Assembly (NCBI GenBank): GCA_014879845.1
Contig: JACSRI010000119.1
Coordinates: 1-64,000, forward strand
Length of the DNA stretch: 64,000 bases
Reading direction: 5' to 3'
From: Opitutaceae bacterium
GTDB taxonomy: Bacteria > Verrucomicrobiota > Verrucomicrobiia > Opitutales > Opitutaceae
Below the pieces are notes generated by a model that saw only the letters and a list, made by a program, of their open reading frames with translations, was not told where the DNA came from and made no database searches. Of this stretch, positions 1 through 64,000 are shown piece by piece; the stretch's first letter is position 1, and each line of letters starts with the position of its first letter. The translations under genes were made by a program, and so were the position numbers.

Positions 1-18
1 GGGGGGGGGGGGGGGGGG
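1..18. other. Homopolymer run of 18 G at the window start
   Basis: The first 18 bases are uninterrupted G, followed by ordinary high-GC sequence. No biological element explains this. It most likely reflects a contig end or a low-quality read end (for example no-signal base calls on two-colour sequencers). Bases 19-164 hold no recognisable gene. Confidence 0.7.
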
Positions 19-164
19 ACGGGCTCCATCGGCGGTTTGCGGCGGCGTCGGGATGATGCGGGGCGGAATTCGCTGTTGACTACCCAATTCGTCGTGCGAG
101 ACACACAGGCGACCTGTTGCCCGGCGGCCCCCACCTACGCCCGACATCGGGCCGCCACGCACCT

Positions 165-446
165 ATGCCTGATGACCAAACGATCGAAGTAGAGGGAAAG
201 ATTGTCGCCGTTCTGCCCGGGACCATGTTCCGCGTCGAGCTGGCCAACAGCAGCGGGCACGTCGTGCTCGCGCACATCTCCGGGAAGCTGCGCAAGCACT
301 TCATCAAGATCACCACCGGCGACATGGTGAAGATGGAGATGAGTCCCTACGATCTGGACAAGGCGCGCATCACCTACCGCCTGAAGGGACCGGAGCAGAC
401 GGGCCCGCGCCCGCCGCCGCGTCGCTCGGGTCCGGGGCGCCGCTGA
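165..446 (+). CDS. infA: Translation initiation factor IF-1
   Basis: IF-1 binds the 30S ribosomal A site during initiation. The 93-residue product has the S1-like OB fold of the family: the [20 protein letters not shown] opening strand pair, then [17 protein letters not shown] and [12 protein letters not shown]. The ATG at 165 is chosen because translation from it gives a normal IF-1 N-terminus ([11 protein letters not shown]); an in-frame upstream start at 117 would add residues unlike IF-1. The family is usually about 72 residues, and this copy carries roughly 20 extra C-terminal residues rich in Pro, Arg and Gly. The tail is probably disordered and may touch RNA; that role is inference. 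The next gene begins 45 bases downstream on the same strand. Confidence 0.93.
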
Positions 447-491
447 GTCGGCGCGTTGCCCAGCGGCTCGACGGGAGAGCCCATCGCCGCC

Positions 492-1466
492 ATGCCCGCG
501 CGCCGCACGAGCCCTGCGTCCTCCGGCGCGTCGGAAGATTCTCGGGGACGGGCGGAGCTGCCACCCGACCTCGCCGAGGACATCGACGCCTTCCTCGCCT
601 TTCTCGAGCTGGAGAAGGGGTCCTCGCGCAACACTCTAGCCGCCTACGAGCGCGACCTTCAGCAGTGCGCCGCCTTTGTCGCACGCGCCGGTGCTCGGCG
701 TTGGAAGGACGTCGGCTCGGCCACGTTGACCGATTGGCTCTATGCGCTGACTGAACAGGGCATGTCCGTGGCAAGCATGGCGCGAAAACTCTCCGCCCTG
801 CGCACGTTCTGCCGTCATCTCGTCCGCGAAGGTCGGAGGCCGGATGATCCCACCGAGTTGCTGACCGGTCCAAAGCTCCGTCGCCGCGCTCCGGACACGC
901 TCAACGTGCGCGACGTCGCGCGCCTGCTCGACGCGCCCACGCCGACCGATCACTACGGCGTGCGCGACCGCGCCATCCTCGAACTCGCATATTCGAGCGG
1001 CCTGCGCGCGAGCGAACTCTCCTCACTCACCCTCACCCAGGTCGACCTCGACAACGGTTTCGTGCGCGTTTTCGGCAAGGGGTCGAAGGAGCGCATCGTC
1101 CCGCTCGGCGACTCCGCGAAGCGCGCGATCGAGACCTACCTCGGGTCCGCGCGCGCCAAGCTCGTGCGCGCGCGCACCGGCAGCGCGCTCTTCCTCAGCG
1201 ACCGCGGCCAGGCCATCTCGCGGAAGACCATCTGGGCCCTGGTGAAGAAACACGCGGCCCGCGCCGGCCTGGAGAAGCCGGTGAAAACCCACCTCCTGCG
1301 CCACTCCTTCGCCACCCACCTGCTCAGCGGGGGGGCGGATCTTCGCGCCATCCAGGAGATGCTCGGCCACGCCAGCATCACGACCACGCAGATTTACACC
1401 GCGGTCGAGAGCCAGCGGCTGATCTCCGAGCACGACAAGTTCCACCCCCGCGGGCGCCGGAAATGA
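492..1466 (+). CDS. Tyrosine recombinase of the XerC/XerD family
   Basis: Site-specific recombinase that probably resolves chromosome dimers at dif. The product has 324 residues: an N-terminal SAM-like DNA-binding domain (about 25-115) and a C-terminal catalytic domain. All catalytic positions are visible: R172 (GLRASEL), K196 (GKGSKERIVPLG), H267 and R270 (THLLRHSFATHLL), H293 (LGH) and the nucleophile Y302 (TTTQIYTAV). The ATG at 492 has a GGGAGAG upstream; an in-frame TTG at 456 is the alternative. Both starts leave an N-terminal extension of about 25 residues before the first core helix. It cannot be assigned to XerC or XerD from sequence alone. No integrase-linked genes or att-like repeats lie nearby, so a housekeeping role is more likely than a phage or island integrase. 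Confidence 0.9.
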   Translation: MPARRTSPASSGASEDSRGRAELPPDLAEDIDAFLAFLELEKGSSRNTLAAYERDLQQCAAFVARAGARRWKDVGSATLTDWLYALTEQGMSVASMARKLSALRTFCRHLVREGRRPDDPTELLTGPKLRRRAPDTLNVRDVARLLDAPTPTDHYGVRDRAILELAYSSGLRASELSSLTLTQVDLDNGFVRVFGKGSKERIVPLGDSAKRAIETYLGSARAKLVRARTGSALFLSDRGQAISRKTIWALVKKHAARAGLEKPVKTHLLRHSFATHLLSGGADLRAIQEMLGHASITTTQIYTAVESQRLISEHDKFHPRGRRK

Positions 1467-1537
1467 GCCGGGTGCGCGTGGACGTAGGGGCTTCTCCCGT
1501 CGGGTTTTTCCGGCGCCGGCCGCCCCGGTCTTTTCCC

Positions 1538-1568
1538 TTGACCGGATTTGCCTGTGAGCCGGTATGAC
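1538..1568 (+). promoter_or_regulatory. Possible sigma70-type promoter upstream of purF
   Basis: TTGACC at 1538-1543 and TATGAC at 1563-1568 resemble -35 and -10 boxes, but the 19-base spacer is longer than ideal. The 1467-1704 gap otherwise holds no gene. Tentative. Confidence 0.25.
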
Positions 1569-1704
1569 GTGGCTTTAACCGCGTGAACTTTGCCGCTCCC
1601 AGACCCGCGACTCGCCGCCGAGGATCGATGCGGGTCGGAGTGCGCACCCTGGCCGTGGCACGGCTGTGCCATCGCCGCCGGCAGCTCCCGCCGGCTCTTC
1701 CTGC

Positions 1705-3618
1705 ATGAGCGACCCGATCACACACGAATGCGGCATTGCCATGGTGCGGCTGAAGAAGCCGCTTGAGCATTATTTCCTCAAGCACGGCACGCCGCTCTAC
1801 GGGTTGTTCAAGCTCTTCCTCCTCATGGAGAAGCAGCACAACCGCGGGCAGGACGGCGCGGGCGTGGGCGCGGTCAAGCTCAACGTGCCGGCCGGCGAGC
1901 CCTACATGTTCCGCGAGCGCGAGATCAAGGTGAACCCCATCGACCGGATCTTCCGCGACATGCTGAAGAAGTACAAGGCGCTGGTCGACGACGGTGTGGT
2001 TTTCCCGGAGTTCCCCGCCACGGTGAAGAAGCACTTCGACTTCGGCGCCGAGCTCTACCTCGGCCACCTGCGTTACGGCACCTCCGGCGGCTACAGCGAG
2101 AGCTCGTGCCACCCGTATTTCCGCAAAAGCAGCTGGCCCACGCGCAACCTCATGCTCGCGGGCAACTTCAACATGACGAATACGGCTGAGCTCAACGCCA
2201 GCCTCATCGCCATGGGCCAGCACCCGATCTTCGCCACCGACACGCAGGCGCTGCTGGAGAAGATGGGTTACTTTCTCGATGAGGTGCACGAGCTGCTCTA
2301 CACGCGGCTGCGCGCCCGCGGCCTCAAGGGCGCCGACCTCACGGCTGCGATGCACGAGGAACTCGACGTGATGGACCTGATCAAGCGGTCCACCAAGAAG
2401 TGGGACGGCGGCTACGCCATCCTCGGCGCGATCGGCAATGGCGACGCGTTTGTCATGCGCGACCCCAACGGTATCCGTCCGGCTTTTTGGTACGAGGATG
2501 ACGAGATCGTCGCGGTCGCCTCCGAGCGGCCCGCGCTGCTCACGGGTTTCGATCTCTCCACCGAGTCCGTGCGCGAGGTGCCGCCGGGCCACGCCCTCGT
2601 CATCAAGCGCACCGGCAAGGTCTCCTGCGAGCCGTTCACCGAGCCGCGCCCGCGCGCCTCGTGTTCGTTCGAGCGCATCTACTTCTCGCGCGGCAACGAC
2701 CCCGAGATCTACCGCGAGCGCAAGGCCCTCGGTGCCCGCCTCGTCGAGCAGGTCGTGCAGGCGATCGACAACGACTACGACAGCACCGTCTTCAGCTTTA
2801 TCCCGAACACGGCCGAGACAGCCTACTACGGCCTGCTCGAGGGCCTGCGCCTGCGCCGCCGGGGCGAGGTGAAGGCCTCGATCATGGAGGCCGCCCGCGA
2901 GGGACGCCTGACCGAGGACCTCATCGACGATCTCATCCTGCGCAACTGGCCGCGCGCGGAGAAGGTCGCGCACAAAGACGTGAAGCTGCGCACGTTCATC
3001 AGCCAAGAAAAGTGGCGCGGCGAGATGCAGTCGCACGTCTACGACATCAGCTACGGTTCGGTTCGTCCCGGCGACAACCTCGTCTGCGTCGACGACTCGA
3101 TCGTGCGTGGCACGACGCTGCGCCGCTCGATCCTAAAGATTCTCTCGCGCCTCGAACCCAAGCGCATCGTCATCGCCTCGACCGCGCCGCAGATCCGCTA
3201 TCCGGACTGCTACGGCATCGACATGTCGGAGCTGGGCAAATTCATCGCCTTCGAGGCGACGATCGACCTGCTCAAGGAACAAGGCCGCGAGGAGCTCGTG
3301 CGCGAGGTCTACGAGCGCTGCGTCGCGCAGGGGGACAAGCCCGTCGAGCAGCTCACCAACGAGGTGAAGCGCCTCTACGACCAGTTCACGGCCGACCAGA
3401 TCTCCCGACGCATCGGCCAGCTCGTCTGTCCGCGCGAGATCGCCTCGCGGTGCGAGGTCATCGTGATCTTCCAGACGATCGAGAACCTCCACGCCGCGCT
3501 GCCCGGCAACACCGGCGACTGGTATTTCACCGGCAACTACCCGACACCCGGCGGCCTGCGCGTCCTCAACCAGGCCTTCATCAACTACTACGAGAAAGCC
3601 AGCGGCAGAGCCTACTGA
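1705..3618 (+). CDS. purF: Amidophosphoribosyltransferase (glutamine PRPP amidotransferase)
   Basis: Catalyses the first committed step of purine synthesis, converting PRPP and glutamine to phosphoribosylamine. The N-terminal class II glutaminase domain starts at Cys9 in THECGIAMVRL, so an eight-residue propeptide must be removed to expose the nucleophile, as in Bacillus-type PurF. Other glutaminase motifs are QHNRGQDGAG and the LRYGTSGG stretch. The PRPP loop VCVDDSIVRGTT lies near residues 460-471, followed by the family motif RYPDCYGIDM. At 637 residues it is clearly longer than typical bacterial PurF (about 480-510), with extra segments in both halves. The start at 1705 is chosen because it places Cys9 next to a short propeptide; an in-frame start at 1666 is less likely. 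It is followed by purM, so this is a purine pair. Confidence 0.92.
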   Translation: MSDPITHECGIAMVRLKKPLEHYFLKHGTPLYGLFKLFLLMEKQHNRGQDGAGVGAVKLNVPAGEPYMFREREIKVNPIDRIFRDMLKKYKALVDDGVVFPEFPATVKKHFDFGAELYLGHLRYGTSGGYSESSCHPYFRKSSWPTRNLMLAGNFNMTNTAELNASLIAMGQHPIFATDTQALLEKMGYFLDEVHELLYTRLRARGLKGADLTAAMHEELDVMDLIKRSTKKWDGGYAILGAIGNGDAFVMRDPNGIRPAFWYEDDEIVAVASERPALLTGFDLSTESVREVPPGHALVIKRTGKVSCEPFTEPRPRASCSFERIYFSRGNDPEIYRERKALGARLVEQVVQAIDNDYDSTVFSFIPNTAETAYYGLLEGLRLRRRGEVKASIMEAAREGRLTEDLIDDLILRNWPRAEKVAHKDVKLRTFISQEKWRGEMQSHVYDISYGSVRPGDNLVCVDDSIVRGTTLRRSILKILSRLEPKRIVIASTAPQIRYPDCYGIDMSELGKFIAFEATIDLLKEQGREELVREVYERCVAQGDKPVEQLTNEVKRLYDQFTADQISRRIGQLVCPREIASRCEVIVIFQTIENLHAALPGNTGDWYFTGNYPTPGGLRVLNQAFINYYEKASGRAY

Positions 3619-3620
3619 GA

Positions 3621-3732
3621 TTTATGATCTATGATTTTGGATTTATGATTTTTCCGATTGCGCGTGGAGCATGGCGCACCCGCGCCTGTCGTTCGTCCCA
3701 ATCATAAATCATCAATCATAGATCATAAATTC
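3621..3732. repeat. AT-rich inverted repeat between purF and purM
   Basis: Two AT-rich arms built from ATTTATGAT and CTATGATT words lie near 3621-3653 and 3700-3732. The right arm read on the minus strand matches the left over about 30 bases with few mismatches, leaving a loop of about 45 bases. The composition contrasts sharply with the flanking genes. It could form a long cruciform or RNA hairpin between two genes of the same pathway, or be a copy of a dispersed repeat. No protein is encoded. Confidence 0.75.
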
Positions 3733-3735
3733 CCC

Positions 3736-4836
3736 ATGTCCCTCAGCTACGAATCCTCCGGCGTCCGTTATGACCAGCTCGATGCGTTCAAGCGCGCGTG
3801 CCAGCGCGCGGCGCGCACCACCGCCGGACTGCTCGCCGACCACGGCTATCGCGAGCCGGCCGAGACACGCGGCGAGAGCGCCTACCTGATCGAGGCGGCC
3901 GACCACTACCTCGCCCACGTCGAGGAAGGTCTCGGCACGAAGAACCTCGTGGCCGACGCCTACTACGCCGCGACCGGACGCTGCTTCTACCGCGAGATCG
4001 CGATCGATACGGTCGCGACGATTGTCAACGACCTCATCACCTGCGGCGCGCTGCCCATCTCGGTCGCGATGCACGCCGCGGTGGGCGACTCCGGCTGGTT
4101 CTCCGATGAGAAGCGCATGGCCGCGCTCGTCGACGGCTGGGCCGAAGGGTGCCGCCAGGCCGGCGCGGTCTGGGGCGGCGGCGAGACGCCGACGCTGCGC
4201 GGTATTGTCCAGCCGGAGACGATCGTGCTCGCCGGCTCGGCCATCGGACGAATCGCGCCGAAATCGCTGCGCATCACCGGCGATGTGCGCGACGGCGACG
4301 CCATCATTTTCCTCGCGTCGAGCGGCGTGCAGACCAACGGCCTCACGCTTTGTCGCAAGATCGCCGACTCGCTCCCGCAGGGCTACACCACGCCGATCGG
4401 GGATGGTCGCGACTACGGCACCGCGCTGCTCGCGCCGTCGGTCATCTACGTGGCCTTTGTGCGCGAGTGCCAGCGTCGCGGGCTCAAGCTCAACTACGTC
4501 GCCCACGTCACCGGCCACGGCTGGCGCAAGCTCATGCGCCTGGAGGAGCCATTCGTCTACGAGATCACGGCGCCGCGACCCTGTGGGGCGTTGTTCGAGT
4601 TTCTCATGAAGGCCGGCCCGATCGAGCGCCGCGAAGCCTACGCCACCTACAACATGGGTATCGGTTTCGCTGCGTATGTGTCACCCGATCGAGCCGACGC
4701 CGTCCTCGCCGCCGCGAAGGACGCCGGCTACGACGCCTGGCTTGCCGGCCGCGTGCGCAAGCAGGGCGGCCGAAAGGCCGTCGAGGTACCCTCCTTCGGC
4801 CTCACCTTTGAGGGCGACACGCTGCAGTTGCGGTAG
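3736..4836 (+). CDS. purM: Phosphoribosylformylglycinamidine cyclo-ligase (AIR synthetase)
   Basis: ATP-dependent closure of FGAM to aminoimidazole ribotide, the fifth step of purine synthesis. The 366-residue product matches PurM motifs in order: EGLGTKNLVAD (ATP/substrate loop), DTVATIVNDLITCGA, GAVWGGGETPTLRG, LASSGVQTNGLTL and VTGHGWRKLMR near the C-terminus. It starts at the ATG at 3736, directly after the AT-rich inverted repeat. It is co-directional with purF, 117 bases away. The stop is TAG inside a GTAGCGC word that is also the head of the repeat family found just downstream. Confidence 0.88.
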   Translation: MSLSYESSGVRYDQLDAFKRACQRAARTTAGLLADHGYREPAETRGESAYLIEAADHYLAHVEEGLGTKNLVADAYYAATGRCFYREIAIDTVATIVNDLITCGALPISVAMHAAVGDSGWFSDEKRMAALVDGWAEGCRQAGAVWGGGETPTLRGIVQPETIVLAGSAIGRIAPKSLRITGDVRDGDAIIFLASSGVQTNGLTLCRKIADSLPQGYTTPIGDGRDYGTALLAPSVIYVAFVRECQRRGLKLNYVAHVTGHGWRKLMRLEEPFVYEITAPRPCGALFEFLMKAGPIERREAYATYNMGIGFAAYVSPDRADAVLAAAKDAGYDAWLAGRVRKQGGRKAVEVPSFGLTFEGDTLQLR

Positions 4837-4846
4837 CGCGCCGTGA

Positions 4847-4905
4847 GTGGCGCGGGCTTCCAGCCCGCATCCGCCCGGAGTCGGCAGGCTGGAAGCCTGC
4901 GCTAC
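4847..4905. repeat. REP-like inverted doublet (GTAGCGC-type)
   Basis: Left arm 4847-4867 (GTGGCGCGGGCTTCCAGCCC...) and right arm 4882-4905 match each other in inverted orientation over about 22 bases with 3-4 differences. Read on the minus strand the right arm starts with GTAGCGCAGGCTTCCAGCC. Each arm is itself a small hairpin (GGCTTCCAGCC). A GTAG tetranucleotide plus hairpin is the layout of REP elements mobilised by RAYT (Y1 HUH) transposases, so this looks like a REPIN. No RAYT gene is in the window. Confidence 0.7.
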
Positions 4906-4977
4906 GTTCCCGGCGCACACCTTTGTCTGTTCTGCGATTGTCGGCGCGCGTCCCGCGTTCCATGATCCGGTTCGTCG

Positions 4978-5481
4978 ATGGAGTTCTCCCCGGACACTCA
5001 TTCGGCCGACGACGTTATTCGCCTGCTGAGCCTCGAGCCGCTGGCGCAGGAGGGAGGCTTCTTCCGCCGCACGGCGCAGTCGCCGTCCTACATCGATTCA
5101 CCCTGGGGCAAGCGCCGCGCGTGGTCGTCGATCTACGCGCTCTTCACCGCCGACGGGATGTCGGCGATGCATCGCCTCCGCCAGGACGAGGTCTGGTGTT
5201 TCCACGCGGGCGATCCGCTGGAGGCACTGCGCCTGCCGCCCGATCGGCCGGGCGAGCGCGTGATCCTCGGCCTCAATCCCGCTGCCGGCCAATGCTCGCA
5301 GGACGTCGTGCTCGCGCTCACCTGGCAGGGCGCGCGCGTGGTCCCGGGTGGGCGTTGGTCGCTCGTGTCGTGCGTGGTCGCGCCGGAGTTTCTCTGGGAG
5401 GATTTCGAGCTGGGGCAGCGCGATCCGCTCGTGGCCGCGTATCCAGAGTTCAGTGGCATGATCCGCGCGCTCACGCGCTGA
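4978..5481 (+). CDS. Cupin superfamily protein (DUF985/Cupin_5)
   Basis: A 167-residue single-domain protein with the Cupin_5 pattern: a leading EPLAQEGGFFRRT segment, SSIYALFTADGMSAMHRLRQDEVWCFHAGDPLEA as the first cupin strand block, and WSLVSCVVAPEFLWEDFEL near the C-terminus. Members fold as small beta barrels; most are uncharacterised and some resemble sugar-binding or epimerase-like cupins, so no reaction is assigned. The ATG at 4978 gives the normal family N-terminus. It is flanked by REP-like repeats on both sides and converges with the LysR gene, so it is probably its own transcription unit. Confidence 0.82.
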   Translation: MEFSPDTHSADDVIRLLSLEPLAQEGGFFRRTAQSPSYIDSPWGKRRAWSSIYALFTADGMSAMHRLRQDEVWCFHAGDPLEALRLPPDRPGERVILGLNPAAGQCSQDVVLALTWQGARVVPGGRWSLVSCVVAPEFLWEDFELGQRDPLVAAYPEFSGMIRALTR

Positions 5482-5484
5482 GCC

Positions 5485-5510
5485 GTAGGGCGGGCAAGGC
5501 AGACCGCCCC
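5485..5510. repeat. Single REP-like element (GTAGGGCGG hairpin)
   Basis: GTAGGGCGGG...ACCGCCCC: a GTAG head followed by an imperfect hairpin (GGGCGG paired with CCGCCC), located just after the cupin stop codon and before the convergent LysR stop. It fits the REP layout but has a different stem from the copies at 4847 and 9808. It may also help terminate transcription, although no T-tract follows. Confidence 0.45.
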
Positions 5511-5515
5511 CTCGG

Positions 5516-6430
5516 TCAGGTGCCGCCCTCGTGCCGCTCCACCGTCGCGACAAACGCCGCCAGCGCCGGGTCGTCGACCGCGTCCTCGCGCCAGCCGAAC
5601 ACGAGCCGGCTCTCCGGAGCCGGGCCGGTGAGCGGGCGAAACACCACCTCGGGCGGCAGTTGCCGCACCTCGGACGGGCACACGAACGTCGCTCCGATGC
5701 CCGCGCGCACCAGGCCGATGGCGTTGGCGCGCGGCCAGACCTCCTCCGCCACCTGCGGAGAGAATCCCGCCGCCGCGCACGCGCCGATGATGCGGTCGTA
5801 GAAGCCGGGATTGTGCAGGCGCGGGAAAAGCACGAGCGGCGTGCCCTCGAGGTCGCGCATGCGGATCGAGGCACGTGAGGCGAGCGGGTGGTCGACGGGC
5901 AGGAGGACGCCGTTGCGCTCGCGCAGCAGTTCCTTCGTGCGAATGCCCGGGATCGTCGCGTCGGGGTGGAAAAACCCGCAGGACACCTCGCCCGCGCGCA
6001 GGCTCGCGAGCTGCGCAGCCGTGGGCGACTCATTGAGCTCCACCCGCACGCCGGGATGGCCGCGCTGAAACTCGCGCAAGATGGCCGGGAGCACCGTCGC
6101 CATCGCGAGCCCGGTGAAGCCCACCCGCACCTGGCCGACCTGCCCGGCCGCGAGCGCCTGAAGTTCCGTCGGAATGCCGCGGAGTGCGCGCAGGATCGGC
6201 TCGATGCGGTCGCGCAGCGCGGCGCCGGCCGGCGTGAGCTCCACGCGACGGCTGTGACGACGGAGCAGGGGAGTGCCGAGCGTCGCTTCGAGTTGCTGGA
6301 TCTGGCGGCTCAGCGCCGGCTGTGCCACCGCGAGCGCCTCGGCCGCGCGACGAAAATGGAGCTGCCGCGCCACCTCCCGGAAATAGACGAGGTGCCGCAG
6401 CTCGAACCCAAATTGATACTCGCGAGGCAT
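5516..6430 (-). CDS. LysR-family transcriptional regulator
   Basis: A 304-residue LysR-type regulator. The N-terminal winged helix-turn-helix is clear (ELRHLVYFREVARQLHFRRAAEALAVAQPALSRQIQQLE, split here for reading as residues about 9-47). It is followed by a two-lobed effector domain (about 95-300) with periplasmic-binding-protein-like motifs such as VRVGFTGLAMATVLP. It is transcribed divergently from leuC with 87 bases between starts, so control of leuCD by a leucine-pathway intermediate is a reasonable inference, as for other LysR genes beside their targets. A small palindrome CTTGGCAAG lies in the shared gap at 6460-6468. The effector is unknown. Confidence 0.9.
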   Translation of the reverse strand: MPREYQFGFELRHLVYFREVARQLHFRRAAEALAVAQPALSRQIQQLEATLGTPLLRRHSRRVELTPAGAALRDRIEPILRALRGIPTELQALAAGQVGQVRVGFTGLAMATVLPAILREFQRGHPGVRVELNESPTAAQLASLRAGEVSCGFFHPDATIPGIRTKELLRERNGVLLPVDHPLASRASIRMRDLEGTPLVLFPRLHNPGFYDRIIGACAAAGFSPQVAEEVWPRANAIGLVRAGIGATFVCPSEVRQLPPEVVFRPLTGPAPESRLVFGWREDAVDDPALAAFVATVERHEGGT

Positions 6431-6459
6431 CGATCAGAGCCAAACAAGTATTTCCAGGT

Positions 6460-6468
6460 CTTGGCAAG
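6460..6468. promoter_or_regulatory. Possible operator between LysR gene and leuC
   Basis: CTTG-G-CAAG is a perfect 4-1-4 palindrome midway in the 87-base divergent gap. LysR proteins often bind T-N11-A palindromes in such gaps. The site is short and could be chance. Confidence 0.25.
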
Positions 6469-6517
6469 AGTCTGGTAGACTTCGTGCCTTTCCCGTTCAC
6501 GTTAGCCCCTTTCCATC

Positions 6518-7942
6518 ATGGCCAAGACCCTGTTTCAAAAAGTGTGGGAGGCGCACGCGGTGCGCCAGCTCTCCAACGGACAGACCCAGCTATTCATCGG
6601 AACGCACCTCATCCATGAGGTGACGAGCCCGCAGGCCTTCGGGATGCTCCGCGACCTCGGCCTGAAGGTCGCCTACCCGCACCGCACCTTCGCCACGGTC
6701 GACCACATCGTGCCGACCGACCAGGTGACCGAGCCGTACGCCGACCCGCTCGCCCAGTCCATGATGGATGAGCTGCGGAAAAACTGCCGCGAGTTCGGCA
6801 TCACCTTCTTCGACCGCAGCACGGGCAAGCAGGGTATCGTGCACATCGTCGGTCCCGAGCAGGGCATCACCCAGCCGGGCACGACGATTGCCTGCGGCGA
6901 CTCGCACACCTCGACGCACGGCGCGTTTGGGGCGATCGGCTTCGGCATCGGCACGACGCAGATCCGCGACCTGCTCGCCACGCAGACCATGGCGATGGGG
7001 CCGCTCAAGGTCCGCCGCATCCAGGTGGACGGCAAGTTGCTCCCCGGCGTCTACGCCAAGGACGTGATCCTGCACATCATCCGCACGCTCGGCGTGAATG
7101 GTGGCACTGGATACGCCTACGAGTACGCCGGCGAGGTTTTTGACCGCTTCACCATGGAGGAGCGGATGACCGTCTGCAACATGTCGATCGAGGGCGGTGC
7201 ACGCGTCGGCTACGTCAATCCCGACGAGACCACCTTCAAGTATCTCCAGGGCCGTCCCTACGCGCCGAAGGGCGCGGCGTGGGACGAGGCCGTGGCGCGC
7301 TGGAAGTCCTACGCGAGCGACGCGGGTGCGACCTACGACGATGTCGTGAAGATCCGCGGCGAGGACATCCCGCCGACCGTCACCTGGGGCATCAATCCCG
7401 GCCAGGGCATCTCGATCGATGAGAATGTCCCGGCGGTCGAGACCGCGCCTGCAGCCGAGAAGGCCTCGATCGCCGAGGCGCTCGAGTACATGAAGCTTCC
7501 GGCCGGCCAGCCCATCAAGGGCACGAAGATCGACGTCGCGTTCATGGGCTCGTGCACGAACGGGCGCCTGAGCGATTTCGTCGAGGTCGCGAAGTTCCTC
7601 AAGGGCCGCAAGGTCGCCCCGGGTGTGAAGGCCATCGCCGTGCCCGGCTCGCAGGGCGTCGCGGTGCTCTGTCAGGAACTCGGCTTGGACAAGGTCTTCG
7701 CCGAGGCCGGCTTTGAGTGGCGTGGCGCGGGCTGTTCGATGTGTCTCGCGATGAATCCCGACAAGCTAGTCGGCGACCAGCTCTGCGCGAGTTCCTCCAA
7801 CCGCAACTTCAAGGGCCGCCAGGGCAGCCCGACCGGTCGCACCATCCTCATGAGCCCGCTCATGGTCGCCGCCGCCGCGGTCACCGGCCGCGTGGCCGAC
7901 GCCCGCGAGGTCTTCGAGCTGCGCAAGTCCGCCGCCACCTGA
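6518..7942 (+). CDS. leuC: 3-isopropylmalate dehydratase large subunit
   Basis: Aconitase-family subunit that, with LeuD, isomerises 2-isopropylmalate to 3-isopropylmalate in leucine synthesis. The 474-residue length matches bacterial LeuC. The three 4Fe-4S ligands are visible at C346 (MGSCTNGRL), C406 and C409 ([11 protein letters not shown]), nearly the same numbering as E. coli. Other hallmarks are [22 protein letters not shown] near the active site, and [11 protein letters not shown] at the C-terminus. It is followed by leuD 91 bases downstream. leuA and leuB are not in the window. Confidence 0.97.
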
Positions 7943-8033
7943 GCCGCCTTCGCCCCGCGATCGTCGCGCTCCGTCCCTCGGCGTTTCCCCTCCTTCCACC
8001 TCAACTTTCCACTTCAACTTCTCTCTCCGCCTT

Positions 8034-8636
8034 ATGGCCCTGGCAAAAATCACCGAAGTGCGCGGCCGCGCCGTGCACGTCCCTGGCGACGACATCGACA
8101 CCGACCGCATCATCCCGGCGCGGTTCATGAAGTGCATCACCTTCGACGGACTCGGCGAGTATCTGTTCTTCGACGTGCGCAAGCATGCCGACGGCTCGCC
8201 CAAGGCGCATCCGCTCAACGAGCCGCAGCATGCCGGCGCGACGATCCTGGTCTCCGGTGCCAACTTCGGCTGCGGCAGCTCGCGCGAGCACGCCCCGCAG
8301 GCGATCTACCGCTACGGCTTCCGCGGTGTGATCGCCGAGTCGTTCGCCGAGATCTTTTTCGGCAATTGCACGACGCTGGGCATCCCGTGCTTCAGCGTGA
8401 GCCGCGCCGACCGCGAGGCCCTCGCCGCCGCGCTCGCCGCCGACCCGAAGCTCGAGGTCGTGATGGACGTCGCGAAGGTTGAGGTCCGCTACGGCTCGAA
8501 GGTGATCAAGGCCACCCTGCGCGACTCTGCACAAAAGGGCCTCGTCGCCGGACAATGGGACCCGATCGGCGAACTGCTCGACGGCGCCCCGGCCGTGGCC
8601 AAGGTGGGCAAGAGCCTCGCCTACGTCGCCGGCTGA
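8034..8636 (+). CDS. leuD: 3-isopropylmalate dehydratase small subunit
   Basis: Swivelling domain partner of LeuC. The 200-residue product contains GDDIDTDRIIPARFMK near the N-terminus, the GANFGCGSSREHAPQAI substrate loop and the GVIAESFAEIFFGNC strand, all diagnostic for LeuD. The ATG at 8034 is the natural start. It follows leuC in the same direction, so the two are likely co-transcribed. Confidence 0.96.
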   Translation: MALAKITEVRGRAVHVPGDDIDTDRIIPARFMKCITFDGLGEYLFFDVRKHADGSPKAHPLNEPQHAGATILVSGANFGCGSSREHAPQAIYRYGFRGVIAESFAEIFFGNCTTLGIPCFSVSRADREALAAALAADPKLEVVMDVAKVEVRYGSKVIKATLRDSAQKGLVAGQWDPIGELLDGAPAVAKVGKSLAYVAG

Positions 8637-8736
8637 GTGCCCGCGACGCCCGGCCTCGATCGAAACCGCGCGTGGGCGCGGTTTCCGGGGAACCTTCTTC
8701 GCCGTTGCGAAACTCAACCTGCTTCCCCACGTCTAG

Positions 8737-9381
8737 ATGCTCTCCATGTCGCTTTTCGCCGTCGTTGATTTCGGGCGTGTCTTCACCGAGGCAGGATTCC
8801 TCTCCTACATCCTGACGGCGGCTTCGCTGCTCGCGGTGTTCATCATCGTCGAGCGCGCCATCGCGCTGCGGCGCGACGCCGTCATGCCGCCCGACCTGGC
8901 CGATGCGGTCCTGCAGAACAAGCCGGCCTCCGGCGGTGGGCACTCCGTCCTCGGGCGGGTGCTGCATTTCGCCGAGCGCCACGTCAACGACCCGGATGCG
9001 ACCAAGGCCTACGCCCGGCTCGAGGTCATGAAGATGGAGCGGGGCGTCCGCTTCCTGGATACGATCTACACCGGCGCCCCGCTGCTCGGCCTGATCGGCA
9101 CGGTCTCGGGCCTGATCGCCGCGTTCAACGCGAGCCGCGACCCGATCACGAAGTTGCCCGATCCGGCGCGTTTCACCGAGAGTGTCGGTTTCGCCCTCTC
9201 CGCGACGCTCATCGGCCTGGTCGTCGCGCTCGTCGCGCTGATCGGCAACGGCATCATCCAGCGCCGGATCGACCAGCATGCCGCGCAGCTCGACGTGCTG
9301 CTCGAGCGCATCCTCGCCCGCGTGCAGGTGGCCGAGGCCGACCGCCAGGCGGCGTCGCCGGCGAACGGGGACCGCCGATGA
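8737..9381 (+). CDS. MotA/TolQ/ExbB-type proton channel subunit
   Basis: Inner-membrane proton channel component that, with the ExbD/TolR protein encoded next, energises a TonB- or Tol-type system. The 214-residue protein has a first TM segment at about 15-35 (SYILTAASLLAVFIIVE), a cytoplasmic loop, and the conserved pair of TM segments after FLDTIYTGAPLLGLIGTVSGLI and SVGFALSATLIGLVVALVAL. The start could be the ATG at 8737 or the one at 8746. Its last four bases (ATGA, 9378-9381) contain the start of the next gene, a sign of translational coupling. No tonB or tolA is adjacent, so it cannot be assigned to Ton or Tol. Confidence 0.9.
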   Translation: MLSMSLFAVVDFGRVFTEAGFLSYILTAASLLAVFIIVERAIALRRDAVMPPDLADAVLQNKPASGGGHSVLGRVLHFAERHVNDPDATKAYARLEVMKMERGVRFLDTIYTGAPLLGLIGTVSGLIAAFNASRDPITKLPDPARFTESVGFALSATLIGLVVALVALIGNGIIQRRIDQHAAQLDVLLERILARVQVAEADRQAASPANGDRR

Positions 9382-9785
9382 GTCTCGGCCTGCGCTCGCG
9401 TCCGCGTCACCGGCCCGAGCTTCCACTCGTGCCGCTGATCGACGTGCTCGTGATGCTCGTGTTCTTCACGTTCGCGACGATGCAGTTTCGCGAACGGACG
9501 GTCGCCTCGCTCAACTTGACGCTGCCCAAGGTCGAGACGGCGGGCGTGAATGAGTTTTCCAGCCCGATCATCATCGGCATCTCCCGGGAGGGTGATTTCA
9601 TGATCAACGGCGTCCCGGCGGACGAGGGCCAGATGGCCGCGATCATCTCCGAGACCTCCCGCCTCGACAACGAGACCACGGTGTTGATCAAGGCTGACGA
9701 GAAGACCCCGCTCGAGCGCGTGACCCGCGCGATGGATATCTGCCGCAAGAACGGCCTGAACAAGATCCGCCTGCAGTCCCGGTAA
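9378..9785 (+). CDS. ExbD/TolR-family biopolymer transport protein
   Basis: Small periplasm-facing partner of the preceding channel. The 135-residue product has a short cytoplasmic lead, one TM helix (LVPLIDVLVMLVFFTFATMQF) containing the essential Asp in LIDV that lines the proton path, and a periplasmic domain ending in VTRAMDICRKNGLNKIRLQ, typical of ExbD/TolR. It overlaps the ExbB-like gene by four bases. The window also holds a TonB-dependent receptor at 26589-28727 that would need such a motor, though a link is only inferred. Confidence 0.9.
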   Translation: MSLGLRSRPRHRPELPLVPLIDVLVMLVFFTFATMQFRERTVASLNLTLPKVETAGVNEFSSPIIIGISREGDFMINGVPADEGQMAAIISETSRLDNETTVLIKADEKTPLERVTRAMDICRKNGLNKIRLQSR

Positions 9786-9807
9786 GGCCCGTGGACGAGG
9801 CATCGCC

Positions 9808-9878
9808 GTAGGTGGCCCGCCCGCGGGCGCCGGACAACGTGCGACCACCGAACGGGCGCCCGCGAGCGGGCAGCCTAC
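9808..9878. repeat. REP-like inverted doublet (GTAGG-CCCGC type)
   Basis: Left arm 9808-9831 starts GTAGGTGGCCCGCCCGCGGG; the right arm 9855-9878, read on the minus strand, starts GTAGGCTGCCCGCTCGCGGG. They match over 24 bases with three differences. Each is a GTAG head plus a GCCCGC..GCGGGC hairpin. The right-arm GTAG contains the TAG stop codon of the histidine kinase gene at 9875-11857. A single copy of the same element follows gatB at 25483. Confidence 0.75.
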
Positions 9879-11857
9879 AGCTGCGCGGCCGGCAACGTGA
9901 GGCTCACGTCGTGCTCGTGCTCGGTGCTGCGCACCGCGAGCTCGAGGCGGCCATGGTGGTCCTCGACGATCTTGCGCGCCACGGTCAGGCCGAGGCCCAC
10001 GCCCGTGTTGCGCGTGGTGTAGAAGGGCTCGAGCGCGTGCTGGGCCGTGTCGTCGGAGAAGCCGCTGCCGTTGTCGCGCACGGTGAGGCGGAGGTTGCCG
10101 TCGGGCGTTTGGGTGATGGATACATGCACCACGGGCTCCTCGGGACGCGCCTGGAGCGCGTTGGTCAGCACCTCCTGGATCGCGTGCTCGAGGGCGGGCC
10201 GATGGCAGCGCACGAGCGGGATGTCCGCATCGGAGCGCAGCTGGAGTTTTCCGGCGGGGGCCTGCGAGCCGCTCACGCGGTCGAAACAGGCCTGCACGAT
10301 GTCGCGCAGGTTGACCGTCTCGCCCGGGGTGCGCGGCGGCTGCGCGAGGTAGAGCATCTGCTCGGTGAAGCGGCCGATGCGGCTGGTCTCGCGCGCGAGC
10401 GCGGTCTTGAGCGAGCGGCGGAAGTCGTCGTCCTGGTACTCGGTGTCGAGCAGTTGCTCGTGGGTGGCGAGGGGCACGAGCGAATTGCGAATCTCGTGGG
10501 CGAAGCGTTTCGCGATGAGCGCGATGAGGCGCGCCTTCGAGGCCTCGATCTCGAGCTGCTTGGCCGCCTCGATCTGTGTGAAGTCCTCGAGCACGAGCAT
10601 CGCACTCTGCGGCAGCACGCCGCCCTGCGAGCTCATGAACGGGATGATCGAGACGTGGAAGAGTCGGTCGGTAGCGAGGCCGCCGGTGAAGAAGAACGGC
10701 GCGGGCTTTTCGCCCGTCTTCACCGCCTGGTAGAGCGGGCCGGCGAGCTTGGGCGGAAGGTCGCCGAAATCGAGGCGGGCCGAGCCGGGCGCGGCGCCCT
10801 TGATGTAGGCGACCATCGCGCGGTTGGCGTGGAGCACGTGCAGGTTGGCGTCGACCACGAGGCATCCGCTGCTCAGCGCGGTGAGCACGTCGCCGAGGAG
10901 GCGGTGGCTGGCCGTGAGCTGCTGGTGGAGCCAGGTGTTCTTGATCGCGGTGCCGAGCTCTTCCATGAGCAGGAAGAGCAGCTGCAGCTCGTCGGACGTG
11001 AAATCGCGGCCGGTCACGTGGCGGCCGAGCATGGCGACGCCGATGGAGCGCGTGCGATCGCTGATCGGGACCGCCACCGAGCAGCCGAGGATCTCGAACT
11101 CGCGGCTGATCTTGGGATCGAAGCCGACCTCATGGGCGAGGAGGATCTGCGGCGTCTCGAGCAGGCTGGCACCGATGCCGGCGGTGCGCGAGAGGTCGAA
11201 GCACTCGATCACATCGGGCGCGATGCCGACGGCCGCGGCGCAGGAGAGGCGCGGGCCGTTGAGATTGGAGCCGACGGTGCCGCGGGGCGGCTCGAGATAG
11301 ACGGCGATGCGCGACACGCCCACGATCTCGCGCACCTTCTGCACGAACTGCTCGGCAAACAGCTTGTGATCGAGCGAGTAGCCGAGGATGTGGGAAAAGT
11401 CGCGCAGGATGTCGAGGGCGGCGCGGCCGGCGGAGTTGACGCTGTGGGGGCGTGCGACGGCACGGCCCGCCGGCGCCGGACGCGACGCGGCGGGCTCATC
11501 GCCGGGCGAGAGGCGCCGCAGGGCATGCGTGAGGTGGGCGGCACTCACCGGCTCGCGCAGGATGAAGTCCGCGCCGGCGGCGAGCGCGCTTTCCTCCCAC
11601 GCCAGGGGCGCGCCATCGACGATCACGGCCACGGGCAAGTCGGCGCGCTGGCGGCGCAGGGCGCGGATCTCGTCGAGCTGGTGTTCCGATGCGCCGTTGG
11701 CCACCACCAGGACGGCGTCGAAGAGACCCTTCTCCACGAGTGGCGCTCCTTCGCTCACCTCGCTGCGGAAGGCGATCCGCCCGCCGGATTCCGCAAGCAG
11801 CGCGTTGATGCGCTGGCGGGCATCGTCCTGAGCAGTGATGGCGAGGAGGTTGACCAC
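9875..11857 (-). CDS. Cytosolic sensor histidine kinase (pseudo-receiver, GAF, PAS-like, HisKA, HATPase)
   Basis: A 660-residue soluble sensor kinase starting at GTG. Residues about 1-115 fold like a response-regulator receiver, but the phospho-acceptor strand reads FDAVLVVANG with no Asp at the expected place, and the usual KP motif is REP, so it is a pseudo-receiver. A GAF-like domain (about 150-320) and a PAS-like segment (about 330-440) follow. The HisKA motif RFAHEIRNSLVP gives the phosphorylated H454. The HATPase has the N box LTNALQA and G boxes DNGSGF and GVGLGLTVARKI. No TM segment is seen. It is divergent from the LuxD-like/methyltransferase gene, which suggests it belongs to the same signalling island. 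The TAG stop lies in a REP-like element. Confidence 0.88.
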   Translation of the reverse strand: MVNLLAITAQDDARQRINALLAESGGRIAFRSEVSEGAPLVEKGLFDAVLVVANGASEHQLDEIRALRRQRADLPVAVIVDGAPLAWEESALAAGADFILREPVSAAHLTHALRRLSPGDEPAASRPAPAGRAVARPHSVNSAGRAALDILRDFSHILGYSLDHKLFAEQFVQKVREIVGVSRIAVYLEPPRGTVGSNLNGPRLSCAAAVGIAPDVIECFDLSRTAGIGASLLETPQILLAHEVGFDPKISREFEILGCSVAVPISDRTRSIGVAMLGRHVTGRDFTSDELQLLFLLMEELGTAIKNTWLHQQLTASHRLLGDVLTALSSGCLVVDANLHVLHANRAMVAYIKGAAPGSARLDFGDLPPKLAGPLYQAVKTGEKPAPFFFTGGLATDRLFHVSIIPFMSSQGGVLPQSAMLVLEDFTQIEAAKQLEIEASKARLIALIAKRFAHEIRNSLVPLATHEQLLDTEYQDDDFRRSLKTALARETSRIGRFTEQMLYLAQPPRTPGETVNLRDIVQACFDRVSGSQAPAGKLQLRSDADIPLVRCHRPALEHAIQEVLTNALQARPEEPVVHVSITQTPDGNLRLTVRDNGSGFSDDTAQHALEPFYTTRNTGVGLGLTVARKIVEDHHGRLELAVRSTEHEHDVSLTLPAAQL

Positions 11858-12224
11858 AGGGTGTGGAAAGAGATTTGCAGACCGAGTGTCCGGCGAAGCA
11901 AGCCCCTGTGATGCAGAGTGCTAATAATCAGGGGGCGCGCTTAGGGTAAAATCGACCGGGGTTTCGCCCAGGAGATCTGAGGCGTGGCAGCCCGGGTGCC
12001 CGCCGCCGGCACGAGCTGGGAAACGTCGATGCGATCGCGCACGCGTCCGACCATCGACCGTGGATGGGTTCGTGTCGCCGGAGCGCCGCGAGGTACCTCG
12101 TCTGCCGCCGTGGCATTTGACCGTGCAGCGTCGAGGACACGCGATGGGCCCAGAAGAGCATTGCCAATGCGTCCCCGGCTTTTTGTCTATCGCGCAGTCT
12201 ACTAAAAACTTACGATCACATCGG
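11858..12224. other. Long divergent intergenic region without a gene
   Basis: 367 bases separate the divergent kinase and the LuxD-like fusion. No convincing gene was seen; short open frames here have no recognisable protein features. The last 60 bases are more AT-rich (TTTTTGTCTATC ... CTACTAAAAACTTACG) and could hold the promoter of the rightward operon. A perfect palindrome GCATTG-C-CAATGC lies at 12158-12170. A long leader RNA is possible, but no known riboswitch was recognised. Confidence 0.5.
12158..12170. promoter_or_regulatory. Palindromic candidate operator before the LuxD-like fusion gene
   Basis: GCATTGCCAATGC is a perfect 6-1-6 palindrome about 55 bases upstream of the ATG at 12225. 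Its position suits an operator or activator site. No cognate regulator gene with a DNA-binding domain is in the operon, so this is tentative. Confidence 0.35.
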
Positions 12225-13928
12225 ATGAAGTCGGCCAGCCCTCCCCAGAAAGCCGTGGCGGACGTCGTGAGCGAGGCGTTGCTCTACCCGAGCCGATCGG
12301 GGCTGAAGCTGTCGGCATTCTGGGACCACCGGGCGGAGGGATACGAGCGCTGCCCCTTCGTGATCGTCGCCCCGAAATATGGGGAGACGAAGAAGAACAA
12401 TCTGCAGCTCGGCTACCTGCTCGCGGCGAACGGCATGAATGTCGTGCGCTTCGACCACACCAACCACGTGGGCGAGAGCGCGGGTGAGAAGACCGCCTTC
12501 ACCTTGCCCGGCGGGGTCGAGGATATCCTGGCGACGATCGATCACCTGGTCTCGCGGTTTCACATCTCCACCGTCTCGTTGCTGGCCAGCAGCCTCTCGG
12601 CGCGCACGGCCCTGCGTGCGGCCGCGCGCGATCGGCGCATCGCGCACCTCGTCTGCATCGTCGGGGTGGTCAATGTCCGCCACACCTTGCGCGAGGTCTA
12701 CCGCGAGGACCTCGTCGCCAATCATCTCGCCGGCAAGACCTGGGGCGTGACCGACATCCTCGGGCACGAGATCGACTTCGACCGGTTCCTGGCGACGGCC
12801 TGCGAGTCGCGCATGCACGATCTCGACGGTGCGGCGGTGGACCTGGCGGCGACATCGGTGCCGGTGACCTACTTCAGCGGCGAGGAGGATACGTGGGTCT
12901 CGTTCAAGGAGGTCGAGCAGGCGGTGCGCCGCGCGCCGTGCGGTCGTGTGGTCAAGCTCGCGGGCGCCAAGCACGAGGTCCGCGAGAACGAGCCGGCCGC
13001 GCAGAAAGCCTTCAATGAAGTCGTCGGCGAGATCATCCGCGAGGCGTGGGGCCTGGAGAACGCGCCTACGGACCTGCGCACGCCGGATGTCCGGCAGGTC
13101 TTTGCCCAAAATCGCATCGAACGCGCCCGCCTGAAGAAGGCCGCTCCCACCGGTCCGACCGAACTCAGCTTCTGGAGCGATTACCTGCGCAAGTTCGACC
13201 TGCTCGGGCGCGTCGAGGACTACTGCGCCTACCTCGAGCTCGTCGGCGAGTTGCTCGGGCCGTTCAAACCCGGCGAGGCCGTGCTCGACGCGGGCTGCGG
13301 CAGCGGGCTCTTCGGCGCGTGGCTGCTGCGCAATCTCCCGGCGGCGCCGCGCTCCGCACCGCCCATGCTCTACGTGGGCCTCGACCTGACCCGGCACGGT
13401 CTCACCGAGTCGAGCGCCAAGCACACGGCCCTGCTCGCCGCGCGAGCCAAGGCCGAGCGCGGCTGGGTCGAGCACGGCGTCGAGGTGATGTATGCCCAGG
13501 CCAACTTCGACCGCATCGGACCGGAGGCCGATCCGCGCGAGATGCCGCGGTTTGCCGACGGCATGTTTGACGTGGTGTGTTGCAGCCTCGTGCTCTCCTA
13601 CCTGGTCGATCCGTCGATCGTCCTGACCGAGTTTCGCCGGCTCCTGCGCCCGGGCGGACGACTCATGGTCTCGAGCATGAAACCGCACTGCGACATGTCC
13701 ACGATCTACCGGGACTTCATGGACCAGGGTGTCTCGAGCACCGAGCTGCAGTCCGCGCGCAACCTCCTCAGCGCGGCCGGCCAGATCAAGCTCAAGGAGG
13801 AGCAGGGATACTACGTGTTTTACTCCGGCGAACAGCTGGTGGACATGCTGCGCGCCGCGGGCTTTCGCGACCTGCAGGTGTTCGCTTCCTTCGGCGACCA
13901 GGCGGTCGTGGTGCGGGGGGCCGCGTGA
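12225..13928 (+). CDS. LuxD-like acyltransferase/thioesterase fused to a SAM-dependent methyltransferase
   Basis: A 567-residue two-domain enzyme. Residues 1-275 resemble LuxD, the acyl-ACP thioesterase of the bacterial luciferase fatty-acid reductase complex. They share FDHTNHVGESAG, the nucleophile motif ASSLSARTA (S123), VGVVNVRHTLREV, the acid in EEDTWV (D222) and the base in GAKHEVREN (H250), so the catalytic triad appears intact. Residues about 330-567 form a class I methyltransferase with LDAGCGSGLFG (355-365) and the FDVVCCSLVLSYL and LLRPGGRLMVSS motifs. No luxC, luxE or luciferase genes are present. The gene overlaps the next by GTGA, coupling it to a membrane histidine kinase. A reasonable inference is release of a fatty acyl chain and methylation of it or a derived molecule as a signal; the substrate is unknown. 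The ATG at 12225 directly precedes the conserved domain; a longer in-frame start at 12060 is less likely. Confidence 0.82.
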   Translation: MKSASPPQKAVADVVSEALLYPSRSGLKLSAFWDHRAEGYERCPFVIVAPKYGETKKNNLQLGYLLAANGMNVVRFDHTNHVGESAGEKTAFTLPGGVEDILATIDHLVSRFHISTVSLLASSLSARTALRAAARDRRIAHLVCIVGVVNVRHTLREVYREDLVANHLAGKTWGVTDILGHEIDFDRFLATACESRMHDLDGAAVDLAATSVPVTYFSGEEDTWVSFKEVEQAVRRAPCGRVVKLAGAKHEVRENEPAAQKAFNEVVGEIIREAWGLENAPTDLRTPDVRQVFAQNRIERARLKKAAPTGPTELSFWSDYLRKFDLLGRVEDYCAYLELVGELLGPFKPGEAVLDAGCGSGLFGAWLLRNLPAAPRSAPPMLYVGLDLTRHGLTESSAKHTALLAARAKAERGWVEHGVEVMYAQANFDRIGPEADPREMPRFADGMFDVVCCSLVLSYLVDPSIVLTEFRRLLRPGGRLMVSSMKPHCDMSTIYRDFMDQGVSSTELQSARNLLSAAGQIKLKEEQGYYVFYSGEQLVDMLRAAGFRDLQVFASFGDQAVVVRGAA

Positions 13929-16030
13929 TCCTCTACTGCTCCATCACCGCGTTCCTCAACGCGATCACGAGCTTCGTGCTCGGCGTATCGGTGCTTCTGC
14001 GACGCACGCCGGGCAACCCGAACGTGCCGTTCTTCTTCTTCGCCCTGGCGGTGTCGGGCTGGTCGGGCGCGTATTTCGCGTGGCAACTCAGCAGCGACCA
14101 GGCGGCCGCCCTGCTCTGGGTGCGCGTGCTTTCCGCCCTGGCGATCTTCACCCTTCCGACCTACTATCACTTCTCCGTCCGCCTGGCCGGCACCTCGCGC
14201 AACACGCTCATCGTCGCCGGGTACGCCGCCGCCGCGGTGATCGCGGTGCTGTGCGCCACGCCGTTGATGTGCGCGGGTGTCGCTCCGCTGCACGGGTTTC
14301 CGTGGTGGCCGCGGGCGGGCTCGCTCTACTGGTTCTACCTGCTCGTGTTCTTTTCCGTCATGCTCGCGGGTTGGGGCGAGATGTACGTGGCGTTTCGCAC
14401 CGCCGGGCACGTGCGGCGCAACCAGCTCAAGTTCGTGCTCGGCGGCACGGTGATCGGCTTCGTCGGCGGCGCGACGAATTTTCCCTATTGGTACGAGATC
14501 CCGATTCCCCCGGTCGGCAACGGCCTCGTCGCGCTCTACGTGCTCGGGTCGGCCTATTCCATCATCCGGTTCCGCCTGCTCGAGGTGAACTACGTGCTCA
14601 CCAAGCTCGTGGCCTACACGCTCGTGGCCATCCCGCTCACGGTCATCTACCCGACGCTCTTCCTCGCGCTGCAGCGCCTCTTCCCGGTCCATCGCGACGC
14701 CTTTGCCGCCGAGCTGGCGCTGTCGTTCGTGCTGGCGCTGGTCTCCTTCGCCTTCCTTTCGAAGGTGAAGGTGCGGCTCGACGGCGTGCTCGATCGCACG
14801 CTGCTCAAGCCGTATGTGAGCGGCCGCGACCGCCTGCGCGAGTTCGCCTTCGAGATCGCGGGCATCAAGGACGAGGAGGACATGTTCCATCGCACCGTCG
14901 AGGTGGTCTCGGTGGCACTCGATGCGCCGGCCACGCTGTTCATACGCGGGGAACTCGACACGGTCTACCGCAAGCGCGCCTCGCGCGGACACGACATCCA
15001 GGGGCACCAGCCCTTTGAGCTCGGCGACGCCGACCCGCTGATCGCGGCCGTGCGCGGCGACCGCCGCGCTCGCGTGCTCGAGGAGGTCAAGCGCCTGCAC
15101 CCCGAGCAGGTCGACGCCATCGAGGCCCTGCGCGTCGCCCGGCAAACCGAGGTGGTGGTGCCGGTGCACGCCGACGATGCGTTCTACGGCGTGCTCTGCC
15201 TGGGCCCGCGCAAGCGCTACCGCCTGTATTCAGATCTTGAGATCTCGACGATCGAGGCGATCACGCTGCAGCTCGGCCTGCACCTGCGCGCCCGTCAGCT
15301 CGAGCGCCGCGCCAACCAGACGGAGAAGCTCATCTCGCTCGGAACCCTCGCCGCGGGTCTCGCGCACGAGCTGCGCAACCCCCTCGTATCCATCAAGACC
15401 TTCGCCCAGTTGCTCGAGGAGAACCCCAACGACCCGGAGGTGCAGCGGGAGTTTTCCGCCACCGTCCACCGCGATGTCGGCCGTATCGAGGGCATCGTGG
15501 AAAACGTCTCGGCCTTCGCGACCGACCGGAAGGTGGCGTTCAACTGGTTGCGCCTCGAGGAGGTCGTGCGCGCGGCTTCCGACATCGTGCGCCCGTCTCT
15601 CGTCGAGTCGGGCGTGCGCCTCGACGTCGCGCTCGGGTCCGTGCCCATGGTGCACGGCAACCACAACCAACTCACCCAGGTCGTGCTCAACCTGCTCAAC
15701 AACGCGGTGCAGGCGTTTCACGGGCGCGAGGGCGGCCTGATCCGCATCGAGTTGGGCCACCGCGACGGCGCGACGGTCAAGCCCGTGGTCGAGATCGCCA
15801 TCACCGACAATGGCCCGGGCATCGACGCCGAGGTGCTGCCGCGCCTTTTCGAGCCATTCACCACGACGAAGAACACCGGCGATCGCGCGCGCAAGGGCGG
15901 CATGGGACTCGGCCTCGCCATCGTGAAGCGCATCGTCGACGGGCACAACGGCCTCATCCGGGTCGAGTCCCGCAAGGGGCAGGGCACGACGTTCACGGTC
16001 GTGCTACCGTGCGAGGGCGGCGAGGCATGA
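13925..16030 (+). CDS. Multi-pass membrane sensor histidine kinase with GAF domain
   Basis: A 701-residue sensor kinase. The N-terminal ~290 residues are strongly hydrophobic with seven or more TM helices, in the style of the 7TM histidine kinase N-terminus and of PrsK-type kinases. Residues about 300-460 form a GAF-like domain. HisKA carries the phospho-acceptor H481 in LAHELRNPLVSIKTFAQLL. The HATPase follows with LLNNAVQAF, DNGPGI, LFEPFTTTK and GMGLGLAIVKRIV. It starts at a GTG (13925) overlapping the stop of the LuxD-like/methyltransferase gene, and ends in an ATGA overlap with the next gene, so the three are translationally coupled. This arrangement suggests that it senses the product of the upstream enzyme; the ligand is unknown. 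Confidence 0.88.
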   Translation: MILYCSITAFLNAITSFVLGVSVLLRRTPGNPNVPFFFFALAVSGWSGAYFAWQLSSDQAAALLWVRVLSALAIFTLPTYYHFSVRLAGTSRNTLIVAGYAAAAVIAVLCATPLMCAGVAPLHGFPWWPRAGSLYWFYLLVFFSVMLAGWGEMYVAFRTAGHVRRNQLKFVLGGTVIGFVGGATNFPYWYEIPIPPVGNGLVALYVLGSAYSIIRFRLLEVNYVLTKLVAYTLVAIPLTVIYPTLFLALQRLFPVHRDAFAAELALSFVLALVSFAFLSKVKVRLDGVLDRTLLKPYVSGRDRLREFAFEIAGIKDEEDMFHRTVEVVSVALDAPATLFIRGELDTVYRKRASRGHDIQGHQPFELGDADPLIAAVRGDRRARVLEEVKRLHPEQVDAIEALRVARQTEVVVPVHADDAFYGVLCLGPRKRYRLYSDLEISTIEAITLQLGLHLRARQLERRANQTEKLISLGTLAAGLAHELRNPLVSIKTFAQLLEENPNDPEVQREFSATVHRDVGRIEGIVENVSAFATDRKVAFNWLRLEEVVRAASDIVRPSLVESGVRLDVALGSVPMVHGNHNQLTQVVLNLLNNAVQAFHGREGGLIRIELGHRDGATVKPVVEIAITDNGPGIDAEVLPRLFEPFTTTKNTGDRARKGGMGLGLAIVKRIVDGHNGLIRVESRKGQGTTFTVVLPCEGGEA

Positions 16031-17412
16031 GCCCCGCGTCGAAACCGCCGGCCGAGCCGCGCGCGACCGCCTCGCCGATCATCGCGGCGACCCTGCGCAC
16101 GCTCGCGGGCGACCTGCGCTCGGGGGCCGATCTTTCATCGCTGCTGGCCGCGATGGGGCGCGCGCTCGCCTCGGTGCCGACCTTGCGCGGCTTCACCGTC
16201 GAGGCGGTCGGCGAGGGCGTGGAGTTTTCCTCCGACCGGCTCACGATCCCGCTGCTCGGCTCCGCCGGGGCGCTCGGCACGATGCGGCTGGCGCCGGGCT
16301 CCGGGGGCGTGTTCCGCTCGAGCCGCCTGCAGCTGGCCGGGGCTCTGGCCGAACTCGCCGCGGTCGTGGTCGATCACGCGCTGGTGGCGCGCACGCGCAC
16401 CGCGCCCACGGAGATGATCGCGATCACGCTCGCCGACCTGCCCGTCGGTGTCCTCTGCTTCGACGGCAGCGGGGCGCTCGTCTTCGCCAATACCGCGGCC
16501 CACCAGGCCCTCGGCGGCCGTGTACCCGCGGATTGGATGTCGGTCTGGAACACGTTTGCGCCGGCCGCGCGGCGCGAGCCGGGCACGGCGTTTATCCTGC
16601 GCGAGGGCAGCCGCCTGGTGCACGTCGCCGCCCGGCGGGCCTCGGCCACCGGGCCCGGGGCGATCGTGCTGACCGATCTCGCCGCGCGCGTGAACGCGTT
16701 CAATGAGGTCGTCTCCGCCGAGGTCTACCGCAGCCTGGTCGAGAAACAGCCAGTGAGCCTCGGGGTGGTGGCCGGCGTCGATGGCTCGCCCGCGGCGATC
16801 GAGGCGCTCGAGGCGATGCGGCCGGCGCTGCCGGTCGGCGCCCGGGTCGGGCCGATCGACGGCGAGGCGGTCGGCATCCTGGTGGCGCGGGCGCAGGCGA
16901 ATGCGCTCTGGCCCGTGCTGCGCGAGCTCGCCCGCGTGCGAACCGGTGCGGAGCCGCTGCGCGGCGGCATCGCGTCGCTGCGGCTTGCCGGCGACACGCC
17001 CGGTGCTCTGCTCGCGCGGGCCATCTCCGACCTGAGGCCGCTCGCTCTCGACCCACGGCCGGGCGTCCTCGTGTGCGACCGGTCTCCAGCCGTCAACGAC
17101 ACGCTGGCGCTCATGCTGCGCCGTGATTTCGCGGTGACCTGCTCCGCGCACTGGAGCGAGAGCCTCGCGTTGCTCGAGGAGCAGAGCTTCGACGGGCTCG
17201 TGCTCGAGCTGCCGTCGCGCGGCGACGCGCGGGCCCAGGCGTTTGCCCTGCGCGCGCTCGAGCTGCAGCCGGCGGCGCAGCCTTTTTTTGTCACCGATCT
17301 GCCCGGCCCCTGGGAGACGGCTGAACTTGGTCGGCCGGACCGGCCGGTCTTTCGAAAGCCGTTTGTCGTGCGCGACGTGCGCGCGGCGCTCAGGGGCGCG
17401 TTTGCGCGCTGA
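16027..17412 (+). CDS. GAF/PAS-like protein with C-terminal pseudo-receiver
   Basis: A 461-residue protein without a kinase core or DNA-binding domain. Residues about 10-120 look GAF-like, and about 120-220 PAS-like (LPVGVLCFDGSGALVFAN). A middle region of about 230-340 is unassigned, and about 345-460 is receiver-like. In the receiver the acidic residue D351 (VLVCDRSP) and K444 (FRKPF) are kept, but the phospho-acceptor position is Glu394 (GLVLELPSRG) instead of Asp. Glu can mimic a phosphorylated Asp, so this could be a permanently active docking domain; that is inference. It overlaps the preceding kinase gene by four bases. It could be an accessory or scaffold for the island. No exact family was recognised. 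Confidence 0.7.
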   Translation: MSPASKPPAEPRATASPIIAATLRTLAGDLRSGADLSSLLAAMGRALASVPTLRGFTVEAVGEGVEFSSDRLTIPLLGSAGALGTMRLAPGSGGVFRSSRLQLAGALAELAAVVVDHALVARTRTAPTEMIAITLADLPVGVLCFDGSGALVFANTAAHQALGGRVPADWMSVWNTFAPAARREPGTAFILREGSRLVHVAARRASATGPGAIVLTDLAARVNAFNEVVSAEVYRSLVEKQPVSLGVVAGVDGSPAAIEALEAMRPALPVGARVGPIDGEAVGILVARAQANALWPVLRELARVRTGAEPLRGGIASLRLAGDTPGALLARAISDLRPLALDPRPGVLVCDRSPAVNDTLALMLRRDFAVTCSAHWSESLALLEEQSFDGLVLELPSRGDARAQAFALRALELQPAAQPFFVTDLPGPWETAELGRPDRPVFRKPFVVRDVRAALRGAFAR

Positions 17413-17436
17413 CGCCGGACGCGGACGGGCGTTGCC

Positions 17437-18405
17437 TCAGTCCGCGTTGCTGAAGAGGTGGTGGATGACGTCCTCGAGCGGGACGTCCTCGATCGTGAGG
17501 TCCTGTACGTCGCCGGTCGCAAGCACCTGCTGGCAGGCCGGCACGACCTGCGCGGCGTCGACCTCGAGCGCGATGCGGCCGTCATCGTCGGTCTTCATCG
17601 CACCGGGAGCCTGCCACCCGGTCGGCAGGCCGCGCACGTCGGGGCGGAAGCGGATGATCTTGCGGGCCGGCCCGGCGTCGAGGCGGTCGAGCCCGCCGTC
17701 GTGGATCTTGCGGCCCTTGTGGATCACGATCACGCGTTCACACAGCTCCTTGATGTCGGCCATGTAGTGGCTGGTGAGCAGGATCGTGGTCTTGTAGCGC
17801 CGGTTGTAGTCGCGCAGGAACTGGCGCACCGAGCGCTGGCTCACCACGTCGAGGCCGATCGTCGGCTCGTCGAGGAAGAGCACGCGCGGCCCGTGCAGGA
17901 GCGCGGCGATCAGCTCCATCTTCATGCGCTCGCCCAGCGAGAGCTCGCGCACCATGACGTTGAGCTTGGCGGTCACGTCGAGCAGCGTCGCCAGTTCGTC
18001 GAGACGCTGCTGGAAGAGCGCCCTGGGCGTGCCGTAGATGTGGCGCAGGAGGTTGAAGGACTCGAGCGCGGGCAGGTCCCACCAGAGCTGGTTCTTCTGG
18101 CCGAGCACGAGGGCGAAAATGCGGCGGTACTCGTTGCGGCGCTCGCGCGGGATGAACCCGGCCACGGTCGCCCGGCCCGAGGTCGGGTGGATGAGGCCGG
18201 AGAGCATCTTGAGCGTCGTGGTCTTGCCCGCGCCATTCGGCCCGAGGAAACCGACGAATTCGCCCTCCTTGATGGAAAACGTGATGTCCTTCGCGGCCGC
18301 CACCTCCTCGAACTCGCGATGGAACAGCCCGACGATGCCGCCCCAGAAGCCCGGGCGCTTCTTGTAGGTGCGGAAGACGCGCGTGAGGTTCTCGGCTTCG
18401 ATCAT
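17437..18405 (-). CDS. ABC transporter ATP-binding protein (ABC-2 exporter type)
   Basis: A 322-residue ATPase with Walker A GPNGAGKTT, Q-loop near VLGQKNQLWW, signature LSLGERMKME, Walker B VLFLDEPTIGLD and switch His in LTSHYM. The N-terminal insertion (FRTYKKRPGFWGGIVGLFHREFEE) and the C-terminal ~80-residue domain resemble ATPases that work with ABC-2 membrane proteins to export lipids, polysaccharides or drugs. Its membrane partners are not adjacent: it overlaps surE by four bases and the next gene downstream on this strand belongs to another region. The partner may be encoded elsewhere or the operon may have been split. Confidence 0.9.
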   Translation of the reverse strand: MIEAENLTRVFRTYKKRPGFWGGIVGLFHREFEEVAAAKDITFSIKEGEFVGFLGPNGAGKTTTLKMLSGLIHPTSGRATVAGFIPRERRNEYRRIFALVLGQKNQLWWDLPALESFNLLRHIYGTPRALFQQRLDELATLLDVTAKLNVMVRELSLGERMKMELIAALLHGPRVLFLDEPTIGLDVVSQRSVRQFLRDYNRRYKTTILLTSHYMADIKELCERVIVIHKGRKIHDGGLDRLDAGPARKIIRFRPDVRGLPTGWQAPGAMKTDDDGRIALEVDAAQVVPACQQVLATGDVQDLTIEDVPLEDVIHHLFSNAD

Positions 18406-19244
18406 TGGATACGGGGGCGGGGGGCGTCGGCGGTGCCGAGCGCGTCGGCGCGGGCTGCGCCCGTCGTCACGGCGAGGCGGCCGAAGTCGAGGATGGCGTG
18501 CGTGGCCTGGCCGGCGTCGATGCAGGCGCGGTCGGTGAGGTGCGGCGAAGGCGCCTCGTCGCCGACGCTGAAGGCAAACGCGTAGGTGCCCGGCTCACCC
18601 GCCGGCACCCAGAGCGGGCCCACGCGCAGGTGCGCGGCCGTGGTGCGGACGAGCGGCGTCTCCGCCGTGGTGTTCGGCGGGAAGTTGAGGTTGTGCACGA
18701 TCGGCCGGCGCGGGCGGGGCCGCCGGGCGATCTCGGCGCAGAGTGTCGCCGTGCGCGCCGCGATCGCGTCCACGACGCCCGCGACATCCGCGGGGAGCGT
18801 GGCGTCCGGGAGCTTGAGGCGCGCGAAGTCGGCCTTGCCGAGGCGGATCGACGAGGCCACGGCGTGCGTGCCGGCGAGCGCGCCCTCGAGTGCGCCGCCC
18901 ACGGTGCCGGAGGCGAGGATGAGCGGCAGGCCGGCGTTGCTGCCCATGTTGATGCCGGAGACGACGAGATCGACGCGGCCGCCGACGAGGTGGCCGAGCG
19001 CGAGGTTGACGCAGTCCGCCGGTGTACCGTCGATCGACCAGGCCGGGCAGCCGAAGGTCGAGTCGTGCGGCACCGCGCGCAGCAGGGGTTTCTGGCGGCT
19101 GATGGCCTTGCCGATCCAGCTTCGCTCGCCGTCCGGCGCGGCGACGATCACCCGCCCGATGGGGCGGAGCGCGCGCACGAGCGCGACAAAGAGCGGCGAA
19201 TCGATGCCGTCGTCGTTGGTGGCGAGAATGGTCGGCGTGCGCAT
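18402..19244 (-). CDS. surE: 5'/3'-nucleotidase SurE
   Basis: Metal-dependent phosphatase that removes phosphate from nucleoside monophosphates and short polyphosphates. The 280-residue product starts TPTILATNDDGIDSPLF, with the Asp-Asp metal site of the family. It continues with GRVIVAAPDGERSWIGK and SGINMGSNAG, and ends with VGDEAPSPHLTDRACIDAG. The ATG at 19244 gives the canonical N-terminus; a longer frame to 19313 adds an Arg/Pro-rich stretch unlike SurE. Its stop overlaps the start of the downstream ABC ATPase by four bases. Confidence 0.93.
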   Translation of the reverse strand: MRTPTILATNDDGIDSPLFVALVRALRPIGRVIVAAPDGERSWIGKAISRQKPLLRAVPHDSTFGCPAWSIDGTPADCVNLALGHLVGGRVDLVVSGINMGSNAGLPLILASGTVGGALEGALAGTHAVASSIRLGKADFARLKLPDATLPADVAGVVDAIAARTATLCAEIARRPRPRRPIVHNLNFPPNTTAETPLVRTTAAHLRVGPLWVPAGEPGTYAFAFSVGDEAPSPHLTDRACIDAGQATHAILDFGRLAVTTGAARADALGTADAPRPRIQ

Positions 19245-19320
19245 GTGTCGGGAGCGGGTGAGGTTGCGGGGTGGGGCAGGTCGAGGCAAGGCGCGTGCGC
19301 GCGGTCGCGCCACGCAGGGT

Positions 19321-20850
19321 TCAATCCGCCCAGATCGGACGCGGCTGGGCCACGAACATCAGGCCGCCGCCGACCAGCGTGATCGCCGCCAGCGGCACGG
19401 CCACGAGCCAGCTCGCGCCCATGGCTTGGGTCGCGACCGCGGCGGAACCGACCCCGCTCACCAGCATCGCGATGAATACCTGCCATGCGGCCCGCGCCGG
19501 GCGGTTGGCCGCGCGATCTTCGGCCGACAGCCGGGGCGTCGTGCACCCACCCAGCCAGGCGAGCGCCAGCGCGAGGAAGGTCGCGAGCGCGCCGGTCAGC
19601 CAGGCGACGTGCGGCGCGCCGAATCCCAGTAGCACGCCGGCGCCGATCCAGCCCAGGAGCGCGGAGGGCAGCGCGGCGGCGGTGGTCCGGGCCCACATCG
19701 CACGCACGCGCGAGACCGGGCTGGCACAAACGATCTCGAGCGACTCGTCGAACGCACTCATCAGGCTGGCCGTGGTGACCGCTGTCATCGCGGGCAGGAG
19801 CACGCCGAGTATCCCGACCGCGGCGACACGCGGCAGGAAGGCCATGCCGATGATCGCAGGGAGGAACGAGATGAGCTGTGTCGAGCTGCGCGCGATCAGG
19901 AGCGGATCCCGGCGCAAGGTGCGCAGTTCCTTCCTCACCAGCGCGGACCAGCGCCCGCCGCGGAACGACTGGCGCCACGCGCGGGCGAGCACGGCCGGGT
20001 CGCCGCTCCCGGGCGAGGTCCGCCCGCCGGCGTCCTCGGCCGCGCGTTGCGCGCCGGAGACGAACTCGCGCTCGAGCACCCGCAGGGTCAACCACACCGC
20101 GGCGGCGCCGGCGATCGCCAGCGTGAGCAGCGGTATCCACGCGCCGGAGGCGGCGGCGGCGAGCTGCGGCAGGGGCGGCGTCTCGAACGCCGCGAAATAG
20201 CGCTGGATGCGCTCGGTCTGCTCGCCCTGGCGGTTGAGGCGCTCCAGCCAGTTCGGCACCTGCATGGCCAGGATCGCCGCCGAGCCGACCAGGATACCCA
20301 GCACCTGCACGAGGGTGCGCGCGCCGCGTGCGCCGATCCAGGTCACGAGCCGGATGGTCATGACCAGGGCGAGGGTCGACACGAGCGCGACGGCCGTGAT
20401 CCAGGCCGGCCAGCCCCACAGCCAGTGTGGGCCGAACAGATACACGGCGCAGTTCAGCATCGGCAGCACGACGAAGAGCGTCGTGAACGCGGTGGTGGCC
20501 AGCACGTCGGCCAGGCGGGAGAGGATGACCAGGCGCGACGGCACCGGGCTGCTCAGCAGGTAGGGCAGGTCACCGCGGTTGTAGAGCACCTCGAGGCTGC
20601 GATGCAGCCCGGCCATGAGGGTGAACAGCAGCACGAACGCGCAGGCCAGACCGGCGCCGCCGCGGGCGTTTCCTGAACGCGCGATCTCGGCGAAAAGTGC
20701 GGGCAGCTGCAGGTGAAGGAATCCGACGATGAGCGCCTGGATCAGGAGCGTGAACGCCATCCCGCGTTTTCGTTTGTCCCACGCGCGGAAATACAGCCGC
20801 AGGTCGTTGGCGAGGATGCGGGCAAACAGCCTGGACTCCGCGCGCGTCAT
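19321..20850 (-). CDS. ABC-2 type exporter membrane protein
   Basis: A 509-residue integral membrane protein with about 11-12 hydrophobic segments and two similar halves. The loop before residue 330 carries RKELRTLRRDPLLI, typical of bacterial ABC-2 permeases that lack homology to MacB-type proteins. It lies one base downstream of its ATPase (20852-21661), so the two form an export system. The ATG at 20850 was chosen over a longer frame to 20901 that would overlap the ATPase gene. The substrate is unknown. Confidence 0.8.
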   Translation of the reverse strand: MTRAESRLFARILANDLRLYFRAWDKRKRGMAFTLLIQALIVGFLHLQLPALFAEIARSGNARGGAGLACAFVLLFTLMAGLHRSLEVLYNRGDLPYLLSSPVPSRLVILSRLADVLATTAFTTLFVVLPMLNCAVYLFGPHWLWGWPAWITAVALVSTLALVMTIRLVTWIGARGARTLVQVLGILVGSAAILAMQVPNWLERLNRQGEQTERIQRYFAAFETPPLPQLAAAASGAWIPLLTLAIAGAAAVWLTLRVLEREFVSGAQRAAEDAGGRTSPGSGDPAVLARAWRQSFRGGRWSALVRKELRTLRRDPLLIARSSTQLISFLPAIIGMAFLPRVAAVGILGVLLPAMTAVTTASLMSAFDESLEIVCASPVSRVRAMWARTTAAALPSALLGWIGAGVLLGFGAPHVAWLTGALATFLALALAWLGGCTTPRLSAEDRAANRPARAAWQVFIAMLVSGVGSAAVATQAMGASWLVAVPLAAITLVGGGLMFVAQPRPIWAD

Positions 20851-20851
20851 G

Positions 20852-21661
20852 TCAGGTCCGGCCCATCCCCTCGGTCGATCCGACCAGGCGCAGGAAGACA
20901 TCCTCCAGCGTCGCGCCGGGCATCGCGGCCTGCACGCGCAGTTCCTCCAAGGTCCCCTCCGCGAGAAGTCTTCCCTTCGCGATGATGCCGATCCGTTGCG
21001 CCAGCCGCTCCGCCACCTCGAGGATGTGGGTCGTGAGCAACACCGTGCCGCCGCCGGCGACGAACTCGACCAGCATGTCCTTCACCAGCCGCGCGGCCGC
21101 GGCATCGAGCCCGGTGAGCGGCTCGTCGAGCATCAGCAGCGACGGCGCGTGCACGAGCGCGGAGGCGAGCGCGACCTTCTGCTTCATGCCGCGCGAGAAC
21201 GATTCGATCCGATCGGCCGCGCGCGGGGCCAGGCCGAGTTTTGTGAGCAACTCCTCCGCCCGCGCGCGGGCCTGCTCGTGCGGCACGCTCCAGAGCGCGG
21301 CGGTGTATTCGAGAAACTCGATCGGCGTGAGCTTGGCGTAGAGCGCGGGATCGTCCGGGATGTAGGCGAGACCCTGCTTGGCGCGCACGGGGTCGGCGTG
21401 CACGTCGTGGCCGTTGATGCGCGCCGTGCCATAGTCGGGCTTGAGCAGGCCGGCGAGCATGCGCAGCGACGTGGTCTTGCCCGCGCCGTTGGGCCCGAGA
21501 AAGGCGTAGAGCATGCCGGGCGGCACGCGCAGGTTCAGCCCGTCGACCGCGACGGTGGCGCCAAAGCGTTTGCGCAGCGCGACAATCTCGCAGGCCGGTG
21601 TGGGCGGGAGCGGGGGTGGCGCCGCGGCGTCGGGAGGCGAGGGAAGGAGCGCTTCGTCCAT
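20852..21661 (-). CDS. ABC transporter ATP-binding protein, partner of the adjacent permease
   Basis: A 269-residue ATPase with Walker A GPNGAGKTT, Q-loop YIPDDPALY, signature SFSRGMKQKVALA, Walker B LLMLDEPLTGLD and H-switch LLTTHI. The first ~30 residues are Pro/Ala-rich and probably disordered. The ATG at 21661 starts MDEALLPSP; a longer frame upstream would run into the divergent gatC promoter region. It is co-transcribed with the downstream membrane protein with no real gap. Confidence 0.92.
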   Translation of the reverse strand: MDEALLPSPPDAAAPPPLPPTPACEIVALRKRFGATVAVDGLNLRVPPGMLYAFLGPNGAGKTTSLRMLAGLLKPDYGTARINGHDVHADPVRAKQGLAYIPDDPALYAKLTPIEFLEYTAALWSVPHEQARARAEELLTKLGLAPRAADRIESFSRGMKQKVALASALVHAPSLLMLDEPLTGLDAAAARLVKDMLVEFVAGGGTVLLTTHILEVAERLAQRIGIIAKGRLLAEGTLEELRVQAAMPGATLEDVFLRLVGSTEGMGRT

Positions 21662-21730
21662 CGGCGCCCATGATTGGCGCCGGTGTCGCGGCCGCAATGT
21701 GCTTCCGCCGGCCGCGCTGTGCCCAGCGGC

Positions 21731-21751
21731 GGAAGGCAAGTTTAGCCTTCC
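21731..21751. promoter_or_regulatory. Small hairpin in the divergent ABC/gatC gap
   Basis: GGAAGGC-AAGTTTA-GCCTTCC is a perfect 7-base inverted repeat between the divergent ATPase gene and gatC. It may be an operator or a leader hairpin; no further support. Confidence 0.3.
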
Positions 21752-21786
21752 CATCGCCCCGCCCGGGGCCGTTGTCTCTTCGGCGT

Positions 21787-22089
21787 ATGTCCGGCTCCAG
21801 CCCCCAACTCGATATCGACTACGTGGCCCGGCTCGCGCGCCTCGCGCTGACCGAGGCCGAAAAGCAGGCCTTCGCCCACCAACTCGGCGATGTGCTCACG
21901 TATATCGAGCAGCTCAAGGCGGTCGACGTGACCGGCATCGAGCCCACCGCCCACGCCTTCGAAGTGGTCAATGTGTGGCAGGAGGACGTGTCCGCCCCGG
22001 CCTTCCCGGTGGAGAAGGCGCTGCAAAACGCGCCGGCCGCGCGCGACCACATGATCGTCGTGCCGAAGGTCGTCGACGACGCGGGCTAA
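21787..22089 (+). CDS. gatC: Asp-tRNA(Asn)/Glu-tRNA(Gln) amidotransferase subunit C
   Basis: Small subunit that stabilises GatA on GatB in the transamidation route to Gln-tRNA or Asn-tRNA. The 100-residue product shows the GatC pattern: [17 protein letters not shown] near the start, then [26 protein letters not shown] and the C-terminal [10 protein letters not shown]. gatA starts five bases after its stop. Confidence 0.93.
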
Positions 22090-22093
22090 GGCC

Positions 22094-23575
22094 ATGGACG
22101 CTCCGCTGCATTTTCGCACTGCGACCGAAGTTTCCGCGCTGCTCGCGCGCCGCGAAGTCTCCTCCGTCGAGATCACGCGCGCCGTGATCGAGCGCACCCG
22201 CGCCGTCGAGGACCGCGTGCGTGCCTTCACCGCGCGCGACGAGCAGCGCGCGCTCGCCCAGGCCGCCGCCTCCGATGCACGCCGCGCCGCCGACCGCACG
22301 CTCGGTCCGCTCGACGGCGTGCCCGTGAGTGTGAAGGACGTGCTCGCCTCCGAGGGTGAACCGCTCACCTGCAGCAGCCGCATGCTGGCCAACTTCGTCT
22401 CGCCCTACGACGCCACCGCGATCGCACGTCTCAAGGCCGCGGGCGCCGTGCTCTGGGGGCGGCTCAACATGGACGAGTTCGCCATGGGCTCCTCCACGGA
22501 AAACTCCGCGTTCCACACGACCGCCAATCCCTGGGACCTCGACCGCATCCCCGGTGGCAGCAGTGGCGGCAGCGCCGCCGCGCTCGCGGCCGGCGAGTCG
22601 ATCGTGACGCTCGGCAGCGATACCGGCGGCTCCATCCGCCAGCCCGCCGCGCTCTGCGGCGTGTCCGGCCTCAAGCCCACCTACGGACGCGTTTCGCGCT
22701 ACGGCCTCGTCGCCTTCGCCTCGTCGCTCGACCAGGTCGGCCCGCTCGGCCGCTGCGTCGACGACCTGGGCTTGCTCCTCGGTGCGATCTCCGGCCACGA
22801 CGAGCGCGACTCCACCTCCGTGCGTGTGCCCGTGCCGGACTTCAACGTCGAGGCCGCGGCGAGACTCGCGCAGCACCGCGAGCGTCCGCTGCGGATCGGC
22901 CTGCCGAAGGAGTATTTCGGCGAGGGTCTCGACCCGGAGATCCGCGCCGCGATCGAGCACGCGATCGCGTTCTACCGCGCGCAGGGCTGCGACGTTCGCG
23001 AGGTCTCGCTCCCGCACACGCAGTACGCCATCGCGACCTACTACATCATCGCGACGGCCGAGGCCTCCTCCAACCTCGCGCGCTACGACGGCATCCGCTA
23101 CGGCCACCGCAGCACCAACATCTCCGACGCGATCGACATCTACGCGCAGAGCCGCGCCGAGGGCTTCGGTGCCGAGGTGAAGCGCCGCATCATCCTCGGC
23201 ACCTACGTGCTGAGCAGCGGTTACTACGACGCCTACTACCTGCGTGCCCAGAAAGTGCGTACGCTCATCCGCCGGGATTTCCTCCAGGCCTTCGAGCAGG
23301 TCGACGCGCTGCTCACGCCGACCTCGCCCATCCCGGCCTTCAGGAAGGGCGAAAAATCCGCCGACCCGCTCGCGATGTACCTGGCGGACATCTTCACGAT
23401 CTCCACCAACCTCGCGGGCCTGCCCGGCCTCTCCATCCCCTGTGGTTTCACCGCGGGCGGCCTGCCCATCGGTCTCCAACTCCTCGGCCGCCCGTTCGAG
23501 GAGTCCACGTTGCTCGCCCTCGCCAAGTCCTACGAACAGTCCCACGACTGGCATCTGCGCAGACCGTCGCTCTGA
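22094..23575 (+). CDS. gatA: Asp-tRNA(Asn)/Glu-tRNA(Gln) amidotransferase subunit A
   Basis: Glutaminase subunit supplying ammonia to GatB. The 493-residue product has the amidase-signature triad: K81 (VSVKDVL), the cis-Ser S156 ([14 protein letters not shown]) and the nucleophile S180 ([12 protein letters not shown]). The C-terminal part carries the expected [10 protein letters not shown] and [11 protein letters not shown] motifs. It is complete and ends in TGA at 23575, four bases before the left terminal repeat of the GxxExxY cassette. Confidence 0.97.
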
Positions 23576-23578
23576 ATT

Positions 23579-23608
23579 GAACCACAGAGGTCACAGAGGA
23601 CACAGAGG
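23579..23608. repeat. Left terminal inverted repeat of GxxExxY cassette (CACAGAGG repeats)
   Basis: GAACCACAGAGG followed by two further CACAGAGG-type units. It matches the right repeat at 23995-24023 in inverted orientation over 29 bases with only two mismatches. The last unit ends AGAGGAAGG a few bases before the ATG at 23615, so the repeat also supplies the ribosome binding site. Confidence 0.85.
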
Positions 23609-23614
23609 AAGGCC

Positions 23615-23992
23615 ATGAGCGAATTGCCGAACACGATTACGGATCAGGTCATCGGGGCTGCGATCGAGGTGCATCGTGAGCTTGGGCCAGGGCTGCTGGA
23701 ATCGGCGTATGAGGCTGCGCTCGCTTACGAACTGACGCAGCGTGGCCTCAAAATGGAGCGCCAGAAGGACCAGCCCGTGCGCTACAAGGGCCTTCCGATC
23801 GACCTGGGCTTTCGAATCGATCTGATTGTCGATGGTCAGGTGATCGTGGAACTCAAGGCCGTTGAATCGCTGCTTCCCATTCACGACGCCCAGGTGCTCA
23901 CCTATATGAAACTCTCGGGATGCCGCCTCGGCCTTCTCATCAACTTCAACGTCCCACTTCTCAAGCAAGGCCTTCGACGCCTCGCCCTCTGA
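23615..23992 (+). CDS. GxxExxY family protein (PD-(D/E)XK nuclease-like)
   Basis: A 125-residue protein of the GxxExxY family: the defining motif is in LGPGLLESAYEAAL, followed by FRIDLIVDGQVIVELKAVESLLPIHDAQVLTYMKLSG. The Asp in RIDL and the Glu and Lys in VELKAV fit the PD-(D/E)XK nuclease core, to which the family is distantly assigned. Its biological role is not established. The gene fills the space between two CACAGAGG inverted repeats and sits between gatA and gatB, so it looks like a small mobile cassette inserted into an essential operon. Its strong Shine-Dalgarno is part of the left repeat. Confidence 0.9.
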   Translation: MSELPNTITDQVIGAAIEVHRELGPGLLESAYEAALAYELTQRGLKMERQKDQPVRYKGLPIDLGFRIDLIVDGQVIVELKAVESLLPIHDAQVLTYMKLSGCRLGLLINFNVPLLKQGLRRLAL

Positions 23993-23994
23993 AG

Positions 23995-24023
23995 CTCTGT
24001 GCCCTCTGTGTCCTCTGTGGTTC
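23995..24023. repeat. Right terminal inverted repeat of GxxExxY cassette, overlapping the gatB start
   Basis: CTCTGTGCCCTCTGTGTCCT...GTGGTTC, the inverse of the left repeat. It contains three in-frame GTG codons (23999, 24008, 24017) that are the only plausible gatB starts, so the cassette end has become the 5' end of gatB. Confidence 0.8.
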
Positions 24024-25486
24024 AAAATCCGTCCTCGACCGACTTCGAAGCCGTCATCGGCCTCGAGGTGCATGTGCAGCTGCGCACGCGCTCGAAGATG
24101 TTTACGCGCGTGCCCACCGGGTTTGGCGAGCCGCCGAATACGCTGACCGACCCCGTCATTCTCGGGCTGCCCGGCGCGCTTCCGGTCATGAACCGCGAGG
24201 CGCTCGACAAGATCATCACCACCGGCCTGCTCCTAGGCTGCACGATCGCGCCGGTCTGCAAGTGGGACCGGAAAAACTACTTCTATCCAGACAGCCCGAA
24301 GAACTACCAGATCTCGCAGTACGACCAGCCGATCTGCGTCGGCGGCTCGGTCGAGATCGAGCTGCCCGGACCGTCGCGCAACATCATGGGCGCTCATCGC
24401 CAGGTGCAGCTCACGCGCATCCACCTCGAGGAGGACGTGGGCAAGCTCAACCACTTCGCCGCCGACAGCCTCGTCGACTACAACCGCGCCGGCACGCCGC
24501 TCATGGAGATCGTGACCGAGCCCGACCTGCACTCGGCCGACGAGGTGTTCGCCTTCCTCACCGCATTGCGCACCGCGCTCGTCGCCGCCGGCATTTCCGA
24601 GTGCGACATGGAAAAGGGCCAGCTGCGCTGCGACGCCAACATCAGCGTGCGCCCTGTCGGTGCCACGAAACTGGGTACCAAGGTCGAGTTGAAGAACCTC
24701 AACAGCATCTCCGGCGTGCGCGACGGCGTGGCCTACGAGATCAAGCGCCAGACCGCCGCCGTGCGCCGCGGCGAGTCGATCATCCAGGAGACGCGCCGCT
24801 TCGACCCGGAGGTCGGCTCGTCCACCTCGATGCGCTCGAAGGAGATGGCGCACGACTACCGCTACTTCCCGGACCCCGACCTCATGCCGGTGAAGGTCGA
24901 CGAGGCCTGGCTTGCGCGCCTGCGTGCGCTCGTGCCCGAGCTGCCGTTCGACAAGCAGCGCCGTTTCTTCGAGCAGTACCAACTGCCCTACACGATCACC
25001 TCGGTGCTCGTGCCGGACCGCGCGCTCAGCGATTGGTTCGAGCAGGCCGTGGGTGGCATGCCGGCGCGCGCGCAGGCCGTGGGCAACTGGATCGCCAACG
25101 ATCTCCTGCGCGAGCTCGCCGCCGCCGGGCAGACGCTGGCCGACTGCCGAATCAAGCCCGCGCACATCGCCGGCCTCGTCGCCGCGGTGGAGTCAGGCGT
25201 GATCTCCAGCAGCATCGCCAAGGAGGTGTTTGTCGAGATGTTCGCCACCGGCGACGCCGCCGATGTGATCATCGAGCGCAAGGGATTGAAGCAGTCGACC
25301 GACACGGGCGAACTGGAGAAATGGTGCGCCGAGGCCATCGCAGCCAACCCGCGCTCCGTCGCCGATTTCAAGAGCGGCAACGAGAAGGCGATCAATGCCT
25401 TCAAGGGCGGCATCATGAAAGCGAGCAAGGGCAAGGCCAACCCCAAGCTGGTGGACGAGATCCTTCGGCGGTTGTTGTCCGCGTAG
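23999..25486 (+). CDS. gatB: Asp-tRNA(Asn)/Glu-tRNA(Gln) amidotransferase subunit B
   Basis: tRNA-binding and kinase-like subunit of the amidotransferase. The frame encodes FEAVIGLEVHVQLRTRSKMF, KNYFYPDSPKNYQISQYDQP, NRAGTPLMEIVTEPD, CDANISVRP and the C-terminal YqeY-like tail ending NPKLVDEILRRLL, all typical of GatB, with up to 495 residues. The start is unusual: no ATG is available and the candidate GTG codons at 23999, 24008 and 24017 all lie in the right repeat of the GxxExxY cassette, with no good ribosome binding site. Translational coupling to the GxxExxY gene, whose stop is at 23992, is likely. The TAG stop is inside a GTAG-headed REP-like element. Confidence 0.95.
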   Translation: MPSVSSVVQNPSSTDFEAVIGLEVHVQLRTRSKMFTRVPTGFGEPPNTLTDPVILGLPGALPVMNREALDKIITTGLLLGCTIAPVCKWDRKNYFYPDSPKNYQISQYDQPICVGGSVEIELPGPSRNIMGAHRQVQLTRIHLEEDVGKLNHFAADSLVDYNRAGTPLMEIVTEPDLHSADEVFAFLTALRTALVAAGISECDMEKGQLRCDANISVRPVGATKLGTKVELKNLNSISGVRDGVAYEIKRQTAAVRRGESIIQETRRFDPEVGSSTSMRSKEMAHDYRYFPDPDLMPVKVDEAWLARLRALVPELPFDKQRRFFEQYQLPYTITSVLVPDRALSDWFEQAVGGMPARAQAVGNWIANDLLRELAAAGQTLADCRIKPAHIAGLVAAVESGVISSSIAKEVFVEMFATGDAADVIIERKGLKQSTDTGELEKWCAEAIAANPRSVADFKSGNEKAINAFKGGIMKASKGKANPKLVDEILRRLLSA

Positions 25487-25506
25487 GCCGCCCGCTCGCG
25501 GGCGCC
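25483..25506. repeat. Single REP-like element at the gatB stop codon
   Basis: GTAGGCCGCCCGCTCGCGGG then CGCC: same element as the doublet at 9808-9878. Its GTAG includes the gatB TAG stop (25484-25486), and its GCCCGC/GCGGGC hairpin may act as a transcript end. Confidence 0.65.
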
Positions 25507-25616
25507 GTCTCGTCTGCCAGTCCGGCCCCGGGCCCGTCATCGGGCAGCCCTGGGGATGCGGTCCACCTGCACCTGCGGCTGGCAATTTCGCCGGGCGCGA
25601 GTAAGCCTGTTGCGCC

Positions 25617-26423
25617 ATGAATCCATCCTCGCGCCTTTCCGCCCCCGTGTCCCGACGTGATGCCCTCCGCGCCTTCGGCGCGAGTGCCGTGACTCTCGCG
25701 GCAAGCATGCTTGCCCTGCGCGCGGCCGCGGCGGACGACAAGCCGGCGGCCTCCGAGACTCCAAAGGAGAAGGAAAAGCCGGCGGGCCCCGCAGCGCCGC
25801 CGCCGCCGAGCGGACCGTTCACGCTGCCCGAGCTCGGCTTCGCCTACGATGCACTCGAGCCGGCGATCGACACGGCGACGATGCAGATCCACCACAAGCG
25901 CCACCACCAGGCCTACATCATCAACGCCAACATCGCGCTGAAGGATCACCCGAAGCTTCACGCCTGGTCGGCCGAGCAGATGTTGCGCGACATCAAGAAA
26001 GTGCCCGGGACCATCTCGACCGCGGTGCGCAACAACGTCGGTGGTCACGCCAACCACACGCTCTTCTGGGATATCCTCACGCCCGGCGGCCCGAAGGAAC
26101 CGAGTGGCGCCCTCAAGAGCGCGATCGACCGCGATCTCTCCAACTTCGGCAGCATGGTGGTGAAACTCGGCGAGGCCTGCATGACCCGCTTTGGCAGCGG
26201 CTGGGCGTGGCTCTGCGTCTACAACAAGAAGCTCTCCATCTACTCCACGGCGAACCAGGACTCGCCTCTCATGGATGGCGCGACCCCCATCCTCGGGATC
26301 GATGTGTGGGAGCACGCCTACTACCTGAAGTATCAGAACAAGCGTGCGGAGTATGTGAAGGCGGTCACCGGCCTGATCAACTGGGACAAGGTCGCCGAGC
26401 GCTACAAGCAGGCGCTGGGTTGA
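25617..26423 (+). CDS. Exported Fe/Mn superoxide dismutase (Tat signal)
   Basis: Dismutates superoxide. The 268-residue product has an N-terminal Tat signal (SRRDALRAFGASAVTLAAS, twin Arg at 13-14), then a Pro/Lys-rich linker of about 30 residues, then the SOD fold beginning FTLPELGFAYDALEP. Metal ligands are visible at H92 (MQIHHKRHH), H147 (GGHANHTLFW), D229 and H233 (GIDVWEHAYY). Fe or Mn use cannot be decided reliably. Export by Tat would place a folded, metal-loaded enzyme in the periplasm, unlike the usual cytosolic SodA/SodB. The ATG at 25617 is required for the signal. Confidence 0.92.
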   Translation: MNPSSRLSAPVSRRDALRAFGASAVTLAASMLALRAAAADDKPAASETPKEKEKPAGPAAPPPPSGPFTLPELGFAYDALEPAIDTATMQIHHKRHHQAYIINANIALKDHPKLHAWSAEQMLRDIKKVPGTISTAVRNNVGGHANHTLFWDILTPGGPKEPSGALKSAIDRDLSNFGSMVVKLGEACMTRFGSGWAWLCVYNKKLSIYSTANQDSPLMDGATPILGIDVWEHAYYLKYQNKRAEYVKAVTGLINWDKVAERYKQALG

Positions 26424-26588
26424 GGATGTGGAGCGGGCAGGGAGGCGTCGCCGCTCCCGGGATCATACACATCGCGAGAGGCGGCTTCCCGGGCGCCGTG
26501 CCTCGGGGCAGGGCGGAGTCTCCGGCCCCGCCCCGAGCAGGAAGCGGCATGGGAGGCGCGCTCGGAGGGCGCGCCCTGCCTTTCGGAT

Positions 26589-28727
26589 TCAGAACACCCA
26601 CCGCGCCCCGAGCGTGAAGCTCCGGCCGGGCAGGGGCGCCAGCTCCTTGAGAAACGACGTGTGCGGCCGCGCCTCGTCGTCGGTCAGGTTGCTGCCGCGG
26701 ACAAAACACTGCAGCGAACCCCGCTCGAGTGGCACGGTGTAGGCCACGTGTGCGCTGACGAGAGTGTAGCTGTCACTGGATTCCTCATACGGCGCGACGC
26801 GGTCCTGTTCGAAGGCGTGGCGCGCCTCGGCGCCGAAGGTCCAGCGGCCCGCGACGCTGGCAAAGCCAAGTCCGACGCGCCACGGCGGCAGGCGCGGCAA
26901 GGGCGTGTGGTCCGTCTCGTTCGTCCCACGCACGGTGTCGACGAGCGCGTAGATATCGAGGCCGCGTCCCTGGGCGTCGTGCGCGTGCCAGGTCGCCTGC
27001 GCCTCGGCGCCGTGGAACCGCGCCTCGCGCGCGACGAATCGATAGACGGGCAACTCGTCGATCGTTTCGCCGGTCGGGTTCTCGAAGATGAAGGCGTCGA
27101 AGTCGTTCACGAAGACGGCGAGGGACCCCGTGACGGCGCCGACGCGGCGACGTAGTTCCACGTCCACGCCCGTGCTCTTTTCCTTACCAAGGTCGGCGTC
27201 GCCGATCTCGTAGGCCGCCGTGGCGGCGTGCGGGCCGTTCGCGAAGAGTTCCTGCGCCGTGGGCAGACGCTCGTTGCGCGTGAGCGAGAAGGCCAGCGCC
27301 CACGCCTCGGAGAACGACCAGACTCCGCCGGCGGAGAGGCTGAGCGCATCCTTGTCGCGCGAGACGCCCGAGCCGTCGCGCACGTCGATGTCCTGCGACT
27401 CGAGTCGGGCGCCGAACTGCCAGCGCACGTCGGCGGTCGGCAGCTCCTCGAGGATGAAGAGCGCGCCGTTGCGCGTGCGGGTGGGCGGCATGAACGCCTC
27501 CTCGCCCTCGGCCTCGAGCCGGATGTCGGAATACTGCGCGCCCACGGCGCCCTCGAAGACACCGACCGGCTGGTGCAGCAGCTCGAGACGGCCCTCGCCG
27601 CCGCGCGAGTCGAAGCGCGTGCCGACCTCGTCGCCCTCGAGTTCGCGGTGGGTGTAGTCGGCGAGGCCGGCCGTGAATTTGGCGCTGCGGAAGATGCCGA
27701 AGGGCGCGGTGCGTTCCGCGCGGAAATCCCAGCGGCGTTGCGCGAGGTCGATGCGCACGCCGTCGGACTCGTCCACGCCCGCGGGCGCGTAGACGGCCAG
27801 CGCCGCCGGTGAGGCGCCCCCGCCTTCCTCCTCCTCCTCGTGATGATGGTGCTCGTGTCCAGGCACGCCATACAGCGTGTCGAAGTGCGTGTGGGAGATG
27901 CCGGCCGATCCGGTTTCCCAGAACCACGTGCCGCCGACGGAGAGACTTGTGGTCTCGATTCCGCTGCCGGGCAGCGTGCCCGGGACGTGTTCTTCCTCTT
28001 CCGCGCCTTCGTCCTCGTCGTGGTGATGTTCAGCGAGTCCCGGGATGTCGATGTCGTCGCTGTCGCGCCAGAGGCCCGAGGCGTGCCAGGCGAAGGCACC
28101 CGAGCCTCCGGTGACCGAGCCGAGAGCGGTCCTGCCGTTGGCCCCGGTATCGTAGCGGCCTTCGAGCGTGCCCGAGAGCGGGACGGTGGCCCGTGCCGCC
28201 GGGATGCGGTCGTCGACGACGTTGACCACGCCGCCGACCGCGGAGCTGCCGTAGAGGAGCGTCGACGGACCGCGCAGCACCTCGACGCGCTCGCTCAGCG
28301 CCGGCTCGAGGCTCACGGCGTGGTCGGGGCTCGTGGCCGAGACGTCGATCGTGCCGAGTCCGTCCGTGAGCACGCGGATGCGCTCGCCGCCGAGCCCGCG
28401 GATGATCGGCCGGCTCGCGCCCGGTCCGAAATAGGTGGATGAAACACCGGGCAGGCCGTCGAGCATCTCGCCGAGCGAGGGTTGGTCGCGATGGCGCAGG
28501 GCCTCGTCCGTGAGGACGGTGGCGGATTGGCTGAACTCGTCGGTGGATCGGGCCAACGGCGAGCTGACGATGTGGAGCTCATCGAGCGTCACTTCGTCGG
28601 CGTGTTGTGGAGACCGGGCCGCGGCGGCCGGAGTCTGGGCGAGAGCCGCGGGTGCGGCACTGGCGAGGAGCCCGGCACCGCCGAGGACGAGCGGGCGCAG
28701 GCGAGACGTGATCGAAAAAGAGGACAT
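26589..28727 (-). CDS. TonB-dependent receptor, ZnuD-like (zinc uptake)
   Basis: Outer-membrane active transporter of 712 residues with a cleavable signal (about 1-31), a TonB box around DELHIVSS (49-56), a plug and a 22-strand barrel ending in the outer-membrane terminal motif RWVF. The plug reads GPGASRPIIRGLGGERIRVL, then SPDHAVSLEPALSERVEVLRG, close to Neisseria ZnuD. Two metal-binding loops are rich in His and acidic residues: 233-247 (EHHHDEDEGAEEEEH) and 291-300 (HEHHHHEEEE), as expected for capture of zinc or a similar metal. It follows a small His/Cys-containing gene and a palindrome upstream that is shared with dmeF. The ATG at 28727 gives a good signal peptide. Confidence 0.88.
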   Translation of the reverse strand: MSSFSITSRLRPLVLGGAGLLASAAPAALAQTPAAAARSPQHADEVTLDELHIVSSPLARSTDEFSQSATVLTDEALRHRDQPSLGEMLDGLPGVSSTYFGPGASRPIIRGLGGERIRVLTDGLGTIDVSATSPDHAVSLEPALSERVEVLRGPSTLLYGSSAVGGVVNVVDDRIPAARATVPLSGTLEGRYDTGANGRTALGSVTGGSGAFAWHASGLWRDSDDIDIPGLAEHHHDEDEGAEEEEHVPGTLPGSGIETTSLSVGGTWFWETGSAGISHTHFDTLYGVPGHEHHHHEEEEEGGGASPAALAVYAPAGVDESDGVRIDLAQRRWDFRAERTAPFGIFRSAKFTAGLADYTHRELEGDEVGTRFDSRGGEGRLELLHQPVGVFEGAVGAQYSDIRLEAEGEEAFMPPTRTRNGALFILEELPTADVRWQFGARLESQDIDVRDGSGVSRDKDALSLSAGGVWSFSEAWALAFSLTRNERLPTAQELFANGPHAATAAYEIGDADLGKEKSTGVDVELRRRVGAVTGSLAVFVNDFDAFIFENPTGETIDELPVYRFVAREARFHGAEAQATWHAHDAQGRGLDIYALVDTVRGTNETDHTPLPRLPPWRVGLGFASVAGRWTFGAEARHAFEQDRVAPYEESSDSYTLVSAHVAYTVPLERGSLQCFVRGSNLTDDEARPHTSFLKELAPLPGRSFTLGARWVF

Positions 28728-28867
28728 GGCTGTGGCTGGCGTGACGTGTGCAGCCGCCGCGGGCGTACGCGCGCGGGCAGGCTGCGGGTGGACAAGGCGA
28801 GACAGACAACGCACTCGATGCGCCGCATGCGGGATGCGGACGCCGGTGCGGAGGCATCAGGGCGCGG

Positions 28868-29215
28868 TCACGACGCGCGCACCGGCGGAGCCAGGGCCGG
28901 AGTCAGCCAGTAGTCCGGAGCCGACCAGACAAACGTCTTGGGGCTGAACGCGAGAAGAGAGGGAGCGCGCGTGCCGGGCGCGATCTCGGGCGCCGATGCG
29001 GCAGTGTCGCAAAAGCCCGTCGCCGCGAGCGTGATCGCGCAGACGTGCTCGGGATGCGCCGCATCGCCGTGCACATGCTCGTGCGTCTCGGGGCTGCGCG
29101 CCGCCAGGCCGATCGCGAGCACCCCGAGCGCAGTCAGCAGGCCCGCCAGCACGCGCCAAGGCGCGAACGCGCGCGAGCGACGCGCGAGTCGGGCGGTGGT
29201 GCGATGGGACGACAT
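28868..29215 (-). CDS. Small membrane-anchored His/Cys-containing protein upstream of the zinc receptor
   Basis: A 115-residue hypothetical protein. After a basic N-terminus it has one hydrophobic segment (VLAGLLTALGVLAIGLAA), then a His-rich stretch THEHVHGDAAHPEHVC and a second Cys in TGFCDTA, so it probably anchors in the membrane with a metal-binding outer part. It lies in the same direction as the ZnuD-like receptor, 140 bases upstream, and 60 bases after the palindrome at 29275-29311. A start at 29236 is also possible; neither has a clear ribosome binding site. No family was recognised with confidence; a role in metal delivery is inference. Confidence 0.55.
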   Translation of the reverse strand: MSSHRTTARLARRSRAFAPWRVLAGLLTALGVLAIGLAARSPETHEHVHGDAAHPEHVCAITLAATGFCDTAASAPEIAPGTRAPSLLAFSPKTFVWSAPDYWLTPALAPPVRAS

Positions 29216-29274
29216 GGCGGGAGGGAGGAAGCGCATCCTACCGAAGTCGTCAACCGGTGACCGCGCGGCCGCGA

Positions 29275-29311
29275 CCGATCGATTGTCATCTATTGGATGA
29301 CAATCGATCGG
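29275..29311. promoter_or_regulatory. Palindromic operator candidate upstream of the zinc-receptor locus
   Basis: A perfect inverted repeat with 16-base arms (CCGATCGATTGTCATC and its complement) around TATTG. The core ATTGTCATC-TATTG-GATGACAAT recurs, slightly diverged, twice upstream of dmeF. It lies 60 bases before the small His/Cys gene and just after apt. It lacks a T-tract, so an operator is more likely than a terminator. A metal sensor such as Zur is the natural guess, unproven. Confidence 0.65.
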
Positions 29312-29320
29312 CGGGTGTGG

Positions 29321-29872
29321 CTACTCGCTTTCGATGAACTCGCAGAGCGCGTGCACGGGCGCGCCGGTCTCGCGCAGGCGTCGCGAGCCACCCAGCTCGG
29401 GCAAGTCGATCACGGCGGCGATGGCGGCGATCTCGCCGCCGAGGCCGCGAAACAGCTTCACCGCCGCGAGGAGTGTGCCGCCCGTGGCGATCAAGTCGTC
29501 GACGAGCAGCACGCGCTGGCCGGGGGCGCAGGCGTCGGCATGCACCTCGATCGTCGCGGAGCCGTATTCGAGTTCGTAGTCCGCGGAGACGGTGATGTGC
29601 GGGAGTTTGCCCTTCTTGCGCACCATCGAGAACGGCAGGCCGAGGCGGTAGGCAAGAGCACCGCCAAGGATGAAACCGCGCGCATCGACCGCTGCCACGA
29701 GGTCGACGCGGTATCCAGCGGTCAACTCCGCGAGCCCGTCGACGACGAGGCGCAGGCCGTCGCGGTCCTGAAAGAGTGTCGCGACATCGCGGAAGTTGAC
29801 CCCGGGCTTGGGCCAGCCGCGCACGGTGCGGATGCGGCGCTTGATTTCGGCGGAGAGAGTGGGGTCGATCAC
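29321..29872 (-). CDS. apt: Adenine phosphoribosyltransferase
   Basis: Salvages adenine with PRPP to AMP. The 183-residue product has the APT opening IRTVRGWPKPGVNFRDV, the VAAVDARGFILGGALA segment, the FSMVRKKGKLP flexible loop and the PRPP-binding motif VLLVDDLIATGGTLLAA. The only start that gives a normal APT N-terminus is GTG at 29872 (MIDPTLSAEI); no ATG exists there. It ends close to the palindrome that precedes the zinc-receptor genes. mog lies upstream on the same strand. Confidence 0.93.
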   Translation of the reverse strand: MIDPTLSAEIKRRIRTVRGWPKPGVNFRDVATLFQDRDGLRLVVDGLAELTAGYRVDLVAAVDARGFILGGALAYRLGLPFSMVRKKGKLPHITVSADYELEYGSATIEVHADACAPGQRVLLVDDLIATGGTLLAAVKLFRGLGGEIAAIAAVIDLPELGGSRRLRETGAPVHALCEFIESE

Positions 29873-29967
29873 CGGGGGAGTCGAACGTGTCGGGCGCGGA
29901 GGCGCAAGGCTGGGAGGCGGAGGGCGATTCTGGAGTACGGTGCCGAGGCACCGCGCCCCAGAGCCGG

Positions 29968-30501
<534 letters not shown>

Positions 30502-30614
30502 TAAGGTGATCTACGGAAGCAAGTTACAGGTTGTCACGCAAATGCGCTTTCGCGGCCTCTGCACGGTTGCGCGGCGCGGTTGAATGGGCCAACTTGCCGG
30601 CCGTTGCAGCACGT

Positions 30615-31058
30615 ATGGACGAACACGACTTCGGCGATGTGATTCACCTGATCCGGAAGGAAGACCCGCGCTATGAGCGCCGCGCCTACTTTTTCCTTCG
30701 GGACGCGCTGGACCATACCGTCTCGACGATCCGCAAGGCCGAGGCCAAGTCCGGCAAGAAGCGCGAGTCCAACCACGTGACCGGCCAGGAGCTGCTCGAA
30801 GGCATCCGCGACTACGCGCTCGCCCAGTACGGACCGATGGCCCACCTCGTCCTGTCGAGCTGGGGCATCACACGCTGCGGTGATTTTGGCGAGATGGTCT
30901 ACCAGCTGATCGAGCACGGTGTGTTTTCCAAGACCGAGAGCGACCGCAAGGAGGACTTCGCGGAGATCTTCGAGTTTGAGGAGACCTTCGTGAAGCCCTT
31001 CCAGCCGAAGAGACGCCGCCTGCCCGCGCCGCCGCTGGCGAGCAGCGAGGTGCCCTGA
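30615..31058 (+). CDS. Minf_1886 family protein
   Basis: A 147-residue protein matching the Minf_1886 family, known mainly from Verrucomicrobiota and Planctomycetota. Visible family features are FGDVIHLIRKEDPRYERRAY, HVTGQELLEGIRDYALAQYGPMA and GDFGEMVYQLIEHGVFSKTESDRKEDF. Function is unknown; no signal peptide, TM segment or catalytic motif is seen. It serves as a lineage marker for this window. The ATG at 30615 is chosen because it begins the conserved region. Confidence 0.87.
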   Translation: MDEHDFGDVIHLIRKEDPRYERRAYFFLRDALDHTVSTIRKAEAKSGKKRESNHVTGQELLEGIRDYALAQYGPMAHLVLSSWGITRCGDFGEMVYQLIEHGVFSKTESDRKEDFAEIFEFEETFVKPFQPKRRRLPAPPLASSEVP

Positions 31059-31075
31059 GCGCCGCGACTCTCCGC

Positions 31076-31153
31076 ATGTAGGAGCCTGCTCGCACGCGAT
31101 CTCTGGCGTGTGGGGTCCTGCGTTAAGGATCGCCTGCAAGCAGGCTCCTACAT
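31076..31153. repeat. REP-like inverted doublet (GTAGGAGCCTGC type)
   Basis: Left arm 31076-31101 and right arm 31128-31153 match in inverted orientation at 24 of 26 positions, with a 26-base spacer. Each arm reads (A)TGTAGGAGCCTGCTTGCAG or close to it: a GTAG head plus a GCCTGC..GCAGGC hairpin. The design is strikingly like the Pseudomonas REP TGTAGGAGCGAGCTTGCTCG (from memory). It lies just before the M16 peptidase start. Confidence 0.8.
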
Positions 31154-31169
31154 CCAATCCCGCCACTTC

Positions 31170-33749
31170 ATGCCCACCCGTGCCCCGTCCAATGCCCGCG
31201 CCGCGCGTCTCGTCGAGCCGCTCCTGCGCGAGCCGGTTGACCGCTTCGTCCTGTCCAACGGCCTCACCGTCCTGATCCGTCCCGACCACAGCGCGCAAGT
31301 CGCGTCGGTCCAGGTCTGGATCAAGAGTGGCAGCATCCACGAGGCGCCGCGCCTCGGCTCGGGTGTCTCGCACTACCTCGAGCACATGCTCTTCAAGGGC
31401 ACGGAAAAGCGCGCCGGCCGCGACATCTCCGCCGTCGTGCAGGCGCACGGCGGCTACATCAACGCCTACACGTCCTTCGACCGCACGGTCTACTACATCG
31501 ACCTGCCCTCCGAGCACACCGAGGTCGCGCTCGATGTGCTGGGCGACGCGGTCTTCCACTCGCAGCTCCCGGCCGCCGAGGTGACGAAGGAGCGCGACGT
31601 GATCCTGCGCGAGATCGACATGGGGCTGGACGACCCCGACTACCGGGTGTCGCAGGCGCTGATGGAGACGGCGTTCCGCGAGCATCCCTACCGTCATCCG
31701 GTGATCGGCCATCGTGAGGTCTTCGCCGCGCTCACGCGCGACGACCTGGTGGATTACTACCGCACGCGCTACGTGCCCAACAACGCCGTGCTCGTCATCG
31801 CCGGTGCGGTCGACCCCGTGGCGCTGCGGTCCGTGATTGAGAAACACTTCGGGTCCGTTCCGCGCGCCCGTCTCGCTCCCGTGCTCGTGCCGGACGAGCC
31901 CGGCCAGCTCGCCGGCCGCCGCATCGACCTCGCCGACGACGTGCAGGTCTTTCGCGCCGCGCTCGGCTACCAGGTGCCCGGTCTCGCCCATCCGGATACG
32001 CCGGCGCTCGACATCCTCTCGCTCATCCTCGGCCACGGCGACAGCTCGATCCTCTGGCAGACCCTGCGCGAGAAACGCAAGCTCGTGCACCACGTCGACG
32101 CGAGCAACTGGAACCCCGGCTCCAAGGGCCTCTTCTTTCTCACGCTCATCGGCGACCCCGACAAGGGCGCCCCGGCCCTGGCCGCGCTGCACGAGGAGAT
32201 CGAGCGCGCCTGCGCACGCGGCTTCACCGAGGCGCAGCTGCGCAAGGCCGTGCGCCAGGCTCTCGTCGCCGAGATCAACGTCCGCCGCTCCATGTCCGGC
32301 CAGGCCTCGCGCCTCGGCATCGCCGAGGTGGTCGTGGGCGACCTCGACTATCCCGCGACCTACCTCCAGCGCCTCGCCAGTCTCACGCCCGCGACGCTCA
32401 ACCGTGTGGCCCGCCAGTATCTCGTTCCCGCCAACCTCTCGACCAGCACGCTCGTGCCGAAAAACGGCGCCAGCGCCGCATCGATCGCCGCGCGCGCCGC
32501 GGCGGCGAAGAGCGACCCGGACTTCGACGCAGTGACGCTGCCCGGCGGCGCACGCGTGCTGTTCCGCGAGAATGCGCGTCTGCCGCAGGTGCACCTGCGT
32601 GTGGTCTGGCAGGGCGGCCCGGCCTTCGAGCCGGCGGATCGCCGCGGCGCCACGGCGCTGCTCTCCACCCTGCTCACGCTCGACACGAAGAAGCGCTCGT
32701 CCGCCGCGGTCGCGCTGGCGATCGAGGAGGTCGGCGGCTCGTTCAACGACTTTTCCGGCAACAACAGCTTCGGCTTCTCGCTCGAGGTCCTTCCCGACGA
32801 CCTCGACCTCGCGCTCGATCTCTTCGAGCAGGCCATGGTGTATCCGGCCTTCAAGGCCACGACGGTCGCGCGCGAACGCGAGGCCCAGGCGGCCGAGATC
32901 GCGGAGGAGAACGACGACATCGTCACCGCCGCGCGCCGGCAGCTGCGCGAGAAATTCTTCGGCGCGCATCCGCTCGCCGCGGAGAGCGCGGGCACGGTCG
33001 AAAGCGTCGCGCGCCTCGACGTCGCGACGCTGAAGGCGCTGCATCGCCAACTCGTCGTGGCGGGCAACACGGTGATCGCGGTCTCCGGCGATTTCCGCCG
33101 GGCCGCTCTGCTGCCGAAGCTGAAACGCATCCTCGCCAAGTTGCCGAGGGGCGGCACGCCGGAGGTCGACACACGTTTTTCCGGCCCGGCCAGGACCGGC
33201 GAGGTGCTTGCGCCGATGGACCGCCAGCAGGTCGTGGTGATGGAGGCCTACACCGGCACCGGCCTGCTCGATCCGGACTTCTACGTGGGCGAGGTGACCG
33301 ACGAGCTTTTCAGCGGCATGTCGAGCAACCTCTTCGAGCGCGTGCGCGAGGAAAAGAGCCTCGCGTACTTCGTGCGCTCGGCGCGCATCATCGGTCTCCA
33401 GACCGGCATGTTCTTCTTCATGGCCGGCACGAGCACCCAGGGCTATCCGCAGGTCGTGAAGGAGTTTGCGGCTGAGATCAAACGCGTCGCGGCCGGCAGA
33501 TTCCTCGACGGCGAGCTCGAGCGCTGCCGTACACGCCTGAAGGCCGCCCGCCGCATGAGCATGCAGAGCAACGCCTCGTGCGCCGCTCAGGCCGCGCTCA
33601 ATGCGCTCTACGGCCTGCCCGTGAACGACTGGCGCAACTACGACGCGCACATCGACGCCGTCACCGCCGCCGACGTGGCGCACTTTGCCAAGACGCGTTT
33701 CGTCGCGTCGCAGCAGGTGCGCCTGCTCGCGGGCGCGTTGAAAGGGTGA
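31170..33749 (+). CDS. M16-family zinc metallopeptidase (fused two-unit form)
   Basis: An 859-residue pitrilysin-type peptidase made of two M16 units in one chain. The N-terminal unit has the inverted zinc motif HYLEH (H68, E71, H72) with the third ligand in the REIDM segment about 76 residues later. The C-terminal unit (from about 450) keeps the fold but has no HxxEH, as is normal. Motifs FVLSNGLTVLIRPD, GGYINAYTSFDRTVYY and REKRKLVHHVD are typical. No clear signal peptide is seen, so it may be cytosolic or exported by an unusual route. Bacterial members degrade oligopeptides or process precursors. Confidence 0.92.
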   Translation: MPTRAPSNARAARLVEPLLREPVDRFVLSNGLTVLIRPDHSAQVASVQVWIKSGSIHEAPRLGSGVSHYLEHMLFKGTEKRAGRDISAVVQAHGGYINAYTSFDRTVYYIDLPSEHTEVALDVLGDAVFHSQLPAAEVTKERDVILREIDMGLDDPDYRVSQALMETAFREHPYRHPVIGHREVFAALTRDDLVDYYRTRYVPNNAVLVIAGAVDPVALRSVIEKHFGSVPRARLAPVLVPDEPGQLAGRRIDLADDVQVFRAALGYQVPGLAHPDTPALDILSLILGHGDSSILWQTLREKRKLVHHVDASNWNPGSKGLFFLTLIGDPDKGAPALAALHEEIERACARGFTEAQLRKAVRQALVAEINVRRSMSGQASRLGIAEVVVGDLDYPATYLQRLASLTPATLNRVARQYLVPANLSTSTLVPKNGASAASIAARAAAAKSDPDFDAVTLPGGARVLFRENARLPQVHLRVVWQGGPAFEPADRRGATALLSTLLTLDTKKRSSAAVALAIEEVGGSFNDFSGNNSFGFSLEVLPDDLDLALDLFEQAMVYPAFKATTVAREREAQAAEIAEENDDIVTAARRQLREKFFGAHPLAAESAGTVESVARLDVATLKALHRQLVVAGNTVIAVSGDFRRAALLPKLKRILAKLPRGGTPEVDTRFSGPARTGEVLAPMDRQQVVVMEAYTGTGLLDPDFYVGEVTDELFSGMSSNLFERVREEKSLAYFVRSARIIGLQTGMFFFMAGTSTQGYPQVVKEFAAEIKRVAAGRFLDGELERCRTRLKAARRMSMQSNASCAAQAALNALYGLPVNDWRNYDAHIDAVTAADVAHFAKTRFVASQQVRLLAGALKG

Positions 33750-33787
33750 CGCTCATCGAGCACGCGCCCTCGGGTGCTGGCCTCGCC

Positions 33788-34297
33788 CTACCTCCCAACG
33801 CCCTCGATCGTCTCGCAACCTGGCCCGCTCAGCCGCCACGCCTTGCCGAAGCCGAGCACGAGCGACCCGCTCTCGGGTACGAGACGCAGAAGCTGAAAAT
33901 CCTTCAGGTCGCGCAGCATCGTCACCACCGCGCCATGACGCGCCTGCAGGGCGTCGAGCCCGCTCTTCCACGCGGCCGAGTCGCGCACGACCGGCTCGAC
34001 GCGGCACGCGTACGTCACGCGGCGCCGGCCAAAGATCTGGCCCGCGGCGGACTCGTCCTCGATCAGCATGACCGAGACGCGCCGCCGCTGCAGAAGGTTG
34101 GCCGTGTGGCGGGCGAGCCCGCTCACCAGGATGAGCAGCGCGCCGTCGTGTCCGCCCGCGTCGACGAACGGCGCGTAGCTCGCATCCGGCACGCCGTCGG
34201 CATCGGCGGTGGCGAGCATGGCCGTGCGACACAGGCGCCGCAGTTCGCGCAGGAGGTCGAGCGGATCGGTCGGGACGGACGGGGCGGGCGAGGTCAT
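33788..34297 (-). CDS. HugZ-like pyridoxamine 5'-phosphate oxidase family protein
   Basis: A 169-residue FMN-binding split-barrel protein. The sequence has CRTAMLATADADGVPDASYAPFV, ILVSGLARHTANLL and SVMLIEDESAAGQIFGRRRVTY, matching the HugZ/HutZ-type branch associated with haem use and iron release. It lacks the C-terminal dimerisation signature of true PdxH. It neighbours Dps and a metal exporter, so a place in metal or oxidative-stress handling is plausible, but the ligand is not certain. The ATG at 34297 fits; an in-frame start at 34312 adds five residues. Confidence 0.8.
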   Translation of the reverse strand: MTSPAPSVPTDPLDLLRELRRLCRTAMLATADADGVPDASYAPFVDAGGHDGALLILVSGLARHTANLLQRRRVSVMLIEDESAAGQIFGRRRVTYACRVEPVVRDSAAWKSGLDALQARHGAVVTMLRDLKDFQLLRLVPESGSLVLGFGKAWRLSGPGCETIEGVGR

Positions 34298-34338
34298 CGT
34301 CCGCCAGCTCACGCGCGCCCGCGGCCGAGCGCGAGCCG

Positions 34339-34382
34339 GTAGCGCGGACTTCCAGTCGGCAGATCGGAGGAGCCGGTGCTAC
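34339..34382. repeat. Degenerate REP-like doublet at the dps stop codon
   Basis: GTAGCGCGGACTTCCAGTC at 34339-34357 is a diverged copy of the GTAGCGCAGGCTTCCAGCC element at 4882-4905. At the other end, on the minus strand, GTAGCACCGG contains the dps TAG stop (34379-34381). The arms no longer match each other well. Confidence 0.5.
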
Positions 34383-34873
34383 TTCAGGAAGCTGCGCAGC
34401 ATCCAGATCGTCTTCTCGTGCCACTGGATGCGCCCGATCGCGATGTCCTGCGTCTCGGCATCGTTGGCGGCGCCGGAGGCATCGCGCAGCGCGGCGGCGT
34501 CGGCCACGACCTTCTCGTGGGCCACCACGAGCGCGGCAACAAAGTCGCGCGCGGTCGTCGCCTCGGTCAGCTCCTCAAAGCCGGCCCGGCGCGAGAATTG
34601 GCTCAAGCCGCCGATCGTGTAGGCGTTCAGGGCGCGCACGCGCTCGGCGATCTCGTCGACGGCGGTGAACAGGTTTTCGTAGTGCGCCTGAAAGGCCTCG
34701 TGGAGCGAGAAGAAGTCGGGTCCCTCGACATTCCAGTGCGCGAAGTGGGTGTTGACCATGAGCGCGTAGGACGAGGCGAGGAGCTGGTTGAGGTAAGCGA
34801 CGACGTTCGAGGGGGCGGTCGCGGCGGTGCGTGGAGTGGATTTCTTCTTCATGGTTTTCGTGGAAGATTCCAT
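34379..34873 (-). CDS. dps: Dps-family ferritin-like DNA-protection protein
   Basis: A 164-residue member of the Dps family, which forms 12-subunit shells that oxidise and store iron with hydrogen peroxide. The inter-subunit ferroxidase ligands are present: H46 (FAHWNVEG), H58 (SLHEAF), D73 and E77 (AVDEIAE). The first ~18 residues are Lys/Ser/Thr-rich and could bind DNA, as in E. coli Dps. The start is the ATG at 34873 or the one at 34852. dmeF lies upstream on the same strand, 85 bases away. Its TAG stop is part of a REP-like element. Confidence 0.92.
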   Translation of the reverse strand: MESSTKTMKKKSTPRTAATAPSNVVAYLNQLLASSYALMVNTHFAHWNVEGPDFFSLHEAFQAHYENLFTAVDEIAERVRALNAYTIGGLSQFSRRAGFEELTEATTARDFVAALVVAHEKVVADAAALRDASGAANDAETQDIAIGRIQWHEKTIWMLRSFLK

Positions 34874-34958
34874 GGTACCTGAAATCGTGCCGGGCGCAGC
34901 ACCCGTGCGGGGTTTGGTTGCGCAGGCCTTGGCTTTCTCGAAGCGTCCGCGGTCGCCT

Positions 34959-35897
34959 TCAACCGGCGCAGCGGTTGACCTCGATATTGAAATGCACGAG
35001 CTCCTCGTGGATACGCAGGCGCTCCTTGTACTCCTCGGGCGTGCGATGGGCGTGGGCCACGACGGTGACGATGACCGCGAACTGATCCAAACCGACGCGG
35101 TGCACATGCAGGTCGGCGATCCGTGAGTCGCCATCGCTCTCGATCGCCTCGCGGATCTCCTCGACCACCGGCACATCCATCTCGCGGTCGAGCAGCACGC
35201 GCGCGGTCTCGCGCATCAGCCCGATCGCCCACTTGGAGATCACGAGTGCGCCGACGATGCCGACGACGGCGTCGAGCCAGGCCCAGCCCATGTATTTGCC
35301 TCCGAGCAGGGCCGCGATGGCGAAGACCGAGGTGAGCGCATCCGCCAAGACGTGCATGTAGGCGGCGTGGAGATTGAGGTCGCGGCCGTGGCCGTGCCCG
35401 TGCCCATGGCCGTGCCCGTGGGAACTCGCGCCCGACTCCGCCACGGAGCCACCGAGCATCCATGCGCCGAAGAGGTTGAAAACCAACCCGACCACCGCGA
35501 CGAGCATGGCTTGGTCGAATGCGATCGCCTGCGGGTGTCGCAGCCGATCGACCGACTCCCAGATCATCGCGAGCGCGACCACGCCGAGCAGGATCGCGCT
35601 GGAAAACCCGCCGAGCGCGCCAACCTTGCCCGGGCCGAACGAGAACCGCTCATCCCGCGCGTGCCGCCGCGCGTAGATGTAGGCGAGCAGCGTGATGCCA
35701 AATGCCGCGGCATGCGTGCCCATGTGCCAGCCGTCAGCCAGCAGTGCCATCGAGCCGAAAACCAGGCCCGCCACGATCTCCACGGCCATGACCACGACCG
35801 TGAGCGCGAGCACGATCAACGTGCGCCGCTCGCCCGAGGCGTGGCCGTGCCGGAACTCGTGGCTCTGCTGCCAGCGATGCAGACAATCGTGGTGCAT
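34959..35897 (-). CDS. dmeF: Cation diffusion facilitator, DmeF-like (Co/Ni or Zn efflux)
   Basis: A 312-residue CDF exporter with six TM segments. The N-terminus MHHDCLHRWQQSHEF is typical of DmeF. The sites HMGTHAAA in TM2 and HVLADALTS in TM5 carry the metal-binding His and Asp, and the loop between TM4 and TM5 is a His-Gly run (SSHGHGHGHGHGHGRD). The C-terminal cytoplasmic domain ends HFNIEVNRC. DmeF homologues export cobalt and nickel; zinc is an alternative. Two copies of the palindrome shared with the ZnuD-like locus lie 71-139 bases upstream, suggesting metal-dependent control. The ATG at 35897 gives the DmeF N-terminus. Confidence 0.88.
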   Translation of the reverse strand: MHHDCLHRWQQSHEFRHGHASGERRTLIVLALTVVVMAVEIVAGLVFGSMALLADGWHMGTHAAAFGITLLAYIYARRHARDERFSFGPGKVGALGGFSSAILLGVVALAMIWESVDRLRHPQAIAFDQAMLVAVVGLVFNLFGAWMLGGSVAESGASSHGHGHGHGHGHGRDLNLHAAYMHVLADALTSVFAIAALLGGKYMGWAWLDAVVGIVGALVISKWAIGLMRETARVLLDREMDVPVVEEIREAIESDGDSRIADLHVHRVGLDQFAVIVTVVAHAHRTPEEYKERLRIHEELVHFNIEVNRCAG

Positions 35898-35967
35898 GGT
35901 CGCGCAGCGTACGGGTGCGCGACCGTTTGTCAGGCGGAAGTGCGGCCGTACCGCCCGCGGCCGACGC

Positions 35968-35990
35968 AATGTCATCCAATAGTTGACAAT
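35968..35990 (-). promoter_or_regulatory. Palindromic operator candidate upstream of dmeF, copy 1
   Basis: On the minus strand this reads ATTGTCAACTATTGGATGAC then ATT. It shares the CTATTGGATGACA core with the sites at 29275 and 36014. It lies 71 bases upstream of the dmeF start. Confidence 0.6.
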
Positions 35991-36013
35991 CCGCCGGCCG
36001 GCCGGCGCGCGCC

Positions 36014-36036
36014 ATTGTCAACTATTGGATGACAAG
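36014..36036 (+). promoter_or_regulatory. Palindromic operator candidate upstream of dmeF, copy 2
   Basis: ATTGTCAACTATTGGATGAC then AAG, the inverse of copy 1: the two share a perfect 21-base inverted repeat around a 23-base GC-rich centre. It lies between the amylase stop (36054) and dmeF. The pair could also fold into a long hairpin ending the amylase transcript. Confidence 0.6.
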
Positions 36037-36053
36037 GGCCCCGGGGCGGCCGA

Positions 36054-38582
36054 TCAGCGGGCGGGGGCCACGACGGTCTCGCTGGTGAGCGTGGTGCCCG
36101 CGCGGTTGCGCACGAGGAGGCGGTAGGTGCCGGCGTCGGCCTTCTTCGGGTGCGGCACGTCGTAGGTGGGCTGGGTGGCGCCGGGGATCTCGGAGCCATC
36201 GCGCAGCCACTGATATTCGAGTGGCCCGGTGCCGCTTGCGGTCGCGGCCAGTCGCAGCGGGCGATCGAGGGACAACGCCACCTGGGCTGGCGGGGCGGCG
36301 GTGATCGTCGGCACCGTGGCCCCGCGCGTGCCGAAGCTGACACCGGAGGCCGAGAACGTCAGCCCGGCGACCTGGGTCGAGACGCGACGACCGCGCAGGT
36401 CGTCGACCGTGGCGATGATGGTGAAGATCTCGTCAGGCGAGAAGTCCGCGGGCGGATTCCAGAAGACGCGGTACGGCGCGGCGTCGTCGGTACCGAGCCA
36501 CTCGTATTGGCCCGGCCGCGACGCGCGTTGCAGCACGAACGTCACTTCGGCCACACCGTCGCCGCCGCTCACCTCGGCACGGATCTCGCGCCGGCTGGGG
36601 AAGACGAGGGCGTCGACCTCGCGGCTGGTGAACGTGAGGGTCGCACCGTCGGCGGGCGTCGCGAGCGTGATGCGCGGCGCGCCCGCCGGCTTCGGCAGTG
36701 CAGCCTGGGCGCGCCACACGGCGAACTGGAGCGGCGCGAGCGTCACGCTGGCGGCGCCCGCGGCATCGACCGTGAGGATCTCCGAGCCGGCCATTTCGGG
36801 CGTGCGCGAGTCGAAGAGGCGGACGAGCTTGGCGCCCTTCGGCTGCGACGTGGGGACGCGCGTGGTGATCGCGGTGGAGCGCGAGCTGTTCAGCGCCACG
36901 AGGTACTCCACCTTTTCCCCGCGATCGATGCGGGAGAAGGCGAAGAGCGCGGGCTCGCTCGTCGTGCGCTGGATCATCGCTCCGGTGCGTAGCGCGGCGT
37001 GTGCGGCACGCAGGCCGGCGAGGCGCGCGAATACCTGGTAGAACGGATGCTGCGGGTCGAACTTGTCGTCGGCGCCGGTGCGGGTCGTGGCGAGGAGCGT
37101 CGCGGTTCTGAACTCAGGCGCCTGCGCGGCGAACATGCTCTCGCGCGCCTGCATGTCGTTCCCGCCGCGGCCGATCATGCCCTGCTCGTCGCCGTAGTAG
37201 AGCACGGGCTGGCCGCGCGCGAGATAGAGCAGGCCGTGGCCGAGGCGCGAGAGCGCGGCGAGTTGTTCCGGCGCGGCGCCGGGGTTGTCCTGTTGGAGAA
37301 AATACGCGAAGCGCCCGGCGTCGTGGTTGCCGAGGAAGGTGGTGGTCGAGTGGACGTTGCTGTCGTGGTCGGTGTAGTAGTCGTCGCGGGCGAAGAAGTC
37401 TGCGAGCGCCGAGGCCGTGCCGCCCTGCGAGACGAAGCGGCGTGCCGCGGCGAAAAATCCGAAGTCGATCGTCGTGTCGATCGGCATCGTGCTGGTGGAG
37501 AACTCCGCGAGCACGGCGGGGTCGCCGGCGTCGTTGTAGACCTCGCCGAACTGGATGAAGTCGGGCCGGCCGAGCTCGCGCGCCCGGGCGCGGATCGCCG
37601 GGATGAAGGCCTGCCAGAACTCGGTGTTGACGTGGCGGGCGGTGTCGATGCGGAACCCGTCGACCGCGCAGCTCTCGATCCAGTGCGAGAAGATCTCGAC
37701 GAAACCCTTCACCGCCTGCGGATGCTCGGTGAAGACATCGTCGAGCCCGACAAAGTCGCCGTGCGTCGCGCTCTCGCCCGCAAAGGTGGAGTTGCCGCGG
37801 TTGTGGTAGAGCGTGACGTCGTTGAGCCAGGCGGGATTCTTCACGCCGACCTCCGCGGCGGGCACCGTCGGCGTGTAGGCGAAGCTACCCTGGGTGGCGA
37901 GCAGCGGGAAGGCCGACGCGTCGTTCAGGCCGTTGAAGGCAACGGCGCGGGGATCGAAGGCGGTCCCGCTCGCATCGCGGTAGGGCGCGACCGTCGTGTC
38001 GCGGTAGCTGTGGTCGCCCTCCAGTTGGATGACATCGGCCGTGTGGTTGACGATGATGTCCATGATCACGCGCATGCCGCGCGCGTGGGCCTGCTTCACA
38101 AACTCCTGGAACTCCGCGTTCGAGCCGAGGTGCGGATCGATCTGCAGGAAGTCGAGGATCCAGTAACCATGATAGCCGGCGGTGTATCCAAGGGCGCCTT
38201 TCTGCACCGGCTTGTTTTTGAAGGGCGGTGTGACCCACACGGCGGTGATGCCGAGGTTCTTGAGGTAGTCGAGCCGCGCGGTCATGCCGGCGAAGTCGCC
38301 GCCGTGAAAGTGCGAGATGCGTGTCGGGTCGAACCCGTGGTCGTCCGGGCCTCCGGAACCGCCGCCCAGGTCGTTGGCGGTGGACCCGTTGGCGAAGCGA
38401 TCGGTGAGCACGAAGTAGAGCGTCTGGCCCGCGCCGGGGTGCGTGTAGCGCGGCATCGCCACGACCGGCGCTGTCGATGCTGACGTGGGCGCGGCGGCGG
38501 CGCCGTCGGCGGGCAGGGTGAGGGCGAGCAGGCTGGTGCAGGCGAGCAGCGCCAGGGCCGCGTGACGGGTGGGGTGGTCCAT
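36054..38582 (-). CDS. Exported alpha-amylase family (GH13) protein with C-terminal Ig-like domain
   Basis: An 842-residue secreted glycoside hydrolase. It has a signal peptide (about 1-30), a GH13 barrel beginning YFVLTDRFANGS, and catalytic residues D313 (GFRIDTARH, nucleophile), E347 (IQFGEVYN, acid/base) and D421 (FLGNHDAGR). After a beta-sandwich domain C, the region around 620-750 looks like a beta domain, and the last ~85 residues form an Ig-like domain (EYQWLRDGSEIPG ... AGTYRLLVRNRAG). The substrate is probably starch, glycogen or related alpha-glucans in the periplasm or outside. It is divergent from a second GH13 gene, suggesting a small alpha-glucan use locus. The ATG at 38582 is preferred; 38603 adds seven residues. 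Confidence 0.92.
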   Translation of the reverse strand: MDHPTRHAALALLACTSLLALTLPADGAAAAPTSASTAPVVAMPRYTHPGAGQTLYFVLTDRFANGSTANDLGGGSGGPDDHGFDPTRISHFHGGDFAGMTARLDYLKNLGITAVWVTPPFKNKPVQKGALGYTAGYHGYWILDFLQIDPHLGSNAEFQEFVKQAHARGMRVIMDIIVNHTADVIQLEGDHSYRDTTVAPYRDASGTAFDPRAVAFNGLNDASAFPLLATQGSFAYTPTVPAAEVGVKNPAWLNDVTLYHNRGNSTFAGESATHGDFVGLDDVFTEHPQAVKGFVEIFSHWIESCAVDGFRIDTARHVNTEFWQAFIPAIRARARELGRPDFIQFGEVYNDAGDPAVLAEFSTSTMPIDTTIDFGFFAAARRFVSQGGTASALADFFARDDYYTDHDSNVHSTTTFLGNHDAGRFAYFLQQDNPGAAPEQLAALSRLGHGLLYLARGQPVLYYGDEQGMIGRGGNDMQARESMFAAQAPEFRTATLLATTRTGADDKFDPQHPFYQVFARLAGLRAAHAALRTGAMIQRTTSEPALFAFSRIDRGEKVEYLVALNSSRSTAITTRVPTSQPKGAKLVRLFDSRTPEMAGSEILTVDAAGAASVTLAPLQFAVWRAQAALPKPAGAPRITLATPADGATLTFTSREVDALVFPSRREIRAEVSGGDGVAEVTFVLQRASRPGQYEWLGTDDAAPYRVFWNPPADFSPDEIFTIIATVDDLRGRRVSTQVAGLTFSASGVSFGTRGATVPTITAAPPAQVALSLDRPLRLAATASGTGPLEYQWLRDGSEIPGATQPTYDVPHPKKADAGTYRLLVRNRAGTTLTSETVVAPAR

Positions 38583-38815
38583 GGTGGGTAGACCATGGTG
38601 CACATCGGCCGCGCGGTCGAGTGGGTCGGCCGGAAGAAGGCTTGGAACGCGAGGAGAGAACTTAGGTGGCCGCGGGGCGCGACTGGTGGCCGGAGTTGTC
38701 CGACCCTTCTCGGTTTTATGCAGTCGTGCCGGCTGGCGCGGGCGGCGGGTCCGGGCACGGTGTCCTCCACCCTGCCTCGTGCATCATGCCGGGGCTCCGC
38801 CCTCCGCCCTCCACG

Positions 38816-40216
38816 ATGAATCCGTTCCGCCGTTGCCTCCTGTCCGGTGTATCCATCCTCGCCGCGTGCGTCGCGCTGACCAGCCGCGCGGCCGAGACCT
38901 TCACCTTCGTCGAGCCGACCGAGGTCTGTTTCGGAAAGACCGCCGCCGCACCACTGCCGGCCTGGGTGCGCACCACCACGATCTACGAGGTCAACGTGCG
39001 CCAATATTCGAAGGACGGCTCATTTGCCGCGGTCGAGGCGGACCTGCCGCGCATCCGTGACCTCGGTGTCGGCACGCTGTGGTTCATGCCGATCCATCCG
39101 ATCGGCGAGAAGAACCGCAAGGGTCCGCTCGGCAGTTACTACGCCGCGCGCGACTACCTCGCGGTCAATCCCGAGTTCGGCACGGCCGAGGACTTTCGCC
39201 GACTGGTGAACACGGCGCACGGGCTTGGCCTGCGCGTCATCCTCGACTGGGTCGCGAATCACACCGCCTGGGACCACGTGTGGATGCAGCGCCACCCGGA
39301 GTATTTCTGGCGCGACCGCGACGGGCAGCCGGTGCCGCCGCTGGGCTTTGACTGGACCGACGTCGTGCAGCTCGACTACCGCAAACGCGACCTCTGGCGC
39401 GCCCAGATCGACGCGCTTGCGTATTGGGTGCGTGAATTCGACGTGGACGGCTTCCGCTTCGACTACGCCACGGGCGTGCCGACGGCGTTCTGGGACGAGA
39501 TGTCCGGGCAGATGCGCGCGCTGCGTCCGGACATCTTCCTGCTCGCCGAGGCGCAGGTGCCGCAGCACCAGCTGCGGGCCTTCCACGCCTCCTACTCGTT
39601 TGACATGATGCATGCCTACAACGCCATCGCGCAGGGTCGCGAGGCGGCCGGCCACATCGACGACGTGCTCGCCCAGTACCGGGTCCTCTTCCCGGCTGGA
39701 GGCGTGTTCATGCACTACACGACCAACCACGATGAGAACAGCTGGCAGGGCACGGTCTTCGAGCGGCTGGGCGGCGGTGTGCGTCCGTTTGCCGTCGTGA
39801 CCTTCATGCTCGACGGCATTCCGCTCATCTACAACGGGCAGGAGGCCGGCCTGGACAAGCGCCTGAAGTTTTTCGAGCGCGACCCGATCGCCTGGCAGCC
39901 GCACCCGCTGGCGGGTTTCTACCGCACGCTCACGGCCTTGCGGCGCGATCATCCCGCGCTCGCGACCGGAGCGACCTTCGCGCGCGTGCCGACGGCGAAG
40001 AACGCTTCCGTCTTCGGCGTGGTCCGCGAGTCGGGTGGGCGCCGCGTGGCGGCCTTCTGCAACCTGACCGCACGCGACGTGACCTGCGACGCCGCCCACG
40101 AGCAGCTCTCGGGGCGTTGGCGCGAGGCTTTCACGGGCGAGACGCTTGTTTCGGCCGGGTCGGTCCGACTCGAACTGCGCAGCTGGGAATACCGGGTATG
40201 GGTCTCCGAGCCGTGA
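38816..40216 (+). CDS. Exported alpha-amylase family (GH13) protein
   Basis: A 466-residue GH13 enzyme with a signal peptide (MNPFRRCLLSGVSILAACVA), so it is exported; the Cys in the h-region might alternatively mark a lipoprotein. The barrel starts TTIYEVNVRQYSKDGSFAAV. Catalytic residues are D216 (GFRFDYATG), E245 (LLAEAQV) and D306 (TNHDENSW). It is compact, lacks extra C-terminal domains and resembles small alpha-amylases of Bacteroidota and Verrucomicrobiota. It pairs divergently with the larger amylase (36054-38582); no transporter or sus-like genes are adjacent. Confidence 0.92.
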   Translation: MNPFRRCLLSGVSILAACVALTSRAAETFTFVEPTEVCFGKTAAAPLPAWVRTTTIYEVNVRQYSKDGSFAAVEADLPRIRDLGVGTLWFMPIHPIGEKNRKGPLGSYYAARDYLAVNPEFGTAEDFRRLVNTAHGLGLRVILDWVANHTAWDHVWMQRHPEYFWRDRDGQPVPPLGFDWTDVVQLDYRKRDLWRAQIDALAYWVREFDVDGFRFDYATGVPTAFWDEMSGQMRALRPDIFLLAEAQVPQHQLRAFHASYSFDMMHAYNAIAQGREAAGHIDDVLAQYRVLFPAGGVFMHYTTNHDENSWQGTVFERLGGGVRPFAVVTFMLDGIPLIYNGQEAGLDKRLKFFERDPIAWQPHPLAGFYRTLTALRRDHPALATGATFARVPTAKNASVFGVVRESGGRRVAAFCNLTARDVTCDAAHEQLSGRWREAFTGETLVSAGSVRLELRSWEYRVWVSEP

Positions 40217-40263
40217 GGCCGCCGGCATGGGGTGGGTGATCGAACGCCTTGGGTCGGCCGAGG

Positions 40264-40289
40264 CGGGTGGGGCGCGACGGCCCCGCCCG
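40264..40289 (+). terminator. Possible terminator hairpin after the GH13 gene
   Basis: CGGGTGGGGC and GCCCCGCCCG pair over 10 bases (one G-T) around a 6-base loop, 48 bases after the amylase stop. No T-tract follows, so this is weak. Confidence 0.3.
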
Positions 40290-40437
40290 AAAAGCGCTTG
40301 CGTTGCCCTCCCCAGCTAGGACACTCGCCGCTCAAACCGCCTGCCTCCCTCCACCTGCGGAATCGACTCACCGCACTTCCTCGGCCCCAAGAAAGCACCC
40401 GCTCCCGCGTAATTTCCCCGGGGCCTCGATCGCAAAC

Positions 40438-42318
40438 ATGGACGACACGCCAGCGAACCAGACGCCGGGCGAAGATTTCAACAAGCTCGACCTGAGCGCC
40501 CTGCAGGCGTTCCAGTTCGGCACGCAATGGACCGATGCCGGGACGAAGAAGCCCTCCGGCGGTTCATCGCACGGTTCTCCTCGCGAGGGCGAGAGCGGCG
40601 CACCCCGGCGTGATCGCCGCCCGCCGCGCCGGCCCTCTGAAGGAGGCGAGGGTTTTCGCGGAGGCGAGCGCAGCGATGCGCCGCGCGAAGATATCCAGGG
40701 CGGCGCGCGTCCCCCGCGCGAGCGCTTCGGCGGTCCGCGTGAGGGCGGTCCGCGTCGTCCGTTCCCGCCCCGTGAAGGCGGCGGTGAGCGCGGCCCGCGC
40801 CCCGAAGGTGGCGATCGGTTTGGCGGACGTCCGCGTTTCGAGCGCGGTGGTCCGGGTCGCGAAGGTGGCGAGCGAGGCGATTTCGGCCCGCGCCGTCCCT
40901 CGGGCCCGCCGCGTCCGTACCTCAGTCCGGTCTTCGAGATCACCTTCTATCCGGACGATACCGGCTTCAACGCGCTGGTGAAGGCGATGCGGTCCTCGTG
41001 CCGCACGTATGAACTCTTCGAGATCGCCCGCCTGATCCTCGGCAAGGTCGAGCGCTGCGTGCTCGTCTTCAAGCGCCGGCCCGAGACGCCAGGTGGCTCG
41101 AGCGGTCCGGTCTACCTGTCCGTGCCGGACGGCGTGCCCTTCCCGTCGGAGGAGGAGGCGATCAACCACGCACTCGAGCGCATGATGGACCAGTTCTTCA
41201 CGACCGAGGTCGTGGAGGTCGAGCCGCCGAAGGGATCGTTCCAGTTCGTCAGCCGCTGCCCCATCACCAAGGACCTGCTCGCGCCGGCCAACTACCACCG
41301 CTACGCGCAGATCGTGCAGCATCACTACAACGCCCGCGGCATCCGCATGCCGTTCGACAAGTATAAGGCGGCGCTGGAGGTGGTGCGCGATCCCGAGGCG
41401 GTGACGCAGTGGCTGGAATCGATGAAGAAGGTCACGCGCTACACCTACAAGCTCGCGCCCGAGGGCGAACCCGCGGTCTTCGACAACATCGAGGACGCGC
41501 GCGCCCATGTCCTGCGCACGGCGCGCGACCGCATCGTGCGCGCGGCCGAGACCGCCCGCGTCGCGGCCAAGGCCGTGGAGTCCGTCGGCGGCAGCGAGGC
41601 CTTCCGCGCCATGCACGGCGCGCTCGAGATGCAGCGTCGTTTCCCGCTCGATACAGCCAACGCGTTGCGCGGGCGGCTGCGCCGCGAGAACTTCCACATC
41701 TTCAAGCGCGGCTCCAAGGGCATCACGTATGTGTGCTCGGTGCGCCGCAAGTTCCGCCAGCCCGGCCAGACCTTCTCCGACTCGATCAATGCGCTCATCG
41801 CGTTTCTCGATGCCAATCCACTGGTCAATGTCGCCGAGCTGCCGCTGAAGTTCCTGGGCTTCGCCCCGCCGGCCGCTCCGGCCCCGGCGACCCCGGCCGC
41901 CCCGGTCGAAGGGGCGCCAGCCGAATCGTCGGAGTCGACGCCCGTCCCGGCCGAGGCAGCTCCGGCACCCGCAGTGGCCGAACTCGGTGCCGACCAGAAG
42001 GCGACGCTCAACCGCCTCGTGCTCGATCTGCGCTGGCTCGTCGCCGAAGGCTACGTGGCCGAGTATTCGGATGGCCGGCTCTTCGCGCATCCGGTCCTGG
42101 CCCAGGGCCAGACCGAGCCGACCGAGGAGAAGGATCACGAGCCATCATCGGCCGGTGGCGAAGCGGCACCCGCCGAAGCCTCCGCCGGGAATGAGCCCGC
42201 CGCGGAAACTCCCGCGAGCGAGGCCGCACCTGCGGCCGAAGTTGAGACGCCGTCGGCGGTCGAGCCGGCAGCCGAACCTGCGGCCGAGGCGCCCACCGAG
42301 CCGAAGCCGGAAGCCTGA
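40438..42318 (+). CDS. Arg/Gly-rich protein of unknown function with C-terminal winged-helix-like region
   Basis: A 626-residue protein that I do not recognise. Residues about 35-155 are low-complexity, dense in Arg, Gly, Pro and Glu with repeated REGG, RGG and RPPR words, like RNA-binding disordered regions. Residues about 160-480 are a conserved-looking globular part (SPVFEITFYPDDTGFNALVK, ELFEIARLILGK, RCPITKDLLAPANYH, FKRGSKGITYVCSVRRKF). Near 515-560 DQKATLNRLVLDLRWLVAEGYVAEY resembles a winged helix. The C-terminus is an Ala/Pro/Glu tail. No signal peptide or TM segment is seen. RNA binding is inference. The ATG at 40438 is chosen; a longer frame to 40249 adds non-conserved sequence. 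It ends at a clear terminator. Confidence 0.78.
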   Translation: MDDTPANQTPGEDFNKLDLSALQAFQFGTQWTDAGTKKPSGGSSHGSPREGESGAPRRDRRPPRRPSEGGEGFRGGERSDAPREDIQGGARPPRERFGGPREGGPRRPFPPREGGGERGPRPEGGDRFGGRPRFERGGPGREGGERGDFGPRRPSGPPRPYLSPVFEITFYPDDTGFNALVKAMRSSCRTYELFEIARLILGKVERCVLVFKRRPETPGGSSGPVYLSVPDGVPFPSEEEAINHALERMMDQFFTTEVVEVEPPKGSFQFVSRCPITKDLLAPANYHRYAQIVQHHYNARGIRMPFDKYKAALEVVRDPEAVTQWLESMKKVTRYTYKLAPEGEPAVFDNIEDARAHVLRTARDRIVRAAETARVAAKAVESVGGSEAFRAMHGALEMQRRFPLDTANALRGRLRRENFHIFKRGSKGITYVCSVRRKFRQPGQTFSDSINALIAFLDANPLVNVAELPLKFLGFAPPAAPAPATPAAPVEGAPAESSESTPVPAEAAPAPAVAELGADQKATLNRLVLDLRWLVAEGYVAEYSDGRLFAHPVLAQGQTEPTEEKDHEPSSAGGEAAPAEASAGNEPAAETPASEAAPAAEVETPSAVEPAAEPAAEAPTEPKPEA

Positions 42319-42341
42319 CCTTCGGGTTTGTTCCGATTTTC

Positions 42342-42381
42342 GACGAGCCTCTACCGCACCGCGGGGAGGCTCGTCTTTTTT
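42342..42381 (+). terminator. Intrinsic terminator after the Arg/Gly-rich gene
   Basis: Perfect 10-base stem GACGAGCCTC / GAGGCTCGTC (42342-42351 and 42366-42375) with a 14-base loop, followed by six T (42376-42381). It lies between convergent genes, two bases before the tsaE stop codon. Confidence 0.85.
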
Positions 42382-42382
42382 C

Positions 42383-42817
42383 TCACGCACGGCGACGGAT
42401 CGATCGCGCGCCGTCGCGTGTGATCGCGAGGTCGAGCCAGAGCGTGTCGGCCGGCAGGATCGAGGCGATGCGCTCGGGCCACTCGACCGCGAGGCACCAG
42501 GGCGAGACAAGAAAGTCCTCCACCATCAGCGCCTCCCAACTCCCGGGGCCGTCCAGCCGGTAGGCGTCGACGTGCACGAGCAGGCGTTCGCCGCGGTGCA
42601 GGTTGCACACCGCGAAGCTCGGGCTCGTCACGGTCTCGCGCACGCCCCAGGCCGCGGCGAGGCCCTTGACGAAGGTCGTCTTGCCGGCACCGAGATCGCC
42701 GGAGAGCGCGAGCACCCGGTCGGCCGGCAGGGCGGCGGCGAGCCGGGCCGCGATCGTGCGCGTCTCGGCCTCGGTGGCCGCGAGCAGCCCGGCATGCAGC
42801 TCAGCGAAAATGCTCAT
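42383..42817 (-). CDS. tsaE: tRNA threonylcarbamoyladenosine biosynthesis ATPase TsaE
   Basis: P-loop ATPase that drives the TsaB/TsaD step of t6A37 tRNA modification. The 144-residue product has [17 protein letters not shown] (Walker A), [20 protein letters not shown] and [12 protein letters not shown], the standard TsaE sequence. It starts at the ATG at 42817, overlapping the end of thiL by 17 bases, so the two are co-transcribed. tsaB and tsaD are not in the window. Confidence 0.93.
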
Positions 42818-43766
42818 AACCCCGGGTGAGTACGCCGCCGGGTAGGGCGGGTTCGAAACGCAGCGCGCGGCCCGAGGGCTCGTCGCTCGCGTTGCGCAGG
42901 ATGCGGCCAATGCAGGAGAGCGGTGTCGGGTGCGCGCGGTGCCAGGCGATGATGAAGTCCTCGATCGCGCGCGGCGCCACGGCGAAGAGCAGCTCGTAGT
43001 CCTCACCGTCGTTGAGCACGCAGTCGAGCGGGTCGCGGCGCGTGCGGCGTGCGAGCCGGCGCGCCGCGACGCTGACCGGGAGCGTGCGCGGGTCGATGAC
43101 GACCTCGCAGGCGTCGGGCACGAGCGCGGCCAGGTCCTTGCCCAGCCCGTCGCTCAGGTCGATGGCCGCGTGCACCTCGCGGCGCCCGGCCAGCCAGCGC
43201 CCCTCGGCCAGGCGTGGCATGAAGCGCGTATGCTTGCCGAGGATACTGCCGCCGAGCGCGCCGGTGACGAAGAGCAGGTCGCCCGGCCGCGCACCGGCGC
43301 GCGTGAGCGGTCGCGCGGGCGCGTCGCCGAAGAGCGTGAGAAAGGCCGAGAACGGACCGCTCGTCTGCGCGCAATCCCCGCCGACGATGTGCACGTCGTG
43401 GGCGCGCGCGCAGGCGGCGAGACCGCGGTAGAAGCCGCGCAGCCAGGCGACCGGGAGCGTGGGCGGCGCGGCTAGCGCGATAACCGCGCTGTGCGGGCGA
43501 CCGCCCATCGAGGCGATGTCGCTGAGGTTGCGTTTCAGCAACTTGGCGGCGACGGCGGTGGCGGGCACACGATCGTCGAAGTGACGGCCCGCGATCACCG
43601 GGTCGACGGTCACGAGCTGCTGCGCGCGCCGGGGCGGCAGGACCGCGCAATCATCGCCGATCCCGTGCGGCGGCGGCGGGTTGGCCGCGCCGAGCCAGTC
43701 CTGGATCGCCTGGATCAGGCGGGTCTCCCCGAGTGAGGCGAGCGTGGCGGAACGGGCCGAGGGCAT
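42801..43766 (-). CDS. thiL: Thiamine-monophosphate kinase
   Basis: Phosphorylates thiamine monophosphate to the active diphosphate. The 321-residue product has the ThiL/PurM-like fold: GIGDDCAVL near the N-terminus (metal-ATP Asp pair), [40 protein letters not shown] and [11 protein letters not shown]. The ATG at 43766 starts just before the conserved region. It overlaps tsaE downstream and lies 25 bases from the CPBP protease gene upstream on the same strand. Confidence 0.93.
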
Positions 43767-43791
43767 GGGAAAGGGCCGGGCTGGTGCGGCG

Positions 43792-44613
43792 TCAGGCCGT
43801 GGCCACTCCCGAGATGATCGAGAGCAGCGTGTTGAGGTTAAACGCGGCGTGCAGCACGATGGCCGCGAGGATGCGGCCACTCCGGTGGTAGACGTGGGCC
43901 AGCGCGAGACCGAGTGCGAAGAGCGGCAGCGCGGCCTGGAGGTTCCAGTGCATCGCGGCGAAAAGCGCGGCGCTCACGGTCGCGGCCAAGGTCGGCCGCA
44001 TGCGGTTCGCGAGGAACCGGAAAAACCCGGCGCGAAACACCAGTTCCTCGCCGACCGGTGCGAGCACGGCCACGACGAAGAACCATTGCGCGAGCATCCA
44101 CGGGGACTCGGTGGCGGCGATGACACGGACCGCATCCTGGACGTCGGTCGGCAGGCCGAGGGCGCGGATCAGGGCGCTCCAGCCGAAGGCGAGCAGCGCA
44201 CACACCGGCATGAAGTAGACCAGCCCCAAGGCCCCGATGCCCGCGCTGCGCAGCAGGCTCTCGCGTCCCTCGCCCGGGTGGCCGGTCGGCAGCAATCGGA
44301 AAAGCAGCGCCGCCGCCGTCAGGGCCAGGCCCATCGCGTAACCTGCGGCGAGGAGGGCGGTGCCCGAGGGCGGGTGTGTTGTCTCGACGCGGGCCAGCCA
44401 GGAGATCCCCTGTGTGACGAATACGAGCAGGACGACGGTGAAAAACGGCAACAGCAGAAAGTCGCCCCAGCCGATCGTCCAGGCGGGAAGGCGCGGACTG
44501 CCATCGATCCAGCGTTGCGCCCCACCGCCGACCAGCGCGCGTATCCACAGAATGGTGCCGACGATCAGCAGCGTGATGGCCGCCGACCAGTAGAGGGCCT
44601 GGGCTACCGGCAT
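43792..44613 (-). CDS. CPBP-family intramembrane glutamic protease
   Basis: A 273-residue membrane protein with about eight TM helices and the CPBP (Abi/CAAX) active-site motifs: E189-E190-xxx-R194 (VGEELVFRAGFFRF), H222 (FAAMHWN) and H255/N259 (LHAAFNLN). Bacterial members act in peptide maturation, self-immunity or stress signalling. No bacteriocin or prenylated substrate gene is nearby, so no role is assigned. It is the first gene of a likely CPBP-thiL-tsaE unit. Confidence 0.87.
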   Translation of the reverse strand: MPVAQALYWSAAITLLIVGTILWIRALVGGGAQRWIDGSPRLPAWTIGWGDFLLLPFFTVVLLVFVTQGISWLARVETTHPPSGTALLAAGYAMGLALTAAALLFRLLPTGHPGEGRESLLRSAGIGALGLVYFMPVCALLAFGWSALIRALGLPTDVQDAVRVIAATESPWMLAQWFFVVAVLAPVGEELVFRAGFFRFLANRMRPTLAATVSAALFAAMHWNLQAALPLFALGLALAHVYHRSGRILAAIVLHAAFNLNTLLSIISGVATA

Positions 44614-44777
44614 GATGGACTGGAATAATCACACCCGGCTCCCGGGGCGACGGGCGGGGTGGCGTGATGGAGGGTTACGGAGGGCGGCATCCTCTCGATA
44701 AGCGCGACGGACTCCGGCCCGGTCGACCTTTTTCGACGGGCGGGACCGGCGGTGTGTGCGCGACCGCGCGCCGTCGT

Positions 44778-45305
44778 TCACTCGCCGACGCGTTTGAACG
44801 TGCCTGGGTTGGTAAACAGGTCCGGGTCCCGTGCGTGTTTCTTGAATGCCTCGCGCAGCGCCGCGCGGCCGGAGAGCTCGGAACTCACGAGGCTGTCGTT
44901 GAGCGTGCGGATCTCGAGCTGCCCGGCGACCAGGCGGTACGAGACCACCTGATAGCGCCCCGTTCCGGTGGGCAGGCCGTCGTGCGATCCCAACAACTCC
45001 ACCTGCACGCACGGCACGCCGGCCTCGGTGATGGCGTAGGCGCGGAAATACATGCTGTCCGCCGGTTTGGTGGGGTAGTGCACCAGGTATTCGGTCTCCG
45101 AGAACCGCAGGATGACCATCGTCTCGGGCCCGTCGTCGTCGGGATCGACGGCTTCCCACACGCCGAGGACCGCGGGATCGACCGGGGTGGTGTGTCGCGT
45201 CTCGAGCGGCGCGTCGTAGATGCAGCCGGTGAGCAGCAGGGCCGACGCGACGGTGGCCGCCGCGGGAAGTAACGCGCGCCAGGGCGGGAGCATGCGTGTC
45301 TTCAT
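44778..45305 (-). CDS. Predicted lipoprotein of unknown function
   Basis: A 175-residue protein with a lipoprotein signal: basic start MKTRMLPPWR, a hydrophobic core, and the lipobox LLTGC at about residues 25-29. The mature part (VLGVWEAVDPDDDGPETMVILRFSETEYLVHYP ... LFTNPGTFKRVGE) looks like a small beta-rich lipocalin-like domain, but no family is claimed. The 44614-44777 gap downstream holds no gene. The ATG at 45305 gives the signal; a longer frame to 45443 is unlikely. Confidence 0.75.
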   Translation of the reverse strand: MKTRMLPPWRALLPAAATVASALLLTGCIYDAPLETRHTTPVDPAVLGVWEAVDPDDDGPETMVILRFSETEYLVHYPTKPADSMYFRAYAITEAGVPCVQVELLGSHDGLPTGTGRYQVVSYRLVAGQLEIRTLNDSLVSSELSGRAALREAFKKHARDPDLFTNPGTFKRVGE

Positions 45306-45451
45306 GACGGAGAGGATGTTCGAAAAACGTGGTGGCGCGAGGGCGATTCGTCCCTGCGGGTGGCGCCGACACCCGTTTCTGTTAAAGTCGGGCGGGGTTT
45401 TGGCCGGAGAAAGACTGAGTAAATGCACCGGTCCCCCGGACACCCAAGCGC

Positions 45452-46588
45452 ATGTTAACCACCACGATCAGCGACACCGCCCAATGGTCGGGCCCTGGCG
45501 CGCGGACGTGGCGTTGGCGCGAGTTCCGGCTCGGGCGGTTCCTGCTCTCGCTTGTGATCCCGCCGCGCGGCCAGAAGGTGCTGCCCACCGCCGCCGGCGT
45601 CGCGATGATCGTGATCGCCCTGGCCATCGGCCTCGCGGCCTACAACACCTCGAGCAACATCCTGTTCATCGCGTTCTCGCTGCTGCTCTCGACGCTCGTG
45701 GTCAGCGGCATCCTTTCGTGGATGAATTTCGGGCGCACGGCCTGGCGCATGACCCTGCAGCCGCCGCTGCGTGCGGGCCAACAGGCCGTGCTCAATCTCG
45801 AGGTGCACAATCACAAGCGCTTCCTGCCGACCTACTGCCTCAACTTCGACCTCAGGGCCTCGAGCGGCGACACCGGCCGGCTCGTGCTCCGCCAGCGACT
45901 CGATCCCGGCGAGACGCGCAAGATGGAGTGGGCGTTTCGACCGCGCCGGCGCGGTCGCGAGATGGTCGAGATGACCGGCGTGAACTCGAAGTTCCCCTTC
46001 GGATTTTTGCACAAGCATTTCGGCGGACGCGTGGCCCGCGAAGTCTATGTGTGGCCGGCGCGCATCGTGTATCAGATCATGATGGACGCGTCCGGCACGG
46101 CCGAGACGGTGGGCGAGACGGTGCCGCGGCCCGGGCATGGCACGGAGTTCATGAGCGTGCGCCGCTACCAGTCCGGGGACTCACATCGGCACATCCACTG
46201 GAAGGCGAGTGCCCGCCAGCGCAAGCTCATGGTCAAGCAGCTCCTCGCCGAGAACCAGCGCGGGTACTTTCTCTTCATCGAGACGCCGCTGGTCGTGTGG
46301 GAAAACCCGGCGCAGTTCGAGCAGATGTGCAGCCTCGCGGCCTCGATGGCCGAGGACCTCTTCCGCCAGGGCCAGCTCGTCGGCGCCGTGATCAACGACG
46401 GCGCCCCGATCCTCACGCGCCGCGTGTCCGACCTGGAACTGCTCCTCGACCAGCTCGCCGTGGTCGAGCCGGTGGAACACTTCGGGGGCGGGCGCCTGCT
46501 GCCCCTGCGCAACGTCATCACCTTCGAGCCCGGGCGACCGGACGGAGTCCATGCGATTCTTCGCGGTAGAAAAGCAGCCTCAGCTTAG
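45452..46588 (+). CDS. DUF58 domain protein of the MoxR/transglutaminase operon
   Basis: A 378-residue protein with two adjacent TM segments near the N-terminus (about 45-90) and a cytoplasmic DUF58/VWA-like domain containing REMVEMTGVNSKFPFGFLHK and the family signature YQSGDSHRHIHWKASARQRKLMVKQ. DUF58 proteins typically occur with MoxR ATPases and TgpA-type transglutaminases, as here. It overlaps the next gene by 38 bases. The upstream gap is shared with the divergent lipoprotein gene. Confidence 0.9.
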   Translation: MLTTTISDTAQWSGPGARTWRWREFRLGRFLLSLVIPPRGQKVLPTAAGVAMIVIALAIGLAAYNTSSNILFIAFSLLLSTLVVSGILSWMNFGRTAWRMTLQPPLRAGQQAVLNLEVHNHKRFLPTYCLNFDLRASSGDTGRLVLRQRLDPGETRKMEWAFRPRRRGREMVEMTGVNSKFPFGFLHKHFGGRVAREVYVWPARIVYQIMMDASGTAETVGETVPRPGHGTEFMSVRRYQSGDSHRHIHWKASARQRKLMVKQLLAENQRGYFLFIETPLVVWENPAQFEQMCSLAASMAEDLFRQGQLVGAVINDGAPILTRRVSDLELLLDQLAVVEPVEHFGGGRLLPLRNVITFEPGRPDGVHAILRGRKAASA

Positions 46589-48848
46589 CCTCGAGGAGCT
46601 GTGCCACGTCCGGTGGCTGCTGGGCGGGCTGCTGGCCCTGCTCTCGGTCTGGACGTTGTTCCACCTGGAGGTCTCGATCTGGCCGTTCGCCGCCGTCGCG
46701 ACCGTCACGATCGTGGGCGTGATGCTGCACCCGGCGCTGCCCGGCAAGGTGCCGCGCCTGGTCTGGAGGCTGCTCGTCCCGCTCATCGTCGTGGTGTTCG
46801 TGGTCGACGTGCTCAGCAACGAGATCGTGCTCTCACTCGTGCGCCTCAACACCATGCTGGTGTTGTATCGAGCCGTTTCCTACCGCGAGCGCCGCGACGA
46901 CCTGCAGCTGATCGCGCTCAGCCTTTTCCTCGCCGTGCTCACCGGTGTGCTCACGGTCTCGATCGTGTTCGTGGTGCAGATCCTCCTGTTCACCGCCGTC
47001 GGGATGGTGCTGCTCTTCGTCATCAATGTCGTCGACGACGCCCTCGCGGGCGCGCCTGTCTCCACGGTGCGGTGGGTCCGCATCCCGCGCCGCCGGCTGC
47101 TGCTGCGCCTGCGGCAGGCGGCGGACGTGCGCGTGGTCGTGCTCGCGGGCGGGCTGTTTGCCGCGGTGGTGCTCGTGACCGCGCTCATCTTCCTCGCCGT
47201 GCCGCGGTTCGAGGTGAGCAATCCGATCAACTTCCTCGCGCTCAATCGCAAGAGCAGCCTGACGGGATTCTCGGAGAACGTCGCGCTGGGCGAGGTGACC
47301 GACATCCAGACTGACGACGGCGTGGCCATGCGCGTCGATGTCCGCGCCGGCGCCGTGGTGCCCGAGGAACCCTACTGGCGCATGGTTGCCCTGGATGAGT
47401 ATTCCGCGGGCGCGTTCCGGATGTCGCCGTCGGCGCGCAGCGCGTCGGGTGACCGGGCGCTGCCTTATCTCGACCTCGCGCCGATGCAGCAGCCGGTCGG
47501 CGACCGCGACGGCCGGCCGCGCGAGAACGGCCGCATTGTCATCTTCCTCGAGCCCGGCGTCAGTCGCTACCTGCCGCAGCCGGGCGGCTTCTCGGAGATC
47601 CAGTTCCGGGAGACGCAGGAGATCATCCCGAACGACGTGCTGCGCGTCTACGCGATGCGCGAGGCCAGCGCGGGCCTGCTCAGCTACCAGATCGAGGGTG
47701 CGGACTTCGGCGGCGTCATCCCCGATCCGTTCTTCGCGCAGGAGCGCACGCGCGCGGCCACGCCCTCCGGCCGGAGGGCGGCGCCGCGCGGCGGATCACT
47801 CAGCCTGGGCGGTGCCGGCCTCGAGCCGGCGGCGCGTGGTGGTGTGGCCTATCCGCACACGACGCTTGCGCTGCCGGAGGCGCCGGAAGCGCGCGAGTAC
47901 CTCGCCGGCATCGTGGCCGAGATCACCGGCGGTCGCGAGGTCGGCGCACAGGAGTTCGCCCGCCTGGCCTGCGTGTATCTGGATCGTCGGCACAGCTATT
48001 CGAGGCAGGTGCGCCTGCCGCCGGTCGAAGGGACGCGTATCGAGGACCCGGTGATCCGCTGGCTGCAGGCGGGGGCCGGCGGGCACTGCGAGTTTTTCGC
48101 CGCCGCCTTCACCCTGCTCGGACGCGCGGCCGGCCACCCCGTGCGCGTGATCGCGGGCTTCAAGGGCGGCACCTGGAACGGGTACGAGAACTACTTCATG
48201 GTCCGCCACGCCCACGCCCACGCGTGGTGTGAGATCTACGACGGCGCCGGGGCGTGGTTGCGCGTCGATCCCACCCCCGGGGCGGGCGGCATCGGCACTC
48301 AGTCCGAGCCGCTGAACCAGGCCCAGGTCGCGCTCGCCTCCGACCGCAGCACCAGCGCCTACCTCGACAGCCTGCGCATGATCTGGTACCGGCGCATTGT
48401 CAATTTCGACCAGCGCAGCCAGCAGGGCGTGATCAGCTCGCTGCGCACAGTGGGCCGCACCGCGCGGGTCTGGAGCGAGGCGGTCGTCCAGGTGGTGCGC
48501 GAACAGTATGCCGCGTGGCAGAAAGCGCCTCTTTCGTTCGCGAGCAAGGGCGACATCCTCGTCTTGTCGATCGTCCTCTTCCTTGTCGCCGTCCTCCTCA
48601 AGCGCCTCGGCCTGGGCAAGAGCGACGTCCTCGAGTGGTTCCAGCGCGGGCAGATGTCGACGCGGCGTCGAGCCGGCCTGCTCCTGCAACGGCTCGAGGC
48701 GCGCGTCGCCCGTCCGCCGCGGCGCCGCTCGTGGGACGAGGAGCGCGCACTCGAGCTGGCCGGCCAGCTCATGATCATCCGCTTCGGCCGGGTCGAGACC
48801 TGGCCCGAGCCCTTGAAAACCTTCCGGGCTGTGCGACGCATCCTGTGA
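46551..48848 (+). CDS. TgpA-type membrane transglutaminase-like protein
   Basis: A 765-residue protein with an N-terminal multi-TM domain (DUF3488-like, about seven helices to ~230), a periplasmic transglutaminase-like domain and a late TM helix (about 665-685). The catalytic triad is visible: C513 (GAGGHCEFF), H557 (HAHAWCEIYD) and D573 (LRVDPTPGAG). Pseudomonas TgpA is an essential relative of this type. It starts within the DUF58 gene, with GGAG eight bases before the ATG, so translation is probably coupled. Confidence 0.92.
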   Translation: MRFFAVEKQPQLSLEELCHVRWLLGGLLALLSVWTLFHLEVSIWPFAAVATVTIVGVMLHPALPGKVPRLVWRLLVPLIVVVFVVDVLSNEIVLSLVRLNTMLVLYRAVSYRERRDDLQLIALSLFLAVLTGVLTVSIVFVVQILLFTAVGMVLLFVINVVDDALAGAPVSTVRWVRIPRRRLLLRLRQAADVRVVVLAGGLFAAVVLVTALIFLAVPRFEVSNPINFLALNRKSSLTGFSENVALGEVTDIQTDDGVAMRVDVRAGAVVPEEPYWRMVALDEYSAGAFRMSPSARSASGDRALPYLDLAPMQQPVGDRDGRPRENGRIVIFLEPGVSRYLPQPGGFSEIQFRETQEIIPNDVLRVYAMREASAGLLSYQIEGADFGGVIPDPFFAQERTRAATPSGRRAAPRGGSLSLGGAGLEPAARGGVAYPHTTLALPEAPEAREYLAGIVAEITGGREVGAQEFARLACVYLDRRHSYSRQVRLPPVEGTRIEDPVIRWLQAGAGGHCEFFAAAFTLLGRAAGHPVRVIAGFKGGTWNGYENYFMVRHAHAHAWCEIYDGAGAWLRVDPTPGAGGIGTQSEPLNQAQVALASDRSTSAYLDSLRMIWYRRIVNFDQRSQQGVISSLRTVGRTARVWSEAVVQVVREQYAAWQKAPLSFASKGDILVLSIVLFLVAVLLKRLGLGKSDVLEWFQRGQMSTRRRAGLLLQRLEARVARPPRRRSWDEERALELAGQLMIIRFGRVETWPEPLKTFRAVRRIL

Positions 48849-48983
48849 CCGGACCGCGCCCGAGCCCGGCGGTGAGGATTGTCCTTCGGTCCCCCGGCCC
48901 GACGTCGATTTATCCACCAAATACCACCACGCGATGCGCTCCCGCCACCATGTCTCTCCCCAGGCCGACTGGAGATCGAACCG

Positions 48984-49955
48984 ATGAGTGACTTCGTCCA
49001 AGCCACCCATGTCGCCGAGGCCAAGTCCGCGATGGAGCGGCTCAAGGGCAGCATCCGCCAGTACGTCCGCGGCAAGGACGACGTCATCGACAAGGTCATC
49101 ACCTGCCTGCTCGCCTCGGGCCACGTGCTCATCGAGGACCTGCCGGGCGTGGGCAAGACCACGCTCGCCTACTGCGTGGCCAAGTCGATCGACCTTTCCT
49201 TCAAGCGCATCCAGTTCACCAGCGACCTGCTGCCGACCGACGTCACGGGCATCTCGATCTATGACGAGAAGACGCAGGAGTTCATCTTCAAGCCCGGTCC
49301 GGTCTTCGCCAACATCGTGCTGGCCGATGAGATCAACCGCGCGACGCCCAAGACCCAGTCCTCGCTGCTCGAGGTGATGGACCGCGGCAAGGTCTCGGTC
49401 GACGGCCGCACCGAGACCGTGGGAGCGCCGTTCATGGTCTTCGCCACGCAGAACCCGGTCGACTACGAGGGCACCTTCCCGCTGCCCGAGAGCCAGATGG
49501 ACCGCTTCCTCATGCGCCTGCAGATGGGCTACCCCGAGGCGGCCGACGAGATCGAGATCCTCAAGGGGGCGCGGCACAACTACGACAGCTTCGCCCTTTC
49601 GCCCGTCGTCTCGGCGCGCGAGGTCTCGCGTATCCAGCAGATCGTGCCGCAGGTCTTCGTCGAGGACAGCGTGCTCGACTACATGCTCAAGATCGTGGCC
49701 GCGACGCGCACGGAGAGCGAGTTCAAGGCCGGCATCAGCGTGCGCGGCTGCCTCGCGCTCAAGCTCGCCGCCCAGGCCACCGCTTTGCTCTGCGGCCGTG
49801 ACTTTGTCGTGCCCGACGACGTCACCCGCATCGTGCACGAGGTGCTCGTGCACCGCCTGAGTCTGCGGCGTGCCTTTACCGATACGCTGGAGGAGCGCCG
49901 CGTCGTCACGGCGATCCTGCGCCGCATCATTGCGGCGATTCCCGAGCCAGTCTGA
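48984..49955 (+). CDS. MoxR-family AAA ATPase
   Basis: A 323-residue AAA+ chaperone of the MoxR family. Walker A is [12 protein letters not shown], Walker B is [20 protein letters not shown], sensor 1 is [17 protein letters not shown] and the Arg finger region is [11 protein letters not shown]. The ATG at 48984 has a GGAGA ribosome site upstream; a longer frame is not supported. MoxR proteins act on VWA/DUF58 partners, here encoded two genes upstream. In this operon MoxR is last, whereas it often comes first. Its TGA stop is inside a hairpin. Confidence 0.93.
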
Positions 49956-49971
49956 GCCGAAGGCTCAGACT
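49949..49971 (+). terminator. Hairpin spanning the moxR-type gene stop codon
   Basis: AGTCTGAGCC-GAA-GGCTCAGACT, a perfect 10-base stem that includes the TGA stop at 49953-49955. No T-tract follows, so termination or RNA stabilisation is possible. Confidence 0.5.
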
Positions 49972-50073
49972 GGAAGGATCAAGGATCAGGTATCGAGTGA
50001 CAAGGGACAGCCGCGGCGGAGCCGCGGACTCCCTTGGCACTTGCGACTTGATCCTTGGAACTTGCGACGAACC
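49972..50073. repeat. Nested imperfect inverted repeat (GGATCAAGG type)
   Basis: The left part AAGGATCAAGGATCAGG and the right part CTTGATCCTTGG are inverted relatives. CAAGGGA/TCCCTTG pair further in, and CCGCGGCGGAGCCGCGG forms the centre. The whole can fold into one long imperfect hairpin between convergent genes (moxR-type and gyrA). It may be a dispersed repeat; no gene is present. Confidence 0.5.
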
Positions 50074-50087
50074 GCCGCGTCCGTCGC

Positions 50088-52610
50088 TCAGCCCCGGATG
50101 TCCGGCGTGTCGGTCGGAGTCTCTGCGGCCGGCGACTCGTCGCCGCCGCCTTCCTCGTCCTTGACCTCCACCACGCGGGCCAGGCCGAGCAGCTTGTCGC
50201 CCTCGGCGAGGTCGATGAGCTTCACGCCCTTGGCGCCGCGGCCGGTCTCGCGGATGTCATGCACCGGGCAGCGGACGCTCTGGCCCTTGGCCGTGAGCAG
50301 CATGATCTCGTCGTCGTCGCGCACGCTGAGCGCGCCGGCGAGCTTGACCGAGCCGTCCTCCGGCAGGTCGATGGCCCACACGCCGGAGGCGCCGCGGTTG
50401 ACGAGGCGGTAGTCCTCGAAGCGCGTGCGCACGCCCAGGCCGGCCTCGCTCGCGACGAGGAAGAGCGCGGCGTGGTCGACGACCTCGATGCATTGCACGA
50501 AGTCGCTCTCGAGCTTGAAGCGCATGCCGGTGACGCCGGCGGTGGCGCGACCCGTGGCGCGGAAGAGTTCCTCGCCGGTCTCGGGGTCGCGCTCGCGGAA
50601 GCGCACGGCCAGGCCCTGGTTCGAGACGAGGATCAACTCGTCGCTACCGGTCGTCAGCACCGTGCCGATCACCGTGTCGCCTTCGTCGAGGTTGATGCCG
50701 ATGAGGCCGCCTTCGCGCGTGGCGTTGGCGTAATCGGCGAGGGCGCTCTTCTTGATCACGCCGCGCTTGGTCGCCATGACGAGGAAACGATCCTCCGAGA
50801 ACTCCTTGATGCAGATCATCGCGGCGAGCTTCTCGCCGTCGGTCAGGCGCAGGAAGCTGGTCACCGACTTGCCCTTGGCCGTGCGTGCACCCTCGGGGAT
50901 CTCGTAGACCTTCTTCGCGTGGCACTGGCCGGTGCTGGTGAGGAAGAGGATGGAATCGTGCGTCTCGGCGGTGAAGAGGCGCTCGATGAAGTCCTCCTCG
51001 TAGGTGTCGCCGCCGATGATGCCCTTGCCGCCGCGGCGCTGTGCGCGGTACTCGGCCACGGGGGTGCGCTTGATCATGCCGGCGTGGGTCACCGTGATGA
51101 TGCAGCCCTCGTTGGCCACGATGTCCTCCATGCGAAATTCGCCCTCGAGCGGGACGATCTCGCAGCGGCGCGGCGAGCTGTACTTCGCGGCGCATTCGAG
51201 CAGCTCCTTCTTGATCAGGGCGCGCAGGAGCGCGTCGCTCCCGAGGATGGCGCGCAGCTCCTCGATCAGGCGGATGAGCTCGAGGTACTCCTGCTCGATC
51301 TTGTCGCGTTCCAGGCCGGTCAGCTGGTAGAGGCGCAGGTCGAGGATCGCGTTGGTCTGGATCTCGGAGAGCGGGTAGCGCGCCATCAGCTTCTCGCGCG
51401 CCTCGTCGCGGTTGGCCGACGAGCGGATGATGCGCACGAAGTCGTCGAGGTTATCGAGGGCGATCTTGTAGCCCTCGAGGATGTGCGCGCGCTCCTCGGC
51501 CTTGCGCAGGCGGTAGGCGGTGCGCCGATACAGCACTTCGCGGCGGTGATCGACGTAGCATTCGATCAGCTCCTTGATGTTCATCTGCTTCGGCCGCTTC
51601 TTGTCGATCGCGAGCAGCGTCACGCCGAAGGAACTCTCGAGCGCGGTCTTCTGGTAGAGCTGGTTGAGCACGACCTTGGCCGGCTCGCCGCGCTTGAGCT
51701 CGATGACGATGCGCGTGTTCTCGTCGGACTCGTCACGCACGTCGCGGATGCCATCGATCTCCTTGTCCGTGACGAGCTCGGCGATGCGCGAGACGAGGGT
51801 GGCGCGGTTGACGTTGTACGGGATCGTGGTGATCACGATCTGCTCGCCGCCGTTCTTCATCTCCTCGGTGTGCGCGGTGCCGCGCATCTTCACGATGCCA
51901 CGGCCCGTGCGCAGGTACGAGTCGATGCCGGCGATGCCGACGATCTGGCCGCCGGTGGGGAAGTCCGGGCCCTTGATCAGGCGGCAGACGTCGTCGAGCG
52001 AGGTGTCGGGATTGTCGAGGACGGCAACCGAAGCGGCGATGATCTCGTCGAGATTGTGCGGCGGGATGTTCGTCGCCATGCCGACCGCGATGCCGGTCGA
52101 GCCGTTCATCAGCAGGTTCGGCAGCGCCGACGGGAGCACGGTGGGCTCGGTCGTGCTCTCCTTGTAGTTGGGTGCGAAGTCGACCGTCTCCTCGTCGATG
52201 TCCTTGAGCAGTTCCTCGGCGATGGCGGTGAGGCGCGCCTCGGTGTAGCGGTAGGCGGCGGGCGGGTCGCCGTCGACCGAGCCGAAATTGCCCTGCGGGT
52301 CGATGAGCGGGTAGCGCACGACCCAGTTCTGCGCCAGGCGCACGAGCGTGTCGTAGACCGACGAGTCGCCGTGCGGGTGGTAGTTTTTCAGCACCTCACC
52401 GACCACGCCGGCGCACTTGTCGAACGCGCGGTTGTGCAGCAGGCCCTCGCGCAGCATGGCGTAGAGAACGCGGCGCTGCACGGGCTTGAGGCCATCGCGC
52501 GCGTCCGGCAGCGCGCGCGAGATGATGACCGACATCGAATAATCGATGTAGGCCGTCTGCATGATCTCGGTGATGTTGGCCGGGGAGACTTTTTCGGAAG
52601 GCGAGGACAC
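50088..52610 (-). CDS. gyrA: DNA gyrase subunit A
   Basis: Breakage-reunion subunit of gyrase, 840 residues. The catalytic Tyr is Y122 in AAYRYTEARL. The N-terminal winged-helix region reads YSMSVIISRALPDARDGLKPVQRRVLYAM. The C-terminal beta-pinwheel contains the GyrA-box-like QRRGGKG (in EYRAQRRGGKGIIGG), which favours gyrase over topoisomerase IV. The quinolone-determining positions read HGDSSVYDT with S83 and D87, the usual susceptible residues. It follows gyrB with a 44-base gap on the same strand. Confidence 0.97.
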   Translation of the reverse strand: MSSPSEKVSPANITEIMQTAYIDYSMSVIISRALPDARDGLKPVQRRVLYAMLREGLLHNRAFDKCAGVVGEVLKNYHPHGDSSVYDTLVRLAQNWVVRYPLIDPQGNFGSVDGDPPAAYRYTEARLTAIAEELLKDIDEETVDFAPNYKESTTEPTVLPSALPNLLMNGSTGIAVGMATNIPPHNLDEIIAASVAVLDNPDTSLDDVCRLIKGPDFPTGGQIVGIAGIDSYLRTGRGIVKMRGTAHTEEMKNGGEQIVITTIPYNVNRATLVSRIAELVTDKEIDGIRDVRDESDENTRIVIELKRGEPAKVVLNQLYQKTALESSFGVTLLAIDKKRPKQMNIKELIECYVDHRREVLYRRTAYRLRKAEERAHILEGYKIALDNLDDFVRIIRSSANRDEAREKLMARYPLSEIQTNAILDLRLYQLTGLERDKIEQEYLELIRLIEELRAILGSDALLRALIKKELLECAAKYSSPRRCEIVPLEGEFRMEDIVANEGCIITVTHAGMIKRTPVAEYRAQRRGGKGIIGGDTYEEDFIERLFTAETHDSILFLTSTGQCHAKKVYEIPEGARTAKGKSVTSFLRLTDGEKLAAMICIKEFSEDRFLVMATKRGVIKKSALADYANATREGGLIGINLDEGDTVIGTVLTTGSDELILVSNQGLAVRFRERDPETGEELFRATGRATAGVTGMRFKLESDFVQCIEVVDHAALFLVASEAGLGVRTRFEDYRLVNRGASGVWAIDLPEDGSVKLAGALSVRDDDEIMLLTAKGQSVRCPVHDIRETGRGAKGVKLIDLAEGDKLLGLARVVEVKDEEGGGDESPAAETPTDTPDIRG

Positions 52611-52654
52611 GGAGGAGAAAAGGGTCTGAGGAGAGGGTGGTGCGGTGCGCCGGA

Positions 52655-55240
<2,586 letters not shown>

Positions 55241-55273
55241 TCACAACCCCATTTTCCATGAAACTCAATTTTT

Positions 55274-55284
55274 GGTTGGCAACC
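55274..55284. promoter_or_regulatory. Palindrome in the gyrB/Rrf2 divergent promoter region
   Basis: GGTT-GGC-AACC, a palindrome flanked by AT-rich sequence (TAAGATTAG) that could include a -10 box, 29 bases before the Rrf2 GTG start. It may be the Rrf2 autoregulatory site or simply chance. Confidence 0.3.
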
Positions 55285-55312
55285 TAAGATTAGCGTGTAA
55301 GCCCCTGTCCTC

Positions 55313-55726
55313 GTGAAGCTTTCGGTGAAGGTCGAATACGCCTGTCGGGTCCTGGCCCAGCTCGCGCGCATGCACGGCTCGGGCGAGCTCGCGCACATCG
55401 AAAAGCTGGCCAAGGTCGAAGCCGTTCCGGCCAATTATCTGGTGCAGATTTTGAGTGAGCTGCGCACGGGTGGCCTGATCGTGAGCCGGCGCGGCAAGCA
55501 GGGGGGGTACGCTCTCTCGCGCACCCCGGAAGCGATCTCGGTCTACGAGATCGTGAGCCTCATCGACGGTGGCTTTTTCGAACTCAACGGGTCGCCCGCC
55601 GGATTCTCCGGCCGCCGTGTGCATCAGGTCTGGCAGGATTTGCGGCGCGCTTTCGAGGAGCGTGCGAAGGCCGTCACGCTCGACCAACTCGTGGGCAAGG
55701 GCGGCGAGGAGATGTATTACATTTAG
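55313..55726 (+). CDS. Rrf2-family transcriptional regulator
   Basis: A 137-residue winged-helix regulator with the Rrf2 opening MKLSVKVEYACRVLAQLA, the recognition region VPANYLVQILSELRTGGLIVSRRGKQGGYALSRTPEAISVYEIV, and a short C-terminal helix. It lacks the three-Cys cluster of IscR or NsrR (only Cys11), so it probably does not bind an Fe-S cluster and may be closer to the CymR type. It starts at GTG. The target is unknown. It is followed, 121 bases later, by the zinc-ribbon gene. Confidence 0.88.
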   Translation: MKLSVKVEYACRVLAQLARMHGSGELAHIEKLAKVEAVPANYLVQILSELRTGGLIVSRRGKQGGYALSRTPEAISVYEIVSLIDGGFFELNGSPAGFSGRRVHQVWQDLRRAFEERAKAVTLDQLVGKGGEEMYYI

Positions 55727-55847
55727 GGCGCGGGGCGATGGCCGATAGGCCATGGGCCGCCGGCGGAGACGCGCGACGCCGCCGGGGCAGGGGACTTTCT
55801 GGGGTTGAGGCTTGGCACTGAAGACGTGCCCGCGAAGCTAGCGGGTC

Positions 55848-56555
55848 ATGCTCCCCGAAAGACTGCAGGCGTTGTTGATTCTCCAGGATCGCGATCAGCG
55901 ACGCGTGCAACTCGAGAAGGCCCTCACCCAGGTGCCGCGTGAGCGTGCGACGGTCGAATCCAGGATCGCCGCGCACAAGACCGCGATCGACGCCGCGAAA
56001 AAGGCCGTCACCGATCTCGAGCTGAAACGCAAGGAAATCGAGGCCACGCTCCAGGGGTTCGAGGAGCAGATCCGCAAGTATCGCAGCCAGCAGATGCTCG
56101 TGAAAAAGAACGACGAGTATCAGGCGCTCACCCGCGAGATCGAGCTGACCACGGCCAAGATCGGCGAGACCGAGGAGGCCGAGATCAAGGTCCTCTACGA
56201 TCTCGACACCGAGAAGGAGAAGACCAAAGCCGCCGAAAAGGCGGTCCGGGCCGAGATCGCGGCCGAGGAAGCCCAGCTGGGCCGGCTTGCCGAGCGCGAG
56301 AAGCAGGCACGTGACGATCTCGCGGGTGCCGTCGCCGAGGTGGACAAGGCGCGGAGCGCCGTCCAGGCGGAGTTGCTGCCGCGCTACGACCGCCTGGCCA
56401 AGACCGCCGGGCTGCCCGTCGTCGTGGCCCTGCACGCCGGCAAATGCGGCGGCTGCCACCTCAAGGTGTCCAACGGCGTCGAGACCGAGGCGCGCAAGGG
56501 CAGTGAGATCGTCTGCTGCGACAACTGCGGGCGCATCCTCTACTTCCAGGCCTGA
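55848..56555 (+). CDS. Coiled-coil zinc-ribbon protein (CdsZ/zf-RING_7 family)
   Basis: A 235-residue protein: a long antiparallel coiled coil (about 10-180, rich in Glu/Lys/Ala heptads) followed by a C4 zinc ribbon with Cys pairs in GKCGGCHLKV and VCCDNCGRILYF. This matches the family of chlamydial CT398/CdsZ and related bacterial proteins. Chlamydial CdsZ interacts with sigma54 and type III secretion parts; the role outside Chlamydia is unclear. It lies 109 bases upstream of rnpB on the same strand, a linkage I recall in several bacteria. Confidence 0.87.
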   Translation: MLPERLQALLILQDRDQRRVQLEKALTQVPRERATVESRIAAHKTAIDAAKKAVTDLELKRKEIEATLQGFEEQIRKYRSQQMLVKKNDEYQALTREIELTTAKIGETEEAEIKVLYDLDTEKEKTKAAEKAVRAEIAAEEAQLGRLAEREKQARDDLAGAVAEVDKARSAVQAELLPRYDRLAKTAGLPVVVALHAGKCGGCHLKVSNGVETEARKGSEIVCCDNCGRILYFQA

Positions 56556-56664
56556 TCGGGCGTGGGCCGGGGCCGCGCACCGTGGTCGGCCCACCACGCG
56601 CCTTCGCGGGCCGGACGAAAGCCGGCATTGCGCGCGCCGCGCGAATATGCGACGGTACCCATCT

Positions 56665-57122
56665 GGCTTCGGAGGCGGGCGTTCGCCCGCATGTTCTTTG
56701 ACCGGTCCCGCCTCGGCGGGAACGGCGGATGTGCCGGGAGGAAAGTCCGGACACCGCAGGGCACGACTCCCTTCGCAAGGAGGGGCGCGCCGGGCCATAT
56801 CCCGGTGCGACGGACAGTGTCACAGAAAACAAACTGCCATGCGCCGCCGTGCGGTTCGCCGTATGCGCGGCGTGCGGTGAGGGTGAAAAGGTGGGGTAAG
56901 AGCCCACCGCGCCGGCAGTGATGGCGGCGGCACGAAAAACCCAGTCGGGTGCAAGGCAAAATAGGGGACGGAGCGGCCCGCTCATTCGTCCCGGGTATGT
57001 CGCACGCGATTCCGCCACGGTGGGGTCGCGGCACGCGCCTCGCGCGCGGAGCAGAGAAATGAACGTCACGCGTCGGTCGTGAGGCCGGCGCGCACAGAAT
57101 CCGGCTTACAGCCTCCGAAGCC
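56665..57122 (+). ncRNA. rnpB: RNase P RNA, bacterial class A
   Basis: Catalytic RNA that matures tRNA 5' ends. The ends pair exactly as helix P1: GGCTTCGGAGG at 56665-56675 with CCTCCGAAGCC at 57112-57122. Diagnostic conserved blocks occur in order: GAGGAAAGTCCGGAC (56737-56751), CACAGAAA, the AGGGTGAAAAGGTGGGGTAA stretch, AGAGCCCACCG, and the 3' CACAGAATCCGGCTTACAG before P1. The length of about 458 bases is at the long end for class A because of an extended middle region (about 56970-57060). A terminator-like hairpin follows. Confidence 0.95.
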
Positions 57123-57127
57123 AGGCC

Positions 57128-57151
57128 ATCACGGCCCCACCGGGCCGTGAT
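57128..57151 (+). terminator. Terminator-like hairpin after rnpB
   Basis: ATCACGGCCC-CACC-GGGCCGTGAT: a perfect 10-base stem with a 4-base loop, five bases after the end of RNase P RNA, followed by CGTCTC and a modestly T-rich stretch. Good position for transcript termination. Confidence 0.7.
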
Positions 57152-57211
57152 CGTCTCACCAGCTTCTTGCCTGGCTAGAAGCGAGAGATGGGCGCGCGGC
57201 GCCCCGCGTCG

Positions 57212-57646
57212 CTACTCGGCCGTCAGGATGGCGATCGTGCGCACGCCGCGCGGCACGCGCAGCAGGCAGATACCCGCGCCGGTCGCCGGGCAGATCTCCA
57301 GCGCGGCGATGCCGACGCCGTCGGGCTGCGCGAAGCAGGCGCCGTGCAGCCAGTGCCGGTCCTCCTCGTGGCGGCAGAAGAAGTAGAAACGCACGGGCTC
57401 CTGGTCGGGCGGCTCATCGCCCTCCTCGGCCCAGCCGTGCGATTCGGTCGAGCTGTATCCGGCTTCCGGATCCACGCTCATCCCGGGCTCATCGGGCGTG
57501 AGAAAAGCAAAGACGTCGTCGTCGCTCTCCGCCACCAGGGCGAACGCCGCATCCCGGTCGCCGCAGCTGAGCTCGGCGCGGGAGGCGGGATCGTCGACCA
57601 CCGCGTGGATGGAGCCGACGACAAGGAGCCTGGTGGTGTGGAGCAT
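57212..57646 (-). CDS. Conserved-looking hypothetical protein beside rnpB
   Basis: A 144-residue protein that I do not recognise. It begins with a hydrophobic strand (TTRLLVVGSIHAVVDDP) and has a very acidic middle (DPEAGYSSTESHGWAEEGDEPPDQEP). It ends with FYFFCRHEEDRHWLHGACFAQPDG and a strand-rich C-terminus (GIAALEICPATGAGICLLRVPRGVRTI). The mix of Cys, His and aromatic residues looks like a folded domain, and no signal peptide or TM helix is seen. It converges with rnpB. Function unknown. Confidence 0.65.
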   Translation of the reverse strand: MLHTTRLLVVGSIHAVVDDPASRAELSCGDRDAAFALVAESDDDVFAFLTPDEPGMSVDPEAGYSSTESHGWAEEGDEPPDQEPVRFYFFCRHEEDRHWLHGACFAQPDGVGIAALEICPATGAGICLLRVPRGVRTIAILTAE

Positions 57647-57765
57647 GAACGGATGGACCTCGGATCTCCTTCATCGCCCGTTTGCGGCGGAATTTGAGGC
57701 CTCGAGCTCTTTCCCCCTTCCAATCGGTCCGGGCACCCGGGGGCCCGTCGAGTGGGCCCCGTGCG

Positions 57766-58707
57766 TCAAAACACGTAGACGAGGGCCGTGACGATGCGCT
57801 GGTTGTCGCGCAGCGCGAGGTCGAGCGTGCGGTCGTATTCGTACTCGTAGCGCATCGTCATGTTGAACGCGTCGGTCACCTTGCCCGTCAGCGCGGTGTT
57901 GATGCGAAACTTGTAGTCGTCGCGATTGGCCGGCGCGACCACCATGGACGCGTCCTGCACGAGGCTCATCCGCGGGTTGATCTCCCAGCGCAGGTCCTGG
58001 AAGCAGTCCACGAGGTAGTCCCACTCCCCGGGCAGCGTGCGCTCGTCGCGATAGCGCGCGGCCGCGCCGGCGCCGAAGGCCAGGACGACCGAGTCGGTGT
58101 TGATGAAATTGCGACCGAGGCCGAAGCCCTGTTCCCCGTCGAGATCGATCTCCTTGATCGCGTCGCGGCTCGCGCGCGTGGAGCTCTGGGCGAAGGTATT
58201 GGCCGAAAGGTTGCGGCGCAGGCGCAGGCTGGACTCGATCAGATCGGAGGTCTCGTCGTCATTGCTCTCGCCCCAGAGGTAGCGGGCGAGGAAACGGGCT
58301 TCCGAGCGTTTGCCGCGGCGCCCGGCCTCGAAGTTGAAGGCGAGGTCGGACTTTTCCGCGCGACCGCTCTGCGAGGTGAAGCCGAACTCCATGCGCCGGA
58401 CCCATTCCGTGCGCTCGGCGCGCTCGGCCTGTTGCGGATCCTTGGCCGCCGTGCGCAGGTCGAGGGGCTTGAACTTGTAGTTGGCGTCGGGCTTTTTCTT
58501 CGCGGGTGCCTTGGGCACCTCGACGCGGGCGACGTCGGCGGCGACGATCAGCTCCCCGAGCAGGTCGGAGTTGAACACGATCTTGCCGTCCTCCTGGCGC
58601 ACAAGAGTGCCCGTGATGCGGTCCTTGTTGGCAAGGACGAGGACATCGGCGAGCAGCGTGGAGGAGAGGAAGGTGGTGAGGAGGAGGATCAGGAGCGCGC
58701 GCGGCAT
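57766..58707 (-). CDS. DUF481-family outer-membrane protein
   Basis: A 313-residue protein with a signal peptide (MPRALLILLLTTFLSSTLLA), a small N-terminal beta region (VLVLANKDRITGTLVRQEDGKIVFNSDLLGELIV) seen in such proteins, a Lys/Ala linker, and a DUF481-type beta barrel whose strands alternate polar and hydrophobic residues. It ends in TALVYVF, with the C-terminal Phe expected of an outer-membrane barrel. The related E. coli YdiY is acid-inducible but uncharacterised. The ATG at 58707 gives the signal peptide. Confidence 0.85.
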   Translation of the reverse strand: MPRALLILLLTTFLSSTLLADVLVLANKDRITGTLVRQEDGKIVFNSDLLGELIVAADVARVEVPKAPAKKKPDANYKFKPLDLRTAAKDPQQAERAERTEWVRRMEFGFTSQSGRAEKSDLAFNFEAGRRGKRSEARFLARYLWGESNDDETSDLIESSLRLRRNLSANTFAQSSTRASRDAIKEIDLDGEQGFGLGRNFINTDSVVLAFGAGAAARYRDERTLPGEWDYLVDCFQDLRWEINPRMSLVQDASMVVAPANRDDYKFRINTALTGKVTDAFNMTMRYEYEYDRTLDLALRDNQRIVTALVYVF

Positions 58708-58952
58708 GATGGGACGGCGGAGAAGACGTGTGGGTGAGTAGAAATATTCAATGAAACCGGAGGGATGCCGCGGCGTGGGTGCCGGTGTGTACTCTATCAT
58801 TTCGGCCCGGCCGTAAAGACGGGACCAGGGAATCCCGGTTTCGCCGTTTTTTTTCAACCGAAGCGCTCAAGGGATCCGCGAGTTCCGTCGTTTAGCCCCA
58901 GCATACGGCCCGTGCCGTCGTTCAACATCAACCATTGGTTATTATTCATCAT

Positions 58953-59336
<384 letters not shown>

Positions 59337-59345
59337 GCTGAACGA

Positions 59346-61055
59346 TCAGGAATTCGGTTTCGGAGGGAGGTGCTCTGGCACCTCCCTTTTTGTTTCTTGA
59401 AGCTCCCGCTCGAGGCGGTCGAGCAGCGTCGCCTCGGAGGTGTTCAGGGGCGGGCGCGATCGGGCTTCGGCAATGGCCTCGAGCGCTTCGGCATGACGTC
59501 CGGACTTCTTCAGAAAGATCGCGAGGTTGGTGTAGGCGACGGAGGCTCCCGGCCGCAAATCTGCATAGTACCGGCACAGCTTGATCGCTAGATCAGTGTT
59601 CCCGAGGCAGAACTCGGCGACGGCCAGATTTTGGATCGACGCGAGGTGTGTCGGATCCATGGCTAGAATCTTCCGACATAGGTCTGCAGTTGCCTGATAT
59701 TCCCGGGCCCGGAGGAGAATTGTTGCTTGGATCCCCAGGATTTGTGGATGCGGGCCGACGCTTTCCTCCGAAGCCTTGGCGAGTGCGTAAGAGTTATTCC
59801 AATACTGCACCTGCTTGAAAGCGGTGATTGTGGCGAAGGCCAGCCACGCGGCGAGTGCCCAGATGCCGACTCGGCGCAGGTTCCGTGCGGGACCGTGGTC
59901 GAATATCCCGCGGGTCAGCCCGGCCGCCGCAATCAGGAGCCCGAGAATCGGGCCATACATGTAGCGGTCGGCGGAAGCCTGATCGCCGACCTGCACGATC
60001 CCGATGACGGGGACGAGCATGCCGAGGAATAGAAACCAGCCGAGCAGGGGTGTCATCCCGCACCAGCGTCGCACGAGCAGCAGCCCGATCGTCAGGGCGA
60101 TGAGGGTGCCTCCCGCGAGGGCAAGCTGGGACAGACTCCAGCCTTCGGTCCGGGGATAGAAGACGGACAGGCCTTCTGGATACACAAAATGGAGCAGGTA
60201 GGTCTTGAAGCCGAACAGTGTCGTGGCGAGGCGGCTGCCGAGCGAGAGATGCTCGAAGGACTGGACGGCCTCGTCCTTGGCCTGGGCGAGATAAGTCGCC
60301 CATGAAAACGCGAGGGCGAGCGCGATGTAGGGTGCCATCCGCGCGGCGAGGCGCCGAATCGATGACCAGCTGAGCAGCTGTCTGAGTGAATCGTCATCTG
60401 CAGAATCAGTGCTTGCGGTCTTGCGCGCCTGATCGGCCCGCAGCATCTCCAGGATCGGGAGAATCGCCGGCATGGTGACGTACATGCCCTTGGACAGGAG
60501 GGAGAGGGCGTAGCAGGCGAGAGAGCCGAGGAAGGCCACCGTGCGGGCTCGTGCCGTAGTGTTCCTGGAGGCGCGCAGATAGAGAAGGGCTGAAGCGAGC
60601 GCGAAGAGAGTCGCAAGGAGCGTCTTGCGCTGCGAGATCCAGGCGACAGCCTCGACCAGTTTGGGGTGGATGGCGAAGACCACGCCGAGGGCGATCGCGA
60701 TTCCAGGCGATCCGAAAAGCATCAGCATGAGTCGGGCGACAAGCATCGCGTTGAGCGCGTGGAAGACGGCGTTCTCAAGGGCGAAAGCTCCTGGCGAATT
60801 GCCAAAGAGGTCGAAATCGAGCATGTGGGACAGCCAGGTCAACGGATGATAGTTGGCGACGTGGCTGTCCTCAAAGGCCCAACGCACGCCCTCCCAGGTC
60901 AGACCCTGCACGACCATCGCGTTTTCGTAAGTGTAGTGCTGGTCGTCGAAATCGATATAGGTATGTGTGACCACCTGGGCGTAGACCAGCAGTGCGGCCA
61001 GACCAGGCAGGAACCATCGTGCGGCTCGAAGACTGTGTTGGAACTTCTGATTCAT
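59346..61055 (-). CDS. TMTC-like GT-C glycosyltransferase with TPR repeats (copy A)
   Basis: A 569-residue membrane protein with about 10-12 TM helices followed by a C-terminal TPR region (about 440-560). The first loop has the acidic motif DFDDQHYTYEN (D35, D37, D38), placed like the catalytic acids of GT-C enzymes that use polyprenyl-phosphate sugars. Other motifs are SHVANYHPLTWLSHMLDF and WISQRKTLLATLFAL. The overall plan, a GT-C core plus TPRs, is that of eukaryotic TMTC O-mannosyltransferases. It is a tandem paralogue of the next gene. The start at 61055 is chosen for the basic N-terminus and first TM. Confidence 0.8.
   Translation of the reverse strand: MNQKFQHSLRAARWFLPGLAALLVYAQVVTHTYIDFDDQHYTYENAMVVQGLTWEGVRWAFEDSHVANYHPLTWLSHMLDFDLFGNSPGAFALENAVFHALNAMLVARLMLMLFGSPGIAIALGVVFAIHPKLVEAVAWISQRKTLLATLFALASALLYLRASRNTTARARTVAFLGSLACYALSLLSKGMYVTMPAILPILEMLRADQARKTASTDSADDDSLRQLLSWSSIRRLAARMAPYIALALAFSWATYLAQAKDEAVQSFEHLSLGSRLATTLFGFKTYLLHFVYPEGLSVFYPRTEGWSLSQLALAGGTLIALTIGLLLVRRWCGMTPLLGWFLFLGMLVPVIGIVQVGDQASADRYMYGPILGLLIAAAGLTRGIFDHGPARNLRRVGIWALAAWLAFATITAFKQVQYWNNSYALAKASEESVGPHPQILGIQATILLRAREYQATADLCRKILAMDPTHLASIQNLAVAEFCLGNTDLAIKLCRYYADLRPGASVAYTNLAIFLKKSGRHAEALEAIAEARSRPPLNTSEATLLDRLERELQETKREVPEHLPPKPNS
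59365..59391 (+). terminator. Intrinsic terminator after the prepilin gene
   Basis: Perfect 9-base stem GGGAGGTGC / GCACCTCCC with TCTG loop, followed by TTTTT. It overlaps the last codons of the convergent gene 59346-61055, so both transcripts share this sequence. Confidence 0.92.
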
Positions 61056-61077
61056 GAAGGGGGATGACGCAGATCGG

Positions 61078-62793
61078 TCAGGGGAGTACGGAGTCGCCCC
61101 GGGCGCGCAGCTCGATCGCCGCGGCCTGGAGACGAGCGAGCGCGTCCTGCTCGGAGGCGGAGAGGTTGCCGGTCGCCCTCGCGCGAGCGATCCATTCCAG
61201 GGCATCCGCAGGACGGTTGGTTTCGACGAGCAGTGCGGCGAGGTTGATCATGGGCGCGGGCTTTCCCGGCGCGAGCTGGTTGCTCAGGCGTAGACAGCGT
61301 TCAGCGTCATCGAATCGGCCGGTCCGCAGGAGACACACACCGAGGTTCTGAAGGGCGACGAGGTCACGTGGGTTGGATTCGATGAGTTCCTGAAAAAGCT
61401 GACTCGCGGCCTCGAAGTGGTGGGCGCGCAGCAAGAGCGTGGCCTCGATGCCGGTGAACTGCGGATGACTGCCCACCGCGGCTCGGGCGGAGCGCACCAG
61501 AGAGAGAGAATTGCTCCAGACGCCGACTTGGACGTGAGCCATGGCCGCGAGGGTGGCGATCCATCCGACGGCCAGCGTGATCAAGCCGAGACGGACGTGT
61601 TGCCAGGGGCGCCGTCGTGCCAGGGCCTCGATGCCGCCGCAGGCAAGGATAAGCAAGCCGAGGATCGGGCCGTAAAGGTAGCGATCGGCCGAAGCCTGAG
61701 TGCCGACCTGCACCAGGCCGAGCACGGGAGTGAGCATGATCAGGAAGGTCACCCAGCCGACGATGGGACTGATGCCGATTTTCGTGCGCCAACGAATCAG
61801 CATGACGGTGACTCCGGCCTCCCAGGTGACGGCGCGAAGGCTTCCGAGCCAGTCCACGGTGGCGGGTAGGGGGTACAGAAACGAGAGGTCGGTCGGCAGC
61901 AGAAAACTCGACACGTAGCGCTCGACGGCGAGTGCGGCGTTGGCCAGTCGGGCGACGGCAGATACCTCGGCGAATTCGCGCATGGCCCCGCCAGCATGTT
62001 GGGCCCATAGGGTGACCAGCGAGAAGAGGCAGGTCGCGATCGCGAACGGGAGGAGCCTCACGCACATCCCGTGCAGCCATGGCCGCGAGGCGCGCGGGGC
62101 GGCACCACGGTCGCGCCGGTTGTGTCCCGCCTCCATCCAGGCCAGCAAAGGGAGCACGACCGGCAGCGTGACGTACATGCTCTTGCATAGCAGCGAGAGG
62201 ATGTAGGCGCAGAGCGCGCCCACATACCAGCGTAGGGGGCTCCGGCGGCCGGGATCCCCCGCGTTGAGGAAGAGCAGGATCGCGCCCAGCGCAAACGCTG
62301 TGGAGAGGACGGTCTTGCGCTGTGAGATCCAGGCCACGCCCTCCACCAGAACCGGATGAGCCGCGAAGACCGCCCCGACGGCAAGGCCCGCGAACTGCGA
62401 CCGAAACAGCCGAGCAAACAGCGCCGACACAAGAAGTGCGTTGGCCGCGTGGAGGAGTGCATTGACGGCGGCGAAGGCGCCGGGCCTGTCCCCAAACAGC
62501 TCGAAGTCGAGCATGTGCGAGAGCCAGGTTAGCGGGTGATAGTTCGCGGCGAAGGTCGTCTGGAAGGCCCAGATCAACCCCTCCGACGTCAATCCTGCCC
62601 GCACGTGCGGGTTGTCGAAGGCGTAGAGGTTGTCGTCGAAATCGACATAACCGTGGTCGAGCACCTGAGCGTAGATCGCGACGACCAGGACCAGTGGAAT
62701 GATGAACCATGCCCGCCGCCATCGCGACCCGGTTGGATCGCCCAGGCCGGACCTGGTGCCGGTCGAAGCCGGATTCGCCACGTCGGGCCACAT
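61078..62793 (-). CDS. TMTC-like GT-C glycosyltransferase with TPR repeats (copy B)
   Basis: A 571-residue paralogue of the adjacent gene with the same plan: GYVDFDDNLYAFDN in the first loop (D51, D53, D54), TFAANYHPLTWLSHMLDF, WISQRKTVLSTAFALGA, then multiple TM helices and a C-terminal TPR region (about 455-565). The two copies lie 22 bases apart in the same direction, so they arose by tandem duplication and have diverged. It is five bases downstream of a polyprenol-sugar synthase-like gene, which would make its donor. The ATG at 62793 is preferred. Confidence 0.8.
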   Translation of the reverse strand: MWPDVANPASTGTRSGLGDPTGSRWRRAWFIIPLVLVVAIYAQVLDHGYVDFDDNLYAFDNPHVRAGLTSEGLIWAFQTTFAANYHPLTWLSHMLDFELFGDRPGAFAAVNALLHAANALLVSALFARLFRSQFAGLAVGAVFAAHPVLVEGVAWISQRKTVLSTAFALGAILLFLNAGDPGRRSPLRWYVGALCAYILSLLCKSMYVTLPVVLPLLAWMEAGHNRRDRGAAPRASRPWLHGMCVRLLPFAIATCLFSLVTLWAQHAGGAMREFAEVSAVARLANAALAVERYVSSFLLPTDLSFLYPLPATVDWLGSLRAVTWEAGVTVMLIRWRTKIGISPIVGWVTFLIMLTPVLGLVQVGTQASADRYLYGPILGLLILACGGIEALARRRPWQHVRLGLITLAVGWIATLAAMAHVQVGVWSNSLSLVRSARAAVGSHPQFTGIEATLLLRAHHFEAASQLFQELIESNPRDLVALQNLGVCLLRTGRFDDAERCLRLSNQLAPGKPAPMINLAALLVETNRPADALEWIARARATGNLSASEQDALARLQAAAIELRARGDSVLP

Positions 62794-62798
62794 TGGAT

Positions 62799-63566
62799 TC
62801 AGTTTTTCGACCGCTCGTTGGCCGCGAGGTACGGCGGAGGTCGGCGCGACAGCCAGCGTGATGCGGCGAAGGCAAGAGCGACCCGGAGGCACCCGAATCC
62901 GTATTTCACGCTACGCCTGAAGTTGATCGAGGACGCCTCGGCGAAGTACTTCGTCGGGCAGCTGACTTCGGCGATCTGATAGCCGCGCCATAGCGCCTGG
63001 GCGATGAACTCGTTGTCGAAAACGAAATCGTCCGAGTTGTGCTCGAGGTCGAGTGACTCGAGAAGCTGGCGCGAGTAGGCGCGGTAGCCGGAGTGGTATT
63101 CGGAAAGCTTGGCCCCGAAGAGCCAGTTCTGCGTCGAGGTAAGGACCCGGTTCGCGATGTATTTCCACCAGGGCATTCCGCCCGATCGCGCGTAACCGCC
63201 GAGAATGCGTGACCCCATGACAAAGTGGTAGAGCTCGTTGGCGATCAGGCTCGCCATCGCCGGGATGAGCTTCGGCGTGTATTGATAGTCCGGATGGACC
63301 ATGATGACGATGTCGGCACCCTCCTCAAGAGCGAGCCGGTAGCAGGTCTTCTGGTTGCCGCCGTAGCCGCGGTTTATCTCGTGGACATGCACGCGCACGT
63401 CGGGCAGGTGTTCGGCGATCCAGACCGTGGCGTCGCGGCTGCGATCATCGACGACGATGACCTTGTCGACCACTCCCTGGGCCATCACCTCGCGGTAGGT
63501 CTGCTCGAGGGTCAGTGCCGCGTTGTAGGCTGGCATCACGACGACGACTTTCTTTCCGGAGATCAT
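62799..63566 (-). CDS. Family 2 glycosyltransferase, DPM1-like (polyprenyl-phosphate sugar synthase)
   Basis: A 255-residue GT-A enzyme: VVVVMPAYNAALTLEQTYRE at the N-terminus, VIVVDDRSRDAT (nucleotide-sugar Asp), NRGYGGNQKTCY, and HPDYQYTP as the DxD-like metal site, with SGYRAYSRQLLE in the acceptor region. There are no C-terminal TM helices, as in soluble DPM1-type enzymes that transfer a sugar from a nucleotide donor to a polyprenyl phosphate. It directly precedes the two TMTC-like proteins and overlaps the methyltransferase gene by four bases. Confidence 0.88.
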   Translation of the reverse strand: MISGKKVVVVMPAYNAALTLEQTYREVMAQGVVDKVIVVDDRSRDATVWIAEHLPDVRVHVHEINRGYGGNQKTCYRLALEEGADIVIMVHPDYQYTPKLIPAMASLIANELYHFVMGSRILGGYARSGGMPWWKYIANRVLTSTQNWLFGAKLSEYHSGYRAYSRQLLESLDLEHNSDDFVFDNEFIAQALWRGYQIAEVSCPTKYFAEASSINFRRSVKYGFGCLRVALAFAASRWLSRRPPPYLAANERSKN

Positions 63567-64000
63567 GGGGACAGCGAGATCTTCCTAAGCGTGTATTCAA
63601 CCGTCGCACCTCGGCCGAGGGCGCTTTCAATCACGTCGAGACCGATGGCGAACGGCAAGAGCAAGCCCGCAATGACCTTCTGCAGCAAAATCGAAAGCCA
63701 GCGATATTCCGGTGCGTAGCGTGTGTTGCCCTTGAGTCGCTCGTAGAGCAGGTCGCGAGGCAGTCCAAGCGAGTTCAGCGCGCTCTGGATGAAGCCGAAC
63801 GGGTTCTGCTCGATCGAGAAGAAGCGACGTTCAGTCACAACGAATCCGGCTTCCCGCATCGCGTGTTCAAAGGCATCAGTTGGGAAGAGAAAGAGATGTC
63901 GTGGCGGATCAAGGTGCAGCCAGTGGCCCTTGAACAGGCGTGCCTGGAGACTCGAGATGTTGGGAAAGCTCATGACGAGCCTGCCGCTGGGTTTGAGCGC
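63563..64000 (-). CDS. Class I SAM-dependent methyltransferase, partial (continues beyond the window)
   Basis: The open frame runs to the window edge; the visible part encodes the C-terminal half of a methyltransferase: ALKPSGRLVMSFPNISSLQ (post-motif loop), HWLHLDPPRHLFLFPTDAFEHAMREAGFVV, then a hydrophobic stretch (LLQKVIAGLLLPFAIGLDVI) that may anchor it in the membrane. The SAM-binding GxGxG motif would lie outside. Such proteins commonly occur in polysaccharide and glycan clusters. It shares a four-base overlap with the GT2 gene. Confidence 0.8.
   Translation of the reverse strand, partial: ALKPSGRLVMSFPNISSLQARLFKGHWLHLDPPRHLFLFPTDAFEHAMREAGFVVTERRFFSIEQNPFGFIQSALNSLGLPRDLLYERLKGNTRYAPEYRWLSILLQKVIAGLLLPFAIGLDVIESALGRGATVEYTLRKISLSP

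Follow-up and report, generated by a model that had tools for sequence, protein, structure and literature searches.

What is a LuxD-like domain doing in a bacterium where the rest of the lux machinery is not in view? In the 64,000-nucleotide stretch of an Opitutaceae genome analysed here (the window), one gene joins such a domain to a SAM methyltransferase and runs directly into the gene of a membrane histidine kinase. A preliminary description of this DNA had remarked that luxC and luxE are missing, and we likewise saw neither among the large open reading frames of the window. That description had proposed, by analogy with the Phc system of Ralstonia, that the genes make and sense a methylated acyl signal. 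Here we examine the fusion protein, its relatives and their neighbourhoods, and weigh this proposal against other uses of the same enzymes.

A LuxD-like domain fused to a methyltransferase

The open reading frames agree with the four-gene layout described earlier, a fusion gene followed by two overlapping genes with a second kinase divergent from them (Table 1); the fusion stop and HK2 start share the letters GTGA (13925-13928), and the HK2 stop and the start of the pseudo-receiver gene share ATGA (16027-16030). This order recurs in 23 loci of other genomes, as far as their contigs reach, which excludes a chance origin. A simple pattern search found no sigma-54-like site upstream of the fusion in the 23 loci. 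A LysR gene at 5516-6430 was considered as a counterpart of PhcA and set aside, as it had only its position in its favour, adjoins leuCD and was not noticed beside the clusters of relatives.

Table 1. Features of the cluster and their positions in the window
Feature	Positions	Strand	Remarks
HK1, divergent soluble kinase, 660 aa	9875-11857	minus	Degenerate receiver (about residues 1-116), GAF, PAS, weak HisKA with HEIRNSL H-box, HATPase_c
Intergenic region between HK1 and fusion	11858-12224		Counterpart in relatives is part of the exchanged block
LuxD-like thioesterase/SAM methyltransferase fusion, 567 aa	12225-13928	plus	Proposed signal synthase
LuxD-like domain of fusion (PF02273)	12405-13007	plus	Triad S123/D222/H250
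Class I SAM methyltransferase domain of fusion	13227-13877	plus	Motif DAGCGxG
HK2, 7TM-GAF-HisKA-HATPase membrane kinase, 701 aa	13925-16030	plus	Proposed receptor; GTG start
HK2 7TM sensor part, codons 1-310	13925-14854	plus	Co-varies with the fusion in relatives
HK2 HisKA and HATPase_c	15338-16012	plus	Evolves with HK1 and the REC-kinase
GAF/PAS/pseudo-receiver protein, 461 aa	16027-17412	plus	Acceptor Asp replaced by Glu; no DNA-binding domain seen

The two domains claimed for the fusion are both recognised above cut-off: residues 61-261 match Acyl_transf_2 (PF02273; E 4e-26, 92.4 bits against a gathering score of 20.3) and residues 335-551 match Methyltransf_23 (E 1e-14). Among solved structures, the best relative found by phmmer is LuxD (1tht; E 4e-23, 28.7% identity over 254 residues), and this alignment places S123, D222 and H250 on LuxD S114, D211 and H241. 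The Ser-Asp-His triad, rightly called intact at the outset, is invariant together with the SAM motif in an alignment of 23 sequences. The structure comparison that had been suggested as a check points the same way, since an AlphaFold2 model built from the 23 sequences (pLDDT 79.7) has LuxD as its top Foldseek match (E 4e-17, target TM-score 0.80-0.81). The fusion thus shares the fold, triad and family membership of LuxD, but differs from it in carrying a methyltransferase, in falling below the NCBIfam LuxD equivalog cut-off (88 vs 420 bits), and in that no luciferase or reductase neighbours were seen. LuxD is the myristoyl-ACP thioesterase of the lux operon; because triad and predicted fold are intact, release of an acyl chain is the most likely activity of the LuxD-like half.

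The methyltransferase half is modelled as a confident class I fold (pLDDT 86). Its nearest solved structures are varied (Rv2258c, Coq5, BelI), structure comparison gave no match informative of its substrate, and the fatty-acid O-methyltransferase model Mtf2 matches it at just 23.5 bits. By analogy, a fatty-acid methyl ester would be the simplest product of the fusion, and would fit the Phc precedent.

HK2 carries HisKA_7TM (PF16927; 40.4 bits vs a cut-off of 28.6), GAF, HisKA with its H-box and HATPase_c; an identity as the PEP-CTERM kinase PrsK was rejected (107 vs 300 bits). The 461-aa protein itself has no Pfam match, and its orthologues match GAF, PAS_8 and Response_reg weakly. Nearly all of them have Glu at the position of the acceptor Asp and mostly retain the acidic pair and the Lys, so that the earlier label of pseudo-receiver is apt. 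The same term also suits the N-terminus of HK1, the intact receiver being that of a separate kinase described below. Plasmid-borne homologues were not found for the fusion, and for HK2 such matches are confined to the kinase domain.

Distribution and conserved partners

Stretches of the window's fusion protein, scanned against 84,980 species genomes in a search that reaches close relatives only, recovered 23 relatives, all in records named Opitutaceae, Opitutia, Opitutae, Opitutus, Didemnitutus or Verrucomicrobia. The fusion is present in 32 of 200 whole genomes of the family, as a rule in one copy each, and in 6 of 388 genomes of a phylum sample (five of the same family, one of another family of the same order). 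PF02273 occurs in the Verrucomicrobiota sample solely as this fusion (5/289 genomes) and in none of 14 controls. Once the overlap between collections was removed, 31 fusion loci could be compared; all belong to Opitutia, and most come from metagenome-assembled genomes.

HK2 lies directly 3' of the fusion in 31/31 loci (two being truncated where the contig ends), the pseudo-receiver protein follows HK2 wherever the contig reaches (29 of 31), and an HK1 orthologue accompanies 30 of the 31; among the 23 loci fetched from other genomes, L017 and L027 are without HK1. Kinases adjoin the fusion in every locus, and homologues lacking a kinase neighbour, which the preliminary description had named as evidence against a signalling role, were not found. 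The divergent locus L017 has neither HK1 nor, nearby, either of the two further partners that the relatives brought to light.

One of these, present in most relatives beyond HK1, is a hybrid of an intact receiver and a kinase without a DNA-binding domain (REC-kinase). The other, beside HK1 in 22/31 loci, is a full-length FadL-family outer-membrane protein (PF03349). The window genome encodes its REC-kinase orthologue outside the locus, on contig C180 (466 bits, next best 92), adjoining rmuC, which is also the usual neighbour of the REC-kinase in relatives; its one FadL is generic-looking and lies elsewhere than the cluster. Across the family genomes, the REC-kinase is found in 30/32 with the fusion vs 9/168 others (Fisher p 2e-25, not corrected for the tree). 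This link is not mere synteny, because in L101, from the genome of the other family, the hybrid stands at the opposite end of the cluster.

Co-exchange of the enzyme with the sensor

Over 24 clusters, pairwise distances of the fusion correlate with those of the 7TM part of HK2 (r 0.89), and a partial correlation of 0.82 persists when HK1, the hybrid, the HK2 kinase half and the pseudo-receiver protein are held (permutation p 2.5e-4; relatedness is not fully removed). Both halves of the fusion co-vary with the 7TM part, the correlation for the methyltransferase half being 0.89 without the frameshifted row L081 and 0.05 with it. The kinase half of HK2 instead tracks HK1 and the hybrid (0.91 and 0.92).

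Individual pairs of loci show how this comes about. Within one genus, L062 and L070 share 90% identity in the hybrid, 76% in HK1 and 73% in the HK2 kinase half, vs about 50% in the fusion and 31% in the 7TM part. L076 resembles another genus in its fusion (64%) and 7TM part (61%), and L064 elsewhere. The closest view comes from the DNA of L066 and L078. Starting on the rmuC side, their identity is mostly 91-99% (with a few local dips) over the hybrid, FadL and HK1. At the fusion promoter it drops to 53-78%, a level that lasts across the fusion gene and up to about codon 310 of HK2, and it recovers to 89-97% thereafter. A small second dip (69-85%) covers the first part of the pseudo-receiver protein. 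Further dips lie downstream, outside the cluster.

The block-wise polymorphism of synthase and sensor domain beside a conserved kinase domain that characterises pherotypes is therefore present here. Because the fusion adjoins the sensor, one recombination tract is enough to move both. Yet HK1 is equally near, and tracts of differing length all include the fusion and the 7TM part and spare HK1; their repeated ends inside HK2 favour selection for the pairing. Joint exchange of an enzyme and its sensor is how a private chemical language shows itself in genomes. Together with the PhcR-like REC-kinase and FadL in the clusters of relatives, it lends support to the signalling reading with which the locus was first described.

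Genomes that have the REC-kinase and lack the fusion extend this picture. In four of these nine, the end of a ketoacyl-ACP synthase gene overlaps the start of a membrane kinase gene. L103 and L108 have the order synthase, 7TM kinase, HK1-like kinase, FadL, hybrid (the L108 synthase being recognised by position), and in L107 and L109 an FAD oxidoreductase precedes the synthase. The L103 synthase keeps its Cys and both His; that of L107 keeps the Cys and has both His replaced. The hybrids of these genomes nest in the fusion clade (99/97 for L103/L108, 97/86 for L107, and L109 inside a 90/79 group). The membrane kinases tested, those of L103, L108 and L107, fall outside all fusion-linked ones, as does the HK1 of L103/L108, with long branches making the exact placements unsure. 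From this disparity between hybrids and membrane kinases, enzyme and sensor seem to have been swapped together while the REC-kinase hub was kept.

A candidate acyl-pheromone system and its alternatives

We interpret the cluster as a probable cell-to-cell, quorum-sensing-type system for a fatty-acyl pheromone, probably a methyl ester, sensed by the 7TM kinase. The LuxD-like half would cleave acyl-ACP, or a related thioester, to release an acyl chain, which the methyltransferase half would then methylate, most simply at its carboxylate to give a fatty-acid methyl ester. This hydrophobic product would leave the cell, a FadL-type channel, where encoded, aiding its passage across the outer membrane. 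Binding to the 7TM domain of HK2 would then set the kinase, and phosphoryl groups would pass to the intact receiver of the separate REC-kinase, with HK1 and the pseudo-receiver protein as possible further inputs; a regulon would lie beyond this relay. The broader reading, which we lean towards with less assurance, is of an acyl-pheromone system of Verrucomicrobiota with true pherotypes, in which synthase-plus-sensor cassettes, the synthase being the fusion or a ketosynthase, are exchanged around a conserved REC-kinase hub.

Much of the gene content would also suit intracellular lipid homeostasis. The fusion or the ketosynthase would then edit membrane lipids or the acyl pool, and the kinases would sense membrane state or free fatty acid in the same cell with no exchange between cells. 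An enzyme, a membrane kinase and a fatty-acid channel would cluster likewise for that purpose, and FadL channels also serve in ordinary fatty-acid uptake. However, there is no clear reason why a homeostatic sensor should diverge and be exchanged with its enzyme when the kinase half of the same protein stays conserved, as do HK1 and the REC-kinase, and the fusion is patchy within the family; we consider this account unlikely. The fusion could instead be a tailoring enzyme for a lipid, pigment or antibiotic without signal function, its operon regulated by the adjoining kinases. Pairs of methyltransferase and hydrolase do occur in natural-product pathways, and an FAD oxidoreductase stands beside two of the ketosynthase variants. 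Against this, the conserved block showed no further biosynthetic genes in those fusion loci that were examined, and the enzyme and the 7TM sensor move as a pair, which makes such a role quite improbable.

A hydrolase fused to a malonyl-ACP methyltransferase would also recall the BioH/BioC pimeloyl-ester route to biotin, where the same two reaction types occur, here in a single polypeptide, and the methyltransferase half does give a weak BioC match. At 35 bits this falls far under the TIGR02072 cut-off of 185, and we rejected a BioC/BioH identity on that score; other methyltransferases of the same genome score better on BioC, the hydrolase half resembles LuxD, the fusion is absent from most family genomes, and no bio gene was found among the neighbours seen. 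A part in biotin synthesis is thus scarcely credible.

The preferred reading, an exchanged acyl pheromone, has precedents for several of its parts. In Ralstonia, PhcB makes and PhcS senses methyl 3-hydroxymyristate, the receiver proteins PhcR and PhcQ, one of which is a REC-kinase, lack a DNA-binding domain (PMC8578825, PMC11960443), and PhcB and PhcS sequences group by signal type (PMC11960443). The Opitutaceae cluster likewise has a SAM methyltransferase gene directly before that of a membrane sensor kinase (PhcB being compared by description), and a REC-kinase regulator without a DNA-binding domain, next to HK1 in the loci of relatives. It departs from Phc in the fusion of its methyltransferase to a LuxD-like domain, in the 7TM-GAF architecture of HK2, and in having a divergent pseudo-receiver kinase and, in relatives, FadL as additions; no output regulator, of the PhcA type or other, was identified for it. 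The pattern of polymorphism is that of ComQXPA in Bacillus, where comQ is 65-70% identical in DNA between clusters vs about 99% for gyrA (PMC4408185) and ComP has a variable N-terminal membrane domain beside a conserved cytoplasmic one (PMC4008528). Both systems combine a conserved cytoplasmic kinase domain with polymorphism in the kinase's membrane half and in the gene that makes the signal, or here is proposed to make it; the genes are unrelated, however, and ComX is a modified peptide, of which none was seen in the Opitutaceae cluster, whose enzyme would by homology act on acyl chains.

For the ketosynthase variants, a comparison is offered by the photopyrones, which act on a LuxR-type receptor. 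PpyS of Photorhabdus is a ketosynthase serving as signal synthase (PMC4578411), the role proposed for the enzymes of the fusion-free clusters; these differ from it in being FabF-like and in adjoining membrane kinases. A FadL-family channel has been linked with long-chain acyl signals in Sinorhizobium, where it aids the entry of long-chain AHLs (Krol and Becker 2014, as cited in PMC9938287). The signal there is an AHL, and in that account clustering of FadL with a synthase and a kinase is not part of the system.

The open-access literature searched held no description of a LuxD-methyltransferase fusion or of such a system, and we found no earlier account there of an acyl-signal system of this type in Verrucomicrobiota. 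With the close pair L066/L078 and the ketosynthase variants, specificity between synthase and receptor can be tested directly. If the proposal is true, Verrucomicrobiota would have a chemical language of their own. One polypeptide would suffice to make fatty-acid methyl esters, and the Bacillus pherotype loci would have a counterpart that works with acyl signals.

Pseudo-receiver domain and ketosynthase variants

Across the pseudo-receiver of the window and its relatives, the acceptor Asp is replaced by Glu in nearly all orthologues, and the acidic pair and the Lys are mostly retained; the domain looks like a fixed phospho-mimic. In the ketosynthase of L107, a relative's locus lacking the LuxD-like/methyltransferase fusion, the active-site Cys is kept and both active-site His are replaced, by Trp and Asn, which suggests an altered reaction. 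A FAD-binding oxidoreductase gene neighbours the ketosynthase in L107 and L109. Two receiver-like genes lie next to the kinase-like ORF of L111.

Coordinates of features in the window and in relatives
Feature	Location	Remark
Pseudo-receiver	window 17059-17409	orthologues in relatives
FabF-like ketosynthase gene	L107:15099-16301	adjoins membrane kinase gene
FabF-like ketosynthase gene	L109:15511-16974	adjoins membrane kinase gene
Second membrane-kinase-like ORF	L111:4599-6632	similar N-terminus; near ketosynthase variant of genome G115
TonB-dependent-receptor-like ORF	window 26589-28814	by eye, with loops rich in His/Glu
RNase P class A RNA, bacterial	window 56667-57124	Rfam match, RF00010
Overlapping paralogous membrane protein pair	window 59346-61205 and 61078-62892	by eye, with C-terminal parts TPR-like

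Other features of the window

An Rfam search of the whole window gave no match besides RF00010. The TonB-dependent-receptor-like ORF possibly has a role in metal uptake.

Receiver-kinase hub without a recognised fusion or ketosynthase

In five genomes (L102, L104, L105, L106 and L110, with a contig end close by at L105), the receiver-kinase hub has neither fusion nor ketosynthase recognised alongside; the hub may therefore serve other inputs.
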